Shown here in pieces: positions 1-64,000 of a stretch of DNA of 64,000 nucleotides; the first letter of the stretch is position 1, and each line of letters begins with the position of its first letter. Under the pieces are notes generated by a model that worked only from the letters and a program-made list of their open reading frames with translations, searched no databases and was not told the origin of the DNA. This DNA comes from an uncultured Lentisphaerota bacterium. Its GTDB lineage: Bacteria > Verrucomicrobiota > Kiritimatiellia > CAIQIC01. The position numbers were made by a program, and so were the translations under genes. The stretch covers positions 62,001-126,000 of the forward strand of contig CAISWQ010000018.1 of the NCBI GenBank assembly GCA_903889245.1. Reading direction: 5' to 3'.

Positions 1-228
1 GTCGCGTCGCTGGGTCCAGGACGTGTCCACTTCATCGCATTGCACTTTCTTGCCCCAAGTCTTCAGGAAGGTGACGACCTCAACGTCGCCGGTCAGGGTG
101 GACATGTGGCGTTTGAGCAGTCGCACGAAGTGCTCCTGCCGCCGCCGTTGCGCGCTGATCTTCAGTTTGAGATGGATCACCCACGCCAGCAAAAGGCCGG
201 CGGCAATACACAGCATCAACGTCGTCAT
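1..228 (-). CDS. Hypothetical membrane-anchored protein (5' part only)
   Basis: An open frame starts with ATG at 228 on the minus strand and runs off the left edge, giving 76 visible codons. The N-terminus (MTTLMLCIAAGLLLAWVIHL) is one hydrophobic segment followed by a basic stretch (KLKISAQRRRQE), which looks like a single-pass inner-membrane anchor with the rest cytoplasmic, or an uncleaved signal. A weak AGGG precedes the start. It is divergent from the pilus operon. No family recognised; function cannot be assigned from this fragment. Confidence 0.55.
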   Translation of the reverse strand, partial: MTTLMLCIAAGLLLAWVIHLKLKISAQRRRQEHFVRLLKRHMSTLTGDVEVVTFLKTWGKKVQCDEVDTSWTQRRD

Positions 229-383
229 ATTGAACCCTGCGGCATTGTGGGCGCGCCGACCGTCTTGTCAATGGTCTTGTGCTGTCGCCAAGACTGGCCG
301 GCCGGAAAAAGCGTGACATCCTGCAGGGCGCATGGAATAAGAAGCACGGTTTTGCATGGCCTCACGAGGGTGGCGCGGTCGTC

Positions 384-1388
384 ATGAACTTGTTCAAACA
401 GAGTGCGGCAGCCAGGCGGCGGGTCCCCAACGAGGTGCTCGGTGTGGACTTGGGCGCGGCCGGCGTCAAGGTGGTCCGGTTGCGCAAGGGCAAGGAACAC
501 ATTGCCGTGGTGGCCGCCGACTTGCTGCCCCCCTTGGACACCACAGCCGGGCAATGGGTATTGCCGCCCAAGTTGATCACCAACTATGCCGCGGTGGCGT
601 TGTCTGGTCCGCAACACGTGGTGCGGCTGGTTACCGTTCCTGGGGTCGGCGAATCCGAGGCCGCCTTGGCGGCCAAATTGCAGGACATGGTCAAGGTCGA
701 AAGTGCGCAACGGTTTGCATTCCGGGTCTTGCGCGCGGTGCCGGGCAAGCGCGAGACGATGGTGTTGACCGTGGCCATGCCGGAAACCGAGGTGAAGCGG
801 GTTCTGGAGGTGTTGCCGCATGGCCCGCCAGCGGCGCTCTCGGTCGAGTATGCGGGCCTGGCGGCGTTGACGGCCTTCTTCCAAGGCCCGGGTAGCGACC
901 TCTATGAGGAAGCGGTGTGCTTCATCGAGACCGGTGCGACCTCAACCTTTGTGGCTTTTCTCAATAAGAACGTGCCGGTGTTGATCCGTACCATGGAACT
1001 GGGCGGGGAGAAACTGGTGTCCAATTTACAGGCCCAATGGGGTCTGGACCGCGAAACGGCGCTGGGCACGCTGGGACAAGGGGCGACTATTGACATCTCG
1101 CAACCCCTCCATGAACTGGCCGCCCCGTTTCTGCGCCAATTGAGCATCTCGCGCGACTTTGTGGAACGACAGGAAGGTTGTCGTATCAGTCGGGTCTTCC
1201 TGTCAGGCGGCTTGAGTCAGGTCAAGCAGTGGGGGCAGGCCATTCAGGACAGTATGGGTGTGCAGGCGCTGGCATGGGATCCCTTCGAGGCCCTGCAGAT
1301 CCCCGAACTACCCGAAACGGTCATGGGACAGAGTGGCAGATTCGCCTCCGCCATCGGGGCGGCCTTGGCCATTTTTGAGGAAGCATGA
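384..1388 (+). CDS. pilM: Type IV pilus assembly protein PilM (actin-like ATPase)
   Basis: Cytoplasmic actin-fold protein of the type IV pilus alignment complex, which binds the N-terminal tail of PilN. The actin-like phosphate-1 loop is visible near the N-terminus (LGVDLGAAGVKVVRL), and the C-terminal part carries the expected FLSGGLSQV segment. The protein is 334 aa, a usual PilM length. The frame is open further upstream, but I chose ATG 384 because it follows a GAGGGTGG Shine-Dalgarno and gives the typical MxLFK start. The stop overlaps the next start (ATGA at 1385), so pilM and pilN are translationally coupled. It is first in a pilM-N-O-P-lipoprotein-pilQ operon. The secretin partner makes a GspL-like alternative (type II secretion) possible but less likely. 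Confidence 0.85.
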   Translation: MNLFKQSAAARRRVPNEVLGVDLGAAGVKVVRLRKGKEHIAVVAADLLPPLDTTAGQWVLPPKLITNYAAVALSGPQHVVRLVTVPGVGESEAALAAKLQDMVKVESAQRFAFRVLRAVPGKRETMVLTVAMPETEVKRVLEVLPHGPPAALSVEYAGLAALTAFFQGPGSDLYEEAVCFIETGATSTFVAFLNKNVPVLIRTMELGGEKLVSNLQAQWGLDRETALGTLGQGATIDISQPLHELAAPFLRQLSISRDFVERQEGCRISRVFLSGGLSQVKQWGQAIQDSMGVQALAWDPFEALQIPELPETVMGQSGRFASAIGAALAIFEEA

Positions 1389-2062
1389 ACGTCCACGTCA
1401 ACCTTTTGCATGATGACGAACGGCGCTATCAGGGGTTGGTCAGCCGCAAGTTCATCATGCTGGCTTCCGTTGGTACTGTGGCAGGTGTGTTGGGTGTGTT
1501 GGGCAGTCTGGCCGGTTACAGTTTCTTTGGCGAGCGGCAGGAGTGGCAAACCTTGCAGGCGCAGTGGCAGCAGACCGAACCGCGCTACAAGAATTATTTA
1601 TCACAGCAACAAGGGCAGGGGCGCATCAAGGCGGTGGTCGGCGAACTCAATGGGTGGAACCGCGGCCGCCTGACCTTGAGTGCCTTCCTGCTGGAAGTCC
1701 AGCGGTTGGTTGCCCCCCATCCGCTCCAACTGACCCGTGTTTCCATCATGGGCGAAAGCACGTTTGTTCAGCCGCCGACACCCAGGGTGTCGCCTGCGGC
1801 CGCGACCAATGCCCCGCCGGCCAAACCGCCGCCGCCCATCCCGGCGCGGCTCTGGCGTGTGAGCATCATGGGCCGCGTCTATGGTCCGCAAGGGCACAGT
1901 GCGGTCGTTGCCCTGACTACACAACTCCAGCATACGCCCGGTCTCGCAGAAGTGTGGGACTCGGTGCGCCTGCAGAATCTTACGCGCGCGACCGGCAGTG
2001 AGCGGCGCGATGAACAGAGTTTTACCATCGAAGGCCTGACCAGGATGAGGAAGTGCGAGTGA
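1385..2062 (+). CDS. pilN: PilN-like pilus alignment-complex protein
   Basis: Bitopic inner-membrane protein of the type IV pilus machine, expected to bind PilM through its short cytoplasmic N-terminus (here MNVHVNLLHDDERRY, the PilN-type 'INLL' segment) and PilO through its periplasmic domain. One membrane segment lies at about residues 25-50, followed by a coiled region and a ferredoxin-like periplasmic domain interrupted by a Pro/Ala-rich stretch around residues 130-155. At 225 aa it is slightly longer than many PilN proteins because of that linker. It begins inside the pilM stop codon and overlaps the start of pilO, which indicates coupled translation and fixed stoichiometry. Confidence 0.75.
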   Translation: MNVHVNLLHDDERRYQGLVSRKFIMLASVGTVAGVLGVLGSLAGYSFFGERQEWQTLQAQWQQTEPRYKNYLSQQQGQGRIKAVVGELNGWNRGRLTLSAFLLEVQRLVAPHPLQLTRVSIMGESTFVQPPTPRVSPAAATNAPPAKPPPPIPARLWRVSIMGRVYGPQGHSAVVALTTQLQHTPGLAEVWDSVRLQNLTRATGSERRDEQSFTIEGLTRMRKCE

Positions 2063-2691
2063 AACTCAACTGGTCCAGCCTGACGAAGGAGCAGAAGCAG
2101 ATTGCGGCATTGATCGGCGTTGGTGTCTTGGTGGTTCTGGCCGCCCTCTATCAATTCGCGTTGGTGCCTTTGCTCGATAGCATCGAGCAACGGCGGCAGG
2201 AAACCACCAAACTGCGCGACGACCTCGCCCGCGCCACGACAGCGTTGAAGCAGGAGGTGCGGGCGCAAGCGGAAAGCCTTGCGCTCAAGGCCCAACTTGA
2301 CAAGCTGACGCAGACGTCCGTGGCACCTTACGGGAACACCTTTGCCTGGGTTACGGAACAACTTTTTCAGGCGGCCAAGGATACTGGCGTGGAACTGGAA
2401 GGTTTGAGTGGTGGTGGCCAACCGTTGGGCGCACCCACCACCACCGATCCGGCCGGGCGTACGTTCACCGCCTTCAGTGCGCAGATGACCCTGCAATGTA
2501 ATTATGGCGACCTCTTGCGTTTCCTCCGCTGCCTCGAAGACCGGAACCCGTTGGTTACCGTAATCAATCTTTCCATTGATGGCCGCGCACAAACTCCGGA
2601 ACGTCACCAGATGAGCCTTGCGCTGGAATGGCCGACCTGGATTCAGTCGCCCACGAATGCTCCTGTCGCCGGGAAGGCGGGCAAACCATGA
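2053..2691 (+). CDS. pilO: PilO-like pilus alignment-complex protein
   Basis: Inner-membrane partner of PilN. The visible order is a short cytoplasmic tail (MRVKLNWSSLTKEQKQ), a membrane segment around residues 18-38, a coiled coil rich in Arg/Glu (residues about 45-80) and a C-terminal periplasmic domain. This is the PilO layout, and 212 aa is normal for the family. Two starts are possible: ATG 2053, or GTG 2059 overlapping the pilN stop as GTGA; the second would match the coupling seen at the other joints of the operon. The stop in turn overlaps the next ATG. Confidence 0.75.
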   Translation: MRVKLNWSSLTKEQKQIAALIGVGVLVVLAALYQFALVPLLDSIEQRRQETTKLRDDLARATTALKQEVRAQAESLALKAQLDKLTQTSVAPYGNTFAWVTEQLFQAAKDTGVELEGLSGGGQPLGAPTTTDPAGRTFTAFSAQMTLQCNYGDLLRFLRCLEDRNPLVTVINLSIDGRAQTPERHQMSLALEWPTWIQSPTNAPVAGKAGKP

Positions 2692-3131
2692 AAAGAAATC
2701 AACAGCAGGGCTGGGAACTGGGCAGCCTGACCTTGGCGCTGTTGCTGGCAGCGCCTGCCTTGGGCGTGGAAAACGGGTCTACGAACGCACCGCTTTCGAC
2801 CGCTGACCTCGCGCTGCGCGACCCCTTCACCACGCCCTTTGCCCCTACCAAGCCGGTGACACCCATGTCGGTCATTCCAACAGCGATGCCACGCGTGATT
2901 CCAACTGTCCCCATGGCGCAAGTGGCACCACCGCCGGACCATTCTGGTGAGCTGCGCGCCGCCTTGCAGGTGCAGGGCTTCCTGAAACAAGGTGACCGGC
3001 AGTTGGCCATGGTTGGCGGGCGACTGGTGGGCGTGGGCGGAGTGTTACAGGCGCGCGTGGGTGAAAAAGTGTACCGGTTCCGTGTGCTTTCGATCCAAGG
3101 GACGGCGGTCAAATTCGAGCCGCTGCCATGA
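2688..3131 (+). CDS. PilP-like periplasmic pilus protein
   Basis: Small exported protein in the PilP position of the operon, between pilO and the secretin gene. It has a signal-like N-terminus (hydrophobic LTLALLLAAPAL after basic residues), a long Pro/Thr/Val-rich disordered linker (about residues 50-90) and a compact C-terminal beta domain ending in YRFRVLSIQGTAVKFEPL. PilP/GspC-type homology-region domains have this arrangement and dock on the secretin N-domains. I use ATG 2688, which overlaps the pilO stop (ATGA). PilP is often a lipoprotein; no lipobox cysteine is visible here. The family call rests on position and architecture rather than on a diagnostic motif. Confidence 0.5.
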   Translation: MKRNQQQGWELGSLTLALLLAAPALGVENGSTNAPLSTADLALRDPFTTPFAPTKPVTPMSVIPTAMPRVIPTVPMAQVAPPPDHSGELRAALQVQGFLKQGDRQLAMVGGRLVGVGGVLQARVGEKVYRFRVLSIQGTAVKFEPLP

Positions 3132-3156
3132 GTGTGTTTCAACCAGGAGCAGGACG

Positions 3157-3804
3157 ATGAAGACAAAAGGGTTGTTGCTGATAGTCGGGTTGGTTTTGGG
3201 GACGGCGTTGTTGGTGGGGCTGCCGGGTTGCGAGGGCAGCGGCAGTCCCGATACGGGTGATCTGGATTCCTACTTTGCCAACAATCCTTTTGTTTCCGAC
3301 CCGCGCGATCCCACGTCGCCGCATGACTTGGACGTCACGCCGGCCAGCGCGATGATTTCCTATATTGGCCAAGCGGTGTCCTTCACGGTCAAGGGCGGTC
3401 GGCCGGTCTATCATTGGGATGTGGTCAACGGCAACGGTGCCATCACCGGTTCACCGGGTGATGGTGGGCAGGCGGTCTATACGGCCAATACGGTCGCCGA
3501 AAACTCCATTGTTGTCTATGACGCACAGGGGCACTCTGCCATTGCCTATATCACCTCCACGGCCACCAACGCGTTAACCATTTCCCCGACAACCGTCACG
3601 TTGACCAACAATTCCGCCGTGGCGGTGTTTGCCGCCGGCAACGGCCGGCCGCCGTATACATGGAGTGTGCTCAATGTTAATGGAGCCCTGAACACCACCG
3701 TCGGCACGAGCGTTATCTACACGCGCTCGGCGGCCGGTGACAATGCCGTGACCGTAACCGATGCCGCTGGCAGCAGTGCCAGCGCCGCAGTCCATCAACC
3801 CTAA
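3157..3804 (+). CDS. Lipoprotein with two Ig-like repeats, in the pilus operon
   Basis: A lipoprotein signal peptide is clear: basic N-terminus, hydrophobic core and the lipobox LPGC with Cys at residue 25. The mature part contains two similar beta-rich repeats of about 80 residues, each with a G(R)PxYxW motif (GGRPVYHWDV and NGRPPYTWSV) and each ending in a segment like NSIVVYDAQGHSA / NAVTVTDAAGSSA. This is an Ig-like or BIg-type tandem. It lies between the pilP-like gene and the secretin gene, 10 bases from the latter, and has its own AGGAG. A role as a secretin pilotin or a surface component of the pilus is plausible but inferred from position only. Confidence 0.6.
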   Translation: MKTKGLLLIVGLVLGTALLVGLPGCEGSGSPDTGDLDSYFANNPFVSDPRDPTSPHDLDVTPASAMISYIGQAVSFTVKGGRPVYHWDVVNGNGAITGSPGDGGQAVYTANTVAENSIVVYDAQGHSAIAYITSTATNALTISPTTVTLTNNSAVAVFAAGNGRPPYTWSVLNVNGALNTTVGTSVIYTRSAAGDNAVTVTDAAGSSASAAVHQP

Positions 3805-3814
3805 GGAGACGACG

Positions 3815-5632
3815 ATGAACTTCTCCACCCTCCTGTGCGTAATGCTCGTGTTGGCCACTTTGGCGCGGGCGCAGTTGCCCGGTCCCGCCGTACCGCAACC
3901 CCCGCCGCGCACCGTACCGGATGCCCCGGCGCCTGCCGTGCCCGCAGCGCCGCCAGAGGTGTTTAGACCTCCGACACCCGCCATGGTCGCCGCCCCGGTC
4001 CCCGCCAAGACTGTCACCATCACCACGGAGAATCAGGTCCCCGGCGGACTGACGGTGACGACCAATCAGGCCAGCCAGAATCTGATTTCGGTTCAGTTCG
4101 AGCACGCCCCGTTGACCGAGGTGATCCGCGCGTTCACGGTGATTTCCGGTGCAAACATCGTGTTGGGTACCAACGGGCACGAGACGGTTACCTTGAGCAT
4201 GAAGGATGTTGAGTGGGAGCCGGCCTTGCGCGCCATCCTCGACTCCGCCGGCAAGACGCTGATCATGAAGACTCCGGGCATCTTTGTGGTCGGGTCCAAG
4301 GCCGATCTGGCGAATGAACCGGTCACGGTGGAAACCATCCAGTGCAAATACATCATGGCCCAAGCCGTCTCGCCGATGGTGGAGAAAATGCTGGTCGGCT
4401 CTAATACCAGCGTGGCGGTTATCACGGCGGCCAACGCCCTGCTGGTCAAGGCCATGCCCAGCAACATCACCGATATTCGCAAGCTGGTTGACACCATTGA
4501 CCAGCCTCGTCAACAGGTCTTCATCGAGGCCAAGTTTGTCGAGTTGAATGATCAGGCGATCAAGGATATTGGCATCAACTGGCAGTCACTGGCGGGATAT
4601 GGCCTGTCCGTCAATAACTTGGTTTGGAGCCGCTCTGAAAACCGCGATACGACCAAGTCCACGTCCTCCAAGAGCGCCCAGTGGGATAAGAGGCAGAACA
4701 CGGACACGCAGAGCAAGTTTTACGACATGAACAATCAGCAGTTTGAGAATAAGACCACCAGTTTTCAGGAGGGGCCCGGAGGCACGGTGATCGAAAACGA
4801 AACCATTACGCCTACGCGCAGCGTGATTGACGCCATTGACCGCGGCCGGAACGTTACCAAGGATGTCGAGGATTCCTTCAAGATGACCATCGCCGACGCG
4901 CGTGCCGCTGTGTTGAGTGCTGATGCATTCTCCGTTGTCTTGAGCGCGCTCAAACAGAACATCGGCGCGACCATCGTCTCCAATCCACGCCTGCTGGTCG
5001 CCAGCGGCCAAAAAGCCACGATCCACGTGGGCGAAGACCGTCCTTATGCCAGGAAGAGCACCACCCAGCAGGGCACCGGTGGCAATAGTACGCAGTCCGA
5101 GATTGACCAGATCAAGACCGGTGTTGAGCTCAACGTTACGCCTACGGTCAACATGGCCAGCAATATCACGTTGAAGATTGTGCCCCGCTTGAGCCGCGTC
5201 ACGGGTACGGTCACCATTGATGGCAACGAAGTGCCGATCCTGACTACGCGCGACGTGGACTCCGAGTTCAATGTGGACAGCGGCCGGACTGTGGCCATCG
5301 GCGGCCTGACCACCCATGCCGATCGCGAAAAGGTCAGCAAAATCCCGCTGCTCGGCGACATCCCGCTGCTGGGCAAGTATCTGTTCTCCCATACCCACAC
5401 CGAGAAGGTACAGGACGAGGTCATCATCTTCGTCTCTGTCGGCGTGGTCCGCGCCGAGCAAATCAAGGAAAGCGAAGGTATCCCCTCGACCGGCCAGTTG
5501 ATCCACCGTTACCAGCTCAAGGCCAAAGCGGAGGAAACCGAGGCCAAGAAGGCGCTCGAAGCCGAGGCGAAGCAGCTTAAGGAAGCGCAGCAGAAGAAAG
5601 AAAACCCCGGCCGCCGCGCGCTGTTCGAATGA
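3815..5632 (+). CDS. pilQ: Type IV pilus secretin PilQ
   Basis: Outer-membrane secretin that forms the gated channel for the pilus. Visible parts are a signal peptide (residues 1-19), a Pro/Ala linker, a secretin N-domain near residues 85-150 (ISVQFEHAPLTEVIRAF), a second N-domain ending in IDQPRQQVFIEAKFVE, and the C-terminal secretin domain with SNPRLLVASGQKATI and the family signature VAIGGLTTHADREKVSKIPL followed by LGDIPLLGKYLF. The last 70 residues are a Lys/Glu/Ala coiled coil after the barrel, which is unusual. An insertion rich in Ser/Asn/Gln (about residues 275-340) interrupts the domain before the barrel. ATG 3815 follows AAGGAGAC. The neighbouring HtrA gene converges, with only three bases between the stops. 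Confidence 0.88.
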   Translation: MNFSTLLCVMLVLATLARAQLPGPAVPQPPPRTVPDAPAPAVPAAPPEVFRPPTPAMVAAPVPAKTVTITTENQVPGGLTVTTNQASQNLISVQFEHAPLTEVIRAFTVISGANIVLGTNGHETVTLSMKDVEWEPALRAILDSAGKTLIMKTPGIFVVGSKADLANEPVTVETIQCKYIMAQAVSPMVEKMLVGSNTSVAVITAANALLVKAMPSNITDIRKLVDTIDQPRQQVFIEAKFVELNDQAIKDIGINWQSLAGYGLSVNNLVWSRSENRDTTKSTSSKSAQWDKRQNTDTQSKFYDMNNQQFENKTTSFQEGPGGTVIENETITPTRSVIDAIDRGRNVTKDVEDSFKMTIADARAAVLSADAFSVVLSALKQNIGATIVSNPRLLVASGQKATIHVGEDRPYARKSTTQQGTGGNSTQSEIDQIKTGVELNVTPTVNMASNITLKIVPRLSRVTGTVTIDGNEVPILTTRDVDSEFNVDSGRTVAIGGLTTHADREKVSKIPLLGDIPLLGKYLFSHTHTEKVQDEVIIFVSVGVVRAEQIKESEGIPSTGQLIHRYQLKAKAEETEAKKALEAEAKQLKEAQQKKENPGRRALFE

Positions 5633-5635
5633 GCC

Positions 5636-7438
5636 CTACTCGTTGTCGCGCGCGGTGCGGTAGAGGGCCTTGAGAAAGTCGCGGACGGTGGCGCGGTCGA
5701 AGCCGGTCGTAGTCACGAGCTTGCCATCGGTCTCCACGCTCTTGCCGGTGTAGTTGGCCTTCAGCTTGATCAACTCGGCGGAGTCGTCCTTGCTCGTGGT
5801 CAGTTTCTTGCCGGCGATGGTGGGGATGGCCTTGGCGAGCACGATGGCGGAGGGGCCGACGGCGGCGACGATCTTTTTCGCGGCGTACGCTTCCTTGACG
5901 AGACGCAGGGTCTCGGCATCGTTCCCCAACTCGCGCCCGCCCGCGCCGCCGGCCAGCAGGATCATCGAGAAATCGGCGGCGTTGAGCTTGGCGCCGGGGC
6001 CGGCCGTGGTGACGGTGGCGCCGCTGGCGACCAGCTCGCGCCGCAGCAGCTCGGCATATTCGTGGTCGCGGGTCGGGACGAGCAGCGCGACCTTGCTGCC
6101 GCGCTGGCCGTAGTAGGGCGCGAGCGCGGTGACGAGCGTGAACTTGCCGCGCACATGGGTCAGTTCAATCGCCTTGGCATGCGCGGCGAGCTGCGCCTCA
6201 AGTGCGCGCTGGAAGGCGGGCACGTCGGGTGTAGGCTGGCCGGCGACGTGGGTGATGATGTCGAACTCCTTCAGCCCGGCCTTGCCCGCGGGGTCGGTGG
6301 GGCGGGCGGTGCTGACGAGCACACCGCTGGCGTCGGACAACCGGAAGAGAAGGCGGCTCAAGCTGACGACCTGGCGGACGCCGAGGCCGAGCGCGTCATA
6401 CCGGTGCTCCACGATTTCGCCGGCGTGATAGCGCCACTTGGGCAGCGGCTCCATCGCTTCCAGCTTCGCCTTGAGCGTCAGGCGCTGCCGGGCGGTCGCC
6501 GGCCCGCGCAAGACCGTGAAGGTGATGTCCGTGCCGGGCTTGCGGATGGTCAGCTCCCAGTTGTAGTCGAGCAACTCGGCCTGCGTCCGCGCGGAACACG
6601 GCTGGCCATCGGTCTCGATGATGATGTCGCCCTCGCGCAGGCCGGCCTGGTAGGCGGCGGAGTTGCGCAGCACGGCGCTGACCAGGATGCCCTTGTCCGC
6701 CTTGAGGCCGCGGGCGAGCTCGGCGTAGAGCTCGCTGGTCATGTAAACGGGCAAATCGGCGCGCACGAAGCGGCCGTGCGCGAGGAAGCTCTCCTTGAGC
6801 GCGAGCGCCACGTGGATGGGAATGGTGAAGCCGAGGTTGTTGGCGCCGGACTGGCCGTAGGTGTTGAGGCCGAGCACGCGGCCCTCGTGGTCGAAGAGCG
6901 GGCCACCGCTATTGCCGGGATTGATCGCGGCATCGGTCTGGAACACCTTGGTCTCCGTGCCCAGGTCGGTGCGCTCGACGTTGCTCAAGATGCCGCGCGT
7001 GAACGTGCGCTTGAGGCCCAGCGGCATGCCGACGGCGAAGCAGCGCTGGCCGATCTGTACGCGGCGCGAGTCGGCGAACTCCACCGCCTGGAGCGGGCGG
7101 CTGGCCTCGATCTTGAGCAGCGCGACATCCGGGTCCATCGAGAAACCGATGACCTTGGCCGGGAATTTCTGCTCGTCGTTGAGGATGACCGTGATGGATT
7201 TGGCGGTCTGCATCGGGTCTTCCTCGTCATCGCCGCGGACGACGTGGCCGTTGGTGAGGATGTAGCCATCGCGGGTGATGATAAAGCCGCTGCCGCCGGC
7301 GCGCTCGTGCTGGATGGCGACGACGGCGGGGTCCACCTTCTTGACGATTTCGTCGGGGATGTCCTGTGTGGCCGGGGCCTGGGCGCGCGCGAGGCCGGCG
7401 AGCAACGCGGAGAGCAAAAGGTAGAGCCGGATGTTCAT
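5636..7438 (-). CDS. HtrA-type serine protease fused to two PDZ and a DJ-1/PfpI domain
   Basis: Exported DegP/HtrA-like protease. Signal peptide to about residue 19, then a trypsin-like domain with the full triad: His65 (TNGHVV), Asp104 (DPDVALLKI) and Ser177 (GNSGGPLF). PDZ domains follow at about 235-330 (ILVSAVLRNSAAYQAGLREG) and 365-430 (PTDPAGKAGLKEFDII). The last 150 residues are a third module resembling the DJ-1/PfpI glutamine-amidotransferase-like fold (SKVALLVPTRDHEY, ILLAGGAGG, and the closing TGFDRATVRDFLKAL). The nucleophile Cys of that family (CHGP) is missing: the site reads AVGPSA, so the module may bind rather than catalyse. The gene overlaps the upstream lipoprotein gene as ATGA, so the two are co-translated. 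HtrA proteases normally stop after the PDZ domains. Confidence 0.85.
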   Translation of the reverse strand: MNIRLYLLLSALLAGLARAQAPATQDIPDEIVKKVDPAVVAIQHERAGGSGFIITRDGYILTNGHVVRGDDEEDPMQTAKSITVILNDEQKFPAKVIGFSMDPDVALLKIEASRPLQAVEFADSRRVQIGQRCFAVGMPLGLKRTFTRGILSNVERTDLGTETKVFQTDAAINPGNSGGPLFDHEGRVLGLNTYGQSGANNLGFTIPIHVALALKESFLAHGRFVRADLPVYMTSELYAELARGLKADKGILVSAVLRNSAAYQAGLREGDIIIETDGQPCSARTQAELLDYNWELTIRKPGTDITFTVLRGPATARQRLTLKAKLEAMEPLPKWRYHAGEIVEHRYDALGLGVRQVVSLSRLLFRLSDASGVLVSTARPTDPAGKAGLKEFDIITHVAGQPTPDVPAFQRALEAQLAAHAKAIELTHVRGKFTLVTALAPYYGQRGSKVALLVPTRDHEYAELLRRELVASGATVTTAGPGAKLNAADFSMILLAGGAGGRELGNDAETLRLVKEAYAAKKIVAAVGPSAIVLAKAIPTIAGKKLTTSKDDSAELIKLKANYTGKSVETDGKLVTTTGFDRATVRDFLKALYRTARDNE

Positions 7439-8841
7439 TGTTTGTCTCCGTGATCTTTTTCGCCGATGGCGAGGTTGAGGCCGGCGTAACCGGTCATGCG
7501 GCCGCGCTGATATTTGACGAGCACGACCGGCGGCCGCGCGCGCCGGATGGCCTCGAGCACCTTGCCGAACGCGGCGACATTGGCGGTCGGCACCCCGGCA
7601 AGTTCCAAGATGACATCGTCCTTGGCGATCAGCGTCTGGCGCAGCGTGCCGCTCGTGGCCGCGGGGCTGCCGCGATGCACCTCGGTCACGAGCACGCCGC
7701 GGTCGGCGAACAGGTTGCGGGTATAGACCTCGCTATCGCTGATGCCGGAGACCGTGACGCCCAGGTCCTCTGCACGCAGCACCGGCTGTTCGGGCAGCTT
7801 GCCAAACGTCCCGCCCAGCTCGACCGGCGCGTTATTACGCAAGACCGTGACGCTGAATTTCTCGCCGACGCGCGGGTGGAGCGACTTCAGGAAATATTCG
7901 TGCGCACGCACGCCGGAGAGGCGTAGCGGCTTGCCGTTGAGCGCGGTGATCAGGTCGCCATCGCGCACGCCGGCGTTGGCGGCGGAGCCGCCCTTGACGG
8001 CGTGCGCCACCCAGAGGCCGCTCGGCGTCAGGTTCTTGGCCTTGGCGTATTCCTTGTTGATCGGTTCGAGGATGGAACCGAACCAGCCCTTTTTTTTCTT
8101 CTCGTCGTCCGGCGACTTGGCGCCGGCGGCCTCGGCGAGGAAGGTCTTGAGGTCGTCGCGCAGATCGCTCGCGGCGAGCACCATGCCGCCATCGAGGATG
8201 CCGGCCCACTGGCCGTTGAGGTTGACCACCAGCGCGCCGGCGGAACTGGTGAACGAGAGGTTGAGCAGGAACCGCCGGTGGCGGCCGGCCATCTCGCCCT
8301 GGCAGACGACGAGCGTGGAGAGTTTCTGATAGTCGGCCGTTTCGTCGGTCGGCCGGACGATCACCGCCCACTCGCCGACCGCCAGATCGGCGTTCTGGCT
8401 CACGTCGAGCGGCACGAAGGTCGCGTCGGCATCCAGCTTGAGGATGGTCATGCCGAGCGTCTCATCGGTCTTGAGCGGGCGCGCCGCATATTCATTCTCG
8501 CCGATGAACACGGTGATGCGGCTATCGTCATCGGCCTTGATGACCGACGGGATCAGCACGTGGCCGCGGGCGGTCAGGACCGCGCCGCACATCGTCGTTG
8601 CGCCCGAACTGCCGCCGATACGGATGACGCCGGGGGTGCTCTGCGGCGCCTGCGCCGCCGTGCCCTTGGCGATTTTCACCAGCGCGATGCTGGGCTCCAC
8701 CTTCTTGCCGGCGACCGCCGCCGCCTGTTGCAGCGCGGCGAAGACGGCCTGGCCCTCGGCTGCTGTGCGGGGGTGGGGCGTGGCGCAGCCGGCGGCCAAC
8801 AGGGCGCAACCGGCAAGCAACCCGATAATTTTTCTATGCAT
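7435..8841 (-). CDS. HtrA-like lipoprotein, probably a pseudo-protease with PDZ domains
   Basis: The signal peptide ends in a lipobox (LLAAGC, Cys19), so the protein should be lipid-anchored. Residues 50-235 resemble a trypsin-like HtrA domain, but the catalytic signature is eroded: the segment matching GYILTNGHVV reads GHVLIPSVIK, and that matching DVALLKI reads LGMTILKL; a serine remains at TSSAGALVV. Two PDZ-like domains follow (GSAANAGVRDGDLITALNGK and a second one ending in DDVILELAG). It is the first gene of a two-gene unit with the active HtrA downstream. A regulatory or chaperone role for the active protease is an inference from this pairing. A GAGGAG Shine-Dalgarno and a strong promoter (8890-8917) lie upstream. 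Confidence 0.7.
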   Translation of the reverse strand: MHRKIIGLLAGCALLAAGCATPHPRTAAEGQAVFAALQQAAAVAGKKVEPSIALVKIAKGTAAQAPQSTPGVIRIGGSSGATTMCGAVLTARGHVLIPSVIKADDDSRITVFIGENEYAARPLKTDETLGMTILKLDADATFVPLDVSQNADLAVGEWAVIVRPTDETADYQKLSTLVVCQGEMAGRHRRFLLNLSFTSSAGALVVNLNGQWAGILDGGMVLAASDLRDDLKTFLAEAAGAKSPDDEKKKKGWFGSILEPINKEYAKAKNLTPSGLWVAHAVKGGSAANAGVRDGDLITALNGKPLRLSGVRAHEYFLKSLHPRVGEKFSVTVLRNNAPVELGGTFGKLPEQPVLRAEDLGVTVSGISDSEVYTRNLFADRGVLVTEVHRGSPAATSGTLRQTLIAKDDVILELAGVPTANVAAFGKVLEAIRRARPPVVLVKYQRGRMTGYAGLNLAIGEKDHGDKQ

Positions 8842-8889
8842 GTGCTGTTCTCCTCTGGCAGGACTGGCACCATGTATTTGTGTGCCGCG

Positions 8890-8917
8890 ATTCTACGGTT
8901 TAGCCGCTGTGGGTCAA
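8890..8917 (-). promoter_or_regulatory. Sigma-70-type promoter of the HtrA pair
   Basis: On the minus strand TTGACC and TAGAAT are separated by 16 bases. The expected start point is about 40 bases before the lipoprotein start codon at 8841. Confidence 0.6.
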
Positions 8918-8949
8918 GGATGGGGTGGCTTTTACACAAGATATTGCGG

Positions 8950-8978
8950 TTGCGTTGGGGGCTGCCACTTGATATAGA
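8950..8978 (+). promoter_or_regulatory. Candidate promoter of smc
   Basis: TTGCGT and TATAGA are 17 bases apart, and the start codon follows at 9010. The -35 match is weak. It is back to back with the HtrA-pair promoter. Confidence 0.35.
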
Positions 8979-9009
8979 GTGCCAACTTTTTTGCACCACG
9001 AGGCGTTCT

Positions 9010-12000
9010 GTGTATCTGAAATATATCGAAATGGTCGGCTTCAAGAGCTTCGCCGACAAGACGAAGCTCGTCTTCGAGCCGGGGATGACCGCGATTGTCG
9101 GGCCGAACGGCTGCGGCAAAAGCAACGTCTCCGACGCGATCCGCTGGGTGCTCGGCGAGCAAAGCCCGCGCGCGCTGCGCGGCGCCCAGATGGCCGACGT
9201 GATCTTCAATGGCACCGATACGCACAAGCCGCTCGGCATGGCCGAGGTCAGCCTGACGCTCACCGACTGCGAAAAGCATCTGGGCACGGAGTTCAACGAG
9301 GTCACGGTGACGCGCCGCGTGTTTCGCTCCGGCGAAGGAGCCTACTTCATCAACAAGGCGCCGTGCCGGCTCAAGGATATCCAGCGGCTGTTCATGGACA
9401 CGGGCATGGGCACCGATGCCTACTCGATCATGGAGCAGGGGCGCATTGACCTGATCTTGAGTTCGCGCCCGGAGGATCGCCGCGAGGTGTTCGAGGAAGC
9501 CAGCGGCATCACGAAGTATAAGACCGATAAGAAGGAGGCGATCCGCAAGCTGGAGGCGACCGAGGCGAACCTGCTGCGGCTCGGCGACATCATCCGCGAG
9601 GTGCGCCGCCAGATCATCTCGCTCCAGCGGCAGGTGGGCAAGGCGCGGCGTTACAAGACGCTGCAGGAGCAGTTGCGCGGCTACGATCTGTTCCTCTCGC
9701 GCGACCGCCTGCAAATTCTCGCCGGCGAAATCCAGACGCTGGACGCCAAGATCGCCAGCCTCGCCGAGCAGGAGGAGGCCGCCGCCGCCGAGGTCGCGAC
9801 GCTCGATGAGCGCGCGACCGTCATCCGCGGCGAGATGAGCAAGACGGAGCAGGAAATCTCCGACGCCATTGACGCGGCCGCGGCCGCGAAGGCCGAGCTC
9901 GATCGCATCCACGACCTGCTGCGCGTCAACAACGAGCGCATCCGCGAGCTGGAACAACTCTCCGAGCGCGATACGCGCGACGCCGCGCAGGCGGAGATCA
10001 ACCTCGCCACGCACCGCGAGGGCCTCGCCGAAGTGGGCCGCCAACTCGACGCGGCCACCACCGAGCGCGACACCGCCGAGAAGGAACTCGCCGCCGAGAG
10101 CGGCAAGCTCGCCAAGCTGGACCAGCAGGTCGAGAAGCTGCGCGCCCACCTGAACGAACTACGCGCCGAGTCCATGGGCATCGAGTCGAAGCTGACGCAC
10201 CACCAGAACGAACTCGCCGAGCTGGAGGCGCGCGAGCGCACGACCGTCATCCGCCGCGAGCGGCTCGCCGCCGAGAAAGCCGACATCGAACGCACGCTGA
10301 ATATCGGCGCCACGCATCGCGCCGAGATGCAGACGACGCTCGAGGCCTTGACCCGCGCGGTGCAGGAGCAGCGCGACTTGATCCAGTCGCTCTCCGGCCA
10401 GCGCGCCGACCGCGCCGCGCGCGCTAGGCAGTTGCGCGCCGATCTCGCCGGCCTGCAGGCGCAGGTCGCCGCCAAGCAGGCCCAGCTCGAACTGCTCAAG
10501 AAGAGCGAGGCCGAGGGCAAGGGCTTTCCCGGCGGCGCGAAGCTGCTGCTCGACGCCAAGCGGCCGCTCATCACCAGCCGCGACCTGCTGCTCGGCTCGC
10601 TGGCGAGCCAGCTCAAGACCGCGCCGGAATATGCCACCGCGCTCGAAGTGGCGCTGCGCGCGTGGATGGATGCGGTCGTCGTGCGCGACGAGGCCGCCGG
10701 GCTGGCCTTCCTCAAGGAACTGCTCCAGCAGGGCGCCGGCTCCGCGCGGCTGCTGGCCATCGCCGCGCTGGCTCCGGTGCCCGCGCCGGTGGACGCCGCG
10801 CCCGGCACGCCGCTGCTTGACCATGTCACGTGCGCGGATAGTGTCCGCCCGCTGCTCCAGCGCTTGCTCGGCAATGTGCGTGTTGTCGCCAGCCTTTCCG
10901 AGTTGCCGGACCCGCTGACCGAGGGCGTCACATTCGTTACGCCGCAGGGCGCGCTCGTGCGCGCGGGCGGCGCGATGGAATGCTGGCTGCCGGAGACGCG
11001 CGAAGCCGCGCCGCTCGCGCGCCATAACCTGATCGAGGAACTCGGCCGCCAGTGCGAGGAGCTGGCGCAGAAAGTCGCCGCCGGCGAGCGCGAGCTCGCG
11101 GCGCTGACACAGGACGACGCCACGCTCGAGACGACGCAGGCGCAGGCTCGCGCCGAGTTGGAAGAGCGGCAGCGCAAGCTCGCGGTCCGGCAGGGCGAGC
11201 AGCAGGTCTTGTCGCAACAGGAACGGCAGCAACAGCAGCGCGCCGAGACGGTGACGTGGGAGCTGGAGGCGCTCGAAAAGCAGCACAGCCTCGGCGGCGA
11301 CCAGCGCACCAAGCTGCTCGACGAGACCGAGCGCCTGCGCAACCGCCAGGCGGAAATCCGCGCCGCGCTGGCGACGCAGGGTGACGAGCTCCGCACGCTG
11401 GAGCAGCAGCGCGAGGCGCAGTTCACCGCCGTTTCCGAGCAGCGCATCCAGGCGGCCGCGCGCCGCCAGCACTGCGAGCATCTCGCGGCGCGCCGCGAGC
11501 CGATGCAGGCGCGTATCCGCGAGCTGGAAGCGCTGATCCTCGAACGGACCGGCGGCATCAACAGCTACCGCGCGCGCATTCAGGATTTGCAGACGGCGAT
11601 CCACGCCGCGCAGATGCAGGTGACGCCGCTGGAGGGCACCGTGCGGCAGCAGAACGCGCGGCTCGCCGCCGCGCACGAGCGCCGCGCCAAGAACACCGCC
11701 GCGCTGACCGCCGAGGACGCGCAACTGCGCCAGCGCCGCGCCGCGCTCGACGAACTCCGCAAGCACAAGAACCAGTTCGATATCGAGCGCACCGAGCAGC
11801 GCATGCGCCACCAGACGCTCGCCGAGCGCGTCACGGGTTCCTACAACGTCATGCTGGAGGATGTCCTCGCCGCGCCCGAACCCGCGTGGGAAAACGGCCT
11901 CAAGCCGGAGCGCGACCAGCTCGAAACCCTCGTCGCCGAAATCCGCGCCAAGATGGAGTCCATGGGCCCGGTCAACCTTGTCGCGATCGAGGAGCACCAG

Positions 12001-12723
12001 GAACTCGAGCAGCGCTACAACTTCCTCATCCAGCAGCAGGACGACCTGACCAAGGCCAAGGAACAGCTCATGGAGTTGATCAAGAAGATCAACAAGACCA
12101 CCACCGAGATGTTCTCCAAGACCTTCGAGCTGGTGAACCAGAATTTCCAGACGATGTTCAACCGCATGTTCGGCGGCGGCACCGCCAAGCTCGTGCTCGT
12201 GGATGAGGAAGATGTGCTCGAATCCGGCATCGAGATCATCGCGCGCCCGCCGGGCACCAAGCTCCAGAGCGTCAGCCTGCTCTCCGGCGGCCAGCGCACG
12301 ATGACGGCCATCGCGCTGCTCTTCTCGCTCTACCAGGTCAAGCCCAGCCCGTTCTGCGTACTCGACGAGCTCGATGCCGCGCTCGACGACTCGAACATCG
12401 GCCGCTTCATCGGTGTGCTGAAGGACTTCGTCCAGCAGTCGCAGTTCGTGGTCATCACGCACAACCGCCAGACCATCGCCGCCGCGAGCGTCCTCTACGG
12501 CGTGACGATGGAACAGCGCGGCGTCTCCAAGATCGTCTCGGTCAAGTTCAGCCACGAGAAGCGCGGCGGCAGCGGCAAGCTTGGCGGGCTGCACAACGAT
12601 GGCCAGCATCCGCAGGAGCCGACGGTCGTGCTGCCCCCGGAACCTGCACCCGCGTCTGTCACAAGCGTGGCCCCGGCATCGGTCCCTCCCGAGGGCAGCC
12701 CGCCACCTGCAACAAGTTCCTAA
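9010..12723 (+). CDS. smc: Chromosome segregation protein SMC
   Basis: Chromosome-condensing ATPase that acts with ScpA/ScpB as a ring on DNA. The Walker A loop GPNGCGKSN lies at residues 31-39. Long Gln/Glu/Arg/Ala coiled-coil arms flank a central hinge domain (about residues 500-640, beginning near FPGGAKLLLDAKRPLI). The C-terminal head has the ABC signature LSGGQRTMTA and Walker B FCVLDELDAALDD with the D-loop. At 1237 aa it is slightly long because of a disordered Pro-rich tail. I start it at GTG 9010, which follows GAGG and gives the standard VYLKYIEMVGFKSF N-terminus; the frame is open much further upstream, but that part overlaps the HtrA lipoprotein gene. The signature has QRT where most SMC proteins have EKA. 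Confidence 0.95.
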   Translation: MYLKYIEMVGFKSFADKTKLVFEPGMTAIVGPNGCGKSNVSDAIRWVLGEQSPRALRGAQMADVIFNGTDTHKPLGMAEVSLTLTDCEKHLGTEFNEVTVTRRVFRSGEGAYFINKAPCRLKDIQRLFMDTGMGTDAYSIMEQGRIDLILSSRPEDRREVFEEASGITKYKTDKKEAIRKLEATEANLLRLGDIIREVRRQIISLQRQVGKARRYKTLQEQLRGYDLFLSRDRLQILAGEIQTLDAKIASLAEQEEAAAAEVATLDERATVIRGEMSKTEQEISDAIDAAAAAKAELDRIHDLLRVNNERIRELEQLSERDTRDAAQAEINLATHREGLAEVGRQLDAATTERDTAEKELAAESGKLAKLDQQVEKLRAHLNELRAESMGIESKLTHHQNELAELEARERTTVIRRERLAAEKADIERTLNIGATHRAEMQTTLEALTRAVQEQRDLIQSLSGQRADRAARARQLRADLAGLQAQVAAKQAQLELLKKSEAEGKGFPGGAKLLLDAKRPLITSRDLLLGSLASQLKTAPEYATALEVALRAWMDAVVVRDEAAGLAFLKELLQQGAGSARLLAIAALAPVPAPVDAAPGTPLLDHVTCADSVRPLLQRLLGNVRVVASLSELPDPLTEGVTFVTPQGALVRAGGAMECWLPETREAAPLARHNLIEELGRQCEELAQKVAAGERELAALTQDDATLETTQAQARAELEERQRKLAVRQGEQQVLSQQERQQQQRAETVTWELEALEKQHSLGGDQRTKLLDETERLRNRQAEIRAALATQGDELRTLEQQREAQFTAVSEQRIQAAARRQHCEHLAARREPMQARIRELEALILERTGGINSYRARIQDLQTAIHAAQMQVTPLEGTVRQQNARLAAAHERRAKNTAALTAEDAQLRQRRAALDELRKHKNQFDIERTEQRMRHQTLAERVTGSYNVMLEDVLAAPEPAWENGLKPERDQLETLVAEIRAKMESMGPVNLVAIEEHQELEQRYNFLIQQQDDLTKAKEQLMELIKKINKTTTEMFSKTFELVNQNFQTMFNRMFGGGTAKLVLVDEEDVLESGIEIIARPPGTKLQSVSLLSGGQRTMTAIALLFSLYQVKPSPFCVLDELDAALDDSNIGRFIGVLKDFVQQSQFVVITHNRQTIAAASVLYGVTMEQRGVSKIVSVKFSHEKRGGSGKLGGLHNDGQHPQEPTVVLPPEPAPASVTSVAPASVPPEGSPPPATSS

Positions 12724-12765
12724 GGCACGGTGAGAAGTTACCGCTGCAAACGACGCTGACTGGCA

Positions 12766-13656
12766 TCAAACGCGGGGAATCTGCCGGACGCAGCGGGCGA
12801 TGTCGTCAATCTGCTCGGCCTTGTCGAAGCCGATCAGCAGCCAGTCGGCGCGGGCCTCGGTCAGCACATGGCGGAGGGCGGCGAGTTTCTTCTCCTCGTC
12901 GTTGCCGACCTTGCCCTCGGCGAGAATCTTCATCGCGATCAGGCCCTTGCCGGCGGCTTTGATCTGCCGGGCCACCGGCAGCACTTTTTCCGTCGGGGCG
13001 TCCATTATCATGCCGAAGGGATTGATGCGCGCGTGGACCGTGTCGGTCCACGGCGTCTGGGCCGCCGCCGCGAGCGCTACGAGCGAGTGACACGAGACGC
13101 CGTGCGCGCGGATGACGCCTTGCTTCTTCAGGTTCGCCAGGATGTCTTCCTGCTTCTGCAATTCCTCCGGCCACGTCTCGGTCGTCGCGCAGTGCAACTG
13201 GACCATGTCGAGGTAGTCGGTGCCGATCTCCTTGAGGAACCGCTTCACCACCACGTCGGCATCGGGCCGTTCCTTTTCGGGGATGCCGCCGCCGCGGAAC
13301 CAGATTTTGGAGGAGAGGCAAAGCTCGCTGCGCTTGATGCCCTTGAGCGCGGGCAGGACGAAGGGATGTGTGCCATAGAGATCGGCCATGTCGAAGGCGC
13401 GGATGCCGCGATCGAAGGCGGCGCGTATCAAGGCATGGGCCTTCTCGGCGCCCATGCGCGTCATATTGCATTGCCGCATCCCGCCGCGCACGCCCGTGCC
13501 CATCATCAGGCGCGGAAATTTCACGCCGGTGTGACCGAGTTCAACGACCTCGAAGACATCGAAGTGGCCCGCCGCTTTTCCCACCGCGCCCGCGCGGCCC
13601 AAGGCCAGCGCGCCCGCGCCGAGCGCCGCCGATTTCAGAAATGCACGTCGTTTCAT
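12766..13656 (-). CDS. Tat-exported aldo/keto reductase
   Basis: NAD(P)H-dependent oxidoreductase fold. The N-terminus MKRRAFLKSAALGAGALALG is a twin-arginine (RRAFLK) signal, so export in folded form is likely. The AKR barrel follows, with FDMADLYGTHPF holding the catalytic Asp/Tyr, SSKIWF the Lys, and LDMVQLHCA the His. These are the usual D-Y-K-H positions. ATG 13656 is preceded by AGGAG. It lies 19 bases downstream of aroD and is probably co-transcribed with it. Substrate unknown. Confidence 0.85.
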   Translation of the reverse strand: MKRRAFLKSAALGAGALALGRAGAVGKAAGHFDVFEVVELGHTGVKFPRLMMGTGVRGGMRQCNMTRMGAEKAHALIRAAFDRGIRAFDMADLYGTHPFVLPALKGIKRSELCLSSKIWFRGGGIPEKERPDADVVVKRFLKEIGTDYLDMVQLHCATTETWPEELQKQEDILANLKKQGVIRAHGVSCHSLVALAAAAQTPWTDTVHARINPFGMIMDAPTEKVLPVARQIKAAGKGLIAMKILAEGKVGNDEEKKLAALRHVLTEARADWLLIGFDKAEQIDDIARCVRQIPRV

Positions 13657-13675
13657 GGTGGCTCCTGTTGGTGCG

Positions 13676-14428
13676 CTACTTTCGCTCATCGGCGGGATTC
13701 CGCAACTGCCGCCACAGCGCGGTGCAGGAGAGCTGGCCGGGCGCGGCGGACTTGCCGAGGAAGCCATAGGCGAGACACGAGCCCGCGCGCGCCAGCGCCA
13801 GCCGCGCCTCCGGCGCACCCATGCCGATGAGGCACAGCGGCCGCCGCGCTGCGCCGCGCTTGAGCAACGCCAACAACAACCGCAAATCGGCCTCTGCGTT
13901 CAAACGCGTCGCCAACTTCACAAGGTCCACGCCGCTCTTCCAACCGCGCGCGATGGTGCTCGCCAGCGTCGCCCGCGGCGGCGTCGCGGAGAAATCGTGG
14001 AAGGAACCGATCACCGGCTTGCCGGCGGCATGCGCGGCGGCGATCACGCGCGGCAGCAGCCGGTCGCTGATTTCAATATCCACCATGCTGACGACGGCGA
14101 GCCCGCGCTGATACAACGCGAGGCGCTCCGCTGCGGCGCCACACCATTTCCCGCCTTCGTCCGCCGAGCGGATGGTCAGCAGTACGCGCACACCGGCCTG
14201 CTCCAACGCGCGACAGCGCTCCAACCAGCGGCCAGCGCCGAGTCCGGTCAGGTCGAGCCGCCACTCAACAAGATCGAACGGCCGCGTTCGCGCCTTGAGT
14301 ACGCTCGCCGCCCCGGCGAAGGTCGAGATGACGCCGATGACCAGCGGCCGTTTTCCAGGCATTGGAAAAGCAGTGAGGTGTTTTTTCCAAGCCTTGGAAA
14401 CGCCGGACGATGCTCGCTTGGGTTTCAT
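13676..14428 (-). CDS. aroD: Type I 3-dehydroquinate dehydratase with a repeat-encoded N-terminus
   Basis: Third step of the shikimate pathway. Type I enzymes form a Schiff base: the family's EWRLDL substrate motif, the catalytic His in IGSFHDF and the Lys in VDLVKLAT are all present. Two starts are possible. ATG 14428 has no Shine-Dalgarno but lies 10 bases from a good -10 box (see 14439-14466), fitting a leaderless mRNA. ATG 14362 (MPGKRPLVIG) would give the usual family N-terminus but also lacks a ribosome site. With the first start, residues 10-26 are encoded by two copies of the window-wide palindrome (VSKAWKK and FPMPGK). Even the second start codon lies inside a palindrome copy. Confidence 0.85.
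   Translation of the reverse strand: MKPKRASSGVSKAWKKHLTAFPMPGKRPLVIGVISTFAGAASVLKARTRPFDLVEWRLDLTGLGAGRWLERCRALEQAGVRVLLTIRSADEGGKWCGAAAERLALYQRGLAVVSMVDIEISDRLLPRVIAAAHAAGKPVIGSFHDFSATPPRATLASTIARGWKSGVDLVKLATRLNAEADLRLLLALLKRGAARRPLCLIGMGAPEARLALARAGSCLAYGFLGKSAAPGQLSCTALWRQLRNPADERK
14351..14400. repeat. Palindrome array, 2 copies, in the 5' part of aroD
   Basis: Copies at 14351-14369 (TTTTCCAGGCATTGGAAAA) and 14383-14400, centres about 31 bp apart. They lie in frame inside aroD if the first start is used. Confidence 0.9.
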
Positions 14429-14438
14429 GACGGCGGCG

Positions 14439-14466
14439 ATTCTAACACAGCACGCATGAAGGTCAC
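14439..14466 (-). promoter_or_regulatory. Promoter of aroD, probably leaderless
   Basis: Minus-strand GTGACC and TAGAAT are 16 bases apart. The -10 box ends 10 bases before ATG 14428, leaving almost no leader. Confidence 0.5.
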
Positions 14467-14557
14467 GGACGATTTTTCAAGAATCAAAAATGTGACATCA
14501 CGGCACACCGATGATTCGATGGCGCTCACATGCGCATATATGACACACCACATCATG

Positions 14558-14573
14558 ATGAACGGTTGTTCAT
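14558..14573. promoter_or_regulatory. Inverted repeat upstream of the hsp20 pair
   Basis: ATGAAC-GGTT-GTTCAT is a perfect 6-base inverted repeat with a 4-base loop, about 45 bases upstream of the candidate -24 element. It is a candidate activator site. The rest of the 14429-14662 gap holds no gene. Confidence 0.35.
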
Positions 14574-14612
14574 TTTCCGCTGTTTTCTAGATGTTTAGGC
14601 TGATTCTTCCGG

Positions 14613-14630
14613 TTGGCATATTGACTGCTA
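14613..14630 (+). promoter_or_regulatory. Sigma-54-like -24/-12 promoter of the hsp20 pair
   Basis: TTGGCATATTGACTGCTA has GG and GC dinucleotides separated by exactly 10 bases, as sigma-54 promoters require. The predicted start near 14640 precedes the AAGGA ribosome site and ATG 14663. Confidence 0.5.
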
Positions 14631-14662
14631 AGCATGATCGCGCAGAAAGAAAGGAACAAATC

Positions 14663-15100
14663 ATGATACCGATACTGACACGAGTTGAGACGTTGGACGA
14701 TGGGCTGTTTGGCTTGGGTAACCTACAGCGGGAGATGAACCGTTTGCTGGAGGGCTATGCGGGTCGCGGCGAGGATTTCCCCGCGATCAACGTCTGGAGT
14801 AATCCAGAAAAGGCGGTGATCACCGCGGAGTTGCCCGGTATGGACCCGGCGGCCATCAACATCGCCGTGCAAGGCGATGTCGTCACGCTGTCCGGCGAGC
14901 GCAAGGCGGAGGAACTCGACAAGGACGAGGTCTTGCACCGGCAGGAACGCCGGCACGGCCAGTTCAGCCGCAGCGTCCGGCTGCCCTACGCGATCGCGCC
15001 GGACAAGGTCAGCGCGCGTTATAACCGTGGCCTTCTGGAAGTGACGCTGCCGCGGCACGAGGGCACCAAGCCACGCCGGATCGCCGTCGCCGGCGACTGA
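14663..15100 (+). CDS. Small heat-shock protein, Hsp20 family (first of pair)
   Basis: ATP-independent holdase chaperone that oligomerises through its alpha-crystallin domain. The domain is visible from about residue 40 (PAINVWSNPEKAVITAELPG) to the family motif in YNRGLLEVTLPR near the C-terminus. At 145 aa it has normal length. The short basic C-terminal tail lacks an obvious IxI/V anchor. ATG 14663 follows AAGGA; an in-frame ATG at 14591 would lie upstream of the promoter. The second hsp20 starts 14 bases downstream, so the two are co-transcribed and could form hetero-oligomers. A sigma-54-like promoter precedes the unit. Confidence 0.9.
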   Translation: MIPILTRVETLDDGLFGLGNLQREMNRLLEGYAGRGEDFPAINVWSNPEKAVITAELPGMDPAAINIAVQGDVVTLSGERKAEELDKDEVLHRQERRHGQFSRSVRLPYAIAPDKVSARYNRGLLEVTLPRHEGTKPRRIAVAGD

Positions 15101-15114
15101 ACAGGAGGCGCATC

Positions 15115-15471
15115 ATGTACAGCAAACTGCAACCTGACTCCATCGCCCCGGCGGTGGACATCATCGAGCGGAAGCACGAGCGCGTGGTCGTGGTGGATCT
15201 GCCCGGCGCGGACGAGAGCACGATCGAGGTCAACGCCGAGAACGATCTGCTGACGCTGACCGCGCGCGTCGCGGCCCAGGAGCCGCAGGACATGCAGGTC
15301 CTCTACCGCGGCTTTGAACTGCGCGATTACCGTCGCGTGTTCACGTTGCCCGACGACGTGGACCGGCAGCGCATCAGCGCGAAGTGCAAGCATGGTGTGC
15401 TGCACGTCACCCTGCCGAAGCGGCCCGAAGCCCAAGCGCGTCGGAAACAGATAAAAGTTGAAAAGGAGTAA
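15115..15471 (+). CDS. Small heat-shock protein, Hsp20 family (second of pair)
   Basis: At 118 aa this is a compact alpha-crystallin protein: it starts almost at the domain (APAVDIIERKHERVVVVDLPG) and has the second signature KCKHGVLHVTLPKRPEA, then a basic tail (RRKQIKVEKE) with an IKV element that could serve as the C-terminal anchor. It clearly differs from its neighbour, so it is not a recent duplicate. AGGAGG precedes ATG 15115. A strong stem-loop follows the gene. Confidence 0.9.
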   Translation: MYSKLQPDSIAPAVDIIERKHERVVVVDLPGADESTIEVNAENDLLTLTARVAAQEPQDMQVLYRGFELRDYRRVFTLPDDVDRQRISAKCKHGVLHVTLPKRPEAQARRKQIKVEKE

Positions 15472-15540
15472 GACCAGCGTAAGCTTCGGTCGTGGGAAGA
15501 AAAACAAAGTCCCACCTAAACAACGGTATTAACCGTTGGA

Positions 15541-15573
15541 AGTGAGCCGGGCGCGGGCCCGGCTCACTCGTTT
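15541..15573 (+). terminator. Rho-independent terminator after the hsp20 pair
   Basis: A 12-base perfect stem (AGTGAGCCGGGC pairing with GCCCGGCTCACT) with a 4-base loop is followed by a short T-run (CGTTT). A fragment like its right side (GGCTCACTGGTTTCTG) recurs near 39024. Confidence 0.7.
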
Positions 15574-15626
15574 CTGCTGCCGGACGCCCGCGCCTGTGCT
15601 ATCCTCCCGCCGCAACGGAGCCCAAC

Positions 15627-16673
15627 ATGCCCGTCAAATTCAAAGACTATTACGAGATCCTCGGCGTCAGCCGCACTGCGAGCGCCGACGAGATCAAGAA
15701 GGCTTACCGCAAGCTCGCGCGGCAGTATCACCCCGACGTGAACAAGGCCGCCGGCGCGGAGGCGCGCTTCAAGGAGATCAACGAGGCCAACGAGGTGCTC
15801 GGCGACGCCGAGAAGCGCAAGCGCTACGACGCGCTGGGCGCGAACTGGCGCGGCGGCCAGGAGTTCACGCCGCCGCCCGGCTGGGAAAATTTCCAGTTCA
15901 ACTTCGGTGGCGCGCAGGGTGCGCCCGGCGGCGGCGCGTTCCGCTTCGATACCGGCGGCGCGGGCGCGGCCGGGTTCAGCGATTTCTTCGAGATGCTTTT
16001 CGGCGGCGCGATGGGCGGCATGGGCGGCGCGGGCCGCGGCGGACGCGGCGGCGCGTTTCATTACCAAACCCAGACCCCGTTCGACATGGAGGAAGCCGCC
16101 GAGGAACTACGCGGCGCCGACCAGGAGGCCACCCTCACCGTGCCGCTCGAAGACGTCGCGCGCGGCGCGACGCAGAGCATCTCGCTCGCGCACGAGCAAC
16201 TCGATGAGCGTGGCCGGCCGCGCCGCGCGACGAAAACCTACGACGTGAAAATTCCCGCCGGCGCGACGGAAGGCACGCGCATCCGGCTCGCCGGCCAGGG
16301 CTCGCCCAGCCATCATGGCGGCGCGGCCGGCGATCTCTATTTGACACTCCATCTCGCGCCGCACAGCTATTACCGCGTCAACGGCCACGACCTCGAACTC
16401 GATCTGCCGCTCGCGCCGTGGGAAGCCGCGCTCGGCGGCAAGGTCTCCGTGCCGACCATCGGCGGCAGCGTGACGCTGACCATTCCCGCGGGAACCGAGA
16501 GCGGCCAGCGTCTGCGCCTGCGCGGCAAGGGCCTCTCCAAGCCCGGCGGGCGCGGCAGCGGCGACCTCTATGCCATCATCAAGATCGTCGTTCCCTCGCG
16601 CTTGAGCCCGAAGGAGCGCGCGCTGCTCGAAGAACTCGCCGCGGCCTCGACCTTCGCGCCACGCCCGTGGTAA
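15627..16673 (+). CDS. CbpA/DnaJ-type co-chaperone (no zinc finger)
   Basis: Class II J-protein that stimulates DnaK. Residues 5-70 are a J-domain with the HPD motif (RQYHPDVN). A Gly/Phe-rich linker follows (residues about 85-150), then two C-terminal substrate-binding beta domains ([35 protein letters not shown]) and the GKGLSKPG-type closing motif. The cysteine zinc fingers of true DnaJ are absent, as in CbpA. It lies directly after the hsp20 genes and their terminator and forms a chaperone cluster with them. An ACGGAG sits about 7 bases before ATG 15627. Confidence 0.88.
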
Positions 16674-16726
16674 ACGAACCGGATCCACTTGCCTCTTTTG
16701 CGTGTAGCAAAACGTAGGGCGAAAAC

Positions 16727-16776
16727 TTTTCCTAACCTTGGAAAACGACGCGCGATAATTTCCATGCCTTGGAAAA
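16727..16776. repeat. Palindrome array, 2 copies, upstream of def
   Basis: Copies at 16727-16745 (TTTTCCTAACCTTGGAAAA) and 16758-16776, centres 31 bp apart. The right arm of the second copy forms the -35 box of def. Confidence 0.9.
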
Positions 16777-16796
16777 AATCAGCGACCGGCTATATT
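16769..16796 (+). promoter_or_regulatory. Promoter of def built on a palindrome arm, leaderless
   Basis: TTGGAA from the palindrome is followed after 16 bases by TATATT. The -10 box ends 8 bases before ATG 16805, so the mRNA is probably leaderless. Confidence 0.55.
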
Positions 16797-16804
16797 CGAC
16801 GCCG

Positions 16805-17368
16805 ATGAAGCTTTCAATCCACACCTATGGCGACCCGATTTTGCGCGCGAAGGCGACGCCCGTCGCGCGCGTCACCGATGAACTCCGCGCGCTCGCCAAG
16901 GACATGATCGCCGCCATGCGCAGCGAAAGCGGCGTCGGCCTCGCCGCCGAACAGATCGGCCGCCGCGAGGCGGTCATCGTCGTTGAGCTGCCGCCGGACT
17001 ACGACACCGAGCAGGAAGGCGGCCCGCGCCTGCACCCCGATATCGAGATGCCGTGGGCGTTGTTCAACCCCGAAATCGTCCGGCGCTCCGTGGAGACCGA
17101 GAGCTTGTCCGAGGGCTGCTTGAGCTTCCCCGAAATCACCACCCCCGTCGCGCGTTCCACCGAGATCACGCTGCGCTACCTTGACCTCAACGGCCAGCCG
17201 CACGAGCGCGTTCTGCGGAAATTCCTCGCCCGCGTCGTCCAGCACGAATGCGATCACCTGAACGGCGTCTTGCTCGTGGACCACATGAGCTCGATCAAGA
17301 AGATTTCGTTGCGCGGCCAGCTCAAGCGCCTCAAGCAGGATACCGAGGAAGCCCTCGGCCTCGCCTGA
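16805..17368 (+). CDS. def: Peptide deformylase
   Basis: Metalloenzyme that removes the formyl group from the initiator methionine of new proteins. All three family motifs are present: GVGLAAEQIG (residues 43-52), EGCLSFPE with metal ligand Cys105, and QHECDHLNG with His147, Glu148 and His151. The first motif has Glu where most have Pro. At 187 aa it has normal length. ATG 16805 lacks a Shine-Dalgarno but lies 8 bases after a -10 box. The gene stands alone; it is not next to fmt as in many genomes. Confidence 0.95.
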   Translation: MKLSIHTYGDPILRAKATPVARVTDELRALAKDMIAAMRSESGVGLAAEQIGRREAVIVVELPPDYDTEQEGGPRLHPDIEMPWALFNPEIVRRSVETESLSEGCLSFPEITTPVARSTEITLRYLDLNGQPHERVLRKFLARVVQHECDHLNGVLLVDHMSSIKKISLRGQLKRLKQDTEEALGLA

Positions 17369-17420
17369 ACTCGCCTCCCCTCGTCCCTGCACACCCTGTT
17401 TCCCAAATTCTGATCGCAAG

Positions 17421-17475
17421 GTGGAACGCGACCTCCGGGCGCGTTCCAAGCGTGCCCGGAGGTCGCGCTCCACCA
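17421..17475. repeat. Long inverted repeat (GTGGAACGCGACCTCC family)
   Basis: Arms at 17421-17441 and 17455-17475 are complementary over 21 bases with one mismatch and a 13-base loop. A similar arm (GAGGTCGCGTTCCACC) recurs near 39000, so this is a dispersed repeat rather than only a def terminator. The rest of the 17369-17563 gap holds no recognisable gene. Confidence 0.7.
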
Positions 17476-17563
17476 GCCGTTCCAAACCTCGGGGGATGCG
17501 TTCAAGTATCCTGGCTGGTGGAAGCAAATTACGCCCACTTCATCTCATCAATGTGACTGACGG

Positions 17564-17902
17564 TTGATCACATACTGCTTTAAGTGGAACGTTATCACCA
17601 TCTACATCGAGCCGGGCAGCCCTTGGCAGAATGGCTTTGTGGAGAGTTTTCATGGCCGGTTCCGCGATGAGTGTTTGAATCGGGATCAACTCTGGACACT
17701 GACTGAAGCACGCGTAGTCATCGAAGACTACCGCAGAGAATACAATCACTTCAGGCCGCACAGCCGGCTGGGCTACGCCAGCCCGGCCCAGTTCGCGGCG
17801 CAACGGTGTCCATCCCCAGCTCCGGTCGGGCTTCGCCCTCCCTCCGCTGGGGATGGACAGAAACAGGACGCAGCGATAACATCAACCACGGTCGAGGACT
17901 AA
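17564..17902 (+). pseudogene. IS3-family transposase remnant (C-terminal part)
   Basis: Only the last third of an IS3-type OrfB integrase is present: the segment YIEPGSPWQNGFVESFHGRF with the third acidic residue (Glu) of the DDE triad, then RDECLN and the closing NHFRPHSRLGYASPAQFAA. The first two catalytic Asp residues and all of OrfA are missing, and the upstream sequence does not continue the family. It cannot be active. The element end adjoins a truncated NERD gene, suggesting that the insertion broke that gene. A hairpin lies in its 3' end (17808-17858). Confidence 0.85.
17808..17858. repeat. Hairpin within the IS3 remnant
   Basis: GTCCATCCCCAGC (17808-17820) pairs perfectly with GCTGGGGATGGAC (17846-17858) across a 25-base loop that itself contains a GGGC-TTC-GCCC mini-stem. 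It may be an inserted REP-like unit or part of the element end. Confidence 0.6.
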
Positions 17903-17933
17903 CATATGCCCTGGCTCAAAAAGCGTGGCCCAG

Positions 17934-18320
17934 TCAATCTACGTTGAAGTCATCCCCAGGAATGTCATGCAGAATTTGAAATCCATCCGGCCGTAGCTTT
18001 TCTTCGAGGAATTGGCCAACCGCTTCCTCACCAATCTGACCTGCTCGGAGAGTACGCAATTCACTTCGCACATTCCGAAATTTGATGGCAGCGACTGGTA
18101 GAACTACAAGCGCCGCCAACGTGATGATTACAGGCAACAGCAAGCTGTGAACGAAATAGAGGCCCCAAGCTTCCAGAGCGATACACACAAGGACAGTGCC
18201 TGTTAGAAACCAAGGCAGGAATTCATCCTCGACGATATTCAAGGATTTTTCTCGGAGTGACTGACCAGGTTGCCGGACTGGCAAGTTCTTGATCGGACTC
18301 TTAGTTTCGCGCTTTTTCAT
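17934..18320 (-). pseudogene. Truncated NERD-domain membrane protein
   Basis: The visible 128 aa comprise a basic N-terminus, two adjacent membrane segments (FLTGTVLVCIALEAWGLYF; LLLPVIITLAALVVLPVAA), and the start of a NERD (nuclease-related) domain, GQIGEEAVGQFLEEKL...ILHDIPGDDFNVD. NERD domains continue with His after N(I/V)D and then a core with GPxGIFVIExK; here a stop codon replaces that His, next to the IS3 remnant. The gene is therefore cut at its 3' end. Its G+C content is visibly lower than that of its neighbours, which suggests acquired DNA. Start taken at ATG 18320; 18359 would overlap argH. Confidence 0.7.
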
Positions 18321-18343
18321 CAAGTTTCTGTGGCCTGGGAATA

Positions 18344-19732
18344 TCACCCCACCGGCCATTGCGTGCCAAGCAGGTCGGCGAGCGCGGCGTGGAACTCGGC
18401 GCGTTCGTCGGTGACGAGGTCGGCGACGGCGGCGATGCGGGCGGCGGTGGCGGCAAAGTCGAGGCCGGCGGGCGCACCGAGGTGCGTCTTCCGGGCGAGG
18501 GCCGCGGCGGGATCCATGTTCTGCAACTCGTCGAGATGTTCCTTGACGTGGTGATAGGCGTCGCGGAACGGCATACCGCCCGCCACCAGTTCAAGCGCGC
18601 GGTCGGTCGCAAACACCTCGGGCGAGAAACCTTCGCGCAGCGCCTCGCGGTTGACGCCCAGCCCGGTGATCAGCGGCGCGAGGATGCGCAGCGTGGCGCG
18701 GGTCATCGCCAGCCCTTCCATGAACGGCTCCTTGGCATCCTGCAGGTCGCGGTTATAACCGGAGGCGGCGGAGCGGACGATATCGAGCACCGCGGTCTGG
18801 CAGGCGGTGACGCGCGCGGCCCGCGAGCGGACGAGTTCGAGCACGTCGGGATTTTTCTTCTGCGGCATGATGCTGCTGCCGGTGCTGAAGGCCTCGGGCA
18901 GCACGAAGTAACCGAACTCCGGCATGGTGAAGAGGACCAGGTCCTGCGCGAGCCGCGACACCGTCAGCATCACCTGCGTCAACGCGCCGAGGATCACGCT
19001 CTCGAGCTTGCCGCGGCTGTTGATGGCGTGCAGGACGTTGCCGACCGGCCGGCTGAAGCCGAGCAGGTCGGAGACAAGCTGGCGGTCAATCGGCAGCGGC
19101 ACGCCGTAGCTGGCGGCGGCGCCGAGCGGGCACTGGTCGTTGAGGTGGAAGGCGGCGAGCACCAGCGCGGCATCGTCGAGCAACGATTCGGCATAGGCGT
19201 TGGCCCAAAGCCCGACGCTGCTGGGCATCGCGGGTTGCAGATGCGTACGGCCGACCATCGGCACCGCCGCATGGCTGCGCGCGAAGTCATTGAGCGCATC
19301 GGCGAGCGCGGCGAGTTCGCCGAGGACGCCGAGCAGCTCTTCCTTCGCGAACAGCCGCAGGTCCACCGCCACCTGGTCGTTGCGGCTGCGGCAGGTATGG
19401 ACCTTCTTGCCGAGGTCGCCGAGTTTGGCGGTCAGGTTGCGCTCGACCGCGAGATGGACATCCTGGTCCGCCAGCGTGATGGCAAAGTTCCCGGCCTTGG
19501 CGCGGCGCACAAGGGCGACGAGTGCGGCGATCACCTTGTGCGCCTCGGCGGGGGAGAGTACGCGGCATTCCTTCGGCATCCGCGCGAGCATCGTCACGTG
19601 CGCCGCCGTGCCGACGCAGTCGGCCTCGAGCAGGGCGCGATCGAGTTCCACGTCGCGACCCGCGGTATAGGCGAGTACCCCGGCATCCACGACGCCGACG
19701 GTGGTTTTTCGCTTTGAATTTTGACTGGTCAT
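18344..19732 (-). CDS. argH: Argininosuccinate lyase
   Basis: Last enzyme of arginine synthesis: splits argininosuccinate to arginine and fumarate. The fumarase-superfamily signature SSIMPQKKNPD with the catalytic loop serine is intact, as are TCRSRNDQVA near the N-terminus and GRTHLQPAMP with the proton-shuttle His. At 462 aa it has standard length. ATG 19732 follows GAGGG and is preceded by a good promoter. No other arg gene is nearby. Confidence 0.95.
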   Translation of the reverse strand: MTSQNSKRKTTVGVVDAGVLAYTAGRDVELDRALLEADCVGTAAHVTMLARMPKECRVLSPAEAHKVIAALVALVRRAKAGNFAITLADQDVHLAVERNLTAKLGDLGKKVHTCRSRNDQVAVDLRLFAKEELLGVLGELAALADALNDFARSHAAVPMVGRTHLQPAMPSSVGLWANAYAESLLDDAALVLAAFHLNDQCPLGAAASYGVPLPIDRQLVSDLLGFSRPVGNVLHAINSRGKLESVILGALTQVMLTVSRLAQDLVLFTMPEFGYFVLPEAFSTGSSIMPQKKNPDVLELVRSRAARVTACQTAVLDIVRSAASGYNRDLQDAKEPFMEGLAMTRATLRILAPLITGLGVNREALREGFSPEVFATDRALELVAGGMPFRDAYHHVKEHLDELQNMDPAAALARKTHLGAPAGLDFAATAARIAAVADLVTDERAEFHAALADLLGTQWPVG

Positions 19733-19761
19733 GATGAAGCCCTCGCGCTGTTTGCGGCCAG

Positions 19762-19789
19762 AGCCTAGGCCAAAGCCCGATGGAGTCAA
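19762..19789 (-). promoter_or_regulatory. Promoter of argH
   Basis: Minus-strand TTGACT and TAGGCT are 16 bases apart, about 30 bases before the start codon. No ARG-box palindrome is evident. Confidence 0.6.
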
Positions 19790-19810
19790 GCGCGGAGGGT
19801 GGCGCGTGCT

Positions 19811-20287
19811 TCAGAGCTGCTTGCAGACCAGCGCCGCGTAGGACCGGAACCCCATCTTGCGCCAGAAGGCGGTGGAAATCTCATTGGTGGTGGCCACCCG
19901 CGTTTCCATTCGCCGCACCCCGCGCGCCTTGAACCACGCCTGTGCCGCCGCAAACAGTTTTTCGCCGACCCCGCGCCGCCGGTGGCTGGCCGTCACCGCG
20001 AGATCATAGATGTCGCCATAGATGCGGTGGGCAAAGACTGGCGGCAATTGCGCCACCATCGCCAGGCAATAGCCGACAATCAAATTGCGATAGACCGCGA
20101 CCAGCACGCAGGCATTGGGCAAGGCCATCTGGCTGGTGAGGAATTCCCGGAAGCGTGCCGCGCCGTCGGCGGCGCGGGTATAGTGCGCGTCGCGCTGGCG
20201 GTGGAAATCCATCAACTCCTGCCACAGCACCACGATGGCCGGGATGTCGCCTGGCGTCGCCCTCCGGATGATGACTCCGCTACTCAC
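19811..20287 (-). CDS. GNAT-family N-acetyltransferase
   Basis: Acetyl-CoA-dependent transferase fold. The acetyl-CoA pyrophosphate loop is seen in DLAVTASHRRRGVGEKLF (RRRGVG pattern), followed by the C-terminal motif STAFWRKMGFRSY. At 158 aa it is a single-domain GNAT. I start it at GTG 20287 (VSSGVIIRRATPGD), which follows GAGGTAGGG at somewhat long spacing; the frame is open upstream, but that part reads through the palindrome array and the divergent AsmA-like gene. Substrate unknown. Confidence 0.8.
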   Translation of the reverse strand: MSSGVIIRRATPGDIPAIVVLWQELMDFHRQRDAHYTRAADGAARFREFLTSQMALPNACVLVAVYRNLIVGYCLAMVAQLPPVFAHRIYGDIYDLAVTASHRRRGVGEKLFAAAQAWFKARGVRRMETRVATTNEISTAFWRKMGFRSYAALVCKQL

Positions 20288-20354
20288 GTCCCGACGTTGC
20301 CCTACCTCGCCCGTGCCGGTCAAGCTGGAATCTAGTGTGCAGCTGCGGTTCCTC

Positions 20355-20404
20355 TTTTCCAATCCTTGGGAAAAACGCCGCGCGGGTTTCCAATCCTTGG
20401 AAAA
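20355..20404. repeat. Palindrome array, 2 copies, between GNAT and AsmA-like genes
   Basis: Copies at 20355-20375 and 20387-20404 (TTTCCAATCCTTGGAAAA), centres about 30 bp apart, in a divergent intergenic region. The right arm of the second copy forms a -35 box. Confidence 0.9.
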
Positions 20405-20425
20405 GCGCGGGCGGCGCGGTAGAGT
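20397..20425 (+). promoter_or_regulatory. Promoter of the AsmA-like gene built on a palindrome arm
   Basis: TTGGAA (palindrome arm), 17 bases, TAGAGT. A GAGGAG ribosome site and ATG 20450 follow. Confidence 0.45.
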
Positions 20426-20449
20426 GCGCGCGCTTTTGAGGAGACACAC

Positions 20450-21241
20450 ATGAACAAGACTCTGCGGCGGATTCTGCTGGGCCTCGGCGCGGTGGTGCTG
20501 GTGCTGGTGTTGGTCGTGGTCGGCCTGGTGCTGGCGCGCGACAGCATCGCCAGGAACATCATCACCAAGGCGGTCGCAAAGACCGGATTCGGGCTGGAAT
20601 TGAAGAACCTGCATATCGCGCTCGCGCCGCCGGGCCTCGAGGTCGAGGGGCTCAAGCTGACCAACCCGCCGGACTTCCCCGAGGCGGGCGCGCTGGAGAT
20701 CAACAAGCTGAAGCTCTCCTATGACCGCAAGCTCTCGACGAAGGAGGAAGTGCGGCTGCCGGAGGTGACGTTCGATCTGCCGAGCCTGGTCATTGTCCGC
20801 AAAGCCGATGGCGAGGTGAACTTCCAGCGCTTCGCCAAGCAGGGCAAGGGGGAGAAACCCGCCGCCACCGGGACGCCCGAACCGCAGCCGGCCCCGCCGC
20901 CAGCGGAGCCGAAGGCGAAGAAGCCGGCGCAGAAAGTCCGCATTGATAACCTGAACATCCGGCTGGGCACGGTCTGCATCCGCACCTATGTGCAGGGCGA
21001 GAAGGAGCCGCGCGAGCAGAAACTTGCCATGAACGTGGACAAGAAATTCACGAACGTCACCAACGACGACTTCAAAAAGATCGGAACGCAACTGATGATG
21101 GAGGTGCTGTTCAAGAGCTCGCCCGAGCAACTGCTTGACCTCGGCAAGGAGGCCGCCGCGAAGAGCGGAGTGGATTTGAAGGAAGCCGGCTCGAAACTCA
21201 AGGGCCTGCTCAACAGCCTCAAGCAACAGGCCCAGCCATGA
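20450..21241 (+). CDS. AsmA-like membrane-anchored periplasmic protein
   Basis: A strongly hydrophobic N-terminal segment (residues 9-29, Val/Leu-rich) is followed by the pattern typical of AsmA/DUF748-like envelope proteins: KAVAKTGFGLELKNLHIALAP, then LEVEGLKLTNPPDFPEAGAL and a second beta repeat. A Pro/Lys/Glu linker (about residues 142-165) splits it. AsmA-like proteins act in envelope lipid homeostasis or transport; at 263 aa this is a short member. Its stop overlaps the start of the giant secreted protein gene (ATGA at 21238), so they are coupled. GAGGAG precedes the start. Confidence 0.6.
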   Translation: MNKTLRRILLGLGAVVLVLVLVVVGLVLARDSIARNIITKAVAKTGFGLELKNLHIALAPPGLEVEGLKLTNPPDFPEAGALEINKLKLSYDRKLSTKEEVRLPEVTFDLPSLVIVRKADGEVNFQRFAKQGKGEKPAATGTPEPQPAPPPAEPKAKKPAQKVRIDNLNIRLGTVCIRTYVQGEKEPREQKLAMNVDKKFTNVTNDDFKKIGTQLMMEVLFKSSPEQLLDLGKEAAAKSGVDLKEAGSKLKGLLNSLKQQAQP

Positions 21242-24200
21242 AGCGCCACCTGCTCATCGTCCCGGCGGTGATTGTTCTCGGCACGCTGGCCGCCCGCGCC
21301 TTCACGCCGCCGGTGGATCGCTGCGGCCCGCTGACGGTCGCCATCGCCGACCCCGGCGAAATCCAGGCCCTGGAAAAAGCCATTGCCGTGCCGGTGACGT
21401 TGAGCAACAGCTCGACGCAAACGCTCGCCGGCAAGCTGCGCCTCGCCGTCACCGACGACTGGCGCATCGAGGGCGCGGCCGTCCGCGCTTTCACCATCCC
21501 GGCCAACAGCAAAGTGAATGTGCCGGTCAGCGTGATCGCGGGGCGCAGCACCTATGCCGCGCTCTACCCGGTCCACGCCTACGCCGACTTCGCCACCAAC
21601 GGCCGGCCGGCGACCGCGCACGCGATTCTCATCGCCTCCGTCGCGCCGGCGGCGGTGGCCGCGCACAAGCTGCCGGCCTATCACAAGCAACTGGAGGCGC
21701 CCGCGCGCGGCGCGCTGCAACTCGACAAGCTGCACATGTTCAAGATCAGCGTGGCGCAGCATGGCCGCGAACCGGTGGTCCAGATGCAAAACTGGCGCGG
21801 GCACGATGAGGCGAGCGGCGGCTCGTTCGCGTTCACCGAGATCAACCGCGGCGATACGCGCCGCGCGATCAACGTGCATCCGCCCTACCGCGGCGGCTGG
21901 GGTCAGATGTGGGGCGACTGCCAGATGAAGCTGCCGGCCCGCGGCCCGCTCACGCTGACGTTCGCCACCGCCATCCGCGACGTGGACGCCAAGCGCGAGC
22001 CGCCGAGCGATGGCGTGCAGTTCGAGGTCAACCTCAAGACGGCCCACAGCACCACCAATCTGTTCTCGCGCTTCTCGAAGTCCACGCGGTGGGAGGAGGC
22101 CAGCGTGGACCTTTCCGCGTTCGCCGGCCGCGACGTCACGCTGCGGTTCGTCACCGATCCCGGCCCGGCGCACAACACGACGTGCGACAGTTCCTTCTGG
22201 AGCGTGCCGGTCCTGTTCTGCGGGCCGGTGCCCGTGGTCGAGGCCGACGCCGCTAAACAGGCGCGCCGCGCGCAGGCGGTCGCTGGCGCGCGCGCCGCCT
22301 TGGCCGGCAACGCGGCCGACTGGGCGTGGAAGCTGGAGAGCGAGGCCGGGACGCACGGCGCCGCCGTCGTGCCGGGACCGTTCGGCATCACCGATGCGTT
22401 CATCGCCATCAGCGACGGCCAGCGCGACCTCGTGTTCGAGGGCTTCAACGTGGCCATTGACCAGTTGCCGTTCGGCCCGCCGCAGCAGTCGGCGCTCTGT
22501 GACCAGGTTCGCGCCAAATTCCGCCGGGGCCGGCGCGGCGTGCTGGAGCACGACGCGTTCGTGCTGGGCAAGGCCGTCGGTGTGCGCACAGAAGTGTGGG
22601 CGGAGAAAGGCGCGCTGCGGTTCGCGTTCGCGATGCCGGACGCGGCGCGCGACGAGCGCGGCAGTCCGCGCTTCACGCTGCTCGCGCTGGGCCCGGCCTC
22701 GGAGCAGGCCAAGCGCGTCTATGCGGGCTTCGGCAATGTGCTCGAGGACCCCGGCCGTTTTGATCTGCACGCGAACGGTTTTCAACTGGCGACGCGGCAC
22801 GTCGGCCTCGACTTCACCAACGGCCTCTCGCTCGTGCAGGCGAGCGATGTCTTCCCCGATCTGCTCACCGTGAATCCCGAAAAACGGCTCTACCAGCTCC
22901 GCACGCACCACGATGCGACGCTCTCGCTGCTGCCCTCGGCGCGCGGCGCGTTCGCCGCCGCCCGCGCCTACCGCGCCATCGCCGGCTTCGAGCCCGGTCC
23001 CGGCGTGGCGAAAATCCTGGGCAAGATGTGCCTCGACCAGTGGGGCGGCGATTACGCCGCGGCGGCGCGCGGGCTCGACCGCGTCGCGCGCTATGGCGTG
23101 ACCGACGCCGTCTTCGTCAAGCACGTCTGGCAGCGCTGGGGCTATGACTACCGCCTGCCGGACATCTATCCGCCGAGCGGCAGCCAGGGCGACTTCATGG
23201 CGCTGGCCGAGGCGTGCCGGCGCAGCGGCATCCTCTTCGCGCCGCACGATAACTACATTGATTTCTATCCCGACGCCGAGGGCTATTCCTACGATCACAT
23301 CGTGTTCAATCCCGACGGCACGCCGCAGAAGGCCTGGTTCAACCACGGCCGCGACGCGTTGAGCTACCGCTGGCTGCCGAACGCGTTCTTCCCATTCCTC
23401 GAACGCAACCTGAAACTCGTGAAGAAGAACCTCCAACCGACCTCCTACTTCGTGGACGTCTTCAGCGCGATGGCGCCGATGGATTACTTCGACCGCGCCG
23501 GCCGCTTCCACACCAAGACCGAGTGCGCCGAACTCTGGGGCGCGTGCTTCGACAAAATCCGCAAGACGTTCGGCAGCCGCGCGCCGATGATCAGCGAGGC
23601 CGGCCACGACGCGCTGATCGGCCACCTCGACGCGGGCCAGAGCGACCACGCCGGCTGGATGCCCGCGGGCGAGCGCACGCCGTTCGGCTGGCACCTGCCC
23701 GCCGGCGACGCCGAGCGCGTGCCGTGGCACGATATGGCGAGCCACGGGTCCTTCGTCCTGCTCGCCGGCGGCCTCGGCCATCGCTACGCCGGCCGCGAGC
23801 ACGGCGCGCCCGCGGTCCACGGCTACGCCAGCGATGACTACCTGACCATGACCGTCCTCGGCGGCCGCAACCCGATGTGCGAGGGCCCGTTCTCGCGCAA
23901 CGCCGTGATGACCTACTGGCTGCTGCACGACCTCTGCGCCGAGCTCGCGCAGCGCGACCTGCTCACGCACGAGTTCGCCGCGAACATCCACCAGCAGCGC
24001 GTGCAGTTCAGCGACGGCGCGCAGGTCACCGTCAACCGCGGCGCGACTGATTGGCAGGTCGGGGGCGCGGTGCTGCCGCGCTACGGCTTCGTCGCGCGCG
24101 CGGGCAACGTGACCGCCGACATCACGCGGCGCGAGGGACAGGTGAGCGCGCTGGCGCGCAACGGCACGCTGCTGTTTGTGGACGCGCGGCCCCAGAGTCC

Positions 24201-24945
24201 GCAGGAGCGCGCCTATGTGCGCGTACAGGGCACGCGGTTCGAGGACCTCGGCGGCGGACGCGGCCGTTTGCACCTTGCGTGGGACGTGCTCCAGCCCGTG
24301 CCGGAGGCCTATCACCTCTTCATCCACTTCACCAATCCCGGGCAGAAACTGCACGAGGGGATCGTCACGCAGGGCGGGAGCAAGATTGCCGCCGCGCAGT
24401 GGCGGCAGCCGGGCGCGTTCACCAGCACGGTCGAGTTCGTGATGCCCACGGACGTGAAGCTGCCCGAAGGACTCGGCGTCCGCATCGGCTTCTATGCGCC
24501 CAAGCTGCAGGGCGGCCGCCTGCGCATGGCCGGCAATGCCGACGCCGGCCAGCGCGTCCGCTGCGGCTCGATCCGCCAGGCCAAGGATGGCGCGCTGACC
24601 TGGAGCGCTGATCCCGCCGATGAAGATGTCGCGCTGCTGGAGAGCCGGCTCAACCTGACCGGCAAGCTCGTGGACTTCGGGCCCGTCCGCACCGCCGGCG
24701 CCTTCCGGCTCGATACCGGCAAGGCCGGCGAGTGGCTGCTGACGCCGCTGCCGGATGCGCTGCCGTTCGCGGTGGAACTCAAGCTCGACCAACTCGGCGC
24801 CGCCGGCGCGAAGGTGGCGCGCGTGACGAGCGTGGACGAGGACGGCAAGGAACTCGCCGCCCTCACCTGCACACAGACCGGTGACCGCGCCAGCTTCCAG
24901 ACCGCGACCGGCGCCTTCGCCTATCGCATCAAGCTGGACCGCTAA
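21238..24945 (+). CDS. Very large secreted glycosidase-like protein
   Basis: 1235 aa with a signal peptide (cleavage near ARAF). The N-terminal 280 residues look like beta-sandwich modules (one near HSTTNLFSRFSKSTRWEEASVDL resembles a carbohydrate-binding jelly roll). The centre (about residues 600-860) looks like a TIM barrel: MCLDQWGGDYAAAARGL, FAPHDNYIDFYPDAEGYSYD, then TSYFVDVFSAMAPMDYFD and MISEAGHDALIGHLDAGQSD. The Asp in YFVDVF and the Glu in SEAGHD sit where nucleophile and acid lie in some alpha-retaining hydrolases, so a GH101/GH129-like (mucin-type glycan) or DUF5696-like activity is a guess. The C-terminus is again beta-rich. It is translationally coupled to the AsmA-like gene. 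Confidence 0.5.
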   Translation: MKRHLLIVPAVIVLGTLAARAFTPPVDRCGPLTVAIADPGEIQALEKAIAVPVTLSNSSTQTLAGKLRLAVTDDWRIEGAAVRAFTIPANSKVNVPVSVIAGRSTYAALYPVHAYADFATNGRPATAHAILIASVAPAAVAAHKLPAYHKQLEAPARGALQLDKLHMFKISVAQHGREPVVQMQNWRGHDEASGGSFAFTEINRGDTRRAINVHPPYRGGWGQMWGDCQMKLPARGPLTLTFATAIRDVDAKREPPSDGVQFEVNLKTAHSTTNLFSRFSKSTRWEEASVDLSAFAGRDVTLRFVTDPGPAHNTTCDSSFWSVPVLFCGPVPVVEADAAKQARRAQAVAGARAALAGNAADWAWKLESEAGTHGAAVVPGPFGITDAFIAISDGQRDLVFEGFNVAIDQLPFGPPQQSALCDQVRAKFRRGRRGVLEHDAFVLGKAVGVRTEVWAEKGALRFAFAMPDAARDERGSPRFTLLALGPASEQAKRVYAGFGNVLEDPGRFDLHANGFQLATRHVGLDFTNGLSLVQASDVFPDLLTVNPEKRLYQLRTHHDATLSLLPSARGAFAAARAYRAIAGFEPGPGVAKILGKMCLDQWGGDYAAAARGLDRVARYGVTDAVFVKHVWQRWGYDYRLPDIYPPSGSQGDFMALAEACRRSGILFAPHDNYIDFYPDAEGYSYDHIVFNPDGTPQKAWFNHGRDALSYRWLPNAFFPFLERNLKLVKKNLQPTSYFVDVFSAMAPMDYFDRAGRFHTKTECAELWGACFDKIRKTFGSRAPMISEAGHDALIGHLDAGQSDHAGWMPAGERTPFGWHLPAGDAERVPWHDMASHGSFVLLAGGLGHRYAGREHGAPAVHGYASDDYLTMTVLGGRNPMCEGPFSRNAVMTYWLLHDLCAELAQRDLLTHEFAANIHQQRVQFSDGAQVTVNRGATDWQVGGAVLPRYGFVARAGNVTADITRREGQVSALARNGTLLFVDARPQSPQERAYVRVQGTRFEDLGGGRGRLHLAWDVLQPVPEAYHLFIHFTNPGQKLHEGIVTQGGSKIAAAQWRQPGAFTSTVEFVMPTDVKLPEGLGVRIGFYAPKLQGGRLRMAGNADAGQRVRCGSIRQAKDGALTWSADPADEDVALLESRLNLTGKLVDFGPVRTAGAFRLDTGKAGEWLLTPLPDALPFAVELKLDQLGAAGAKVARVTSVDEDGKELAALTCTQTGDRASFQTATGAFAYRIKLDR

Positions 24946-24974
24946 ACGAGCGCGGGTTGAAAAAATCACGGGGA

Positions 24975-25020
24975 TTTTTCCAGGCCTTGGGAATCTCCGG
25001 TTTTCCCCGCCATTGGAAAA
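24975..25020. repeat. Palindrome array, 2 copies, upstream of the aldolase gene
   Basis: Copies at 24975-24993 and 25001-25020, centres about 27 bp apart, the tightest pair in the window. The right arm of the second copy forms a -35 box. Confidence 0.88.
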
Positions 25021-25041
25021 CCTGTGTGGTTGTGTTACAAC
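25013..25041 (+). promoter_or_regulatory. Promoter of the aldolase gene built on a palindrome arm
   Basis: TTGGAA (palindrome arm), 17 bases, TACAAC; a GCGAGG ribosome site and ATG 25067 follow. Confidence 0.45.
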
Positions 25042-25066
25042 GCCGCGGCATTTTTGCGAGGCACAC

Positions 25067-26143
25067 ATGAATAGAACCGAACTGCTCAAGACCATCACCG
25101 ATCTTTCACATGAATTCGGCACCACCGAGTATGTCCGGGGCGGCGGTGGCAATACGTCATGCAAGACCGCCGACACGCTGTGGGTGAAACCCTCGGGCAC
25201 AACGCTCGCCGGCCTGCAGCCGGAAACGTTCGTGGCGATGGACCGCGCCGCGCTGCAAAAACTGTACACGCTTGCCATCCCCACGGAAGCCGCTGCACGC
25301 GAAGAGCAGGTGAAGGAGGTGATGGCCGCGGCGGTCAAGCCCGGACAAAATGCGCGTCCCTCGGTCGAGGCGCCGTTGCACGATGTCTTGCACGGGACTT
25401 TCGTGGTGCATGTGCATCCGGCGGAAGTCAACGGTCTGACCTGTGCGCGCGATGGCCGGGCCGCCTGCCTCAAGCTGTTCCCGGAGGCCCTCTGGATTCC
25501 CTACATTGATCCCGGTTATACGCTTTGCATGGACGTGCGCCGCCGCGTGCTCGATTTCACCGCGCAACATGGCCAGCCACCGTCCCTGCTGATTCTGGAG
25601 AACCACGGCATCTTTGTCACCGCCGACACGCCCGCGGAAATCCGCTTGATCTACCGTCGCGTGATGGACGAGGTGCGCAACGAATATGCCGCGGCGGGCA
25701 TCGCCACGGTGTTGCCGGTGGCGCCGCCAGCGTTGCCGGACGTGGTCGCGCGCGTTGCCGATGAACTGCGCGACGCATTGAGCAGCCACGCGACGGGCAT
25801 CGCCTATTCCGGCCGGTTCGCGGTGGTCAACGGCCCGCTCTCGCCTGACCACATTGTCTATGCCAAGAGCTTTCCCTTCGTCGGCGAACCGACGCGTCCC
25901 AACATCGAGGCTTTTCGCCAGAAACATGGTTACGCCCCGATGATTGTCGTCACGCCGATCGGCGTGTTCGGGGTGGGCGCGAGCCAGAAGAAAGCGGCAC
26001 TCGCGCTGGAATTGGCGCAGGACGCCGCGCTGGTCGTGCAACTCACGGCCGCGTTTGGCGGTGTGCAGTTCATGGCCGACCGCGCCCGCGAGTTCATCGA
26101 GCATTGGGAAGTGGAATCCTATCGCGCCAAGCAGATGGCTTAA
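25067..26143 (+). CDS. Class II aldolase (rhamnulose/fuculose-phosphate aldolase-like)
   Basis: Zinc-dependent class II aldolase/adducin fold. Visible motifs are the phosphate-binding GGGGNTSCKTADTLWVKPSGT at the N-terminus, the metal ligands in FVVHVHPAEVNGL (HxH) and the further His in LILENHGIFVTA. At 358 aa it is longer than the single-domain L-fuculose-phosphate aldolase (about 215 aa) and resembles the aldolase half of bifunctional rhamnulose-1-phosphate aldolase/dehydrogenases, without the dehydrogenase. This suggests deoxy-sugar breakdown, possibly downstream of the secreted glycosidase-like protein; that link is inference. Note that the first motif spans residues in the order GGGGNTS...KPSGT. 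ATG 25067 follows GCGAGG. Confidence 0.8.
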   Translation: MNRTELLKTITDLSHEFGTTEYVRGGGGNTSCKTADTLWVKPSGTTLAGLQPETFVAMDRAALQKLYTLAIPTEAAAREEQVKEVMAAAVKPGQNARPSVEAPLHDVLHGTFVVHVHPAEVNGLTCARDGRAACLKLFPEALWIPYIDPGYTLCMDVRRRVLDFTAQHGQPPSLLILENHGIFVTADTPAEIRLIYRRVMDEVRNEYAAAGIATVLPVAPPALPDVVARVADELRDALSSHATGIAYSGRFAVVNGPLSPDHIVYAKSFPFVGEPTRPNIEAFRQKHGYAPMIVVTPIGVFGVGASQKKAALALELAQDAALVVQLTAAFGGVQFMADRAREFIEHWEVESYRAKQMA

Positions 26144-26161
26144 GACAGGATTTGCGCTGCC

Positions 26162-26575
26162 GTGTCCATGCCGATCATCGCCTTTTTTTCGCTGCCGGGT
26201 TTCCTGGTTGTGCTGGGCCTGTTGCTTTTCCTGCTGCCCTCTTCCGTCGTGAAACGCGGTCTGGGCGGTTTGGCCAACCGGCTGGGGCGCGTCGTTGGCA
26301 ACCTCGCCGGCGGGCGGGAGCATGCGCGGTCATGGCGTCAGCGACCACGTGAGTTGGCGATGCTGGCCATGGAAGAGGAAGAGGCTCGGCGAATTTTGGG
26401 ACTGCCCGGAGCCATCACGCCGGAGGAACTCAAACGCCGCTGGCGCGAACTCTCCAGGCAATATCATCCCGACCAGGTGCATCACCTCGGCCCCAAACTC
26501 AAAGCCGTGGCCGAACGGGAGATGAAGGCAATCAACGCCGCCTACGATTATCTGCGCAAAAAATATGGCGCGTGA
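26162..26575 (+). CDS. Small membrane-anchored J-domain protein
   Basis: 137 aa. One N-terminal membrane segment (IIAFFSLPGFLVVLGLLLFLL), a basic linker, and a C-terminal J-domain (residues about 75-135) with the HPD motif in RQYHPDQVHHLG and the closing INAAYDYLRKKY. The arrangement resembles a mini-DjlA: a DnaK partner tethered at the membrane. The start may be GTG 26162 or ATG 26168. It follows the aldolase gene by 18 bases. Confidence 0.75.
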   Translation: MSMPIIAFFSLPGFLVVLGLLLFLLPSSVVKRGLGGLANRLGRVVGNLAGGREHARSWRQRPRELAMLAMEEEEARRILGLPGAITPEELKRRWRELSRQYHPDQVHHLGPKLKAVAEREMKAINAAYDYLRKKYGA

Positions 26576-26606
26576 GCCGCGCTCAAGCTTGGGAAAAGCC
26601 CCGGCG

Positions 26607-27443
26607 TCAGGGTCGTTGGGGCCCGCAGGCGCAACGGTCGGTGGGCGTTCTGAAGCGTGGTTCCATGATGCGGGTGAAAAAGAGCGCCGCGAGCACGCCC
26701 CCGAGCAACGGGGCGGCGATATAGACGTGGAAAAATCCGCCGACGCGATCGGGGAACGCGGCGTCGCCCCAGCCCGCGCACCACGCCACCAGCCGCGGGC
26801 CAAAATCGCGAGCGGGATTGAAACCCGCTTGTGTCAGCGGAGCCAGCAGACAGATGAGCGCGGTGACGGTCAGGCCAATGAAGACCGGGGCGAGTGCGTT
26901 ATCGGGCCGGCCCAGATTACAGCCTTCGGTCAGGGCGAAGATCAGCAAGACGAGGAGGAAGGTGCCGAGCGCTTCGGCCCCCATCGCCAGCGGCAACGAA
27001 ACCACCGCCCCGGCCCCGGGTTGGTGATAGAATTCGCCGAAGATCATGGCCGTTGCGACCGAGGGGGCCGTGCCGCGGATAATACCCAGACTCTGTTCAT
27101 GGGCCGCGATGCTGGGGCCGAACAGGGCCAGGAGCGTGACGCCAGCCAGAATGGCACCGCCCAACTGCGCCGCGATGTAGCCGGGCAACTTGCGCGCGGC
27201 CATGCGGCCGCTCAGGACCATCGCGAGACTGACCGCGGGATTGAGGTGCGCGCACGAGAGGTGGCGCGTCAGATAGATGGCGAGCGTGACGCCAAAACCC
27301 CACACCAAGGCCACGGGCAGCAGGCCGTGATGCGCCTTGAAAAGGACGGTACCGGCCACCGCGCCGCAGCCGAAGAGAACGAGTACGAAGGTGCCCAGTC
27401 CTTCGCCCAACATATTGCGACTTGTTTCCGGTAAGGTTTTCAT
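26607..27443 (-). CDS. glpF: Glycerol facilitator / aquaporin family channel
   Basis: MIP-family channel for glycerol or other small neutral solutes. Six membrane segments and both pore motifs are visible: LNPAVS in the first half and FNPARDFGPR in the second. The Asp directly after NPAR is the hallmark of glycerol-conducting GlpF-type channels rather than water-only AqpZ. The Cys-rich tail (DRCACGPQRP) is unusual. I chose ATG 27443 because of the GAGGG ahead of it. No glycerol kinase gene is adjacent. Confidence 0.85.
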   Translation of the reverse strand: MKTLPETSRNMLGEGLGTFVLVLFGCGAVAGTVLFKAHHGLLPVALVWGFGVTLAIYLTRHLSCAHLNPAVSLAMVLSGRMAARKLPGYIAAQLGGAILAGVTLLALFGPSIAAHEQSLGIIRGTAPSVATAMIFGEFYHQPGAGAVVSLPLAMGAEALGTFLLVLLIFALTEGCNLGRPDNALAPVFIGLTVTALICLLAPLTQAGFNPARDFGPRLVAWCAGWGDAAFPDRVGGFFHVYIAAPLLGGVLAALFFTRIMEPRFRTPTDRCACGPQRP

Positions 27444-27487
27444 GGCCGCCCTCATGTCTGGATGGTGTAGGGAGGGAAAATAGCGGG

Positions 27488-27538
27488 TCTTCCAGGGATT
27501 GGAAAGGTCGGGGTCCGGTTTTTCCAAGGCTTGGAAAA
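27488..27538. repeat. Palindrome array, 2 copies, upstream of glpF
   Basis: Copies at 27488-27505 and 27519-27538 (TTTTCCAAGGCTTGGAAAA), centres about 32 bp apart. On the minus strand TTTCCA of the nearer copy lies 17 bases before TATTTT, a possible promoter for glpF. Confidence 0.9.
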
Positions 27539-27598
27539 GGGCGGGCGGGACCTGTTGCCGAAACGCGGCCGTTCTGCCAAGGATGCGCCGATACGGCG

Positions 27599-27624
27599 AT
27601 GGGAGCTTGGGGCTCCGCTCCCAT
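27599..27624. repeat. Stem-loop in the glpF upstream region
   Basis: ATGGGAGC pairs with GCTCCCAT across a 10-base loop that can form an alternative GGAGC/GCTCC stem. No T-run follows on either strand. The rest of 27444-27683 contains only the palindrome array. Confidence 0.5.
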
Positions 27625-27683
27625 GGCGCGTTCAAAAAGTAGACGAAGATGCGTAGGGGAGGGGGGCCGCGAAACCGTTGGCC

Positions 27684-28895
27684 TTAGACGTCTGCGTGCG
27701 CTCCCGGAACTTTCAGGAGCGCCTCCAAACGTTGCTCGCGGATGCCGAAGAATTCCTTGAGCGCGGCGACCTGCTGCCAGCTTTTCGCCGTGTGGGTTGG
27801 GGATGGGGTCTTTTTGATGCCGAGGATCATCTTGTTCTTGTCGGTGTGTTCAAGGGCGATGAACTCGAACACCTTGACGTCATAGCCGCTGGCTTCAAGG
27901 AGCAGGGCGCGCAGGCCATCGGTCACCAACTCGGCGGTTTGCGCGGCATGAATGCCGTGTTGCAAGATGGGCTGCAATACCGGCGGGGCGACCAGTTGCG
28001 GGCGGACTTCCTTGTGGCAGCAGGGCGCGCAGAGAATCAGGGACGCACCCGCATGGATACCGAGGTGCAGGGCGAGATCGGTCGCCGTGTCGCACGCGTG
28101 CAGGGCCAGCAGCACATCGAGCTTGGACGGCGCATAGTCCTCCAGCCCGCCCTGGCGGAAGGTCAGTCCCGCGCATTTTTCGTGTTCGGCCACATTGCTG
28201 CAGAGCCTGACCAGTTCGGGCCGGAGTTCCACGCCGGTCAGGTTGACTGTACGGGAGCAGGTGTGATGCAGATAGTCGTGCAGGGCAAAGGTCAGATACC
28301 CTTTACCGCAGCCGAAATCCACGAGGTCGAGCGTTGTTTGCTTCGCGAGCGGCGACTCCGCCAGCGCGTGATCGAAGATTTCCAAGAACTTGTTGATCTG
28401 TTTCCACTTGTGGGCCATCGAGGGCTTCACCACGTGCGCGGCATCGGTGAGGCCGAGCGCGTGGAGGAACGGGCGGCGATGGTCGAGCAGCCGCCGCTTC
28501 GCGCGGTTGTGCTGTGTCGCCGGCGCGGGCGGCTGGGCCGCCGCGCCGCGCGTCAGCCGCGCCACGCCTTTGCGGCTGCATGCCAGATGAAAATCTTCCT
28601 TGGATGTCAGCAGATGCGCCGCGCGGAATTCTTTCCCAAGCCGGTTGGCGATTTCAGTCAGACCATCCGCGATGGAAAAATTCCTGGTGAGGTCGCGCGT
28701 CTCATGATGGAAGACAAAACTCAAGTGGCGGCCGGCCTTGAGTTCCACCAGGCGGATCTCCAGTTTCTTCAGGTCGGTTTCTGGTCCGTGATAGGCGGAA
28801 AGCACGAGCTTGAGCAACGTGCCTTGTTCCAGATGCGCGCGCAGCGCGGCAAGAAAGCGGATGACCGGTTCAGGTTGCGCGGCTGGAGCCGTCAT
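27684..28895 (-). CDS. SAM-dependent methyltransferase, METTL25/Methyltransf_32-like
   Basis: 403 aa. The C-terminal half holds a Rossmann-type methyltransferase domain with motif I VDFGCGKGYLTFAL and a following acidic position in LTGVELRPEL. Family-specific segments include MAHKWKQINKFLEIFDHAL before motif I and LLALHACDTATDLAL plus LCAPCCHKEV after it; the last is characteristic of the Methyltransf_32 group. The N-terminal half (about 170 aa) has its own fold of unknown role. Start at ATG 28895, 2 bases after the nifS stop, so it is likely the third gene of a nifU-nifS-methyltransferase operon. Substrate unknown. Confidence 0.75.
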   Translation of the reverse strand: MTAPAAQPEPVIRFLAALRAHLEQGTLLKLVLSAYHGPETDLKKLEIRLVELKAGRHLSFVFHHETRDLTRNFSIADGLTEIANRLGKEFRAAHLLTSKEDFHLACSRKGVARLTRGAAAQPPAPATQHNRAKRRLLDHRRPFLHALGLTDAAHVVKPSMAHKWKQINKFLEIFDHALAESPLAKQTTLDLVDFGCGKGYLTFALHDYLHHTCSRTVNLTGVELRPELVRLCSNVAEHEKCAGLTFRQGGLEDYAPSKLDVLLALHACDTATDLALHLGIHAGASLILCAPCCHKEVRPQLVAPPVLQPILQHGIHAAQTAELVTDGLRALLLEASGYDVKVFEFIALEHTDKNKMILGIKKTPSPTHTAKSWQQVAALKEFFGIREQRLEALLKVPGAHADV

Positions 28896-28897
28896 GT

Positions 28898-30112
28898 TCA
28901 GGCCGGGGCATCCTTGGGTGCGGTGGAGCGCGGCGCGTTCTTCGTCACATCCCAATAGGGCGAGATGCGCCGCAGCCGCGCGACCACATCGGGGAAGATC
29001 GCGATCAGGTTCTCGACCTCGGCGGCCGAGTTATAGCGGCTGAAGCTGAAGCGGACCGAGCCGTGAAGCGCCGTGAAGGGGATGTGCATCGCCTGGAGCA
29101 CGTGCGAGGGCTCCAGCGAACCGGAGGTACAGGCCGAGCCGCTGGAGGCGCAAACGCCCTGTGCGTTCAGCTCGTAGAGAATGCTCTCGCCCTCGATATA
29201 GTGGCAGGCGAGGTTCAGCGTGTTCGGCAACCGCGGCGCACCGCGTCCGTTGACTTCGAGGTAGGGAATCTTCTCGACCAACACCGTCTCCAGCTTGTCG
29301 CGCAACTGGCGGATGCGCTCCTCCTCGCCCATGCGTTCGATGGCGAGGCGGCAGGCGCGGCCGAAGCCGGCGATGTAGGGCACGTTCTCCGTGCCGGCGC
29401 GGCGGCCGTTTTCCTGGTGACCACCGATCAGCAGCGGGCGGATGGGCGTGCCGCGCTTGATATAGAGTGCGCCGACGCCCTTCGGTGCATGCAACTTGTG
29501 GCCGGAGCAGCTCAACAAGTCCACGTGCTGGAACCCGCCCTTGAGGTCCACCGGGATTTTGCCGAGGGACTGCGTTGCGTCGGTATGAAAAACAATCGCG
29601 GGGTTCGTCTCATGCGCGATGCGGGCCATTTCGGCGACGGGGAAGAGGACGCCGGTCTCGTTATTGGCATGCATGATGGTGACGAGCAGCGTGTCGGATC
29701 GCAACGCGCGAACGTAGGCGCCCAAGTCGAGTTGGCCGGCGCGATCCACCGGGAGAAAGGTGACGTCATAGCCCTGCCGCGCCATGTCTTTGCAAACTTC
29801 CAGCACGGCGGGGTGCTCGACGGCCGTGGTGATGATGTGTCGCCGTTGGGGGTTGGCACGCGCCACGCCGGTGATTGCCCAGTTGTTGCTCTCGGTGGCG
29901 CATGAGGTAAACGTGAGCTGCGTCGGCGCGATGCCGCCGAGCAGCGCAGCGACGTCTTTGCGCGCGTCCTTGACCGCCTCGGAAACCCGCCGGGCTTGGT
30001 CGTAGGCGGAACTGGGGTTGAAAAACTGGTCGGTCAGGAAGGGTTGAATCGCGGCGACGACTTCCGGGGCGACAGGCGTGGTGGCGTTGTTGTCCGCGTA
30101 AATGATGTTCAT
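28898..30112 (-). CDS. nifS: NifS-type cysteine desulfurase
   Basis: PLP enzyme that takes sulfur from cysteine and passes a persulfide to the scaffold protein. The PLP lysine is in SCSGHKLHAPKG (Lys206, preceded by His205), and the catalytic Cys328 is in the flexible loop SSGSACTSGSLEPSHV. The N-terminus YADNNATTPVAPEV is typical of the NifS/IscS group. It directly follows nifU (2-base gap), as in nif-type Fe-S systems. No nitrogenase gene is nearby, so it likely serves general Fe-S assembly. Confidence 0.93.
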   Translation of the reverse strand: MNIIYADNNATTPVAPEVVAAIQPFLTDQFFNPSSAYDQARRVSEAVKDARKDVAALLGGIAPTQLTFTSCATESNNWAITGVARANPQRRHIITTAVEHPAVLEVCKDMARQGYDVTFLPVDRAGQLDLGAYVRALRSDTLLVTIMHANNETGVLFPVAEMARIAHETNPAIVFHTDATQSLGKIPVDLKGGFQHVDLLSCSGHKLHAPKGVGALYIKRGTPIRPLLIGGHQENGRRAGTENVPYIAGFGRACRLAIERMGEEERIRQLRDKLETVLVEKIPYLEVNGRGAPRLPNTLNLACHYIEGESILYELNAQGVCASSGSACTSGSLEPSHVLQAMHIPFTALHGSVRFSFSRYNSAAEVENLIAIFPDVVARLRRISPYWDVTKNAPRSTAPKDAPA

Positions 30113-30114
30113 GG

Positions 30115-31053
30115 TCAGACCGAAATCACCCGCAGCTTCTCATTCACGGATTCCTTGAGCGTTCGTTCGACCATCAACTTCAAGGTCGCCGTGGCGCCCG
30201 GACAACCGGCGCACGCGCCCATCAGTTTGCAGTAAACGAGATCGTCCTTTACATCAATGACTTCAATATCGCCGCCATCATGGCGCAGGGCCGGGCGGAT
30301 GGATTCATCAATGACCTTCTCGATCTTCTTATAAAGTTGTACAGGCGAAAGCACAGCGGGCGCGGTGGCGACCGGCGCGGGCGCGGCCTCGGTGGAAGGC
30401 TTGCGGCCCCAAACCTCGTCGAGGAGGTCCTGCAAACCGCCCGGCGCGTGGTGACACGCGCCGCACGCCCCGCCGGCCTTGATCGCGCCGGTGATCTCCG
30501 CGATGGTCCGCAAGTTGAGTTCCTTGATCTTGCGCCGGATATAGGGTTCGGTCATGGAGAAGCATTTGCAGACGATGCGGCCTTCGTCCTCGCCCTTGTC
30601 CTTGAGGTGGACGCCAATCTTTTCCAAGTCCACGCCGCGCTTTTGCGCCCAGTTAAAGACCGCGGCCTCCAGCGCCTCTGCGCCCATCACCGAGCAGTGA
30701 ATCTTCTGCGCGGGCAGACCCTCAAGGAACTTCACGATGTCCTGGTTGGTGATCTGCAGCGCCGTGACCGGCGTGTAATGACCCTGCTCGATCAGCGTGC
30801 AGAGCGCCTCCGACGCCGCAATCGCCGAGGTGCAGCCGAACGTCAGGTAGCGCGCCTCGGTGATGACATCCTGTAATGGATCGCTCGCATGCTTCTGCAC
30901 GCGGAACGTGAACCGCAACGCGTCGCCGCAGACGATCGAGCCATGCTCGCCAAAGCCGTCCGGGTTTTCGACCTCGCCCAGATGCGTGCCCGGTGCGCCA
31001 TGCACCGCGTTCATAAAAATCTGCCGTGTCTTCTCGCTATATTCCCAAGCCAT
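30115..31053 (-). CDS. nifU: Full-length NifU Fe-S scaffold protein
   Basis: Three-domain scaffold for Fe-S cluster assembly. The IscU-like N-domain has Cys42, Cys74 and Cys120 (VCGDALRF, TFGCTSAIA, KIHCSVMG). The middle domain binds a permanent 2Fe-2S cluster through Cys162, Cys164, Cys197 and Cys200 (VCKCFSM, GACGACHHAPGG). After an Ala/Pro linker the C-terminal Nfu domain has the CxxC pair Cys281/Cys284. All ligands are intact. GGAG precedes ATG 31053 and overlaps a 10-base palindrome CCAAATTTGG (31063-31072). It is the first gene of the operon with nifS. Confidence 0.93.
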   Translation of the reverse strand: MAWEYSEKTRQIFMNAVHGAPGTHLGEVENPDGFGEHGSIVCGDALRFTFRVQKHASDPLQDVITEARYLTFGCTSAIAASEALCTLIEQGHYTPVTALQITNQDIVKFLEGLPAQKIHCSVMGAEALEAAVFNWAQKRGVDLEKIGVHLKDKGEDEGRIVCKCFSMTEPYIRRKIKELNLRTIAEITGAIKAGGACGACHHAPGGLQDLLDEVWGRKPSTEAAPAPVATAPAVLSPVQLYKKIEKVIDESIRPALRHDGGDIEVIDVKDDLVYCKLMGACAGCPGATATLKLMVERTLKESVNEKLRVISV

Positions 31054-31144
31054 GAGTGGTCTCCAAATTTGGCGCGGCTAATCTAGCGTATCTTTTTCCG
31101 GTTTCCAATCCCGCCTTGCGGCGTAGATTATCGCGGGCCTATAC

Positions 31145-31942
31145 ATGCAGGCTGTACTCCAACCGCCGCGCTTCCTCGTGGATCGGATGCTGGTCCGATT
31201 GGGGAAATATCTGCGCATCATCGGCGTAGACGCAACGTGGCACCTCGACCTCGCGCTGCCGTTCCTTATCGCCCGCGCCAATGCCGAGGGGCGGGTGTTT
31301 CTGACTCGCAACCTGCACTTGGCCGACGTGCGCCCGCAGCCCGGCCGCGTCCTTGTCCTCGCTGACTCCGAGCCGGTGGCGCAGTTCCAGCGACTGCTGG
31401 GCGCATTCGGGCTCGATCCCCAGGCGCGGCTGTTTTCGCGTTGTATCCGTTGCAATGTCACGCTTGAGGCTGCCGCCGACAAAACGGCGCTCTGCGGCCG
31501 CGTCCCTGAGAATGTCCTTGCGCAGTATGCGCATTTTTTTACCTGCCCACGCTGTGGCACGGTGTTCTGGAAGGGCAGCCACGTCCGCAACAGTGCCGCA
31601 AATTGCGCCTGCCCTCGGCCGAGGAAAGTGGAAGCTTGTTTTTTCCAGGCCCTGGAAAAGTATGCTGTGCAGGTTTCCAAGCGTCGGGGAAACATACTGC
31701 GGCCATTTCCAATCTTTGGAAACGTGGTAAGCTCGCGCGCCCATGAAGCAGCGCCTCGACCAATTGCTGGTGCAGCGCGAGTTCGCCGAAAGCCGCGAGA
31801 AGGCCCAACGCCTGATCCTCGCCGGCGCGGTCCGTGTGGCGGACCAGGTGGCCACAAAGCCGGGCCACGACTACGCCGACGATGTGATGATCACCGTGGA
31901 CCAGCCGGAGCGGTTCGTCAGCCGCGGCGGCGAGAAACTTGA
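31145..31942 (+). CDS. Mut7-C RNase-domain protein with repeat-encoded tail
   Basis: The first 155 residues match the Mut7-C (PIN-related) pattern: FLVDRMLVRLGKYLRIIGVD, then VFLTRNLHLAD, a first Cys pair CIRCN and a second FTCPRCGTVFWKGSHVRN, i.e. a PIN-like nuclease core plus a zinc ribbon. The family normally ends soon after that. Here the frame runs on through three palindrome copies (FFQALEKY, FPIFGN) and overlaps the tlyA gene by 200 bases in another frame. The native stop has probably been lost to the repeat insertion; the functional end is near 31615. A real coding overlap of this size would be unusual. Confidence 0.75.
   Translation: MQAVLQPPRFLVDRMLVRLGKYLRIIGVDATWHLDLALPFLIARANAEGRVFLTRNLHLADVRPQPGRVLVLADSEPVAQFQRLLGAFGLDPQARLFSRCIRCNVTLEAAADKTALCGRVPENVLAQYAHFFTCPRCGTVFWKGSHVRNSAANCACPRPRKVEACFFQALEKYAVQVSKRRGNILRPFPIFGNVVSSRAHEAAPRPIAGAARVRRKPREGPTPDPRRRGPCGGPGGHKAGPRLRRRCDDHRGPAGAVRQPRRRET
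31641..31722. repeat. Palindrome array, 3 copies, upstream of tlyA
   Basis: Copies at 31641-31659 (TTTTCCAGGCCCTGGAAAA), 31674-31692 and 31705-31722; centres about 33 and 30 bp apart. The middle copy is the most degraded. Confidence 0.9.
31706..31733 (+). promoter_or_regulatory. Candidate promoter of tlyA overlapping a palindrome, leaderless
   Basis: TTTCCA (left arm of the third copy), 16 bases, TAAGCT. The -10 box ends 9 bases before ATG 31743, and there is no Shine-Dalgarno. Confidence 0.35.
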
Positions 31943-32474
31943 GGGCGCGTTTCAGCATTTCCATCTGAACGTCACGGGCAAGCTGTGCGTGGATATCGGC
32001 GCCTCGACCGGCGGCTTCACGGACTGCCTGCTGCAGCACGGCGCGGCACGTGTCTTCGCCGTGGACGTGGGGAAGGGGCAGCTCCACTGGAAGCTACGCA
32101 ACGATCCGCGCGTGGTGGTACTCGATGGCCTTAATGCGCGTTTTCTGCGGGCTGAACATCTGCCCGCGCTGCCGCAGATGGCCACGGTGGATGCGTCGTT
32201 CATCTCCTTGACCCTCGTGCTGCCCGCTGTTAAAGAATTGCTCGCGCCGGGTGGCGAAATCGTCACGCTCATCAAGCCGCAGTTTGAGGCCGGCCGCGCG
32301 GAGGTCGGCAAGGGCGGCGTGGTGCGCGATCCGCTCGTACGGCAGCGGGTGGTTGAGCGCGTGCGCGCGTTTGGCGAGGATCGGCTCGGCTTGCAGTGGG
32401 TGGGCGTCTGCGCGTCGCCGCTGCTCGGCCCGGCGGGCAATGTGGAATTTCTCGCGTACTGGAAGAAGCCATGA
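31743..32474 (+). CDS. tlyA: TlyA-family rRNA 2'-O-methyltransferase / hemolysin-like
   Basis: An N-terminal S4 RNA-binding domain (MKQRLDQLLVQREFAESREK to about residue 60) is joined to an FtsJ-type methyltransferase domain with motif I VDIGASTGGFTDCLL and the catalytic region KPQFEAGRAEVGKGGVVRD. TlyA proteins 2'-O-methylate rRNA cytidines; some are described as hemolysins. At 243 aa it has normal length. Its stop overlaps the nadK start (ATGA at 32471), a frequent tlyA-nadK arrangement. Confidence 0.92.
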   Translation: MKQRLDQLLVQREFAESREKAQRLILAGAVRVADQVATKPGHDYADDVMITVDQPERFVSRGGEKLEGAFQHFHLNVTGKLCVDIGASTGGFTDCLLQHGAARVFAVDVGKGQLHWKLRNDPRVVVLDGLNARFLRAEHLPALPQMATVDASFISLTLVLPAVKELLAPGGEIVTLIKPQFEAGRAEVGKGGVVRDPLVRQRVVERVRAFGEDRLGLQWVGVCASPLLGPAGNVEFLAYWKKP

Positions 32475-33331
32475 AAACCATCGGTGCGATCGTCAACGTG
32501 AAAAAGCCGGAAGCGGCCGACACCCTCAAGCGGCTGGTCGTCAAGGCCAAGGCGCTCGGCCAGAAGCTGCTCGTCACGGCCGACGCCGCGGCGCTGCTGC
32601 CCAACCTCAAGCCGGTGGGTGAGGCCGAACTGCTGGAGAAAGCGGAGGCGCTGATTGTGCTCGGCGGCGATGGCACCATGCTCGGCGCCGTGCGTCTGCT
32701 CGCTGGCCGCGCCACGCCGCTGCTCGGCGTCAATATCGGCAGCCTCGGCTTCATGACCAGCGTACCGGAAGAGGAGCTGGAGAACGCGCTCGCCGCGCTT
32801 GTCGCTGGCAAATGCGCGCTGGAGTCACGCAGCCTGATGGCCTGCCGCCACAAACCCGCGCATGGCGCGGCGCGCGAATTTCAGGCGCTCAACGAACTGG
32901 CGATCGGGTGGGGCGCCACCTCCAAGATGGTCACGCTGGAGGTCACGGTGGATGACGAACCGGTGACCGCTTACGCCTGTGACGGCATAATCATCGCCAC
33001 ACCGACCGGCAGCACCGGCCACTCGCTCTCCGCCGGCGGCCCGCTGCTGCATCCGCAAACGCCGGCCTTCATCGTCACCGTCGTCTGCCCGCATACCTTA
33101 AGCACGCGCCCGCTGGTCGTCGCCGATAGCAGCGTTATCGGCCTCCGCGTCTCCAACGCGCCCAAGCAACTGCTCTTCTCCAGCGACGGCCAGGAGCATC
33201 CGCTCGGCCAGGGTGACAGGCTCGAAATCCGCCGCAGCCCGGACCAGGTGCGCTTTGCGCATCTGCCCGGCTACAGCTACTTCGCCGTGCTCCGCCAGAA
33301 GCTGCACTGGCGCGGCTCCAGTCTCCTTTGA
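32471..33331 (+). CDS. nadK: NAD kinase
   Basis: ATP-dependent phosphorylation of NAD to NADP. The GGDGT motif is at residues 65-69, with NIGSLGFMTSVP after it, the conserved Asn-Glu in ALNELAIG, and the glycine-rich PTGSTGHSLSAGGPLLHP (the usual tyrosine-alanine is replaced by Gly-His). At 286 aa it has normal length. Coupled to tlyA by a 4-base overlap. The downstream U32 gene starts 19 bases later. Confidence 0.95.
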   Translation: MKTIGAIVNVKKPEAADTLKRLVVKAKALGQKLLVTADAAALLPNLKPVGEAELLEKAEALIVLGGDGTMLGAVRLLAGRATPLLGVNIGSLGFMTSVPEEELENALAALVAGKCALESRSLMACRHKPAHGAAREFQALNELAIGWGATSKMVTLEVTVDDEPVTAYACDGIIIATPTGSTGHSLSAGGPLLHPQTPAFIVTVVCPHTLSTRPLVVADSSVIGLRVSNAPKQLLFSSDGQEHPLGQGDRLEIRRSPDQVRFAHLPGYSYFAVLRQKLHWRGSSLL

Positions 33332-33350
33332 CCGCCTCGCCGGAGTACAA

Positions 33351-36092
33351 TTGAACCCGCACCAACACCAGCCGTCGTCGCCGTTTTCCAAACCCCTTGG
33401 AAAACAGAGGCCAGAGGTCAGAAGTCAGAGATCAGAGGGCAGCGGTCAGCCATTCGGGCGAACATCGAACACCGAACATCCAACATCGAACATCGAAGGC
33501 CGGCGAAACGAGACACGAGACCAGAGACGAGAGACCAGAGACCAGGGACACGAGACCCGCGACACGAGAAGCGAGACCTCTTCCGTCGAGCTGCTCGCGC
33601 CGGCGGGCGATCGCGATGCCGCCCTCGCGGCGCTGCACTACGGCGCCGACGCCCTCTACTGCGGGCTGGAGCGTTTCTCCGCGCGCGCCGAGGCGACGAA
33701 CTTCGCGCCAGAACAGCTCGGCGAACTGGTCGCCTACGCGCACTCGCTGACGCCACGCCGCCGCATCTTCGTCACGGTCAATACGGTGGTCCTCGAACGC
33801 GAACGCGACGCGTTGCTCGAGTCGCTCGACACGCTCGACCAGCTCGGTGTGGATGCGATCATCGTGCAGGACCTCGGCGTCCTGCGGTTCGCGCGGAAAT
33901 ATTTTCCTCGCCTCGCGCTGCATGCGAGTACGCAACTCGCGGTCCACAACCTCGCCGGCGCCGAGGCGCTGCGCGAGCTGGGCTTCCGGCGCGTTACGCT
34001 CGCGCGCGAGCTGACGCTCGACGAAGTCCGCGCGATCTCCGCCGCGTGTGGCATCGAGACCGAGGTCTTCATCCACGGCGCGCTCTGCTACTGCTACAGC
34101 GGACTTTGCCTCTACTCCAGCCAGTTGCGCGGCCGCAGCGGCAACCGCGGCCGCTGCGCCTATCCCTGCCGGGAGCTGTTTTCCACCAGCCATCAGCCAT
34201 CCGCCATCAACCATCCTCCCTCCGGCTTCGCCTTTTCCATGAAGGACCTCGCGTTGCCGGAGCGCGTCGCCGAACTGCGCGCGGCGGGCGTCGCGAGCAT
34301 GAAGATCGAGGGTCGCAAGAAGACCGCGCTCTATGTGGGCGCGACGGTGGACTATTACCGCCGCCAGCTCGATGGCCAGCTCGCGCCCGGCGAGGCGAGC
34401 GCCCGGCAGGAAGACCTGCGGACGATTTTCGCGCGGCCATGGACCAACCTCTATGTGGGCGGGCGCAGCCAGCGCGGCGCGGTGGATAGCGAGATCGTCG
34501 GCCATCGCGGCGCGGTGATCGGGCGTGTCGAGGCTGTGGTTGCGCATGGCGGCGGCAGCGCGCGGCTGCGCTTCAAGACCACCCGCGCCTTGGAGCGGCA
34601 CGATGGCCTGCAGGTGGATCTGCCCAACGGCGGCAAACCGTTCGGCTTCCCGATTGACGTACTGCGGCTCGGCGGCAAGAACGTGATCTCCGCGCCCGCC
34701 GGCGCGGTGGTCGAGGTCGAGCTGCCGCACGCGCATCCGCAACTGCCGATGGGCGCGGCGCTCTACTGCTCCTCGTCGCAGGCCGTGAAGCGCAGCTATC
34801 CTTTCTCGCGCCCCAAGCCCGGCGTGTTCAAGGCACGCCAGCCAGTGGCCATCACCTGCACGCTGACGCCGGATAAGATTTCCGCGCGTACGGATGCAGG
34901 TGCGAAGGCGGAGCTGGCGGGAAGTTTTCAGCCCGCCAAGGAAGCGGCGCGCATGGCCGCGGCGGCGCGTGGCGCGTTCGAGAAGCTGGGTGACACCCGC
35001 TTCGAGCTGGCTGCGTTCACACTGGAGAATCCGCACAGCTTGTTCGCGCCGGTCTCGCTGCTCAACGACCTGCGCCGCCAGTTGTGCGCCGCGCTCGATG
35101 GCAAGCTGGCCGGACAAACCACCGGGCGCCTCGCCCGCATCCGCAGCGCCGCCGAAACCGATCTGCCGCCGCCGGTTGCGACGGGCGACGAGCGCTGGCT
35201 GCTGAAGGTTGATAAGCCGGGCTGCCTCTATGCTTTCGCCGCCGAGGATTGGCGCGGCGTCGAGGAAGTCAGTGTCGCGGCCGAAGTCGAGCCGTTGCCC
35301 AAGCTGCTGGATGAACTAGAAAAGCTGGGCGGTGTGATCGGCCGCGAGAAAATCCGCCTCGCGCTGCCGGTGATCACGCGTCGTTGGGAAGAACAGGATT
35401 TGCTCGCGCGCGTCGCCGCGCTGCGTGCCGCCGGCTGGCAGAGGTGGGAGGCGGCGAATGTTTCGGCGTGGGCGTTCCTTGGATTGTCTTCCGCTTGTGG
35501 GCGGGACTTCCAAGTCCCGCGAACCCACGCTGCCCATGCGACAGACGCGGAAGCTTTAGCTCCCGCCTACCAAGCCGGCTTGGACTTGGTCGCCGACTGG
35601 CCGCTCTACACCCTGAACACCGCCGCCGCCGCGCAACTTCTCGCGCTGGGTGCAAGCCGCGTGACGCTCTCGCCGGAGGATGGGCTCGATAACATGCGCG
35701 AGCTGCTGAAGACGCTCGGCGAGCGTGCGGTGGTGATCGTGCATCAGGATACGCCGCTCTACATCGCCGAGACCTGCCCGGTCGCGAGCCTGACTGGCGA
35801 ATGCCCGGGGCCGGGCCGGTGTGAGTTCAAGGAACTGGAGATGGTGTCGGAGGCGGGCGAGCACGTCATGGCGATCAACCGCCGCTGCCGCACCTACACC
35901 ATCAACCGCCATCCGTTCTGTCTGGCGGGCCGGCTCGCCGCGTTGCGCGCGGCGGGCGCGCGGCGGCTGCGCGCGGATTTCATTCTGCGCCCCTATGCCG
36001 CGACCGACGTCGCGCGCATTTGGCGCGATCTGCGCGCCGGCCGTGCCGCGCCCGGCGCGCATCTGGGGAATTTCGACCGCGGGCTGCTGTGA
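33351..36092 (+). CDS. U32 peptidase / RlhA-like protein with repeat insertions
   Basis: The core (from about 33585, VELLAPAGDRDAALAALHYG) matches peptidase U32/RlhA, the 23S rRNA cytidine hydroxylation factor. Fe-S-type cysteines are seen in CYCYSGLCLYSS and RGRCAYPCRELF, with the DUF3656-type region and a second U32-like half (TCPVASLTGECPGPGRC). No ATG precedes the core. I propose TTG 33351, which has GGAG 5 bases upstream and lies just after nadK. The first 75 or so codons are then palindrome and short-repeat sequence (NETRDQRRETRDQ...). Two further repeat insertions lie inside: 34186-34215 (TSHQPSAINHPPS) and 35497-35560. The core appears intact, so it may still function. Confidence 0.8.
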   Translation: MNPHQHQPSSPFSKPLGKQRPEVRSQRSEGSGQPFGRTSNTEHPTSNIEGRRNETRDQRRETRDQGHETRDTRSETSSVELLAPAGDRDAALAALHYGADALYCGLERFSARAEATNFAPEQLGELVAYAHSLTPRRRIFVTVNTVVLERERDALLESLDTLDQLGVDAIIVQDLGVLRFARKYFPRLALHASTQLAVHNLAGAEALRELGFRRVTLARELTLDEVRAISAACGIETEVFIHGALCYCYSGLCLYSSQLRGRSGNRGRCAYPCRELFSTSHQPSAINHPPSGFAFSMKDLALPERVAELRAAGVASMKIEGRKKTALYVGATVDYYRRQLDGQLAPGEASARQEDLRTIFARPWTNLYVGGRSQRGAVDSEIVGHRGAVIGRVEAVVAHGGGSARLRFKTTRALERHDGLQVDLPNGGKPFGFPIDVLRLGGKNVISAPAGAVVEVELPHAHPQLPMGAALYCSSSQAVKRSYPFSRPKPGVFKARQPVAITCTLTPDKISARTDAGAKAELAGSFQPAKEAARMAAAARGAFEKLGDTRFELAAFTLENPHSLFAPVSLLNDLRRQLCAALDGKLAGQTTGRLARIRSAAETDLPPPVATGDERWLLKVDKPGCLYAFAAEDWRGVEEVSVAAEVEPLPKLLDELEKLGGVIGREKIRLALPVITRRWEEQDLLARVAALRAAGWQRWEAANVSAWAFLGLSSACGRDFQVPRTHAAHATDAEALAPAYQAGLDLVADWPLYTLNTAAAAQLLALGASRVTLSPEDGLDNMRELLKTLGERAVVIVHQDTPLYIAETCPVASLTGECPGPGRCEFKELEMVSEAGEHVMAINRRCRTYTINRHPFCLAGRLAALRAAGARRLRADFILRPYAATDVARIWRDLRAGRAAPGAHLGNFDRGLL
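33384..33404. repeat. Single palindrome copy in the U32 5' region
   Basis: TTTTCC-AAACCCCTT-GGAAAA, 21 bases with a slightly longer centre. It is one of only two single copies in the window. Confidence 0.85.
33408..33578. repeat. Three blocks of short degenerate tandem repeats
   Basis: Block 1 (33408-33450) has AGAGGTCAGA-like units; block 2 (33460-33498) GAACATCGAACACC-like units; block 3 (33507-33578) GAGACCAGAGAC-like units. All lie in the 5' part of the U32 frame without a stop codon. Confidence 0.85.
34186..34215. repeat. CAGCCAT-type tandem repeat inside the U32 gene
   Basis: CAGCCATCAGCCATCCGCCA continues to 34215 and encodes a Ser/His/Pro insert between a conserved Cys motif and the FSMKDLAL segment. 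Confidence 0.8.
35497..35560. repeat. Two adjacent hairpin repeats inside the U32 gene
   Basis: GCGGGACTT/AAGTCCCGC (35501-35509 and 35512-35520) and a GCGGAAGCTTTAGCTCCCGC unit just downstream. Both look like dispersed intergenic repeats that have become coding. Confidence 0.7.
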
Positions 36093-36111
36093 GGGTGGGG
36101 CGAGGCGTCTT

Positions 36112-36162
36112 CTGTAGCGGCGACCTGCGGTCGCCGTCGGCAGCCATAGGCCGCCGCTACAG
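36112..36162. repeat. CTGTAGCGGCG dispersed inverted repeat
   Basis: Outer arms CTGTAGCGGCG and CGCCGCTACAG enclose an inner hairpin GCGACC-TGC-GGTCGC. It fills most of the 36093-36246 gap between convergent genes; a short GGAACATCGAATCCCGAAC run follows. No gene is seen there. Confidence 0.75.
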
Positions 36163-36246
36163 CGGGCGGAGGGAACATCGAATCCCGAACAGCACGGTTG
36201 ATCCAACCCAATACGGGAGGGCGAGCGTATTCGCGAGTCGTTTTCT

Positions 36247-37056
36247 TTACACCGCGACGCAGGTAAAGATCGTGTAGGGCAGATAAGCGGTGAAGCCGCG
36301 GCGCGTGGTCTCAAAAACCTTGGAACATGAGCCGCAGTTGGCCGCGAGCGCCTTCTGGATCTGCACCAGTCTGGCCGGGGCGAGGTTGTAGCGGCGGGCG
36401 AGGTCCTGCGAGCCGAGCGGCAGCGGCGGTGCGGAGTTGGAGGCTTCGACCTGCCAGCCGGCCTCGGTCAGCGCCATGCACAGCGCAGTCACCATCGGGT
36501 ACCACTTGCCCGTGCCCATCAATTGATAGAGCTCGTTCAAACACTTGGCGGCGGCGGCATCCTCGAAGCACGCGGTCTGGTGGATGAACCGTTCGCCGGG
36601 CCGCATGAGCCGCCGCAACTTCTTCAGGTTCGGCACGAACCTGTCCTTGCCGAAGTAATGGAGCACGGAGCGCATGATGAACAGCGCCCGTTCGTCCTTC
36701 TTCGCAAACTGCGCCCGGCGCAGTTCGGGCAGCGACACCTGGATGTGTTTGACGCGCGGGTCGTGGACCTGCTCAAGCTGTTCGGCGGAAGCGTCGAGGT
36801 TGATCAGCCGCGCGTTGGCCGCGAGGCCGTGGCGGGCCAGCTCGTGCAGCATGAAGCCCGTGCCGCCGCCAAGGTCCACGATCACCTGCGGCAGGGCGCG
36901 CCTGGCGGCCGTCTGGATGGCCTTGGTCAACGGCTCGGCGACGGCATGGCTCGCAAAATAGCCCCCATGAATCCGGTCCCATTCCGCGCCGTGGATGGCG
37001 CGCTCGCGCTGCATTTCCTTCTGTTCAGTATCCGTGGTCGTTTCGGTGGCGGACAT
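36247..37056 (-). CDS. SAM-dependent class I methyltransferase
   Basis: 269 aa. Motif I is [16 protein letters not shown], then [12 protein letters not shown] (acidic end of beta 2) and [12 protein letters not shown] in the region of motif IV. The N-terminal 40 residues are charged; the C-terminus is Cys-containing and ends in [11 protein letters not shown]. Start at ATG 37056 with AAGGAA upstream; the open frame continues through the palindrome array, but that extension has no ribosome site. It is divergent from ilvD, with the five-copy array between them. Substrate unknown. Confidence 0.75.
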
Positions 37057-37172
37057 GAAAAGGTTCCTTTCGCGCGCGGAGGATAGCGCGTGCCTTCTGG
37101 TGGCGCACGGAAAAACCGTTCGCGGCGGCGCGTCGCCTGTGGTAGTTTCCGCGCGGAATTCCGGCCGGCTGA

Positions 37173-37317
37173 TTTTTCCAGGGATGGGAAAGGGCGCACT
37201 GCGTTTTTTCCGGGGCTTGGAAAAAGTCTGCGGGAAAATTTCCGAGGCTTGGGAAAAGCGGCGTGATTTTTTCCACGCCTTGGAAAAAGCGGCGCCGGAT
37301 GTTCCAAGCCTTGGAAA
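37173..37317. repeat. Palindrome array, 5 copies, between methyltransferase and ilvD
   Basis: Copies at 37173-37191, 37206-37224 (TTTTCCGGGGCTTGGAAAA), 37237-37257, 37267-37288 and 37302-37317. Centres are 33, 32, 30.5 and 32 bp apart. This is the longest array in the window. The right arm of the last copy runs into the ilvD ribosome-binding site. Confidence 0.95.
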
Positions 37318-37324
37318 GGACAAC

Positions 37325-38992
37325 ATGAGAAGCGATATCGTCAAGAAGGGTTTCGAGCGCGCGCCGCACCGCAGCCTGCTGCGGGCGACCGGCGTGGATG
37401 AGGCGGCCATGAGCAAGCCGTTCATCGCCATCTGCAATTCCTATACCGATGTCATCCCCGGCCACGTCCACCTGCGCCAGGTCGGCGACCTGATCAAGAA
37501 GGAAGTCATCAAGGCCGGCGGCACGCCGTTCGAGTTCAACTGCATCGGCATCTGCGACGGCATCGCGATGGGCCACACGGGCATGAAGTATTCGCTGCCC
37601 AGCCGCGAGTTGATCGCCGACTGCGTCGAGACGATGGCGAACGCGCACGCGTTCGACGCGATGATCTGCATTGCCAACTGCGACAAGATCGTGCCCGGCA
37701 TGATCATGGGCGCGCTGCGCGTCAACATCCCGACGATCTTCGCCAGCGGCGGTCCGATGCTGGCCGGCCAGCAACACGAGGGCAAGGTGCTGGATCTGAT
37801 CAGCGTCTTCGAGGGCGTCGGCGCGCACAAGGCGGGGAAGATCACCGAGGCGCAACTGGAGGAAATCTCGTGTAAGGCGTGCCCTGGTCCCGGCTCGTGC
37901 TCCGGCATGTTCACCGCGAACTCGATGAACTGCCTGTGCGAGGCGATTGGCTTGGCGCTGCCGGGCAACGGGACGATTCCCGCCGTGGACCCGCGCCGGC
38001 GCAAGCTCTGGCGCGAGGCCGCGCGCCGCATCATGGTGATGCTGAAGGACAATCTGTGCCCGCGCGACATCGTCACGCAGGACGCGCTCGATAACGCGTT
38101 CATGCTCGATATGGCGATGGGCGGCAGCACGAATACCGTCCTGCATACGCTCGCCATCGCGCACGAGGCGGGCGTCGCCTATGACCTCGACCGCATCAAC
38201 GACCTCTCCCGGCGCACGCCGAACATCTGCAAGGTCTCGCCGTCGTCGGCCTATCACGTCGAGGACGTGGACAAGGCGGGCGGCATCAGCGCGATCCTCA
38301 AGGAGATCAGCCGGATCGAGAACCTGCTGAACCTCGACTGCCCGACCGTCACCGGCAAATCGCTCGGCAAGAACATCGCGCGCGCCAAGGTGCTCGACCC
38401 GGCGTGCATCCGGCCGCTGGCCAACGCCTACAGCCCGGAAGGCGGACTCTTCATCCTGCGCGGCAACCTCGCGCCGGAGGGCGCGGTCATCAAGACTGCC
38501 GGCGTGGACCCGAAGATGCACAAGCACACCGGCCCGGCGATCATCTTCGAGAGCCAGGAAGAGGCATGCGAAGGCATCCTCGCCGGCAAGGTCCAGCCCG
38601 GCCACGTCGTCATCATCCGCTACGAGGGGCCGAAGGGCGGGCCCGGTATGCAGGAGATGCTCGCGCCGACGAGTTACATCATGGGTCGCGGACTGGGCGA
38701 CAAGGTCGCGCTGATCACCGACGGCCGTTTCAGCGGCGGCACGCGCGGCGCGTGCATCGGCCACGTCTCGCCGGAGGCCGCCGAGGGCGGACCGATCGCA
38801 CTCGTGCGCGATGGCGACATCATCGAGATTGATCTGCCGGCCCGCACGATCCACATGCGGATCACCGAGGAAGAGTTCGTCGAGCGCAAGGCCGCGTGGT
38901 GGCCGCGGGAGCCGCGGTTCAAGACCGGCTGGCTCGCGCGCTACACCAAGTTCGCAACCAACGCCTCCAACGGCGCGGTGCTGAAGGTCTAA
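37325..38992 (+). CDS. ilvD: Dihydroxy-acid dehydratase
   Basis: Fe-S dehydratase of valine, isoleucine and leucine synthesis (dihydroxy acid to 2-keto acid). The cluster cysteines are in [13 protein letters not shown] and [14 protein letters not shown]; the substrate and Mg region is seen in [10 protein letters not shown] and near the C-terminus in [21 protein letters not shown]. At 555 aa it has normal length. The ribosome site AAAGGA before ATG 37325 overlaps the final palindrome copy. No other ilv gene is adjacent; regulation through the five-copy array is possible. Confidence 0.96.
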
Positions 38993-39066
38993 CTCCAGAG
39001 GTCGCGTTCCACCGCAGACCGTGGCTCACTGGTTTCTGTTCATATCAGGCTGGGCCGGGCACCGGC

Positions 39067-39101
39067 TTGACACCCGATGCGTGATGCGTGATGCTGCCGC
39101 C
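39067..39101 (+). promoter_or_regulatory. Candidate vapBC promoter region with GATGCGT repeats
   Basis: A consensus TTGACA at 39067-39072 is followed by GATGCGTGATGCGTGATGCT. A -10 box is not convincing (GATGCT at 17 bases). The direct repeats could be an autoregulation site or a microsatellite. Upstream, 38993-39066 holds a GAGGTCGCGTTCCACC repeat fragment. Confidence 0.3.
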
Positions 39102-39329
39102 GTGCGAACGACCTTGGACATAGATACTGATGCTTTGCTGGCCGCCAGACAACTGGCCCAACAGCGGCAGGCGACGATGGGGCAGATCGTTTCCGATCTC
39201 ATCCGGCAGGCCTTGTCGCCACGCCGTCCGGCGGCACAGCGTAATCGTGTCCCGCTCTTCCCCGCGCGAAAAGGGGGCCAGGTGGTGACACTGGAACTGG
39301 TCAACCGTCTGCGCGATGAGAAACCATGA
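39102..39329 (+). CDS. VapB-like antitoxin
   Basis: 75 aa, with the ribbon-helix-helix start typical of VapB proteins (MRTTLDIDTDALLAARQLA) and a C-terminal tail that should wrap the toxin (PLFPARKGGQVVTLELVN). I use GTG 39102 because it gives the family N-terminus; ATG 39084 in the same frame adds six residues. Its stop overlaps the toxin start (ATGA at 39326). Expected to repress its own operon together with the toxin. Confidence 0.8.
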   Translation: MRTTLDIDTDALLAARQLAQQRQATMGQIVSDLIRQALSPRRPAAQRNRVPLFPARKGGQVVTLELVNRLRDEKP

Positions 39330-39763
39330 GCATCTTCCTGCTGGATGTGAACCTTCTCTTGGCGCTGTGCGATCCCCATCATGTGCATCACGAGGCGGCG
39401 CACCATTGGTTTGAGCCGCGTGGGCAGCGTGACTGGGCCACGTGTCCCCTCACGGAAAACGGTTTCGTCCGGGTGGCCTCGCAGCCGGCCTATCCCTCCT
39501 CGCCCGGCGGGCCGGCTGTGGTTCGTGATTTGCTGATCAAATTCTGTACCCATCCGCATCATCACTTCTGGCCCGATGACATCACTTGGCGAGACGAAAA
39601 TATTTTCCATCCGGCCACGACCCTGACGCCGGGGCAAGTGACCGATGTCTATCTACTGGGTTTGGCTGCGCAACATGGCGGCAAGCTGGCGACCCTCGAC
39701 CGGCGAATTCCGGTCAGCATGGTGAAGCAAGGTTCCGCCGCGCTGGAGTTGCTGGCGGGCTAA
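39326..39763 (+). CDS. VapC-like PIN-domain toxin
   Basis: PIN-domain endoribonuclease of a type II toxin-antitoxin pair. The acidic residues are visible in FLLDVNLLLALCDPHH (Asp), LTENGFVRV (Glu), TDVYLLGLA (Asp) and LATLDRRIP (Asp). At 145 aa it has normal length for this TTENGFxR subgroup. It overlaps the antitoxin gene by four bases. All active-site positions are intact, so it is probably functional. Confidence 0.88.
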   Translation: MSIFLLDVNLLLALCDPHHVHHEAAHHWFEPRGQRDWATCPLTENGFVRVASQPAYPSSPGGPAVVRDLLIKFCTHPHHHFWPDDITWRDENIFHPATTLTPGQVTDVYLLGLAAQHGGKLATLDRRIPVSMVKQGSAALELLAG

Positions 39764-39794
39764 GGTGGCACGAACAAGTTTGTCGCATGAAGGC

Positions 39795-40940
39795 ATGGCA
39801 GGTGAAAGCGTGTCCATAATTTCCATCAGGCTGGGTGGTGATGGGGGACTCTGGCGGCTGGCCGGGCCGGGCGGGGTGGAGTTGCGCGTCGAGAATTTGC
39901 GCGAGGCGAAGCCGGCGGAGATGGCGCTGCTGCCGTTGCTGCCGGCGTTCGAGGGGCGCGTGGTCCTTCCGCATACCGGCGGGTCGCCGCTCATCCCCGC
40001 GGTCATCGCCACTCTCAATCCGGCTGCGATGGTCGAGCTCGTCGAGCAGGACCAGCACGACGCGCGGTTGCTGCGCGCCAAGCTCGCGCCGCTGCACAAT
40101 GTCCGCGTCTTATGCGCCACCGATGCCGAGCAGGTGGATGCGCCGCGCCAAGCCGGTGTGCTGCTGCTGCCCGACCGCCTTGATCGCCTGCTGGCCTTCG
40201 ACTTCATCGAGCGCCTCGACCACATCCTGCCCGCCGGCAGCCCCGTACTTGCGTTGATGACGAAGAAACGAGCGGCGGACCTGGGCCACAAGCTTGAGCA
40301 GCATCTGCGCAAGCGCCATCCGTTGCCGGCTGATAAGAGCGTGGTCATCCTGCAAGGTTTTGCCGGTGGCGATCCGGCGGCGTGGACGCCGCGCCTGCAC
40401 GAGTTCGAGGCCAGCACGCCGACGGAAAAAGTCCGCCTCTGCACGCGGCCCGGTGTTTTCGCGCACGGGCGGCCCGATACCGGCGGGCTGGCGCTCGCCG
40501 AATCCGCCGAGGTGCAGCCGGCGACGAAGCTGCTGGAACTCGGTTGCGGCTGCGGGCTGGTCGGCCTGCTGCTGGCGGCGCGGCTCAAGGCTGGCGCGCA
40601 GTTTGTGCTGGTGGATTCCAGCGCGCGCGCCGTCGAGTGCGCGCGGCGCGGCGCGGAACTGAACGGCTTTAAGAACATCGCGGTCGAACTGGCCGATGAC
40701 TACGCGGCCGGGCCGGGCGCCTTCGATGTCGTGCTCGGCAATCCGCCCTATTACGCGCAACGGCGCATCGCGGAGTATTTCATCGCGGTGGCCGCGCGGG
40801 CGCTGCGGCCGGGCGGGACCTTGTGGCTGGTCACCAAGCACGGCGGCGAGATGGATGAGCTCGCCGCCGCGCATCGCTTCTCGGTCGAAACGCGCCACCG
40901 GCGCGGCTACGACATCAGCGTCTGCCGCCAGCCCGCCTGA
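39795..40940 (+). CDS. RsmC/RlmG-like rRNA guanine-N2 methyltransferase
   Basis: Two methyltransferase-like halves: a degenerate N-terminal one (residues about 1-190) and a catalytic C-terminal one with motif I LLELGCGCGLVG and the NPPYY motif that marks N-methylation of nucleic-acid bases. This double-domain layout is that of RsmC and RlmG. The start is uncertain: ATG 39795, or GTG 39810, which has AGGTGA at good spacing. No ribosome site fits the earlier in-frame start. Confidence 0.75.
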   Translation: MAGESVSIISIRLGGDGGLWRLAGPGGVELRVENLREAKPAEMALLPLLPAFEGRVVLPHTGGSPLIPAVIATLNPAAMVELVEQDQHDARLLRAKLAPLHNVRVLCATDAEQVDAPRQAGVLLLPDRLDRLLAFDFIERLDHILPAGSPVLALMTKKRAADLGHKLEQHLRKRHPLPADKSVVILQGFAGGDPAAWTPRLHEFEASTPTEKVRLCTRPGVFAHGRPDTGGLALAESAEVQPATKLLELGCGCGLVGLLLAARLKAGAQFVLVDSSARAVECARRGAELNGFKNIAVELADDYAAGPGAFDVVLGNPPYYAQRRIAEYFIAVAARALRPGGTLWLVTKHGGEMDELAAAHRFSVETRHRRGYDISVCRQPA

Positions 40941-40941
40941 T

Positions 40942-41634
40942 TTAGAAGATCAGGTGGAAGGCGTGGCGGAGGACGTCCATGATCGCCGCGTATTCCTCAT
41001 AGACCCACGTGAATTCGTTCAGCAGGCGCCCGCCAAAATCCCGCCACGAGGGCGAGGCCAGCACACAAATCCAGATGCCGAGCGTCAGCATGTTGATCAG
41101 GTAGATCAGCGTCCACGAAAACACGCGGCCGTGTTCGAGGATGTCGGGCTGGCGCTGGCGCAGCGCGTGCAGGGTGAAGACCAGATGGAACGCCCACGTC
41201 AGGCCGAGCAGGCCGTACCAGAGTGGACGGTAGGCGCGCACATCGAAGAAGTGGTTGCACGCGAGATAGGCGATCAATAGCAGGACCGTGTAGAGCGGGA
41301 AGATGTAGGGGGCGAGCGTGATCAGGACGTTGGACTTGGTCAGCGTGACACTGCCGCCGGAGGACTTCACCTGCATGTGCTTGACGCGCGCGCCCATTGC
41401 CACGCCCCAGAGCGCGTGGGTCAGCTCATGGGCGAGCACGTAGGTTTTCATCGGCGCGGGCAGGGCGAGGTAGAGGATGACGAAGAACGCGAAGCCGATG
41501 ACGAAGCCCCACGCCGACGTGGTGAAGCCCGCCAGCGGTTTCAGGTCGAGCACCAGTTTGAACACCGCGCGCGTGGCGGCGACGCAGAGCGGCACCAGCA
41601 ACAGGCCGATCAGGAACTTGATGAATCGCATCAC
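40942..41634 (-). CDS. Membrane metalloprotease-like protein (M50-type HExxH)
   Basis: 230 aa with about six hydrophobic segments. The zinc motif HELTH lies in YVLAHELTHALWGVAMGA at the end of a membrane segment, as in site-2-protease-like M50 enzymes. The second M50 motif (NxxPxxPLDG) is not evident; the region ITLAPYIFPLYTVLL may replace it, so the active site is incompletely supported. It could be a membrane protein of the M50-like DUF group. Start at 41634 or 41631. It lies 37 bases after the next gene and is probably co-transcribed. Confidence 0.6.
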   Translation of the reverse strand: MMRFIKFLIGLLLVPLCVAATRAVFKLVLDLKPLAGFTTSAWGFVIGFAFFVILYLALPAPMKTYVLAHELTHALWGVAMGARVKHMQVKSSGGSVTLTKSNVLITLAPYIFPLYTVLLLIAYLACNHFFDVRAYRPLWYGLLGLTWAFHLVFTLHALRQRQPDILEHGRVFSWTLIYLINMLTLGIWICVLASPSWRDFGGRLLNEFTWVYEEYAAIMDVLRHAFHLIF

Positions 41635-41671
41635 GGGCGCAACTCCCGGCGCGGCCTGGCGGCGGTGGCGG

Positions 41672-42400
41672 TCATGAGGTGAGGAGCGGTTGCTTGGCGG
41701 TTTGGGCGAGCGCGTGCTGGCAGGCGCGCGTGCAGCGCCAGCCGATGCTCAAGGTCATCAACACCGAGCCGAGATGGGCCATCGCAAGCCACGGCGGCAG
41801 CACGAGGCCCGGCAGCGCAATCGCGGGCGGCTCCGGCCAAGGCGCGCCGGTGGCGATGGCCGACATATAGGCCATCAGCAGCAACGTGATCCACAGCACC
41901 GGCCCGATCAGTGCGCGGCGGCAGAAGCGCGCCTCCGTCGCCAGTCCATGATCGCCGAACATCCGGCCGGTGGACTCCGCCTGGCGCGCCACGACCCAAC
42001 CGAGCGCCGGCAGGCAGGCGAGCAGCGCCGTGCTGTTGAGGTAGAGGTGCAGGTTGGCCAGGTCGTGCCGCCACCAGAGGACGAAGGGCGCGAGGTAGAG
42101 TTGCAGGGCGGCCAGGAAGGTTGCGAGGCGCGCGTGGGTCCGCCAGGGTCGCTGCTGCTCCGCGGCACGCCACCACAGGATGGCGCCGAACAGCGCGAGG
42201 CCCGAACCCGCCAGACTGGGCGGCAGGGGGATACCCAGCGGCGGCAGATGCCATTCGAGGAAACCGAGCAGCAGCATGAACGTCAGCAGCAGCCCCATGC
42301 TCATCCACGCAAAGCCGCGCGCCAGGCCGATGAGCTGGTCGGCCCGCAGCGGCAGGTTCGGCGGCCGCGCCGCGGCGCCTGTGATGTCTTCGATGGACAT
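41672..42400 (-). CDS. Polytopic membrane protein of unknown function
   Basis: 242 aa with about six hydrophobic helices (for example GFAWMSMGLLLTFMLLLGFL, then FLAALQLYLAPFVLWW and LWITLLLMAYMSAIATG). It resembles no family I recognise. The hydrophobic periodicity fits this strand; the overlapping plus-strand frame is Gln/Arg-rich and implausible. The start ATG 42400 lacks a Shine-Dalgarno but lies 8 bases after a good -10 box. The M50-like gene follows in the same direction. Confidence 0.6.
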   Translation of the reverse strand: MSIEDITGAAARPPNLPLRADQLIGLARGFAWMSMGLLLTFMLLLGFLEWHLPPLGIPLPPSLAGSGLALFGAILWWRAAEQQRPWRTHARLATFLAALQLYLAPFVLWWRHDLANLHLYLNSTALLACLPALGWVVARQAESTGRMFGDHGLATEARFCRRALIGPVLWITLLLMAYMSAIATGAPWPEPPAIALPGLVLPPWLAMAHLGSVLMTLSIGWRCTRACQHALAQTAKQPLLTS

Positions 42401-42408
42401 GGCGGCGG

Positions 42409-42437
42409 ATTATGCTGACGGTGCCGGAGGCTGGCAA
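42409..42437 (-). promoter_or_regulatory. Promoter of the membrane protein gene, leaderless
   Basis: Minus-strand TTGCCA and CATAAT are 17 bases apart; the -10 box ends 8 bases before ATG 42400. Confidence 0.5.
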
Positions 42438-42479
42438 GCGCGGAAGGCTTGGGTTCTGTGATCCGGTATGCGAGCCCGG

Positions 42480-42527
42480 TTCCAAGGCCGGGAAAATCCG
42501 GAGCCTTTGTTTTCCAAGCCTTGGGAA
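42480..42527. repeat. Palindrome array, 2 copies, downstream of dacA
   Basis: Copies at 42480-42496 and 42510-42527 (TTTTCCAAGCCTTGGGAA), centres 30 bp apart, about 80 bp upstream of the membrane-protein start. The first copy is truncated. Confidence 0.85.
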
Positions 42528-42563
42528 GATGGCCTGCCGTCCGGCGTCATCGGGAACCTGAAC

Positions 42564-43745
42564 CTAGAAACCGTTGCCTTGATCCCGCGGCCGGCGCGTG
42601 ACGAACAGGATAGCGAGCAGCACAACCACCGCGCCGGAGAGCGCAATGATGGCTATGGTCGCGCCGTTCATGCCGCCGCTGGGTTTGGACTGCTCCTGCA
42701 TCGGCGGGGCGGCCGGCATTGGCTGCGGGGGGATGGGGGCTTGCGGCGTGGGACCCGGCCGCGCACCGGCCGCCACGTTGATCGCGAGGGCCGGAGCGGG
42801 GGCCTGTGCAACGGGATGTTTCGCGCGCCACGCGCCGATGTCGGCGAGGCTTTTACTCATCAGCTCGCGCGTCTTGGCATCGCGTCCCTCGGAGGTGAGA
42901 CTGCCGAAAATGACCACCACCACGCGATGCTCTCCGACCTTGGCTGTGGTAGCGATGCAATAGCCGCCGGCTTTGATATAGCCGGTCTTGAGGCCGTCGC
43001 AGCCCTTGAAATTGTGCGGCTTGCTGCCGCGATAATTTTCCAGCAGATGGTTGTGGTTGCGGATGATCGTCTCTGGCACAACGCGGAATTGGCGCTCGAC
43101 GGCGGAGGTGTAACGCAACGTGTCTTTGTGCTTGAGCAGTTCAAGGCAAAGCCGGGCGAAGTCGCGCGGCGTCGCGACGTCGTGAGCCTGCCCCGCGCTT
43201 GGCGGCAGGCCATGGACGGACTGGAAGATCGTGCTATCCATGCCCAGCGCCTTGGCGCGCTGGTTCATCAGCTCGACGAACGCCTCCTTGCTGCCGGCGA
43301 TATGGATGGCGAGCGCGGTCGCCGCGTCGTTGGCCGACTGCACCATCATTGCGTAGAGCAACTCATCCACCGAGAAAACTTCGTTGTCACGCAGCCAGAC
43401 CTGGGTGCCGCCGACCTTGGCGGCGTCGGCCGTCGCCGTGACCTTGTCGCTCAATTTGAGCGCACCGCTCTCGATCTTTTCGAGGATGATCAACAGGTCC
43501 ATCAGCTTGAGCGTGCTCGCCGGGTAGCCTTTGGCATCGGCGTTGTCCTCGAAGAGCACGCGGCCATCGGCGGCGTCCACCGCGATGGCGCCAAGATAGG
43601 GATCGCGCGCGACGCTGACGCTGCTGGCTGCTGGTGCAGCCTTGCCGGGGGTTTGGGCCGAGGGCTTCACTTTTGTCGCCGCCCAGCTTGTCCCGATGGA
43701 ACTCGCCAGCAACACGATCAAACTTGCCCGTAAAAATTTCTTCAT
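42564..43745 (-). CDS. dacA: D-alanyl-D-alanine carboxypeptidase (PBP5/DacA type)
   Basis: Low-molecular-weight penicillin-binding protein (family S11) that trims peptidoglycan stem peptides. All active-site motifs are present: Ser77-x-x-Lys80 (ASTLKL), SAN at 137-139 and KTG at 253-255. A signal peptide ends near residue 22. The usual C-terminal amphipathic anchor is replaced by a long Pro/Ala/Gln linker and a true membrane segment near residues 360-385 followed by RRPRDQ, so the protein would be tethered at both synthesis and rest. GGGAGAGA precedes ATG 43745. Confidence 0.92.
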   Translation of the reverse strand: MKKFLRASLIVLLASSIGTSWAATKVKPSAQTPGKAAPAASSVSVARDPYLGAIAVDAADGRVLFEDNADAKGYPASTLKLMDLLIILEKIESGALKLSDKVTATADAAKVGGTQVWLRDNEVFSVDELLYAMMVQSANDAATALAIHIAGSKEAFVELMNQRAKALGMDSTIFQSVHGLPPSAGQAHDVATPRDFARLCLELLKHKDTLRYTSAVERQFRVVPETIIRNHNHLLENYRGSKPHNFKGCDGLKTGYIKAGGYCIATTAKVGEHRVVVVIFGSLTSEGRDAKTRELMSKSLADIGAWRAKHPVAQAPAPALAINVAAGARPGPTPQAPIPPQPMPAAPPMQEQSKPSGGMNGATIAIIALSGAVVVLLAILFVTRRPRDQGNGF

Positions 43746-43824
43746 CGTCTCTCCCATGGAAAAAAAGTTGCGCGACAATCCCGAACTCATCGCCGGAAGT
43801 CAAGCGGAAGACGCCGCCGGGGAA

Positions 43825-45297
43825 TCAGGGCGCGAAGGTCAAAACCATCGGGCCGAGCGGCTGGCCGAGTTGGGCGGACTTGAGGGCGGAGGGAGGGATG
43901 ATGTCCCATCCGTAGGTCAGTTTGGCGGCGCGACCCTCGGCCGCGGTGGCCGAAAACAGGAACCGCGCGGCCAGGGCGGTCCGCGCGGTGCGGCCATCGG
44001 CCAGCCGGATTTCGAGATAGGCGTGGCCGAGGCCGAAAATGGCGCGGCCGGGATTGTCGAAGGTGAACTCGTTGGCGAGGCGCAGCAGCTTCAGCTTATC
44101 GGACGGGATGGTCACGCGCTGCTCATGCACAAAGGCGTTGCTGCGCATCGTCGGGCCGAGCTGGGCCGTGGCAATGGCCGCGCCGTTCAGATGGATGCCC
44201 ACTTCGCAGCGTTCCTCCGCCCACGGACAAAAGACCAACGTGGCCGCGGTGGCGGTCTGGAGCAGCGCCTCCGTGACAGTCACTTTCGCGGTCGCCGGCG
44301 GTTGCTGCAAATCGGTCAGTTGGCCCGGCTGCCGCCACGCGAACTCGCGGATGAGCTGCGTCGCGGTGCGCAGTTGCACGCGGACGCGGGACTCCTCGAC
44401 GCAGACGAGGAGGAAACTGTTGCGCAGACCGGAGGTATATCCCCAGTAATAGCTCAACTCCTCCCGCGGCAACAGCAACGTGCGGCACTCTTCCATCGGC
44501 GTCAGCTTGGGTACGGCCTCGCAGGCGACACCTTGAATCTGGGTGAGCGTGGCGCCCTCCACCTTGCGGACCCACGCCGCGGTGTTGTGCGTGTGGCCGC
44601 AGAAGTACGCGTCCACCGGAAACTCCTTGAAGAGTGGCAGCAGCGACTCGGTCAGCTTCGCGCTGCTGAAGCCCGGCCGGATCAGCGGCCAGAGCGGGTA
44701 GTGCGCGAACAGGAAGATGTGTTGCAGTCCGCCCTGGGCCTGTGCCTGTTTCAACATTTGGCGGATTTGTTCCTGCTGCGCCAGGTGGTCCTGCGGGGCG
44801 AAGTCGAGGAAAACGAGCGCGGAGTTGCCGTGGCGGAAGCCAAAGCAGTTGTTCGTCACCGGCGCGCCGAGTTCGCGCGCGAAGAGCGGCCACGCTGTCG
44901 CCGGGAACGCCGTGCCGCCGCCATGCTTGTCGTGGTTGCCGACGGCGATGAAAAGCGGGCGCTGGAATTTTTCCGTGACGTCGCGAAGCGCAACGTCGAG
45001 TTCGATCTTGGTCTCGTCGTGGTTCGCCAGCCGGAAAATGCGTTTGTCGCCCCGCATCTCATAGGTGCCGCCCTCGGCGATGTCGCCGGTCTGGCAGACG
45101 AACGCAAGCGGCGGCTGCGAGCCCTTGAGACTGGCGGCGATGGCCGCGGCGATCTTGCGCGACGAAAAATCAGGGCGCGTGTAGTGCATATCGCCGAGTA
45201 CGACGAAGCTGAACGGCTGGCCGGCATCCGGCAACACCGGCAACGCGTTTGCATTCAGCGCCAACAACATCAGGGCGAGCAGGCTTTTCATGTTCAC
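43825..45297 (-). CDS. Secreted calcineurin-like metallophosphoesterase
   Basis: 490 aa with a signal peptide (residues 1-18). All metallophosphoesterase blocks are visible: GDMHY, QTGDIAEGG, GNHDKHGG, LFAHYPLW and FCGHTHN. The C-terminal 230 residues are beta-rich and may be a substrate-binding or cell-wall domain. It lies 3 bases after the AddA-like gene and 79 bases before dacA in the same direction. Substrate unknown; secreted members act on nucleotides, phospholipids or other phosphodiesters. Confidence 0.82.
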   Translation of the reverse strand: MNMKSLLALMLLALNANALPVLPDAGQPFSFVVLGDMHYTRPDFSSRKIAAAIAASLKGSQPPLAFVCQTGDIAEGGTYEMRGDKRIFRLANHDETKIELDVALRDVTEKFQRPLFIAVGNHDKHGGGTAFPATAWPLFARELGAPVTNNCFGFRHGNSALVFLDFAPQDHLAQQEQIRQMLKQAQAQGGLQHIFLFAHYPLWPLIRPGFSSAKLTESLLPLFKEFPVDAYFCGHTHNTAAWVRKVEGATLTQIQGVACEAVPKLTPMEECRTLLLPREELSYYWGYTSGLRNSFLLVCVEESRVRVQLRTATQLIREFAWRQPGQLTDLQQPPATAKVTVTEALLQTATAATLVFCPWAEERCEVGIHLNGAAIATAQLGPTMRSNAFVHEQRVTIPSDKLKLLRLANEFTFDNPGRAIFGLGHAYLEIRLADGRTARTALAARFLFSATAAEGRAAKLTYGWDIIPPSALKSAQLGQPLGPMVLTFAP

Positions 45298-45300
45298 GGC

Positions 45301-48300
45301 TTAACCTTGTTGCAGTTTCCGCAGGGCGCGGGCGGCGGCGATGACGGCGGCGGAGGTTTGTCCAAGGCTTGGAAAAACGGCGAGCGGAATTTCCAAGGCT
45401 TGGAAATCGCTGCCGCACCGGACGAACAGCAGGCGGACCTCGCCCCGGCCGGCGGCCGTGGCGAAGTGCGGATGGCCGTCATCGCCAAACAGCGCGGCGC
45501 GATAGATCGCCAGTTGCAGTTCATAACGGCGGCGCAGCTCATCGGCGGACTCGTTGGTGAACTTATAGTCGGCGATGGTCCAAACGCCGTCACGGAAGTA
45601 GACGAGGTCGGCCGCGCCGTTCACGAAGACTTCCGCGCCGTCGTGGGCGAAGCGCGCGGCGAACGGCAGCTCGCGCAGGACGTTTTCCTGTGGCACACCT
45701 TTGAGCGCGTGCTGTTGCCACTGTGCGGCGGCCATGAGTTGCCGGTCGGGATGCTCCAGCGGAGTGGCGGGGTCGAGTTCCTGCAAGACGGCGTGGCGCT
45801 CGCGGCCGGCGGCCTGCCGCGCGGCGCGCGAGTCGCCGCCACGTTCTGCGCTGCGCGCCGCCTGGGCGGGATCAAGTCCGGCAAGCTCTTCGAGAAATTT
45901 CTGCACCTCGGCCGGTGTCGGGTTCTGCGGCACGTTCACCAGCGTCGTCACGCCACAACGATGCCGTTCCGGCTGCGGCGCGCGCTCCGGCAACGCCGCC
46001 AGCGCCGCGAGCCCGGCGGTGCTGATCAGGCCGGCCGTGGAGGCTTCCTGCTGTTCATCGAGCAGGGCCGCGCGCCAGGCGGCCTCGACGGCGGGATAGT
46101 CCACCAGCGTCATCAGGTGTAGCGCGCGTTGCGGATCATCAAGCACATATTTATTGAGCTTGCCGCGCCAGGTATCGGCGCGGTGGCCGTTCTCGCTGGA
46201 GAAGATGAGCAGGTCGCGCTGGCGCGTCGCCGCCACGTAGAAGAGGCGGCTGTCCTCCGCCTTGCGGGAGGCCGTCAGCGCATCCTGTGCGGTGTCGAAA
46301 TCGCTGGTGCTCCACGCGGCGGCGTCGGGCAGGTCGGGCGTGCGTGCCTTGAGCGTGGCAGCGATGGCGATGCCGTCCGCGGTCGGGTGCGGGACCAGCC
46401 ACTCGGTGCCTTTCGGCTGGAAGCGGCGCAGATCGGGGACGCAAACCACGGGGCTGGTCAGGCCCTTGGAGGCGTGGACAGTGTTGATACGGACGGCGTC
46501 GTCCTGCGGATCGAGGACGGGCGCGTCGGGCCGGCCCTCGTCGCCGGCGAGTTCGTCGCGCAGCCAGCGCGCGACGCCGGCGAGGTCGAGACTCTCGCTG
46601 CGCTCACGGGTTTCGATCCACGAGAGCAGCTTTTTCAGATTGGCCATCCGCTGCGCGCCGTGGAACGAGCCGGCGGCGGTCGCGTCGAAGCCGGTCAGGC
46701 GGATCGCCTCGCGCGCCAGTTCGACCGCGCTCATGCGGCCGGCCAGTGCGCGCATCCGCTGGAAAAATACCATGGCGCGCTGGAAGACCGGTACCTCGGT
46801 GGCCAGCCCCAGCTCATTCAGCCGCGCGGTCAGCATGGCGCTCTCCGCGCCGAGCAGCGCCGCCGCGAGTTGCGTGGCGCCACGCGCCTGCGCCAGCACG
46901 GCGAGCGTCTCATCGGAGAGCGCGCAGAACGGCGAACGGGCGACCGCGAGCAGCGCGGCGAGGTCGTCGGGAAACGCCAGCCATTGCAGCAGACCGGCCA
47001 CGTCCTGCACTTCCTGCCGCGTCAGGAAGCCGCGGCCCTTGCCGTCGGTCGTGTAGGGGATGCCGCGCTCGCGTAGCGCGGCCTCATAGACTTCCTGCCG
47101 GCTGGTCGCCTTGAGCAGGATCAGGATGTCGCGGCGGCGGTAGGGCGGGGCCTCCGGTTCGTCCCAGGCTTCCTTGTCGCCATGCCAGACCTTACCAATC
47201 ATTGCGGCGCGCGCCGGCCCGGCGGTGAGCAGCTCGATGCGCCGCGCGAGCGCGCGCGCCTCCTGCGCCAGCGCGGTCTCGGCTTCGGCGAGAATGCGCT
47301 GCCAGGTTGCGGCGTTCGCCGCATCACCCTTCGCCAGCGTCTTGAGATTGGCCTTGCTCAACTCGAGGCGGCGTTTTTTCGGTGTGACCTGGTCAAAGGG
47401 ATTGGGTGTCACTTCCCACGCCGGCACAAGCAGCTCCACATTGGGCGGAACCGTGGTCAGCGCCTTCGGGCCGGGACGCAGTTCATCATCCATGTCGTAG
47501 GCCGCGCCGAAAAGCTGACGGCGGCAGAAGTCGTTGACCCATTCGAGCACGCCTTGCTGGCTGCGGAAACTCTGCTGGAGCGGGATGCCTTGCAGTTTCC
47601 GCTCCTCGGCGAGCCGCGCGAGGCCCGCGGGATCGGCGTTACGCCAGGCGTAGATCGTCTGCTTCGTATCGCCACAGAGCGCGAGCGCCGCGCCGCGCGC
47701 CGCTTGCAGGCCGCGGACGATTTCGTTTTGCAGCGCGGAGTTGTCCTGCGCCTCGTCCACAATGATCGCGGCGATCGGCGGCAGGACATCGGGATGCTGG
47801 CGCACCAGGTCGCGGGCCAGCAAGAGGAGATCATCGAAGTCGAGGCCGGCGCGCTCGCGCTTGGCGTCCTCGTAGGCCTGCGCGGCGCGCTGGGCGAGGC
47901 GCAGCAGCGGCGGGAGCGCGTCGGCGGCGCGGCGGTGCTCCGCATAGGCGCCAAAATGTTTGAGCGCCTCGCGGGCGGCGACAAGCTCGGCGTAGCCTTT
48001 GCCCCAGTCGCCCGCGGCCAATTCGGCGATGTACGCGGCGAGCGCGACCAGGTCGGTATCCTTGGTCGCGGTCGTCAGCAGGCGGTCGAGCTCGGCGAGA
48101 ATTTGCGGCGCCTTGCCGCGCTTGTTCTTGCCATTGGCGGCGGCGAGCTGGGCGCGCAGTTCGCGCAACCGCGCGAGCGTCGGCGGCACCGGCTGCTCCA
48201 CCAGCGCGGCGAGGTCCAGGTTCTCCAGCCGCAGACCCAGGCTGCGCGTGCTCAACAAGGCCGATTGCAGGGCGGACAATACTTCCGCTGCGCCGCGCCC

Positions 48301-48846
48301 GGCACAGAGCGCCTCCAGCGTGGCGCGGTCGGCGTCGTCGTTTTCCAGCGCAGCGCGCAGGGCGGCGTCGAAGACTTCCTGCCGCAACTCCCGGGAGGCG
48401 TCTTCATCGAGGATGCTGAAGGCCGGCGAATGGCCGAGCCGGAGCGCGTGCTGCTCGACCAGCCGCTGCGCGTAGGCGTGGATCGTGGAGATGTCGGCCG
48501 CCGGCAGGCGGTGCAGCAGGTTCCAGCAGCGCGCGGCGGCAACCTCGTCGCGTTTTTCCTCGGCTGTGGCGCGCGCCTTCTCGATGCCGGCAGTGATGCG
48601 CTGCCGCAACTCGGCGGCGGCGTTGCGCGAGAAGGTCAGCATCAGGATTTGTTCGCACGGCACCGGTTCGCCGCCGGGGTGCACCGCGCCGGGGGCGAGG
48701 CCGATCAGTTCGTTCGGCGGGTGGGGATAGGGTTCGCCGAGGACCAGCGCGAGGTAGAGCTGCGTCACTTGAAAAGTCTTGCCCGTGCCGGCCGACGCCG
48801 CGAACTGGATCTGGAAGGTGGGAGGACTGGAGTGTTGGGAGGTCAT
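45301..48846 (-). CDS. AddA-like UvrD-family helicase/nuclease
   Basis: 1181 aa. Superfamily 1A helicase motifs in order: Walker A ASAGTGKTF (residues 17-25), LMLTFSRNAAAELRQR, ISTIHAYAQRLV, motif II AAIIVDEAQDNS, motif III LCGDTKQTIYAWRNAD, motif IV QSFRSQQGVLEW and motif V/VI INTVHASKGLTSPV. A C-terminal RecB-type nuclease module is marked by VWTIADYKFTNES. With the adjacent AddB-like gene it should form an AddAB-type complex processing double-strand breaks to give recombinogenic 3' ends. The last 35 codons contain two palindrome copies (FQALEIP, FPSLGQ). The first codons (MTSQHSSPP) also look repeat-derived (ACACTCCAGTCCTCC). Confidence 0.88.
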   Translation of the reverse strand: MTSQHSSPPTFQIQFAASAGTGKTFQVTQLYLALVLGEPYPHPPNELIGLAPGAVHPGGEPVPCEQILMLTFSRNAAAELRQRITAGIEKARATAEEKRDEVAAARCWNLLHRLPAADISTIHAYAQRLVEQHALRLGHSPAFSILDEDASRELRQEVFDAALRAALENDDADRATLEALCAGRGAAEVLSALQSALLSTRSLGLRLENLDLAALVEQPVPPTLARLRELRAQLAAANGKNKRGKAPQILAELDRLLTTATKDTDLVALAAYIAELAAGDWGKGYAELVAAREALKHFGAYAEHRRAADALPPLLRLAQRAAQAYEDAKRERAGLDFDDLLLLARDLVRQHPDVLPPIAAIIVDEAQDNSALQNEIVRGLQAARGAALALCGDTKQTIYAWRNADPAGLARLAEERKLQGIPLQQSFRSQQGVLEWVNDFCRRQLFGAAYDMDDELRPGPKALTTVPPNVELLVPAWEVTPNPFDQVTPKKRRLELSKANLKTLAKGDAANAATWQRILAEAETALAQEARALARRIELLTAGPARAAMIGKVWHGDKEAWDEPEAPPYRRRDILILLKATSRQEVYEAALRERGIPYTTDGKGRGFLTRQEVQDVAGLLQWLAFPDDLAALLAVARSPFCALSDETLAVLAQARGATQLAAALLGAESAMLTARLNELGLATEVPVFQRAMVFFQRMRALAGRMSAVELAREAIRLTGFDATAAGSFHGAQRMANLKKLLSWIETRERSESLDLAGVARWLRDELAGDEGRPDAPVLDPQDDAVRINTVHASKGLTSPVVCVPDLRRFQPKGTEWLVPHPTADGIAIAATLKARTPDLPDAAAWSTSDFDTAQDALTASRKAEDSRLFYVAATRQRDLLIFSSENGHRADTWRGKLNKYVLDDPQRALHLMTLVDYPAVEAAWRAALLDEQQEASTAGLISTAGLAALAALPERAPQPERHRCGVTTLVNVPQNPTPAEVQKFLEELAGLDPAQAARSAERGGDSRAARQAAGRERHAVLQELDPATPLEHPDRQLMAAAQWQQHALKGVPQENVLRELPFAARFAHDGAEVFVNGAADLVYFRDGVWTIADYKFTNESADELRRRYELQLAIYRAALFGDDGHPHFATAAGRGEVRLLFVRCGSDFQALEIPLAVFPSLGQTSAAVIAAARALRKLQQG
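45357..45407. repeat. Palindrome array, 2 copies, in the 3' end of addA-like gene
   Basis: Copies at 45357-45377 and 45388-45407 (TTTCCAAGGCTTGGAAA core), centres about 30 bp apart. They lie in coding sequence and also 60 bp upstream of the phosphoesterase start. Confidence 0.92.
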
Positions 48847-48857
48847 GGTGTCATCGT

Positions 48858-48882
48858 GGCCACGACAGAGCGTGGCCCTCCA
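48858..48882. repeat. GGCCACGAC-GAGCGTGGCC dispersed repeat
   Basis: The same 25-base unit, with one change, recurs at 60736-60760. Arms GGCCACG and CGTGGCC form a hairpin. It lies in the short gap between the AddB- and AddA-like genes, together with a GGAGAAG/CTTCTCC inverted repeat and a CATCACTCCAGTACTCC run. Confidence 0.75.
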
Positions 48883-48970
48883 TGATTCTGGCCCTTGGAG
48901 AAGTGCTGGCTCTGCTTCTCCGAGCGTACCTGATCTTGTTGAGCTTCTCTTCCATCACTCCAGTACTCCC

Positions 48971-51900
48971 TCATTCCGCTTCGCCCTCCTCCGCCTCCAG
49001 CGCGGGCGCGGTGTAGCGGCAGCAGCCGCGGAAGTCGCAGTGCCCGCAATCCTGCGGCTGCGCGACGAACGCGCCGCTCTCCAGGATTTCCAGGCATTGG
49101 AAAATCCGGCGCGTGAAGGCGACAAACAACGGGGTCTTGGGGTCGCCGATCAACTCCGCGAGCGTCGCGGGATCAACCGGCGCGCCGTCCAGTGTGATCC
49201 AATTTTTTGCAACGGCCTTGACGATGGTGGAGAGATCGCCGCGATATGGCTGGTATTGCAGCATCATCGGCAACGCGTCGCCGAAGACCGTTTGCGCCAC
49301 GAGCCCGTAAACCGGAAGCTGGCAGTTACGCGCGGCGACGATCTCGGCGGCGAGAGCCTCCGGCTTCTGCCCGCTCTTGGTTGTACCCTTGTAGTCCACC
49401 ACCGTCATGGCCTGCACAACGCCGTCGTCATCGGCCAGCAAATCCACGCGGTCGAGCTTGCCGTGGACGTAGAGCCGGTTGACCGGGTCATCGGGATGGA
49501 CAAACGTCACGGCCGATTTCTCGCAGCCCTCCTTGCTGCCGAAGGCGAACTCCAGCAACGCGGGGAAACGGCGCAATGGCGGCAGGGTGGCGGGCTCGAA
49601 GACGGCCGGCTCCAAACTCAAACGCAGCAGATTGCGGCAGCCGGCGATCAGGTTGGTGCGCACCACGCCGCGCTGCTCCACCGCGCCGAGCATCATGCTC
49701 TCCAGCGCGTGCTCCTCGGCTTCGAGCTCGGCGTCGGCGACCGCGGCGATCAGGTCGAGGTAGGGCTCGATTTTTTCGGGTTGCAGGTTCACCACCGGCC
49801 GGCCGCGGCCGTCCACGGCGATCCGCCACGCGCCATCCCTGGCTTGCACCGCGAACGCCGGGCGGCAGAGATCGGCAAACCGCCGGCGGATGTCAGCAAG
49901 GGTGGGGGGCGCCTCGGCGGGCGGCGGATCGCCGCGCAGCAGCAGGAACGCGTGGTGCATCACACGATGGACCAGGCTGCCGAGCGCCAGGGGCGTCGCC
50001 TCGCTCTCGTTCGTCCGCAGCGGCTCCAGGCGCAGGACGCGCTGGAGAAAAAATTTATAGGGGCAGGTCGCCAGGGTCTCCAGTTCCGTCGCGCTGAAGT
50101 CGGGCACGGTGCGCGGAGTCCGGCGGATTTGCTGCCACATCGCCGGCGCGATGGCGCCGATGAACTTCGCGCCGCCCTTGGTGATCGTCCCGCCCCCCTG
50201 CAACGCGGTCTGCGTGAACAACCGCGTGCGCTCCGCCTCCATCAGCAGGCTGCGCGCGACCAGTTCGCTGACGCCGTCGGCGGCGCGTGTCGCCGGCGTG
50301 TGCTCCCGGTGACCGGCCGTCAATTTGCGCGCGGCCTGTTGGCGCGCCTCGTCGCTGGCGCGGCAGAGTGCGAGCGACAGCGTGGCGAGGAACGACTCGC
50401 CGTGGAAGGGTTTGAGCTGCCACGTGGGGATGGCTTTTCCCCTGCGCAGGCTGCGCCAGGCGTCACCGAAGATGTCCGGCGCGACCTCACAGCGCCAGCG
50501 ATCATACGCGTCGGGCGGACGGGCCGGCAGCGTGTCCCAACTCGGCCAGCCGGCGAGCCGCCAGGCCGAGGCGAAACAGATCGAAGGCTCCAACTCCTCG
50601 CCCTCCTCGTCGCGGCTCTGGTAGGAAAACACCAGCCGTTCGGCCGCCGCCGCCAGCGTGGTCAGGAAAAGCAGATGGTCCTGGCTGCGCCGCGCGAGCG
50701 AGGGCGCGAGCGCGGTCTGCGGCAGGCCGGTCAGCTTCGCGCGTAACTGCTGCAACTCGGCGTCGGAGAAGACCGGGCTCGGCGCAGGCAGGCCCGGGAA
50801 GACGCCGGCGTTCAAGCCGGCGACCATGACGACGCGGAACTTCAGGCCCGCCGCGTCATGCGGATTCAGAATCCAGACGCCGGCCTCGTCGGTCGTGCCG
50901 GCGGCGACCGTCACGTTGCGCAGTACGCGGCGCAGCAGCGCCAGCAGCTCGCCCCACGTCAGCGTCTCCTGGCCCGCGCGCTCGCGCAACAATTCAAGCT
51001 GGTCGAGTAACGCGGTGAAGGCGCGGCTGTTGAACAGCGCCGCCGGGCGCGTCAGTCCGTCAGCACTGGCTTGCAGATATTCGCGGACCTTGTGCTCGAC
51101 ACCCAGCGTGCCGCGCAGTTCGGCCAGCAGTTGCGCGCAGAGTTGCTCGGCCTTGCCGGAAGCGCCCGGTCCGGCGATGAGCCGCAGCGCCTGCGCCGCG
51201 AATGCGCCGGCGGCCTCCGCCTGTTCCGCCGGCGCGCGCTTGCCGAGCAGGTAATTGCGGACGCGTGCGCCGAGCAGCTTGGCGTCCGGCAGTTCGGGCT
51301 CGATACCCGCGCGGCGGATGGCGTCGGCGATGGATGAGGGAGATTTATGATGTATGATTTCCGATTTATGATTTCCGGAAAGATTCGTCCCGCTGGTTGC
51401 AACTGACAACTGACCACTGACAACTGACGCCACGCTCGCGTTTTCAGAAGCCTGGATTTTCTCCCAAGCAATCCACGGACTTTCCAGCAGTGCGCAGAGC
51501 GCATCGCGGTTGCGGCTGGCGCGGACTTCGAGCACGCGCAGGACCGCCTGCACGACCGGCGCGGCGGGCGCGGCGCGGCCGCGGCGAAAATGGTAGGGCA
51601 GTTGGAAGCGGCGGAAGACGTCCTCGATGGCGTCGGAGTAGCGGCCGACATTGGGCACGACGAGCGCGATATCCTCCGGCCGCAACCGGGCGCGCGGCTG
51701 CTCCAGTTCCCAGACGATGCGGCGCGCGAGATCCTCGACCTCGCCATAGAGCCCGGCGGAGCAGGAGAAGCCGAGATGTTCGCGCGCCTCGGCGGCGAGG
51801 CCGGGGTCACGCATCGCGTAGGCCTCGCGCAGGCTGGTGACGATGCCCCATGTCTGCGGCGCATGGCAGGCGGCGTCCTCGGCGGCGCTCTCCGCGCCGA

Positions 51901-52606
51901 ACAACAACTGGCAGGAGCCGGTCAGGAATTTCTCGCCCCACCATTCCTGCTCGTGCTGTTCGAGGATGTGCTCGATCCGCACGTTCGCGCCGCCGAGTTG
52001 CCGCGCCAGCGCCGCGCTGATCGCCTCCAGCATCGGCGTGATCCAGCGGACGCCAACGAACCGGACCTCGCCGGCCTCGCGCAGGGCGGCGGGCCAATGT
52101 GCGCGGTCTTTGTGGAGCAGTTTCAGGATGGCGGCGTTGAGTTCGGCCTCGGTCGCAACCTCGGCGGCGTGGGTGGCGGCGATGAAATCTTCGTGCAGCG
52201 CGGCGAGCGCGCGGTTCTTGGCGTCGCCGCGCGCGAGCACGGCGATGGCCTCGGCGGCGCGGTCAGCGAGCGGGGCAAGGAAGGCGTTGAGCTGGTGCAG
52301 CGTATCCTCGGCGGCTTGTGCCGAGAGCGCGGCGAGCGGACCGCGCGCCTTGGCGGGCCGCGCGAGAAAGCGGCGGGCGGCGTCCATCAGCAGGATTTCG
52401 TCATCGAGGTCGGTGGCGGGGCGCAGCGTGGCGAGCAACCCGGCGCGCCGGGCGGCGATGGCGCAGTCGCCGAGCAAAGCGGCGAAGGTCGTCTGGCCGC
52501 GCGCGTCGCAGAAGCCCGCCTCGTCCAGCGCGCGGCGCTCGAGTTGCCGGAGCGCGAGCGACGTGGGGTGGACCACGAGTGTGGACTTGGAACGGCCGCG
52601 TGTCAT
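48971..52606 (-). CDS. AddB-like exonuclease/helicase-like protein
   Basis: 1211 aa, partner of the AddA-like protein. The C-terminal nuclease domain has the PD-(D/E)xK elements LYVHGKLDRVD and VVDYKGTTKSG. A 4Fe-4S staple is indicated by a Cys in LATCPYKFFLQ and the cluster CGHCDFRGCCRY at the end. The N-terminal part resembles the inactive helicase fold of AddB (no clear Walker A). Residues near 395-420 (VASVVSGQLSVATSG, SEIIHHKSPSS) are encoded by two low-complexity DNA repeats at 51342-51428 and look inserted. One palindrome copy reads as RRIFQCLEILES near the C-terminus. Start ATG 52606 has no Shine-Dalgarno but a TAGCAT box 9 bases upstream. Confidence 0.82.
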   Translation of the reverse strand: MTRGRSKSTLVVHPTSLALRQLERRALDEAGFCDARGQTTFAALLGDCAIAARRAGLLATLRPATDLDDEILLMDAARRFLARPAKARGPLAALSAQAAEDTLHQLNAFLAPLADRAAEAIAVLARGDAKNRALAALHEDFIAATHAAEVATEAELNAAILKLLHKDRAHWPAALREAGEVRFVGVRWITPMLEAISAALARQLGGANVRIEHILEQHEQEWWGEKFLTGSCQLLFGAESAAEDAACHAPQTWGIVTSLREAYAMRDPGLAAEAREHLGFSCSAGLYGEVEDLARRIVWELEQPRARLRPEDIALVVPNVGRYSDAIEDVFRRFQLPYHFRRGRAAPAAPVVQAVLRVLEVRASRNRDALCALLESPWIAWEKIQASENASVASVVSGQLSVATSGTNLSGNHKSEIIHHKSPSSIADAIRRAGIEPELPDAKLLGARVRNYLLGKRAPAEQAEAAGAFAAQALRLIAGPGASGKAEQLCAQLLAELRGTLGVEHKVREYLQASADGLTRPAALFNSRAFTALLDQLELLRERAGQETLTWGELLALLRRVLRNVTVAAGTTDEAGVWILNPHDAAGLKFRVVMVAGLNAGVFPGLPAPSPVFSDAELQQLRAKLTGLPQTALAPSLARRSQDHLLFLTTLAAAAERLVFSYQSRDEEGEELEPSICFASAWRLAGWPSWDTLPARPPDAYDRWRCEVAPDIFGDAWRSLRRGKAIPTWQLKPFHGESFLATLSLALCRASDEARQQAARKLTAGHREHTPATRAADGVSELVARSLLMEAERTRLFTQTALQGGGTITKGGAKFIGAIAPAMWQQIRRTPRTVPDFSATELETLATCPYKFFLQRVLRLEPLRTNESEATPLALGSLVHRVMHHAFLLLRGDPPPAEAPPTLADIRRRFADLCRPAFAVQARDGAWRIAVDGRGRPVVNLQPEKIEPYLDLIAAVADAELEAEEHALESMMLGAVEQRGVVRTNLIAGCRNLLRLSLEPAVFEPATLPPLRRFPALLEFAFGSKEGCEKSAVTFVHPDDPVNRLYVHGKLDRVDLLADDDGVVQAMTVVDYKGTTKSGQKPEALAAEIVAARNCQLPVYGLVAQTVFGDALPMMLQYQPYRGDLSTIVKAVAKNWITLDGAPVDPATLAELIGDPKTPLFVAFTRRIFQCLEILESGAFVAQPQDCGHCDFRGCCRYTAPALEAEEGEAE
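49086..49105. repeat. Single palindrome copy inside the addB-like gene
   Basis: ATTTCCAGGCATTGGAAAAT lies in frame near the 3' end and encodes IFQCLE between the nuclease domain and the Fe-S cysteines. Confidence 0.88.
51342..51428. repeat. Low-complexity repeats inside the addB-like gene
   Basis: GATTTATGATGTATGATTTC-type units (51342-51377) and AACTGACAACTGACCACTGA-type units (51401-51428) are both in frame without stops. Confidence 0.85.
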
Positions 52607-52665
52607 CGTGGCGCGATGCTACCAGCAGCAGAAAATTCCGCCACGGTTTTCTAACGGCGATGAAA

Positions 52666-52775
52666 GTTTCCAGCCTTGGAAAGGCCCAGAGGCGGTTTCC
52701 CAAGGAGGGGAAAGTTTCACGGCGATTTTTCCAGGGCTCGGAAAAAATCGCGCGGACTTTTCCAAGCCTTGGAGA
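52666..52775. repeat. Palindrome array, 4 copies, upstream of the addB-like gene
   Basis: Copies at 52666-52682, 52695-52713, 52726-52747 and 52757-52775; centres 30, 32.5 and 29.5 bp apart. A possible fifth, decayed copy is centred about 32 bp further toward the gene (52634-52650). Confidence 0.9.
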
Positions 52776-52776
52776 T

Positions 52777-53649
52777 TCAGCAGCGCAGCAGGTCGAGCAG
52801 GGCGCTGCAATAGGCGTGCAGGGCTTGGTGATAGGACACCGGGTCAATGTGATTGGGCGGGCCGTAGGGGCTGTTGCTGATATCAATCACATAAATCTTG
52901 CCGGTGGGCCGGTCGCGGACCACATCCACCTCGCCAAGCTCCAGACCGAGGCGGGCGGCCAGATCGAGAATCTGTTGCTGCTCGGTGGGGGTCAGCAAGG
53001 CCCCGGTCTGCTCGAAGCGGGCGCGCGTGTTCACGTTGGCGAAGCGCGAAGCTACGGGTCGGTACTTCAGGTAAACAAAGGGAATCTGCCGGCCAACGAT
53101 GGGGACGCGGATGTCCATCACCTCACCGTCGCCGGTGCTGTTATCAATCAGCCGTTGGTAGACGTGGTCAGGTTCGGCGCGCTGCAGCGGGCACTGGACG
53201 ATGCAGCCATCGTGCTTGGCGTTGAGGTTGCTCTTGCAGACGGCGGGGCCGGTGTGGCGGGTCGGGTCCACCTGCGCCTGGTAGCCGAAGGCCGCGAGGT
53301 GCGCCGGTTCGAGCGTGAGCTTGCCGACATCGAGACAACGTCCGTTGATGATGTTCAAGGCCAACTCCGCCTGCGGGAGGGCTGGGCGCAGCGTGTCGTC
53401 GAGCCAATAGATGTTGCAAGCGCCACTCTGAAAGGGCTGGTTGGCCAGTGGCAGGCCGAGGCTGTGGCACACTTTCCACAGGATATATTTATCATGCGGG
53501 AAATGGGGGAAGAAATTCACCTTGAGCGGCAGGCGCGGCACGCCGGGCAGCCATTGGGCGAGATGATGCAGACGGTAGGAACCGGCCCGGCCGGCGCGCG
53601 CCAGGGCCCGCTTCAGGAAACCACGTTGCTGGGCTGGCTCTTTTTTCAT
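52777..53649 (-). CDS. ATP-grasp-like protein of unknown function
   Basis: 290 aa, cytoplasmic. The C-terminal region LGLELGEVDVVRDRPTGKIYVIDISNSPYGPP has the metal-binding E-x-D...(I)D-x-(N/S) layout of ATP-grasp enzymes, and the N-terminal FFPHFPHDKYILWKVCHSLGL resembles the start of ATP-grasp proteins that begin with a DKxxxW segment. A Cys-rich middle part (CKSNLNAKHDGCIVQC) is unusual and could be a metal site. It follows the secreted toroid-protein gene by 20 bases. Possible roles include a peptide or sugar ligase; none can be fixed from sequence alone. Confidence 0.5.
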   Translation of the reverse strand: MKKEPAQQRGFLKRALARAGRAGSYRLHHLAQWLPGVPRLPLKVNFFPHFPHDKYILWKVCHSLGLPLANQPFQSGACNIYWLDDTLRPALPQAELALNIINGRCLDVGKLTLEPAHLAAFGYQAQVDPTRHTGPAVCKSNLNAKHDGCIVQCPLQRAEPDHVYQRLIDNSTGDGEVMDIRVPIVGRQIPFVYLKYRPVASRFANVNTRARFEQTGALLTPTEQQQILDLAARLGLELGEVDVVRDRPTGKIYVIDISNSPYGPPNHIDPVSYHQALHAYCSALLDLLRC

Positions 53650-53669
53650 GGTGTCATCCCGTGCGGGTT

Positions 53670-54845
53670 TCACTGCTGGCCGGCGAGCGCGGTCTCGAGC
53701 GCGAGCAGCGTGTAGGCGGTGACGAGGACGGGGTCGGCCTCCATCCAGCGGTTCTCGGCGTTGACCCAGTAGCCGTGGCCGCTCCCGGCCTCGATCTTTT
53801 GCAGGCCGATCAGTTTCTTGACGAGCTCGGCGCGCCAGTTGACCGGGCCGGTCGGCGCGGTGATCTGCGCCGCACCGTTCACGGCGAGGGCCTTGGCGAG
53901 GACATTATAAAAATAGAACAGGCCCTGCTGGCCCATGCCAGGATTCTGGTCGAGCGACCAGTTGCGCGAGGCCCACTGCAAAGCGGCCTGTACGCGTGGA
54001 TCGTTGCGGTCCACCTCGGCGTAGATCAGGCTCAAGAGGCCCGCGTAGGTCATGCTGCCGTAGGAACGCAGTTGAAGTTCACCCGCCGCGTTGGTGATCG
54101 TGCCGGCCATGCTCGCGCCGGGTTTATAGCCGAAGCCTCCCGCGTTCGCCTCGGTCGTGCTGCCGGCGGCAGGCTTGTTCTGGAGGCGCGTGACGAAATC
54201 GGCGGCCGCCTGCCAGTCGAGATCAGCGCGTTTCTCGCCGCTCTTGCGCAAATCCTCGACAGCCTGTGTCAGACGCATGGCCTCAAAAGCGATGTAGGAG
54301 TTGGAGAGGTCGGCATAGGCGCGGCCGGTCTCGGCGTCGTAGCCCATGCCACCCTTGTAATCATCGTTGCCCATGTGCTGCGTACTGGCGATGAAGCGGC
54401 GCGCCTTGAGGATCACTGGCGCGAGGTCGGGGTCGTTCAACATCTTCAACGCGGTCATGCAAAGCGCTGTGTTATAGTTCGCCAACCCGCCGCCCTTCTG
54501 CTTGACCTGCGGCTCGCGGTAGATCGCGCCGTTCTCGTGGACACAGCCCAGGATGAATCTCTTCGCGTTGGCGATGGCGGCGTGGTTGGTCGTCCCGCCC
54601 TTGACCAGCGCCCAGAGCGGCAGCGCAGTCAACGCCGGGAAGTCGGGCGTGGACCAGTGGCCGCCGGGCTGCTGCTTGCTCTCCAGCCAGCGCATCCCGC
54701 GGTTGAGCGCGGCGCGCGCCTCGTTCTGCAAGGTCTGCGGCATCCCAATGGGCTCAACCGTCTTGCTGGTGATATGCACTTCTGCCGCGCCAGTCATCAC
54801 ACCCGACAGCAGGGTAACCGTCCAAAGGAAGAACACTTTATTCAT
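53670..54845 (-). CDS. Secreted prenyltransferase/squalene-cyclase-fold protein
   Basis: 391 aa with a signal peptide (MNKVFFLWTVTLLSGVMTGA). Repeated alpha-hairpin units with the pattern WLxxKQxPGGHW, AxxFVTRLQN, GGFGYKPG and LxxLIGLQxxxGxGHGYW mark the alpha/alpha-toroid fold of the prenyltransferase/squalene-oxidase repeat families. The DxDD and related catalytic motifs of terpene cyclases are not evident. Planctomycetes and Verrucomicrobia carry many such secreted proteins of unknown role. GGAG precedes ATG 54845. It is divergent from tRNA-Gln. Confidence 0.72.
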   Translation of the reverse strand: MNKVFFLWTVTLLSGVMTGAAEVHITSKTVEPIGMPQTLQNEARAALNRGMRWLESKQQPGGHWSTPDFPALTALPLWALVKGGTTNHAAIANAKRFILGCVHENGAIYREPQVKQKGGGLANYNTALCMTALKMLNDPDLAPVILKARRFIASTQHMGNDDYKGGMGYDAETGRAYADLSNSYIAFEAMRLTQAVEDLRKSGEKRADLDWQAAADFVTRLQNKPAAGSTTEANAGGFGYKPGASMAGTITNAAGELQLRSYGSMTYAGLLSLIYAEVDRNDPRVQAALQWASRNWSLDQNPGMGQQGLFYFYNVLAKALAVNGAAQITAPTGPVNWRAELVKKLIGLQKIEAGSGHGYWVNAENRWMEADPVLVTAYTLLALETALAGQQ

Positions 54846-54951
54846 GATTTTCTCCGCGCGCAAAATACCGGATCACCCGCCGGAATCAAGCGCACGCATA
54901 GAAGCGGTGCGGACGGCGGCAAGGTTCACCCGGTCGTTTCCGCACCCTCCC

Positions 54952-54979
54952 TTGACAGAAAATGCGCAGCCGCTATAGT
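54952..54979 (+). promoter_or_regulatory. Promoter of tRNA-Gln
   Basis: A consensus TTGACA is followed after 16 bases by TATAGT. The predicted start is 7-8 bases before the mature tRNA. It is the best -35/-10 pair in the window. Confidence 0.85.
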
Positions 54980-54993
54980 CCCGCCGCGCCTGT

Positions 54994-55067
54994 TGCCGGA
55001 TGGTGTAACGGTAGCACAACAGATTCTGAATCTGTTTGTCTAGGTTCAAATCCTAGTCCGGCAACCA
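54994..55067 (+). tRNA. tRNA-Gln (anticodon CTG)
   Basis: Full cloverleaf: acceptor TGCCGGA/TCCGGCA, D arm with GGTGTAACGGTAGC, anticodon stem ACAGA/TCTGT with loop TTCTGAA (anticodon CTG, reading CAG), and T arm with GGTTCAAATCC. The discriminator base A and the CCA end (55065-55067) are encoded. Four palindrome copies follow immediately. Confidence 0.97.
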
Positions 55068-55072
55068 ATCCC

Positions 55073-55184
55073 TTTTCCAACCCTTGGAACTTTTCTGCCG
55101 ATTTTTTCCAAGGCTTGGAAAACTTCCGCCGTATTTTTCCAAGGCTCGGAAAAACTGCGGTGTTCCTTTTCCAATCCTTGGAAA
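55073..55184. repeat. Palindrome array, 4 copies, downstream of tRNA-Gln
   Basis: Copies at 55073-55090, 55102-55122, 55134-55154 and 55167-55184; centres about 30.5, 32 and 31.5 bp apart. The first begins 6 bases after the CCA end. The array lies between the tRNA gene and a convergent gene, so it is not upstream of any start codon. Confidence 0.95.
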
Positions 55185-55200
55185 CCGCGCCGGGCACCCG

Positions 55201-56040
55201 TCAGTCGAGCGGGGCGACGCTGACTGCCTTGAAGAAGACCACGTCGCCGGGGTCGTGGTTCTGGAGCGCGATATAGCCGGCGACCGGGCGCGGGGCGTCA
55301 CGCTTGGGCTCGGTCCAGCGCTGCCGCGGGGGCAGGTCCGGGCTGGCGGCGTCGAAACGCGAGAGCTGCTTGCCATCCACCGCCACGGTCACCACGTTTT
55401 CGCGCAGCGTGATCAGCATCGTCCGCCACGCGCCGTCTGCTGCTGGCGGAAGGGGCGCGGCCTTGGCCAGGCCGTAGATCGCGCCGGTGCGATGGGCGTC
55501 GTCGTTGTCGTCCATGATCTGCACCTCGTAGCCGTGATGCACCGCATACCACACGCCTTCCTCCGCCTCCGACGCGGCCATCAACTTCTGCACCATGTCC
55601 TTGGGGAGTTTGCCTTTTGCGTCGCGCCGGACGGCGACCGAGGGCCGGTTGGTCCATGTCAGGATGCCGTCATCCAGGCGGACGTAGACGCCGGAGTTGG
55701 ACTTGGGTTTTTCGGCGCGATAGACGACGCGCAGCCGGCAGTCGCCCAGCCGCTCGCGCTGATAGACGAGCAGGCCCATGCCGCGCTCGTCGCACTCGGT
55801 GCGCAGGCCGTCCGCCGCGACGGCAAACCGGCCCCAGCCGATGTGAACCCAGTCGCTGGAAATTTTTCCGTCCGTGATCAGCGGCAGCGTCCGCCAGGTT
55901 GCGCCGGTGCTGGAACCGGCTGGCGACGTCACACCCGGCGCGGAGTCGGCTGGCTGGAGCAGCAGGACGACGCCAGCCACACCTGATAGGAAATGCTGCC
56001 AAGGACTCGGCGGCCAGTGGAAGGCCTGCGGGCAGATCAT
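55201..56040 (-). CDS. Secreted DUF1080 (3-keto-disaccharide hydrolase-type) protein
   Basis: 279 aa. After an N-terminal export signal the protein has the DUF1080 jelly-roll pattern: LITDGKISSDWVHIGWGRFAV, then SNSGVYVRL, GYEVQIMDDNDD and the closing GYIALQNHDPGDVVFFKAVSV. DUF1080 members include 3-keto-glucoside hydrolases and LamG-like binding proteins and are strongly expanded in PVC bacteria. ATG 56040 overlaps the stop of the pectin-lyase gene (ATGA), so the two are coupled and probably act on one glycan outside the cytoplasm. Confidence 0.82.
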   Translation of the reverse strand: MICPQAFHWPPSPWQHFLSGVAGVVLLLQPADSAPGVTSPAGSSTGATWRTLPLITDGKISSDWVHIGWGRFAVAADGLRTECDERGMGLLVYQRERLGDCRLRVVYRAEKPKSNSGVYVRLDDGILTWTNRPSVAVRRDAKGKLPKDMVQKLMAASEAEEGVWYAVHHGYEVQIMDDNDDAHRTGAIYGLAKAAPLPPAADGAWRTMLITLRENVVTVAVDGKQLSRFDAASPDLPPRQRWTEPKRDAPRPVAGYIALQNHDPGDVVFFKAVSVAPLD

Positions 56041-57683
56041 GGTTTGCGTCCCGCTTTTTTCTTCCGCATGGCGTCGTAGAGATTGGGCGGTTGCAGGCGC
56101 TCCGGAGGAATGGCCTCGAACCACATCCCGGCGGGCAGGCTCTCCTTCTTCTCGCGCAGGTTGACACCAACGATGATGATCGCGTCCTGCCCCAGGCTCT
56201 TCGGCTTGGCGGCCGGCTGGCGCGTGCGCAGGTTCCAGAACGTCGCGCCCGCCGCCGTATGGTTGCCACGTTCGCCGCCGCCGCTCGAAGAAAACAGGCG
56301 CGTGCCCTCGCCCGCGTCAATATCGGTGAACAGGTTTTCGTAGGGCGCCCAGCGGTGATGGTCCATGCAGAGATTCTCCGCCCGACCCGCGCAGAAGACG
56401 CAGCCCATCGCGCTCTGCACCGTGAGGTCGTGGATGAACTGCGTCTCCACGACAAAATTTGTGATGAGCGTGTCGTGGCCGTAGCTGGTGATGCCATGGT
56501 GACCGGTATGGCCCTGCGCCGATTTGCGCTGCGGGTCGGCGCCCAGCCGGATGCCATCAAGCGTGCAGAAGGTGCCGCGGATATACGGGCCGCTGTCGCC
56601 GTTCCAAATCCGCAGATCGCGCAGCCAGCAGTGCGCCGCGCCGGGGCCGATCTCCACGGGATTGAAGCCGACCTCGCGGAAATGCCCGCCGTAACGCGTG
56701 GCGGGGAATTCAAAGTTCAGGCCCTCGAGGCCCACATCGGTCACGCCCGGCAGAAACGCCGCCAGTTCTGGTTGCCATTCGGGACGCACCTCGAAACGCA
56801 GCGGGCGTTCCAGCGTCACCGTGTTGCCCGCCGCGGCCGTGATGCGGAAGACCTGGCGGCAGCGCCAGTTGTTCAGGCCGGAGAGCTTGCCACACTGGCC
56901 GTGATAGAGATATTTCAGCAGCGACTTCGCCGCATCGTCCTGCACGAGCAACACCACCTCCTCGCCGGGCTTGAACGCGGCGCGTTCCAGCGTGAGGCTG
57001 GTCGCGCCGCGCGGCGCGGGCGCGGCGACGCGCACCGCGTTACGCGGCTTTGCCTCGCTGCCGCCGATCATGATCAGCCCGCCGCCCCACGACCAGCCGG
57101 TCGTCGTCTGTTTGCCATCGGTCTTGGCCGGCTTGGGCCGCAGTTCCTCCAGCGGCTTGCGGAACAGCAGTGTGGTCTGGCCGGAGCCCGCGCCGCGCAA
57201 CACCAGGCTGGAGGCCTTGATTTCCAGCACGTCGTTGAGGAAGAAGCGGCCCGGCGGTATCAGCACCAGCTTGCCCGCGCCAGCGGCGAGGGCCTGCTTG
57301 AAGGCCGCGGTATCGTCGGTGCTGCCATCGCCCTTGGCGCCGAACGCCGTGACGGAGAGCGTCTCCTTCGGGATGCGGAACGGCTCCTCGCCGCGCCGGT
57401 AACCCGCGCAGGAAAAATCGGGCAGCCGGCCCGCCGCCGTCCAATGTGCCCCGTTCACATCCCACAATGCGGAGGTCTGTTTCTGCGCGAAACACGCTGC
57501 TGTGCCGACGGCCAGCGCCGCTGCGACGAGCAGGGCGCGGCCCGCCATGGAAATTTTTCCAAGGCCTGGCAAGGGTGGGGGCGTGTTTTTCCAAGCCTTG
57601 GAAAAATCCAGCTCAAGAAGTTCTGCGCTTGGGGAAAGGCCCTGGCGAGCGGTGGCCTGTGTGACGGTCGTTGCGAGTTTCAT
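56037..57683 (-). CDS. Secreted pectin-lyase-fold protein with repeat-encoded leader
   Basis: 548 aa from ATG 57683. The Pectate_lyase_3 start motif VTAFGAKGDGSTDDTAAFKQAL and the following LVLIPPGRFFLND mark a right-handed beta-helix as in polysaccharide lyases and phage depolymerases; substrate unknown. Two starts compete. ATG 57683 has a very good AGGAGCAAGGG; the protein then begins with 45 residues partly encoded by two palindrome copies (FSKAWKN, LPGLGK). ATG 57548 (MAGRALLVAAALAVG) gives a clean signal peptide but has no ribosome site. Probably the array was inserted just after the original start and is tolerated, or a leader peptide now couples to an internal start. Confidence 0.72.
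   Translation of the reverse strand: MKLATTVTQATARQGLSPSAELLELDFSKAWKNTPPPLPGLGKISMAGRALLVAAALAVGTAACFAQKQTSALWDVNGAHWTAAGRLPDFSCAGYRRGEEPFRIPKETLSVTAFGAKGDGSTDDTAAFKQALAAGAGKLVLIPPGRFFLNDVLEIKASSLVLRGAGSGQTTLLFRKPLEELRPKPAKTDGKQTTTGWSWGGGLIMIGGSEAKPRNAVRVAAPAPRGATSLTLERAAFKPGEEVVLLVQDDAAKSLLKYLYHGQCGKLSGLNNWRCRQVFRITAAAGNTVTLERPLRFEVRPEWQPELAAFLPGVTDVGLEGLNFEFPATRYGGHFREVGFNPVEIGPGAAHCWLRDLRIWNGDSGPYIRGTFCTLDGIRLGADPQRKSAQGHTGHHGITSYGHDTLITNFVVETQFIHDLTVQSAMGCVFCAGRAENLCMDHHRWAPYENLFTDIDAGEGTRLFSSSGGGERGNHTAAGATFWNLRTRQPAAKPKSLGQDAIIIVGVNLREKKESLPAGMWFEAIPPERLQPPNLYDAMRKKKAGRKP
57554..57606. repeat. Palindrome array, 2 copies, at the 5' end of the pectin-lyase gene
   Basis: Copies at 57554-57572 and 57586-57606 (TTTTCCAAGCCTTGGAAAA core), centres 33 bp apart. 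They lie between the strong ribosome site and the signal-peptide-coding segment. Confidence 0.93.
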
Positions 57684-57849
57684 CCCTTGCTCCTGTCTAT
57701 CACGTGCTACGCACTTCGCTTGCCTAGTCGTTGCCATGCTCATGCTGTTTCTCCAACGGACTGATTCAGCGGATATTGTCGCGCAGGTGGTTTTCAGAGG
57801 GCGCAGTTTTTCTGTGTCATCACACGCCGGCAGCGGTTAAGCTCCCGCC

Positions 57850-58683
57850 ATGCTGATCGCCCACGCAGAGAGTCTGGATGTCCATCGTAATCTGGCGGTG
57901 GAGGAGTGTCTGCTGGAGCAGGTGGAGCGGCGCGGGCCGATCCTGTTCCTGTGGCGCAGCGCGGGCGCGGTGGTGCTCGGCAAAAATCAGAATCCGTGGC
58001 GCGAGGTGAATCTCCCGGTGCTGCGGGCGGAAGGGCTGTCGCTCGCGCGGCGCTGCTCCGGCGGCGGCACGGTCTTCCACGACGCAGGTAATCTCAATTA
58101 CGCGTTGGCGCTGCCGCGCGATGCCTATGATCAGGACGCGGTCTTCGAGCAGCTCATCCGTGCTTTTCATCGCGTCGGGCTTTCGGCGGCGCGCGGGCCG
58201 CATCACAGCCTGATGGTACACGGCCGGAAATTTTCCGGCAGCGCGTTCTGCTACCGGAGACGTGTCGCGCTGCATCACGGCACGCTGCTGGTCAACGCCG
58301 ACCTTGCGCGGCTGACGCGCGTGCTCACCGGCGGTTTGCAGCTCGCCACGCGCGCCATCGCCTCGCACCCGATGCCGGTCGTCAATCTGTCGGAAATCAA
58401 ACAGGGCTTCGACCTTGCAGCCGCGGCGCGGGTGGTCAGCTCGGCCTTTGCCGCCAAGGCGCAACCGCTCGCCGTGGACGAACTTGATATCACGGAGAAA
58501 CTGGAACAACAGCGCTCGTGGGCCTGGCAGTTCGGCCAGACGCCGCCGTTCGAGTTCGATCTGGACAGTGCGATCATCCGCGTGGAGCAGGGCCGCGTCG
58601 TCGCGCCGCCATCCATCGCGCTGACTGCGACGCAGCACGCGCGCCTTGCGGCGCTTTTCCAAGGCTTGGAAAAGCCAGGCTGA
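57850..58683 (+). CDS. Lipoate-protein ligase A-like protein
   Basis: Attaches lipoate (or octanoate) to carrier domains of oxoacid dehydrogenases or GcvH. Family motifs are LARRCSGGGTVFHDAGNLNYAL and the lysine loop HGRKFSGSAFCY. At 277 aa it is slightly short of LplA and may lack the small accessory domain, as in LipM/LipL-type transferases; the exact reaction is therefore open. The last residues (LFQGLEKPG) come from a palindrome copy. ATG 57850 has no Shine-Dalgarno; a TAAGCT box lies 6 bases upstream. Confidence 0.82.
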   Translation: MLIAHAESLDVHRNLAVEECLLEQVERRGPILFLWRSAGAVVLGKNQNPWREVNLPVLRAEGLSLARRCSGGGTVFHDAGNLNYALALPRDAYDQDAVFEQLIRAFHRVGLSAARGPHHSLMVHGRKFSGSAFCYRRRVALHHGTLLVNADLARLTRVLTGGLQLATRAIASHPMPVVNLSEIKQGFDLAAAARVVSSAFAAKAQPLAVDELDITEKLEQQRSWAWQFGQTPPFEFDLDSAIIRVEQGRVVAPPSIALTATQHARLAALFQGLEKPG

Positions 58684-58704
58684 ATTTTTCCAAGGTCTGG
58701 AAAA
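58655..58704. repeat. Palindrome array, 2 copies, at the 3' end of the lipoate ligase gene
   Basis: Copies at 58655-58673 (TTTTCCAAGGCTTGGAAAA) and 58685-58704, centres 30 bp apart. The first encodes the protein C-terminus; the second follows the stop codon. Confidence 0.93.
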
Positions 58705-58730
58705 CGATGCGAATTTTCCTGCCAGATCAT

Positions 58731-58758
58731 AATCTCATACCCACGCGAGTGTGAGATT
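58731..58758. promoter_or_regulatory. Imperfect 28-bp palindrome, operator-like
   Basis: AATCTCATAC...GTGTGAGATT is symmetric at 11 of 14 positions. It shares the ATCTCA(C/T)AC half-site with the perfect palindrome 65 bp away. Confidence 0.6.
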
Positions 58759-58797
58759 TCAGGTGATCATTCTTCTGCCTATTCCCTCGTAGAATTG

Positions 58798-58821
58798 TCT
58801 CACACCCGCGCGGGTGTGAGA
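58798..58821. promoter_or_regulatory. Perfect 24-bp palindrome, operator-like
   Basis: TCTCACACCCGC and its exact complement GCGGGTGTGAGA. A TAGAAT box at 58790-58795 sits just before it on the plus strand, but no convincing gene follows before the convergent znuB end. The rest of 58684-58951 contains only the palindrome arrays. Confidence 0.65.
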
Positions 58822-58902
58822 TACCTGCTGGAATGGGTGATGTCATCCATGCCGAGGAGTCCGCCGCCGATGGAGGTTCAGGGCTTGAACGCTTTCTTAA
58901 AA

Positions 58903-58951
58903 TTTGCCCAGGCCGTGGGAACAACCGGTGCCGAGTTCCCAGCCTTGGGCC
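58903..58951. repeat. Decayed palindrome array, 2 copies
   Basis: TTTGCCCAGGCCGTGGGAAC (58903-58922) and TTCCCAGCCTTGGG (58936-58949) keep the symmetry and about 30-bp spacing of the family but have lost the T/A ends. The array directly abuts the znuB stop. Confidence 0.5.
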
Positions 58952-59782
58952 TCAAGCCGGCGGGCGGCGCGGGAGCAGGCGACTGGCGAGGCCGGTCAAC
59001 AGCAGCGCGAGGCCGAGCGTAACGACGGTCGCCGCGCCGGTCGGCAGGTCGAGTTGATAGGAAGCGACCATGCCCGCGCCGCTGGCGAGCGCGGCAAGCA
59101 CCCAGCCGAGGGCGAGTTGCCACGCCAGCGCGCGCACGAGCAGGTTCGCGCACACCGCCGGGATGATCAGGAACGAGAAGGTCAGCAGCACGCCGAAAAG
59201 ATGGACGATGACGGTGACGACCACGCCGAAGAGTGTGTAAAAGAGAAAATCCCACCACCAGATTTTCAAGTTGAGCGGCCGCTCGCCCTCGCGCGCGTGC
59301 GAGATGGCGAGGAACTGGCGGCGGAAGATGAAGTGGACCAGACCGATGAGCGCGAAGATGCCGGCGGCGCCGGCGATCTCGGCGGGCCGGATCAGGAGTA
59401 CGTCGCCGACCAAACTCTTGCGCAGCTCCTCGTTGCCCTCCGGGCTGCGGCTCAAGAGCAACAGGCCCGCGGCGGCGGCAACAACATAGACGATGCCGAT
59501 CAGCGCCTCCTGCGGCACATGTTTTTCGCGCGGGCGGGTGAACGTGAAGATCGCCGCGCCGATCAGGGTGAACGCGCCCGACCAGGCAAAGGTCTGCCAG
59601 TCGTGCGCGTCGTGATGCAGCAGCACGGCGACGCATGTGCCGAGCGCGGCAACCTGCGCGAGCGCGAGGTCCACGAAGATGATGCCGCGGCGGATGATGT
59701 GCAGGCCGAGGTAGATCAGCAGTCCCGGCAGCACAAGGCAGGCGACCAGCGGCCAGAGCATGACTTGCAAGGCTTCACTCAT
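58952..59782 (-). CDS. znuB: ABC-3 metal transporter permease (ZnuB-like)
   Basis: 276 aa with about eight membrane helices. Family segments include GLHIIRRGIIFVDLALAQVAALG near the N-terminus and the EAA-like loop around EALIGIVYVVAAAAG; the C-terminal helices carry FSFLIIPAVCANLL, characteristic of zinc/manganese ABC-3 permeases. It starts 9 bases after the stop of the substrate-binding gene. The partner ATPase gene (znuC) is not in the operon or elsewhere in the window. Confidence 0.88.
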   Translation of the reverse strand: MSEALQVMLWPLVACLVLPGLLIYLGLHIIRRGIIFVDLALAQVAALGTCVAVLLHHDAHDWQTFAWSGAFTLIGAAIFTFTRPREKHVPQEALIGIVYVVAAAAGLLLLSRSPEGNEELRKSLVGDVLLIRPAEIAGAAGIFALIGLVHFIFRRQFLAISHAREGERPLNLKIWWWDFLFYTLFGVVVTVIVHLFGVLLTFSFLIIPAVCANLLVRALAWQLALGWVLAALASGAGMVASYQLDLPTGAATVVTLGLALLLTGLASRLLPRRPPA

Positions 59783-59791
59783 GGCGGCTCC

Positions 59792-60700
59792 TCATGTGGC
59801 GCCGAGCGCGGCGGCGAGCGTGGTGACGAGTTTATCGAGCAGGGCCAGGTAGTCGCCCTCGGTGCCCTTGAGGCCGCCGGGATATTGCGCAAAGTCCACC
59901 ATGCGCGCGCCGGTTTCCCGGGCGATGGTCTCGGCCATGTGGCGGTTTTGGTAAGGCTCGATGACGATGGCCTTGATGCGCTCGCGCTTGATCGTTGCGA
60001 GCACGGTCGCGAGCTGCGCAGGCGAGGGCGGGATGCCGGGTTTGGGTTCGAGGAACAGGTCCATCTTCAGGTTGAAGCGCCGCGCGAAGTAGGGCCACGA
60101 GTTGTGAAAGGCGGCCACGCGCGCGCCGGCAAAAGGCGCGAGCCGCTTCTGCCACCCGGCTGCCTTCGCATCAAGCTTCTGGAGCCACGCCTGCAGCTTC
60201 GCCTCATAGCCGGCCTTGTGCGCCGGGTCAACGGCGGCGAGCCCGGCCGCGATGCGCCGGGCGGCGTGGCGCGCGTTCTCGGGATCGGTCATAAAGTGCG
60301 GGTTGCCCTTGGCGTGCAGGTCGCCCTTCGAGCGGTCGAGTTCGGTCGGCACCTCCAACAGCGCGAGGCCGTCGGCGATGGCGAGGCGGCCCGGCTGGCC
60401 GGCGGCGAGCCTGCCATTGCGCGCGCCATCGAGCAGCGGCGGCAGCCAGCCCGACTCCAACTCCGCACCGCCCTCGATCAGCACGTCGGCGCGGTTGAGC
60501 TTGAGGAGGTAGCTCGGCTTCGCGTCCACGAAGTGCGGATCCTCGGTCGGCTTGGCGAGCACGGTAATGGTGACCAGCTCGCCACCGACGGCCTGCGCGA
60601 GGGCGCCGAACTCGGCGGTCGTGGCGACGACGTTCAGCCTGGCGGGAGCGGCGTTCGCCGCAACCAGCATACAGAACAAGGTCGGTAATAGTTTTTTCAT
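59792..60700 (-). CDS. znuA: Metal ABC transporter substrate-binding protein (ZnuA-like)
   Basis: 302 aa, exported (signal peptide to about residue 18). Metal-ligand positions of the cluster A-I family are visible: EDPHFVDAKPS (His), GNPHFMTDPENA (His), AAFHNSWPYFARRF (His) and IEPYQNRHMAE (Glu/His region). The His-rich loop of many zinc-specific ZnuA proteins is missing, so manganese or mixed specificity cannot be excluded. AGGAAA precedes ATG 60700. A dispersed repeat lies between it and the porin gene. Confidence 0.85.
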   Translation of the reverse strand: MKKLLPTLFCMLVAANAAPARLNVVATTAEFGALAQAVGGELVTITVLAKPTEDPHFVDAKPSYLLKLNRADVLIEGGAELESGWLPPLLDGARNGRLAAGQPGRLAIADGLALLEVPTELDRSKGDLHAKGNPHFMTDPENARHAARRIAAGLAAVDPAHKAGYEAKLQAWLQKLDAKAAGWQKRLAPFAGARVAAFHNSWPYFARRFNLKMDLFLEPKPGIPPSPAQLATVLATIKRERIKAIVIEPYQNRHMAETIARETGARMVDFAQYPGGLKGTEGDYLALLDKLVTTLAAALGAT

Positions 60701-60735
60701 ACGGTCATTTCCTGTGTGTGTTGAAAGGCACATCC

Positions 60736-60760
60736 GGCCACGACGGAGCGTGGCCCTCCA
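60736..60760. repeat. GGCCACGAC-GAGCGTGGCC dispersed repeat
   Basis: Second copy of the 25-base unit seen at 48858-48882, here in the gap between the porin and znuA genes. As RNA it could form a hairpin and modulate expression downstream of the porin. Confidence 0.75.
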
Positions 60761-60788
60761 GCATGGTGTGGGTTGCTTACCGGTTTCA

Positions 60789-62090
60789 TCAGAATTTGTG
60801 TGCGGCGTGGGCGCCGATCATGAACTCCAGTTGCAGCCAGACCGCCTGCTCGTCATCGCCCCCGGCGACGCGGGTGTAGTTATATTGCAGGCGCAGCCTG
60901 GCGAATTCGCTGAAGTAGTAGGTGAGGCTGGGCGAGAGACGTTCGGCCTCGCCGCGCTGGGCATTGCCGTCTTCGCTCACGCCGGTGTTGCCGGTGACGA
61001 AATCGCCGCGCAGGCCGGCCACCCAGCCGCGGGTGAAGCCCCAGAGGACCTGTGCGTAGAAGCCCCAGTCGCGCAGATGTTCCTCCGGCAGGCCGGCCTC
61101 TTCATCAGCGCCGGCGAGGAAAGCGCGCCACAGCACTTCGCCCTGCACCTTGACGAAGGGCCAGCCGGCGCCGGCGTTGGTTGGCTTCCATTTCCAGTAG
61201 CCATCCACACCGTAGATTTGCGTACGCGCGGCCGGGCCGGTGTCGTTCGGGCCGAGCGCGGCCGAGGCGCCGAGCACGAGCGTCTGCTCGTCGGTCAGGT
61301 CGAACGCGGTGGCGAGGCGCGGCACATAGAGCAGGTCGCCGGGTCCGCGCAGGTCACGCGCGTTCGTGGCATGGCCGTAGAGCCGCGTGACGCCGTTACT
61401 ATCGGCCTCGCCGAGGTAGCGGAAGCTGAAGGCGTCGCCGCCCTGGCCGTTGAAGACGCCGAGCAGGGCCTCGGTGTACCACGGCGTCGGCACGAGCCAC
61501 GAGAGGCGCGCGCCGTTTTGCCGGAGGCCGTCGCCACCGAACATCCGGTTCAGCGCGAGCGGTTGGTCCACGAAGTCCCATGCGTGCGGATGCTGGTTGT
61601 TCTGGCGGCCGAACTCGACGAAGTAGCGGCCGGCCTTGAGCTGCAGGTTGCCGGGCAGGGCGGTGGTCTGGGCAAAGGCCTCCTCCAGTTCCAACTCGGT
61701 CTCCTCCTCCGGGCTCATCTTGAAGACGAGGTTGGCGAACGCCTTGAAGAACGGATCCACCGCGCCCTCGAGCGCGAGTTCGGCGGCGCGGATGGAGAAG
61801 CCGCGCTGCGAGGGATCATGATCGCCGGGCTGCAAGGTGGCAACGTCCGGCGTCGTGCTCCAGCCGGCGTTGAGCAGCACATCGAAGCCGGCGTTCATGT
61901 AGGCGCGGCCCGGGGCCACGGTGGGCGCGGGCTGCTCGCGCAGCCGTTGCTCCAGTTGGGTGGTGCGCAGCTTGAGGTCGCTGATTTCCTTGAGCGCGTT
62001 GCTCAAGGTGTTGTCCGCCGGGATGGTTTGGGCGCGGGCCAGCAGCGCCGCGGCGGCAAGGAAAACGGCCCAGAAAATTTCACGCTTCAT
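60789..62090 (-). CDS. Outer-membrane porin in the metal-uptake operon
   Basis: 433 aa. Signal peptide (to ARAQ), a coiled-coil segment (residues about 35-55, LSNALKEISDLKLRTTQLEQ), then a long region of amphipathic strands with aromatic girdles ending in a strand with terminal Phe (LQLEFMIGAHAAHKF), a typical barrel end. The coiled coil plus barrel layout recalls OprO/phosphate-selective porin-like or zinc-regulated porins. Position upstream of znuA and znuB suggests metal uptake through the outer membrane. AGGAGA precedes ATG 62090. Confidence 0.75.
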   Translation of the reverse strand: MKREIFWAVFLAAAALLARAQTIPADNTLSNALKEISDLKLRTTQLEQRLREQPAPTVAPGRAYMNAGFDVLLNAGWSTTPDVATLQPGDHDPSQRGFSIRAAELALEGAVDPFFKAFANLVFKMSPEEETELELEEAFAQTTALPGNLQLKAGRYFVEFGRQNNQHPHAWDFVDQPLALNRMFGGDGLRQNGARLSWLVPTPWYTEALLGVFNGQGGDAFSFRYLGEADSNGVTRLYGHATNARDLRGPGDLLYVPRLATAFDLTDEQTLVLGASAALGPNDTGPAARTQIYGVDGYWKWKPTNAGAGWPFVKVQGEVLWRAFLAGADEEAGLPEEHLRDWGFYAQVLWGFTRGWVAGLRGDFVTGNTGVSEDGNAQRGEAERLSPSLTYYFSEFARLRLQYNYTRVAGGDDEQAVWLQLEFMIGAHAAHKF

Positions 62091-62148
62091 TTTTCTCCTG
62101 TAAGGTTGAACGAACGTCACGGCCGCCCGCGACGCGCGGACGACCCGG

Positions 62149-62451
62149 TCAGACGACGGAGAAAAACGGCGGCGGCCCGCGGGGTGGATGCTCCCGCTGG
62201 AAGAGCTGGGCGGGGGCGGGCGTCCAAACGTGGGTCAGGTGCGGCGTCCAGTGCCGGGCGGGGGTCGGCGTGACGTGGGCCGGCGTGCAGTGGAGGGCCG
62301 TAGTCGCCAGTTGGCAGAGGGGACAGGCGGCATCGTCGTGGTTGTGCCCGGAACACTGCGCCTGGTGCACGATGGGCGCGAACCAAGCGCATAACCAGAG
62401 CGCCAGAAGCGCTCCCGCACCGCGTCGCCACCTGGAACCGGGCTTGCGCAC
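62149..62451 (-). CDS. Small exported His/Cys-rich protein, first gene of the metal operon
   Basis: 100 aa. One hydrophobic N-terminal segment (GALLALWLCAWFAPIV) is followed by a metal-ligand-rich stretch: HQAQCSGHNHDDAACPLCQLA, with CxxC and several His, and a Pro/His-rich tail. It resembles small DUF2946-like proteins found near metal transporters; a role in metal sensing or delivery is inferred. It starts with GTG 62451, six bases after a -10 box, implying a leaderless mRNA. The porin gene follows after 58 bases. Confidence 0.6.
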   Translation of the reverse strand: MRKPGSRWRRGAGALLALWLCAWFAPIVHQAQCSGHNHDDAACPLCQLATTALHCTPAHVTPTPARHWTPHLTHVWTPAPAQLFQREHPPRGPPPFFSVV

Positions 62452-62457
62452 GCGCGG

Positions 62458-62486
62458 ACTAAAACACAGGCCTTCCGCGAAGTCAA
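62458..62486 (-). promoter_or_regulatory. Promoter of the metal-uptake operon, leaderless
   Basis: Minus-strand TTGACT and TTTAGT are 17 bases apart; transcription should begin at or near GTG 62451. No clear Zur- or MntR-type dyad overlaps it. Confidence 0.55.
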
Positions 62487-62541
62487 ACCGCCGGATTTTT
62501 TAGCGTGCATTGGCTGGAAGTTTATGGGATTTTGCGCCGCC

Positions 62542-63171
62542 ATGAAAACACTCCGCAAACTGCTCGGTTACGACGATAAATTTTTCGATCTGCTGGAGGC
62601 CAGCGCCGTTGAGGCGCAAAGCAGTGTTCAGTTGCTGGTGGAACTGCTCAAGGACACGACCAAGTGCCCGACGCTGGACGCCTTTGTCCAGACGCGCCGC
62701 AAGGACAAGCGCATCACGGAGCAGATCACGGAGGAACTGTGCAAGACCTTCGTCACGCCGCTCGAGCGCGAGGATATCGAGGAACTCTCGTTCGCCCTCT
62801 ACAAGATTCCGAAGATGGCGGAGAAATTCAGCGAGAAGTTCATCCTCTGCCGCGAGGCGCTGGGGCCGGTGGACTTCACCCGGCAGGTTACGCTGCTGGA
62901 GCAGGCGGCCGAGATCATCGTGCAGATGGTTCGGCAGTTGCGCGACCGCAAACATCTCGACGCGCTCAAGGAGCAGAATTCAAAGATGCACTACCTCGAA
63001 GGTGAGGCCGACAAGCAGATGCTGGAACACGTCCGCGAACTCTACAGCGGCCGGCACGAGCCGCTCAAGGTCATCATCGTCATGGATCTCTACGAGACGC
63101 TGGAAAAAATCATTGACCGCTGCCGCGATGCCGGCAACGTCGTCTTCCAGACCGTGCTGAAGTATTCCTGA
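62542..63171 (+). CDS. DUF47 / PhoU-like Pit accessory protein
   Basis: 209 aa, all-helical PhoU-like protein of the DUF47 family. Conserved segments are DKFFDLLEASAVEAQSSVQLL, the metal-binding type motif DKRITEQITEELCKTFVTPLEREDIEEL, and DLYETLEKIIDRCRDAGNV at the end. These proteins accompany Pit phosphate transporters and are thought to control them. ATG 62542 is used; an in-frame ATG at 62524 lacks a ribosome site. The Pit gene starts 11 bases downstream. Confidence 0.88.
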   Translation: MKTLRKLLGYDDKFFDLLEASAVEAQSSVQLLVELLKDTTKCPTLDAFVQTRRKDKRITEQITEELCKTFVTPLEREDIEELSFALYKIPKMAEKFSEKFILCREALGPVDFTRQVTLLEQAAEIIVQMVRQLRDRKHLDALKEQNSKMHYLEGEADKQMLEHVRELYSGRHEPLKVIIVMDLYETLEKIIDRCRDAGNVVFQTVLKYS

Positions 63172-63182
63172 CCGGGGGCGGC

Positions 63183-64000
63183 ATGCTGACACTGATCTTG
63201 TGCGTCATCCTGGTCGCGCTGGCCTTCGAGTACATCAACGGCTTCCACGACACGGCCAACGTCATTGCCACCAGCGTCTCCACGAAAGTGCTGACGCCGC
63301 GCCAGGCCGTGCTCATGGCCGCCGTCTTCAATCTGCTTGGCGCGATGGTCGGCATCTCGGTGGCCACGACCATCGGCAAGGGCCTGGTGGATACGCAATT
63401 CGTCACCATCCAGACGATCTTCAGCGCGCTCCTGTCCGCCATCGTCTGGAATCTGTTGACGTGGTGGCTGGGTCTGCCCTCCAGTTCCAGCCACGCGCTT
63501 ATCGGCGGCCTGTGCGGCGCGGCCCTCGCCAGTTCCGGCGGCCAGTGGAGCGTTATCCGTTGGGCCGTGGAAAATCCCGCCACGCACAAGATCGAGGGCC
63601 TCTGGCCGAAGGTCGTCCTGCCGATGTTCTCCTCGCCCGCGATCGGCTTTCTGATCGGCGCGTTGCTGATGCTCCTGCTGATCCTGCTGTTGCACCGGCT
63701 GCGGCCGCGGCTCATCAACGCCGTCTTCGGCAAGCTGCAGCTTTTGAGCGCGGCCTGGATGGGCTTCAGCCACGGCACCAACGATGCGCAGAAGACGATG
63801 GGCATCATCGCGCTGATCCTCTTCACCGCGACGCGCCAGGGCGTCTTCAATGACGCACCCGCGTGGCTGCAATTTCTGAAGACCCCGGAATTCAGCATTG
63901 CCTTCTGGGTCAAGCTGGCTTGCGCCATCACCATGTGCGCGGGCACCGCGGCCGGCGGCTGGCGTATCATCAAGACCCTCGGTCACAAGATGGTCCGGAT
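63183..64000 (+). CDS. Inorganic phosphate transporter, PiT family (cut by window end)
   Basis: Low-affinity phosphate symporter. Both PiT signatures appear: EYINGFHDTANVIATSVST near the N-terminus and GFSHGTNDAQKTMGIIAL after the central loop, plus the LGLPSSSSHALIGGL repeat segment. 272 codons are visible before the right edge; the last helices are missing. ATG 63183 follows a GGGGGCGG stretch. It is co-transcribed with the DUF47 gene. Confidence 0.92.
   Translation, partial: MLTLILCVILVALAFEYINGFHDTANVIATSVSTKVLTPRQAVLMAAVFNLLGAMVGISVATTIGKGLVDTQFVTIQTIFSALLSAIVWNLLTWWLGLPSSSSHALIGGLCGAALASSGGQWSVIRWAVENPATHKIEGLWPKVVLPMFSSPAIGFLIGALLMLLLILLLHRLRPRLINAVFGKLQLLSAAWMGFSHGTNDAQKTMGIIALILFTATRQGVFNDAPAWLQFLKTPEFSIAFWVKLACAITMCAGTAAGGWRIIKTLGHKMVR

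Follow-up and report, generated by a model that had tools for sequence, protein, structure and literature searches.

Dispersed repeats as the probable source of an N-terminal coding leader in a U32/DUF3656 gene

A repeat-filled leader between nadK and the U32 core

We analysed a 64,000-nt stretch of DNA (the window; all coordinates are positions in it unless a contig is named) from a Verrucomicrobia bacterium whose genome is designated G000. The TGA stop codon of nadK occupies 33329-33331, and 19 nt downstream lies a TTG from which a single open frame of 913 aa runs to a stop at 36092 (Table 1). The core of this frame matches PF01136 (E 2.4e-72) and PF12392 (E 2.9e-12), both in excess of the gathering scores; its matches to the NCBIfam equivalogs TrhP and UbiU stayed under their cut-offs, and a sequence search yielded no solved relative. 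Judged by its domains, the gene product is a Peptidase_U32/DUF3656 protein of RlhA-type architecture, RlhA activity being the hydroxylation of C2501 in 23S rRNA.

Table 1. Features of the nadK-U32 locus in the window.
Feature	Position	Strand	Remarks
nadK (NAD kinase), upstream gene	32471..33331	+	same neighbour in G002, G003, G004 and G005
Ribosome-binding site GGAG, 5-nt spacer to TTG	33342..33345	+	identical and at equal distance in G004 and G005
TTG, putative U32 start codon	33351..33353	+	kept in G004 and G005
Palindrome GTTTTCCAAACCCCTTGGAAAAC, member of the TTTTCCAAGSCTTGGAAAA family	33383..33405	.	G003, G004 and G005 leaders also have palindromes
Heptamer array 1, unit CAGAGGT	33405..33450	+	homologous and in the same frame in G004 and G005
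Heptamer array 2 (block 2), unit CGAACAT; the 39-nt dispersed element CGAACATCGAACACCGAACATCCAACATCGAACATCGAA	33459..33497	+	
Heptamer array 3, unit ACGAGAC	33508..33578	+	homologous and in frame in G004; degenerate in G005
Conserved core, Peptidase_U32 + DUF3656 (RlhA-type architecture)	33585..36092	+	dN/dS ~0.2
Heptamer array 4, unit CCATCAG, in frame within the core gene, ~residues 278-289	34183..34215	+	
REPIN-like inverted-repeat insertion GTGGGCGGGACTTCCAAGTCCCGC...GCTCCCGCCTAC, in frame, ~residues 716-741	35497..35573	+	

The original prediction held that the 5' end of this gene had apparently been rebuilt from repeats, with a GGAG-preceded TTG, one palindrome and three blocks of different short tandem repeats joined in one open frame, and we confirmed each of these elements at 33342-33578, the three blocks being different heptamer arrays. 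No in-frame ATG is available from 33354 to the core, as had been claimed, and no GTG or TTG either; from the nadK stop to the core, the G000 frame holds just one codon of these three kinds, TTG 33351. Counting the TTG, 79 codons precede the motif ELLAPAGD and would add about 77 amino acids, in keeping with the predicted extension of about 75 residues. From this arrangement we infer that TTG 33351 is the translation start. The heptamer units are degenerate (76-87% matches), and RNA folding at the start of the leader revealed nothing striking apart from the palindrome hairpin (z -1.38).

Two further insertions, a fourth heptamer array and a REPIN-like repeat, lie within the same gene and had gone unnoticed. 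The inverted repeat, of the form GGGCGGGA...TCCCGC, has 19 similar sites in 1.24 Mb; the insertion is also present in the G003 ortholog and is missing from G004 and G005. An AlphaFold model based on an alignment of 21 orthologs had a mean pLDDT of 79.7, and values fell below 50 only at residues 1-76, 282-285 and 714-741, which correspond to the leader and to the CCATCAG and inverted-repeat insertions, respectively. The model thus predicts that the leader and both internal insertions are disordered, and the confinement of the low values to repeat-derived segments implies that the repeats sit where added residues should harm little.

The junction in related genomes and the selection acting on it

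We compared the junction, as the original prediction had proposed, in three further members of the genus of G000: G003, whose locus sequence is that of the public contig SCQF01000009 (Verrucomicrobia bacterium isolate DP16D_bin.41), G004 and G005. In both G004 and G005, the nadK TGA is followed after 19 nt by a GGAG-preceded TTG, an N-terminus of the LKPV.HQPS.SFSKPWKK type, palindromes and then three heptamer blocks that succeed one another as in G000. Leader length varies (79 codons in G000, 106 in G004 and 89 in G005), and all three leaders are open in frame 0, including that of G005 with its decayed heptamers. The G003 leader consists of an ATG and two palindromes only, spanning about 21 codons. 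Genes of the sister genus and of the order's other families start, as a rule, 0-18 codons ahead of the core, and no repeats were found in the frame between start and core in these outgroups, which agrees with a 5' end rebuilt from repeats. The simplest order of events is a short leader that acquired palindromes and subsequently heptamer elements.

The original prediction left two possibilities, namely that repeats are tolerated at N-termini or that the gene is silent. Core dN/dS among G000, G004 and G005 was 0.20-0.23 and no internal stop occurred; this strong purifying selection rules out a silent gene, while the Shine-Dalgarno sequence, TTG and open frame shared by three species favour N-terminal tolerance. 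The most likely reading is a living gene that simply took up repeat DNA. A pseudogene or an assembly artefact, as the repeats at the 5' end and the lack of an ATG might suggest, is barely credible in view of the core dN/dS, the absence of internal stops and the recurrence of the structure in three independent genomes.

The leader itself evolves fast. Its pN/pS in the gene's own frame was 0.61, 0.83 and 0.66 in the three comparisons, relative to 0.68-1.07 in the other frames, and the own frame gave the lowest value in 3/3 comparisons, with a bootstrap interval that reaches 1. This pattern lends modest support to translation. A different reading takes the leader for an untranslated 5' region, with translation of the enzyme beginning at a non-standard codon close to the core and the open frame being a by-product of the stop-free heptamers. 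Such heptamers hold frames open without selection: stops are absent from every sense frame of the leader arrays, G000 and G005 are open in frame 2 as well, and selection on the leader is weak. Two length differences in the same phase, taken alone, have a chance probability of 1/9. Near the core, G004 and G005 carry an in-frame GTG 7-8 codons upstream that could serve as a start, but G000 has no ATG, GTG or TTG there, and the codon preceding ELLAP is GTC in G000 and ATC in G004 and G005 and hence no conserved start. Together with the Shine-Dalgarno sequence and TTG common to three species and a frame preserved through several length changes, this makes an untranslated leader unlikely; in all probability the N-terminus encoded by the repeats is translated and lacks ordered structure.

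Dispersed families behind the repeats

The arrays described originally as short tandem repeats are present, but the local picture was incomplete, as their units belong to genome-wide dispersed families. The palindrome family accounts for 43 strand-matches within the window, where 0.02 were expected, and exact copies of TTTTCCAAGSCTTGGAAAA number 418 in G000, 230 in G003 and 27 in G004; two genomes from a different family have 51 and 66. Runs of TTTTCCAAGSCTTGGAAAA occur in the window at 14350-14401, 27519-27539, 37205-37288, 55073-55153 and 58654-58705 as well as genome-wide. Their pitch is 31-32 nt (108 neighbouring pairs in 1.24 Mb), or about three helical turns, and variable spacers of about 12 nt separate the copies. 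A literature search for this palindrome returned no match.

For block 2, we found 4 exact copies of the 39-mer in G000 and 16 with three mismatches or fewer; the corresponding counts within three mismatches were 45 in G004 and 17 in G005, and no copies were detected in G003, G001 or G002. Permuting the order of the heptamers reduced the matches to 2, 3 and 1 in G000, G004 and G005, which rules out pure local slippage as the origin of block 2. The copies have sharp ends and mostly unrelated flanks. Block 2 is an exact copy of a genome-wide dispersed element made of variant heptamers in fixed order. A second housekeeping gene, that of lipoamide dehydrogenase, contains the same element in frame in G000, G004 and G005, and a loop of 7 codons takes its place in G003, G001 and G002. 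In a third gene (L122, L136, L152), all three species carry the 39-mer with matching sequence on either side. Beyond the genus, G232, from another family of the class, has two exact matches of 38 nt; collections of plasmid, phage and viral contigs contained no copies of the 39-mer. A Y1 (RAYT) transposase domain (PF01797), considered as a candidate mobiliser, is encoded in all seven genomes, G000 having only 2 weak matches, and the presence of the transposase does not clearly track the element: G003, G001 and G002 carry PF01797 without the 39-mer. None of the papers searched contained these sequences, and a paper on deep-subsurface Verrucomicrobia mentions neither repeats nor the bin of the closest relative that has a name. 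We tentatively propose that the heptad-ordered 39-nt sequence could represent a hitherto undescribed class of dispersed elements, which would be very short, sharply bounded and devoid of palindromic structure, would be copied across Verrucomicrobia genomes and would supply conserved enzymes with protein sequence at N-termini and in loops.

Blocks 1 and 3 and array 4 showed no conservation of unit order in a looser local test, which has little power because block 2 also shows none at that loose mismatch limit. For blocks 1 and 3, no fixed unit order was seen elsewhere, and they may have arisen by local slippage.

A period of 7 is prominent in G000 and is not a product of chance. We counted 21 strong period-7 arrays in 860 kb of G000 (26 at a looser threshold) and 0 after Markov shuffling; period 14 gave 12 arrays, period 21 gave 13, and all other periods from 4 to 24 gave at most 5 each. 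At the looser threshold, 1.24 Mb held 49 arrays (the shuffled control of 0 refers to the 860-kb subset), with the same few units recurring at unlinked sites. Although genes make up 87% of the DNA, 26 arrays were intergenic, 19 were within genes and 4 were at gene 3' ends, and such a deficit in genes (23/49) relative to spacers is expected if most coding insertions are removed. Eight of the 10 informative in-gene arrays were stop-free in the sense direction; gene calling biases this test, and we did not use it as proof. Across the phylum, a plain heptamer array was patchily distributed over 21 of 289 genomes, with almost none for the reversed control.

Several individual sites were also recorded in G000. 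Two CGAACAT arrays face each other in an intergenic region (G000:C56:212653-212744, L134), where a long hairpin is possible. A gene resembling squalene/hopene cyclases, named by eye, has two in-frame heptamer insertions (L004/L005, G000:C13 ~29135-29951), one of them a composite of several heptamer families. At G000:C56:187659, C54:25460, C33:22795 and C13 19159 (numbered within the analysed stretch; L108), arrays overlap the 3' ends of genes and supply the stop codon. Within the window, CAACTGA heptamers lie in frame inside a minus-strand gene (51400-51428).

Three heptamer arrays between start and core could also act as a phase-variation switch: 7 is not a multiple of 3, so the gain or loss of one unit would turn the gene off. 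Phase variation of HMW1A in Haemophilus influenzae is described as linked to 7-bp tandem repeats (PMC8262952). We regard a switch at this locus as very improbable, since the degenerate units should suppress slippage, 3/3 species are in frame, block 2 is a copied fixed-order element and the gene is of housekeeping type.

Proposed in-frame accretion and comparison with known systems

We favour, at roughly three chances in four, a functioning housekeeping-type U32/DUF3656 gene that is read from TTG 33351 and has had its N-terminal coding leader lengthened, in frame, by successive short dispersed elements. According to this model, a start adjoining nadK was already in use in the genus, and elements landed between this start and the core, where they would have been retained because they were stop-free and frame-preserving. 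Probably, the start codon did not arise within the repeats, and instead the stretch from start to core was filled by them. Palindromes would have entered first, being present in all four genus members, followed by three heptamer-structured elements, which either arrived after G003 split off or were lost in G003. Translation from TTG 33351 would run through the repeats and place about 77 disordered, charged residues ahead of the enzyme fold. Insertions would survive only if stop-free, frame-preserving and located in a flexible part (the N-terminus, one loop, one inter-domain linker), and selection would purge those elsewhere. The leader would thus be made as protein, presumably a neutral one without function.

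The locus is a concrete example of dispersed repeats writing the N-terminus of a conserved enzyme, with relatives that show intermediate stages. Such frames should not be dismissed as dead genes or annotation errors, and the copying route of the heptad-ordered dispersed element could be studied through the comparison of close strains.

Rickettsia palindromic elements (RPE) are palindromic sequences of ~100-150 bp that are dispersed and lie in frame in protein-coding genes. The elements described here resemble them as short dispersed sequences in frame in housekeeping proteins that code for flexible segments and are inherited across species; as for RPE, some of the dispersed copies lie in frame inside conserved genes whose outgroup orthologs do without them. 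In contrast, block 2 measures 39 bp, is non-palindromic and consists of heptads, and several families are stacked in one leader. Lacking a palindrome, block 2 is not an RPE and only works like one.

The short tandemly repeated repetitive (STRR) sequences of cyanobacteria are heptanucleotide repeats. In most bacterial genomes examined, heptanucleotide repeats are reported to be the most abundant class of 5-11-nt repeats, and in Beggiatoaceae, TAACTGA heptamers lie upstream of start codons (PMC4679880). The CAACTGA unit noted above differs from the latter by one base. The arrays of G000 are of the STRR type in that a degenerate 7-nt tandem unit occupies many loci (49 arrays in 1.24 Mb), and they share with STRR and TAACTGA repeats a taxonomically patchy distribution of degenerate 7-nt direct repeats that are mostly intergenic and sometimes in ORFs. 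The units here appear to be others (CAGAGGT, CGAACAT, ACGAGAC, CCATCAG), and likeness to STRR was judged on period, degeneracy and number of loci; moreover, one family here forms a sharply bounded, fixed-order copy inside the coding sequence of conserved enzymes. With the miniature mobile DNA of the REP/REPIN kind (PMC3116915) the elements have in common that they are small, dispersed and non-autonomous. Both the palindrome and the GGGCGGGA...TCCCGC repeat resemble such sequences, whereas the heptad element is set apart by its lack of inverted symmetry.

Follow-up and report, generated by a model that had tools for sequence, protein, structure and literature searches.

An ABC-3 permease cassette with a porin and a ZnuA-type binding protein and no ATPase gene in an uncultured Lentisphaerota bacterium: a candidate for ATP-independent metal entry

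The window, a stretch of 64,000 nucleotides from the genome of an uncultured Lentisphaerota bacterium, contains a cassette of four genes, all on the minus strand, which were assigned using the list of open reading frames (ORFs) and Pfam: a small His/Cys protein, a porin, a ZnuA-type binding protein, and an ABC-3 permease. All four genes were confirmed, which bears out the path across both membranes proposed in the initial annotation. The reported lack of an ATPase also held: ORFs and Pfam revealed no ABC ATPase between the four genes and none in the flanking genes, which encode a lipoate ligase downstream and phoU/pit-like products upstream. The cognate ATPase gene that marks the operon of a ZnuABC-type importer was found neither at the locus nor in its relatives. 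The cassette is intact, and the absence of the ATPase is not damage.

The small secreted His/Cys protein (62149..62451, minus strand; 100 aa), recognized as an ORF, has a hydrophobic N-terminus, H..H and CPLC motifs, and a C-terminal RGPP. Its relatives upstream of the porin, retrieved by profile search, contain H...CxxC and a C-terminal RAPP/RGPP ending. The protein resembles Pfam DUF2946 (PF11162) in its small size and in a weak profile similarity across the C-terminal half (E 0.33 in the window and 0.0014 in the related locus L036), but every match lies below the family cut-off of 23.7 bits (12.1 bits in the window and 19.8 at best, in L036), and it was not assigned to that family. The outer-membrane porin (60789..62090, minus strand; 433 aa) comprises an N-terminal hydrophobic stretch, an N-terminal helix, and a beta barrel according to its AlphaFold2 model (pLDDT 89.7). 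The model has the OprP/OprO fold, with OprO (4rjw) as the best PDB match (Z 28.6, rmsd 2.7, 299 aligned) and other porins following at Z 23-25. Unlike OprP/OprO, the window porin matched no Pfam family, even at E 1, has conserved His and Glu residues, and is genetically tied to a metal-binding protein; E104, H167, E318, E395, R400, and H431 were invariant in 42 of 42 sequences. No porin of this kind was present in 21 classic ABC-3 loci. The ZnuA-type periplasmic metal-binding protein (59792..60700, minus strand; PF01297, E 1.9e-54, 185 bits) retains the His ligands of the ZnuA family (H57, H136, and H200), which, together with H130 and E219, were conserved in 23 of 23 sequences after an internal fragment (row L001) had been removed from the alignment.

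The permease (58952..59782, minus strand; 276 aa) belongs to PF00950 (E 9.8e-31; 107.6 bits vs. a cut-off of 20.1), and its AlphaFold2 model (pLDDT 88.9) shows the normal fold of a type II ABC permease, best matched by PsaC (7kyp, Z 26.5, rmsd 3.3, 264 aligned). Against the ZnuB equivalog (NF007089) it scored 28.5 bits, far below the cut-off of 284; the host genome's own ZnuC likewise falls short of its equivalog cut-offs. In a quick tree, which gave long-branch warnings, the cassette permeases formed a clade apart from 23 ATPase-linked permeases, with a long branch between them. The permease is under purifying selection over its whole length (dN/dS 0.14-0.30) and is therefore in use.

In MntBC, an Asp-His-Asp metal triad is essential (Asp47, His51, and Asp94 of MntC; PMC8487065). 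The window permease lacks this triad and has L39 with D38 beside it, Q43, and E92 instead. D38 and Q43 (residues 38-43, 59654..59671, minus strand) and E92 (59507..59509, minus strand) were each found in 99 of 99 clade sequences, two of which are duplicates (L115 and L139), and position 39 was Leu or Ile; the loci were collected with two peptide patterns, so that the conservation of R32-D38 and W177-Y182 derives partly from selection, while Y24, H28, Q43, and E92 lie outside these patterns. Among the ATPase-linked permeases, position 43 was His in 22 of 23 and position 92 was Asp in 21 of 23. The cassette shares with ZnuABC, MntABC, and PsaABC (PF00950 and PF01297) the binding-protein family, the permease family and fold, and the order from binding protein to permease, but differs from them in having no ATPase gene, in D38/Q43/E92 replacing Asp-His-Asp, in its separate long-branch clade, and in its own porin and His/Cys protein.

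Two 24-bp palindromes, at 58733 and 58798 (58733..58821, unstranded), lie just downstream of the permease; a scan of the window gave these two matches, against a chance expectation of none. The pair is possibly a terminator or a repeat outside the transporter. No paper containing the palindrome was found. Elements of a second palindrome kind, TTTTCCAAG...TGGAAAA, occur about 1,300 times per strand throughout the genome and are therefore no sign of a break at the cassette. The palindromes downstream of the permease could suggest that the operon formerly included an ATPase, lost through rearrangement at these repeats, and a break in the downstream order had indeed been suspected. However, in all five relatives, the permease is the last gene of the cassette, unless the contig already breaks off within it; the gene that follows varies between genomes and never encodes an ATPase. 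The finding named by the initial annotation as its refutation, an ATPase gene next to the permease in relatives, was thus sought without success. Since no ATPase was identified at the loci of other phyla either, and the TTTTCCAAG...TGGAAAA repeat is genome-wide, such a loss is hardly credible, and the idea of a broken order was abandoned.

The same gene order without an ATPase was observed in the window's family (5 genomes) and in loci from more than 12 phyla. In total, at least 559 related loci were confirmed, 80 of which were taken into the sample. No ABC-3-type ATPase was identified beside the permease among 99 clade loci (102 minus three duplicates; 86 extend 1 kb or more downstream, and 68 do so on both sides; both halves of the contig-split genomes L039/L040, L102/L103, L107/L108, and L109/L110 included), whereas 20 of 21 classic ABC-3 loci taken as a control had an ATPase there. 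Within 2 kb of the 99 loci, five ABC-ATPase matches were detected: two are CbiO, a third is DrrA-type, a fourth is FtsE-like, and the last is an untyped fragment of roughly 100 codons on the opposite strand; typing was based on the best profile match, nearly always below the curated cut-off. The CbiO proteins, found at two loci with two permeases, belong with the adjoining CbiM/CbiQ-like genes and were rejected as partners, as were the DrrA-type and FtsE-like ATPases at L128 and L156. Word searches of the open-access literature retrieved no description of ATPase-less ABC-3 cassettes. Judged from sequence, the cassette belongs to a large, mostly uncharacterised family of predicted metal importers without an ATPase of their own.

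Apart from the His/Cys protein, no recurrent neighbour able to supply energy was found, most neighbour clusters being spurious overlapping frames, and a rough count of palindromes, combined with five half-site patterns, revealed no common zinc-regulator box upstream. The permease might no longer transport and, together with the binding protein, instead sense metal or pass it on at the membrane; the altered pathway triad would suit such a role, and transport by the clade is itself predicted from sequence. This is improbable, however: 90 of 99 clade loci have an upstream porin whose His and Glu residues are conserved, suggesting flux, and no regulator, kinase, or other partner recurs among the neighbours.

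A second, complete ABC-3 system, consisting of a binding protein, an ATPase (ZnuC), and a permease (ZnuB), is located on contig 47 of the same genome, so that a distant ATPase, as considered in the initial annotation, does exist. An ATPase on contig 65, 38% identical to ZnuC, was rejected as the missing partner as it adjoins its own BtuC-like permease. An ABC ATPase from another locus could energise the permease in trans, namely ZnuC if present and otherwise the ATPase of another system. A direct precedent is known from Staphylococcus aureus, where FhuC energises IsdF, and a double replacement in the AxxxG motif of IsdF cut it off from this ATPase (PMC10147376). Sharing of a distant ATPase is possible in the window's genome, but doubtful. 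No second ABC-3 permease was found in 33 of 62 cassette genomes (44 from the 80 sampled loci and 18 others), which are mostly metagenome bins, with completeness not given for the locus-derived ones; 24 of the 33 also had no FecCD-type permease, barring weak self-matches of the cassette permease. In 9 of the 33, the top ATPase match scored no lower than the weakest true ABC-3 ATPase, and eight of these nine adjoin their own BtuC-like permease. The score ranges overlap (179-284 for true ABC-3 ATPases with close relatives left out, and up to 236 for other ATPases). The ATPases named in G437, a single chromosome record (CP070763.1), and in the small genome G436 were of other kinds, typed by best profile match as above.

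The segment that should dock the ATPase was compared as well. In the window permease, this coupling segment (residues 158-175; 59258..59311, minus strand) is degenerate, with E167 and N171 replacing the A and G of the AxxxG coupling helix characteristic of ATPase-coupled type II importers. The motif was present in 70 of 99 clade permeases vs. 22 of 23 ATPase-linked ones, and the window-family relatives L037 and L038 retain its A and G. Across the five genomes of the window family, the segment had the highest pN among 261 18-codon windows of the permease, with a pN/pS of 0.75 vs. 0.23 elsewhere, whereas in the ZnuC-linked ZnuB of the same genomes, used as a control, it was nearly invariant (0.13 vs. 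0.38 elsewhere); the segment was picked from the motif, and the comparison covers one family, other groups differing. The two AxxxG sites barely vary in Acidobacteriota, Gemmatimonadota, and Chthoniobacterales, and in the last of these the whole segment is not more variable than the remaining permease, while in Neomarinimicrobiota (5 sequences) it drifts too. Retention of AxxxG in most clade members, the intact type II fold, and the ZnuC of contig 47 are consistent with energising in trans, and the cassette resembles S. aureus IsdEF with FhuC in that this type II importer likewise has no ATPase gene to itself, and in the AxxxG coupling motif of most clade members (PMC10147376). Many cassette genomes differ from that case in lacking a candidate type II ATPase, and the window permease has lost the motif; the docking segment has drifted in the window family even though ZnuC is present, and in Neomarinimicrobiota as well. 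Energising in trans is the main rival, conceivable but rather doubtful.

The favoured reading, which appears somewhat probable for the window's lineage, is ATP-independent metal entry gated by the binding protein. The reasons are the lack of any identified ABC-3-type ATPase at the 99 loci vs. an ATPase beside the permease in 20 of 21 classic ones, the 33 genomes without a second ABC-3 permease and the 24 of them without FecCD, the other kinds of ATPase in G437 and G436, the triad change, the drift of the docking segment, purifying selection on the permease, and the precedent of BtuM and BioY. Counted against it were AxxxG in 70 of 99 permeases, its little change in three groups, the A and G of L037 and L038, the normal type II fold, the reliance on metagenome bins, and the overlapping ATPase scores. 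Under ATP-independent entry, a divalent metal, most likely zinc, would pass through the dedicated porin and then be bound by the ZnuA-type protein, possibly aided by the His/Cys protein. The loaded binding protein would hand the metal to the permease dimer, and its docking would open the permease. The ion would then cross without ATP, the driving forces being the membrane potential and tight cytoplasmic metal binding. Such a permease may be likened to solitary ECF S-components working without an energising module, for which BtuM and BioY are a precedent. These are membrane parts of ABC-type systems that occur, and can carry out transport, in organisms lacking that module (PMC6072759). The cassette differs from them in consisting of an ABC-3 permease, a binding protein, and a porin, with no S-component, and in that its transport is a prediction.

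The broader proposal is more tentative and falls somewhat short of being probable: a widespread importer class in which the ABC permease fold has become binding-protein-dependent and ATP-free, comprising only the porin, the ZnuA-type protein, and the permease, with the pathway rebuilt (Asp38/Gln43/Glu92) and the docking helix drifting in several lineages. Type II ABC importers are held to require ATP hydrolysis. A conserved ATPase-less family across more than 12 phyla would mean either that the permease fold can work alone or that a hidden common ATPase exists; in the former case, the role of ATP would be directly testable in a natural system. Moreover, the cassette introduces a family of porins seemingly specialised for taking up metal and suggests a route by which many uncultured soil and freshwater bacteria may obtain zinc or a similar metal.

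Four genes make up the cassette, all on the minus strand between 62451 and 58952. In the order of reading they encode a small His/Cys protein, then a porin, followed by a binding protein of the ZnuA type, and finally an ABC-3 permease. As the initial annotation noted, no ATPase was found among these genes or in the adjoining ones. The window comes from contig 18; the genome spans 5.26 Mb and has an estimated completeness of 96.6%. The search for znuC in the rest of this genome revealed exactly one other ABC-3 system, complete with a binding protein, ATPase, and permease, on contig 47. Next to the cassette, at 62524-63998, are divergently oriented genes of phoU-like (PF01865) and phosphate transporter (PF01384) type, which the genomes G001 and G002 retain as well. 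Directly downstream of the permease, two near-identical 24-bp palindromes, TCTCACACCCGCGCGGGTGTGAGA, are placed 41 bp apart (58733-58756 and 58798-58821), with no further copies elsewhere in the window. The genome also carries dispersed copies of a 19-bp palindrome, TTTTCCAAGGCTTGGAAAA, frequently repeated at intervals of 31-32 bp: there are 1,321 forward and 1,309 reverse matches (at most one mismatch) and none for the reversed control. Counting both strands, 48 matches fall in the window, for example at 55073-55185, at 57555-57605, and at 58655-58704.

The ATPase gap is old. The cassette lacked an ATPase in all five other genomes of the window's family, being full length in one stretch at loci L036 and L037 and cut by contig ends at L035, L038, and L039/L040. 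Read by eye, the region 3' of the permease holds a ribosomal L17/rpoA cluster in two genomes and a TrpB-like gene in another; two further genomes have a regulator and efflux genes there, and the window has a lipoate ligase, which Pfam also identifies. These results contradict the earlier suggestion that the gene order had been broken downstream. Two genomes of other families pair a binding protein with two permeases, likewise without an ATPase to serve them; of the two, the one with a long enough contig also has the porin. The two-permease version in other families of the class (L041 2996-4875, L042 3680-5604, L101 7502-9381, and L104 300-1996) lacks the coupling helix motif in the first permease, which in several loci has a long N-terminal extension. 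In L101, the region upstream of the cassette (12310-16551) was seen by eye to encode CbiM, CbiQ and CbiO together with a NikR-like regulator and a further outer-membrane protein, hinting that the cargo there may be nickel or cobalt.

The permease family is large: scanning bacterial and archaeal genomes with the permease alignment yielded at least 559 confirmed loci. Metagenome bins make up most of the genomes analysed. The best 80, kept for analysis, belong to Verrucomicrobiota, Acidobacteriota, Gemmatimonadota, Planctomycetota, Nitrospirota, Omnitrophota, Latescibacterota, Neomarinimicrobiota, and others. The binding protein was directly upstream in 92 of 99 loci and the porin was found in 90; in five, a region of 2 kb around the locus also gave a match to an ABC ATPase. 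The same search, run as a control on 21 classic ABC-3 loci, gave an ATPase in 20 and the porin in none. Four of the five nearby ATPases were rejected as partners: CbiO at two loci, where CbiM/CbiQ-like genes adjoin it, a DrrA-type ATPase at a third, and an FtsE-like one at a fourth. The fifth is an untyped fragment on the opposite strand at a contig end.

The permease is of a separate kind. A fully supported branch split 98 clade rows from 23 ATPase-linked permeases in a maximum-likelihood tree of the quick type, which carried long-branch warnings. Three acid/His residues along the metal path are described as essential in MntBC (PMC8487065), whereas in the clade the same path is altered: the first acid is one residue earlier (D38), the His is replaced by Gln43, and the Asp by Glu92, each in 99/99 (classic permeases: His in 22/23, Asp in 21/23). 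Y24, H28, and R32 are likewise invariant. The window permease has the usual predicted fold (pLDDT 88.9; PsaC, Z 26.5, rmsd 3.3, 264 residues), and dN/dS within its family is 0.14 to 0.30; given these features and the invariant residues, it is well kept and not a relic. Among the partner proteins, the binding protein has four His residues and one Glu conserved in 23/23. The porin had no Pfam family match; its model, an N-terminal helix plus a barrel, is structurally nearest to OprO/OprP (Z 28.6), and E104, H167, E318, E395, R400, and H431 are invariant (42/42). Many loci encode, upstream of their porin, a relative of the His/Cys protein with an H...CxxC motif and a RAPP or RGPP ending.

The main rival explanation is that a borrowed ATPase energises the permease. 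In the IsdF coupling helix, as described in PMC10147376, Ala and Gly spaced AxxxG are jointly required if the permease is to contact FhuC, its shared ATPase. This pair was found in 22/23 ATPase-linked ABC-3 permeases versus 70/99 clade permeases. The whole docking segment is kept in Chthoniobacterales, and it is variable in Acidobacteriota and Gemmatimonadota with Ala and Gly kept; of all the evidence, such retention weighs most heavily against an ATP-free reading for the clade in general. The window permease has Glu and Asn at these sites, and the segment drifts in its family, as in Neomarinimicrobiota. Across five family permeases, residues 158-175 showed a pN/pS of 0.75 versus 0.23 for the rest and the highest pN among 261 windows, whereas the ZnuC-linked permease of the same genomes showed 0.13 in that segment versus 0.38 elsewhere. 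The docking place is therefore nearly free to change in this family despite the presence of ZnuC. Of the distant shared ATPase proposed initially, a candidate does exist on contig 47, but the docking segment argues against its use.

Borrowing is also disfavoured by the cassette permease being the sole ABC-3 permease in 33 of 62 cassette genomes. A profile of 19 ABC-3-linked ATPases (lowest true score, close relatives left out, 179 bits) detected none clearly of the ABC-3 kind in these 33; nine ATPases reached 179 bits, but eight adjoin their own BtuC-like permease. A real FecCD permease occurs in nine of the 33; in the other 24 the search gave nothing, or only weakly hit the cassette permease itself. 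The small Neomarinimicrobiota genome G429 (L163) has two ABC-3 matches, both low-scoring like the clade. G437, whose genome is on one chromosome record (CP070763.1), gave 35 ATPase matches, 30 of which were read; the ten named ones without a membrane-protein neighbour, which do not include L261, L264, L270, L271, and L273, are of LptB, MalK/UgpC, LolD/MacB, Dpp, or ABC-2 type. Since MalK/UgpC-type ATPases are multi-use, a general ATPase may serve the cassette in G437. Nine of 23 matches were named in G436 (Neomarinimicrobiota), including GldA, LptB, two DrrA-like, LolD, FtsE, and PmtA types; two more of the nine are a MlaF/ECF-like one beside a seven-helix protein and one beside a second ATPase, the latter with no NCBIfam match at the threshold used.

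Binding-protein-gated entry without an ATPase is the favoured reading. The cargo is probably zinc, judging from the His ligands and the relationship to ZnuA, and transport is presumably inward. The nearest precedent is BtuM and BioY, described as transporting without the energising ECF module (PMC6072759). The loaded binding protein would gate metal entry through the permease, and membrane potential together with cytoplasmic metal binding, the likely energy source, would drive it, so that an ATPase would not be needed.
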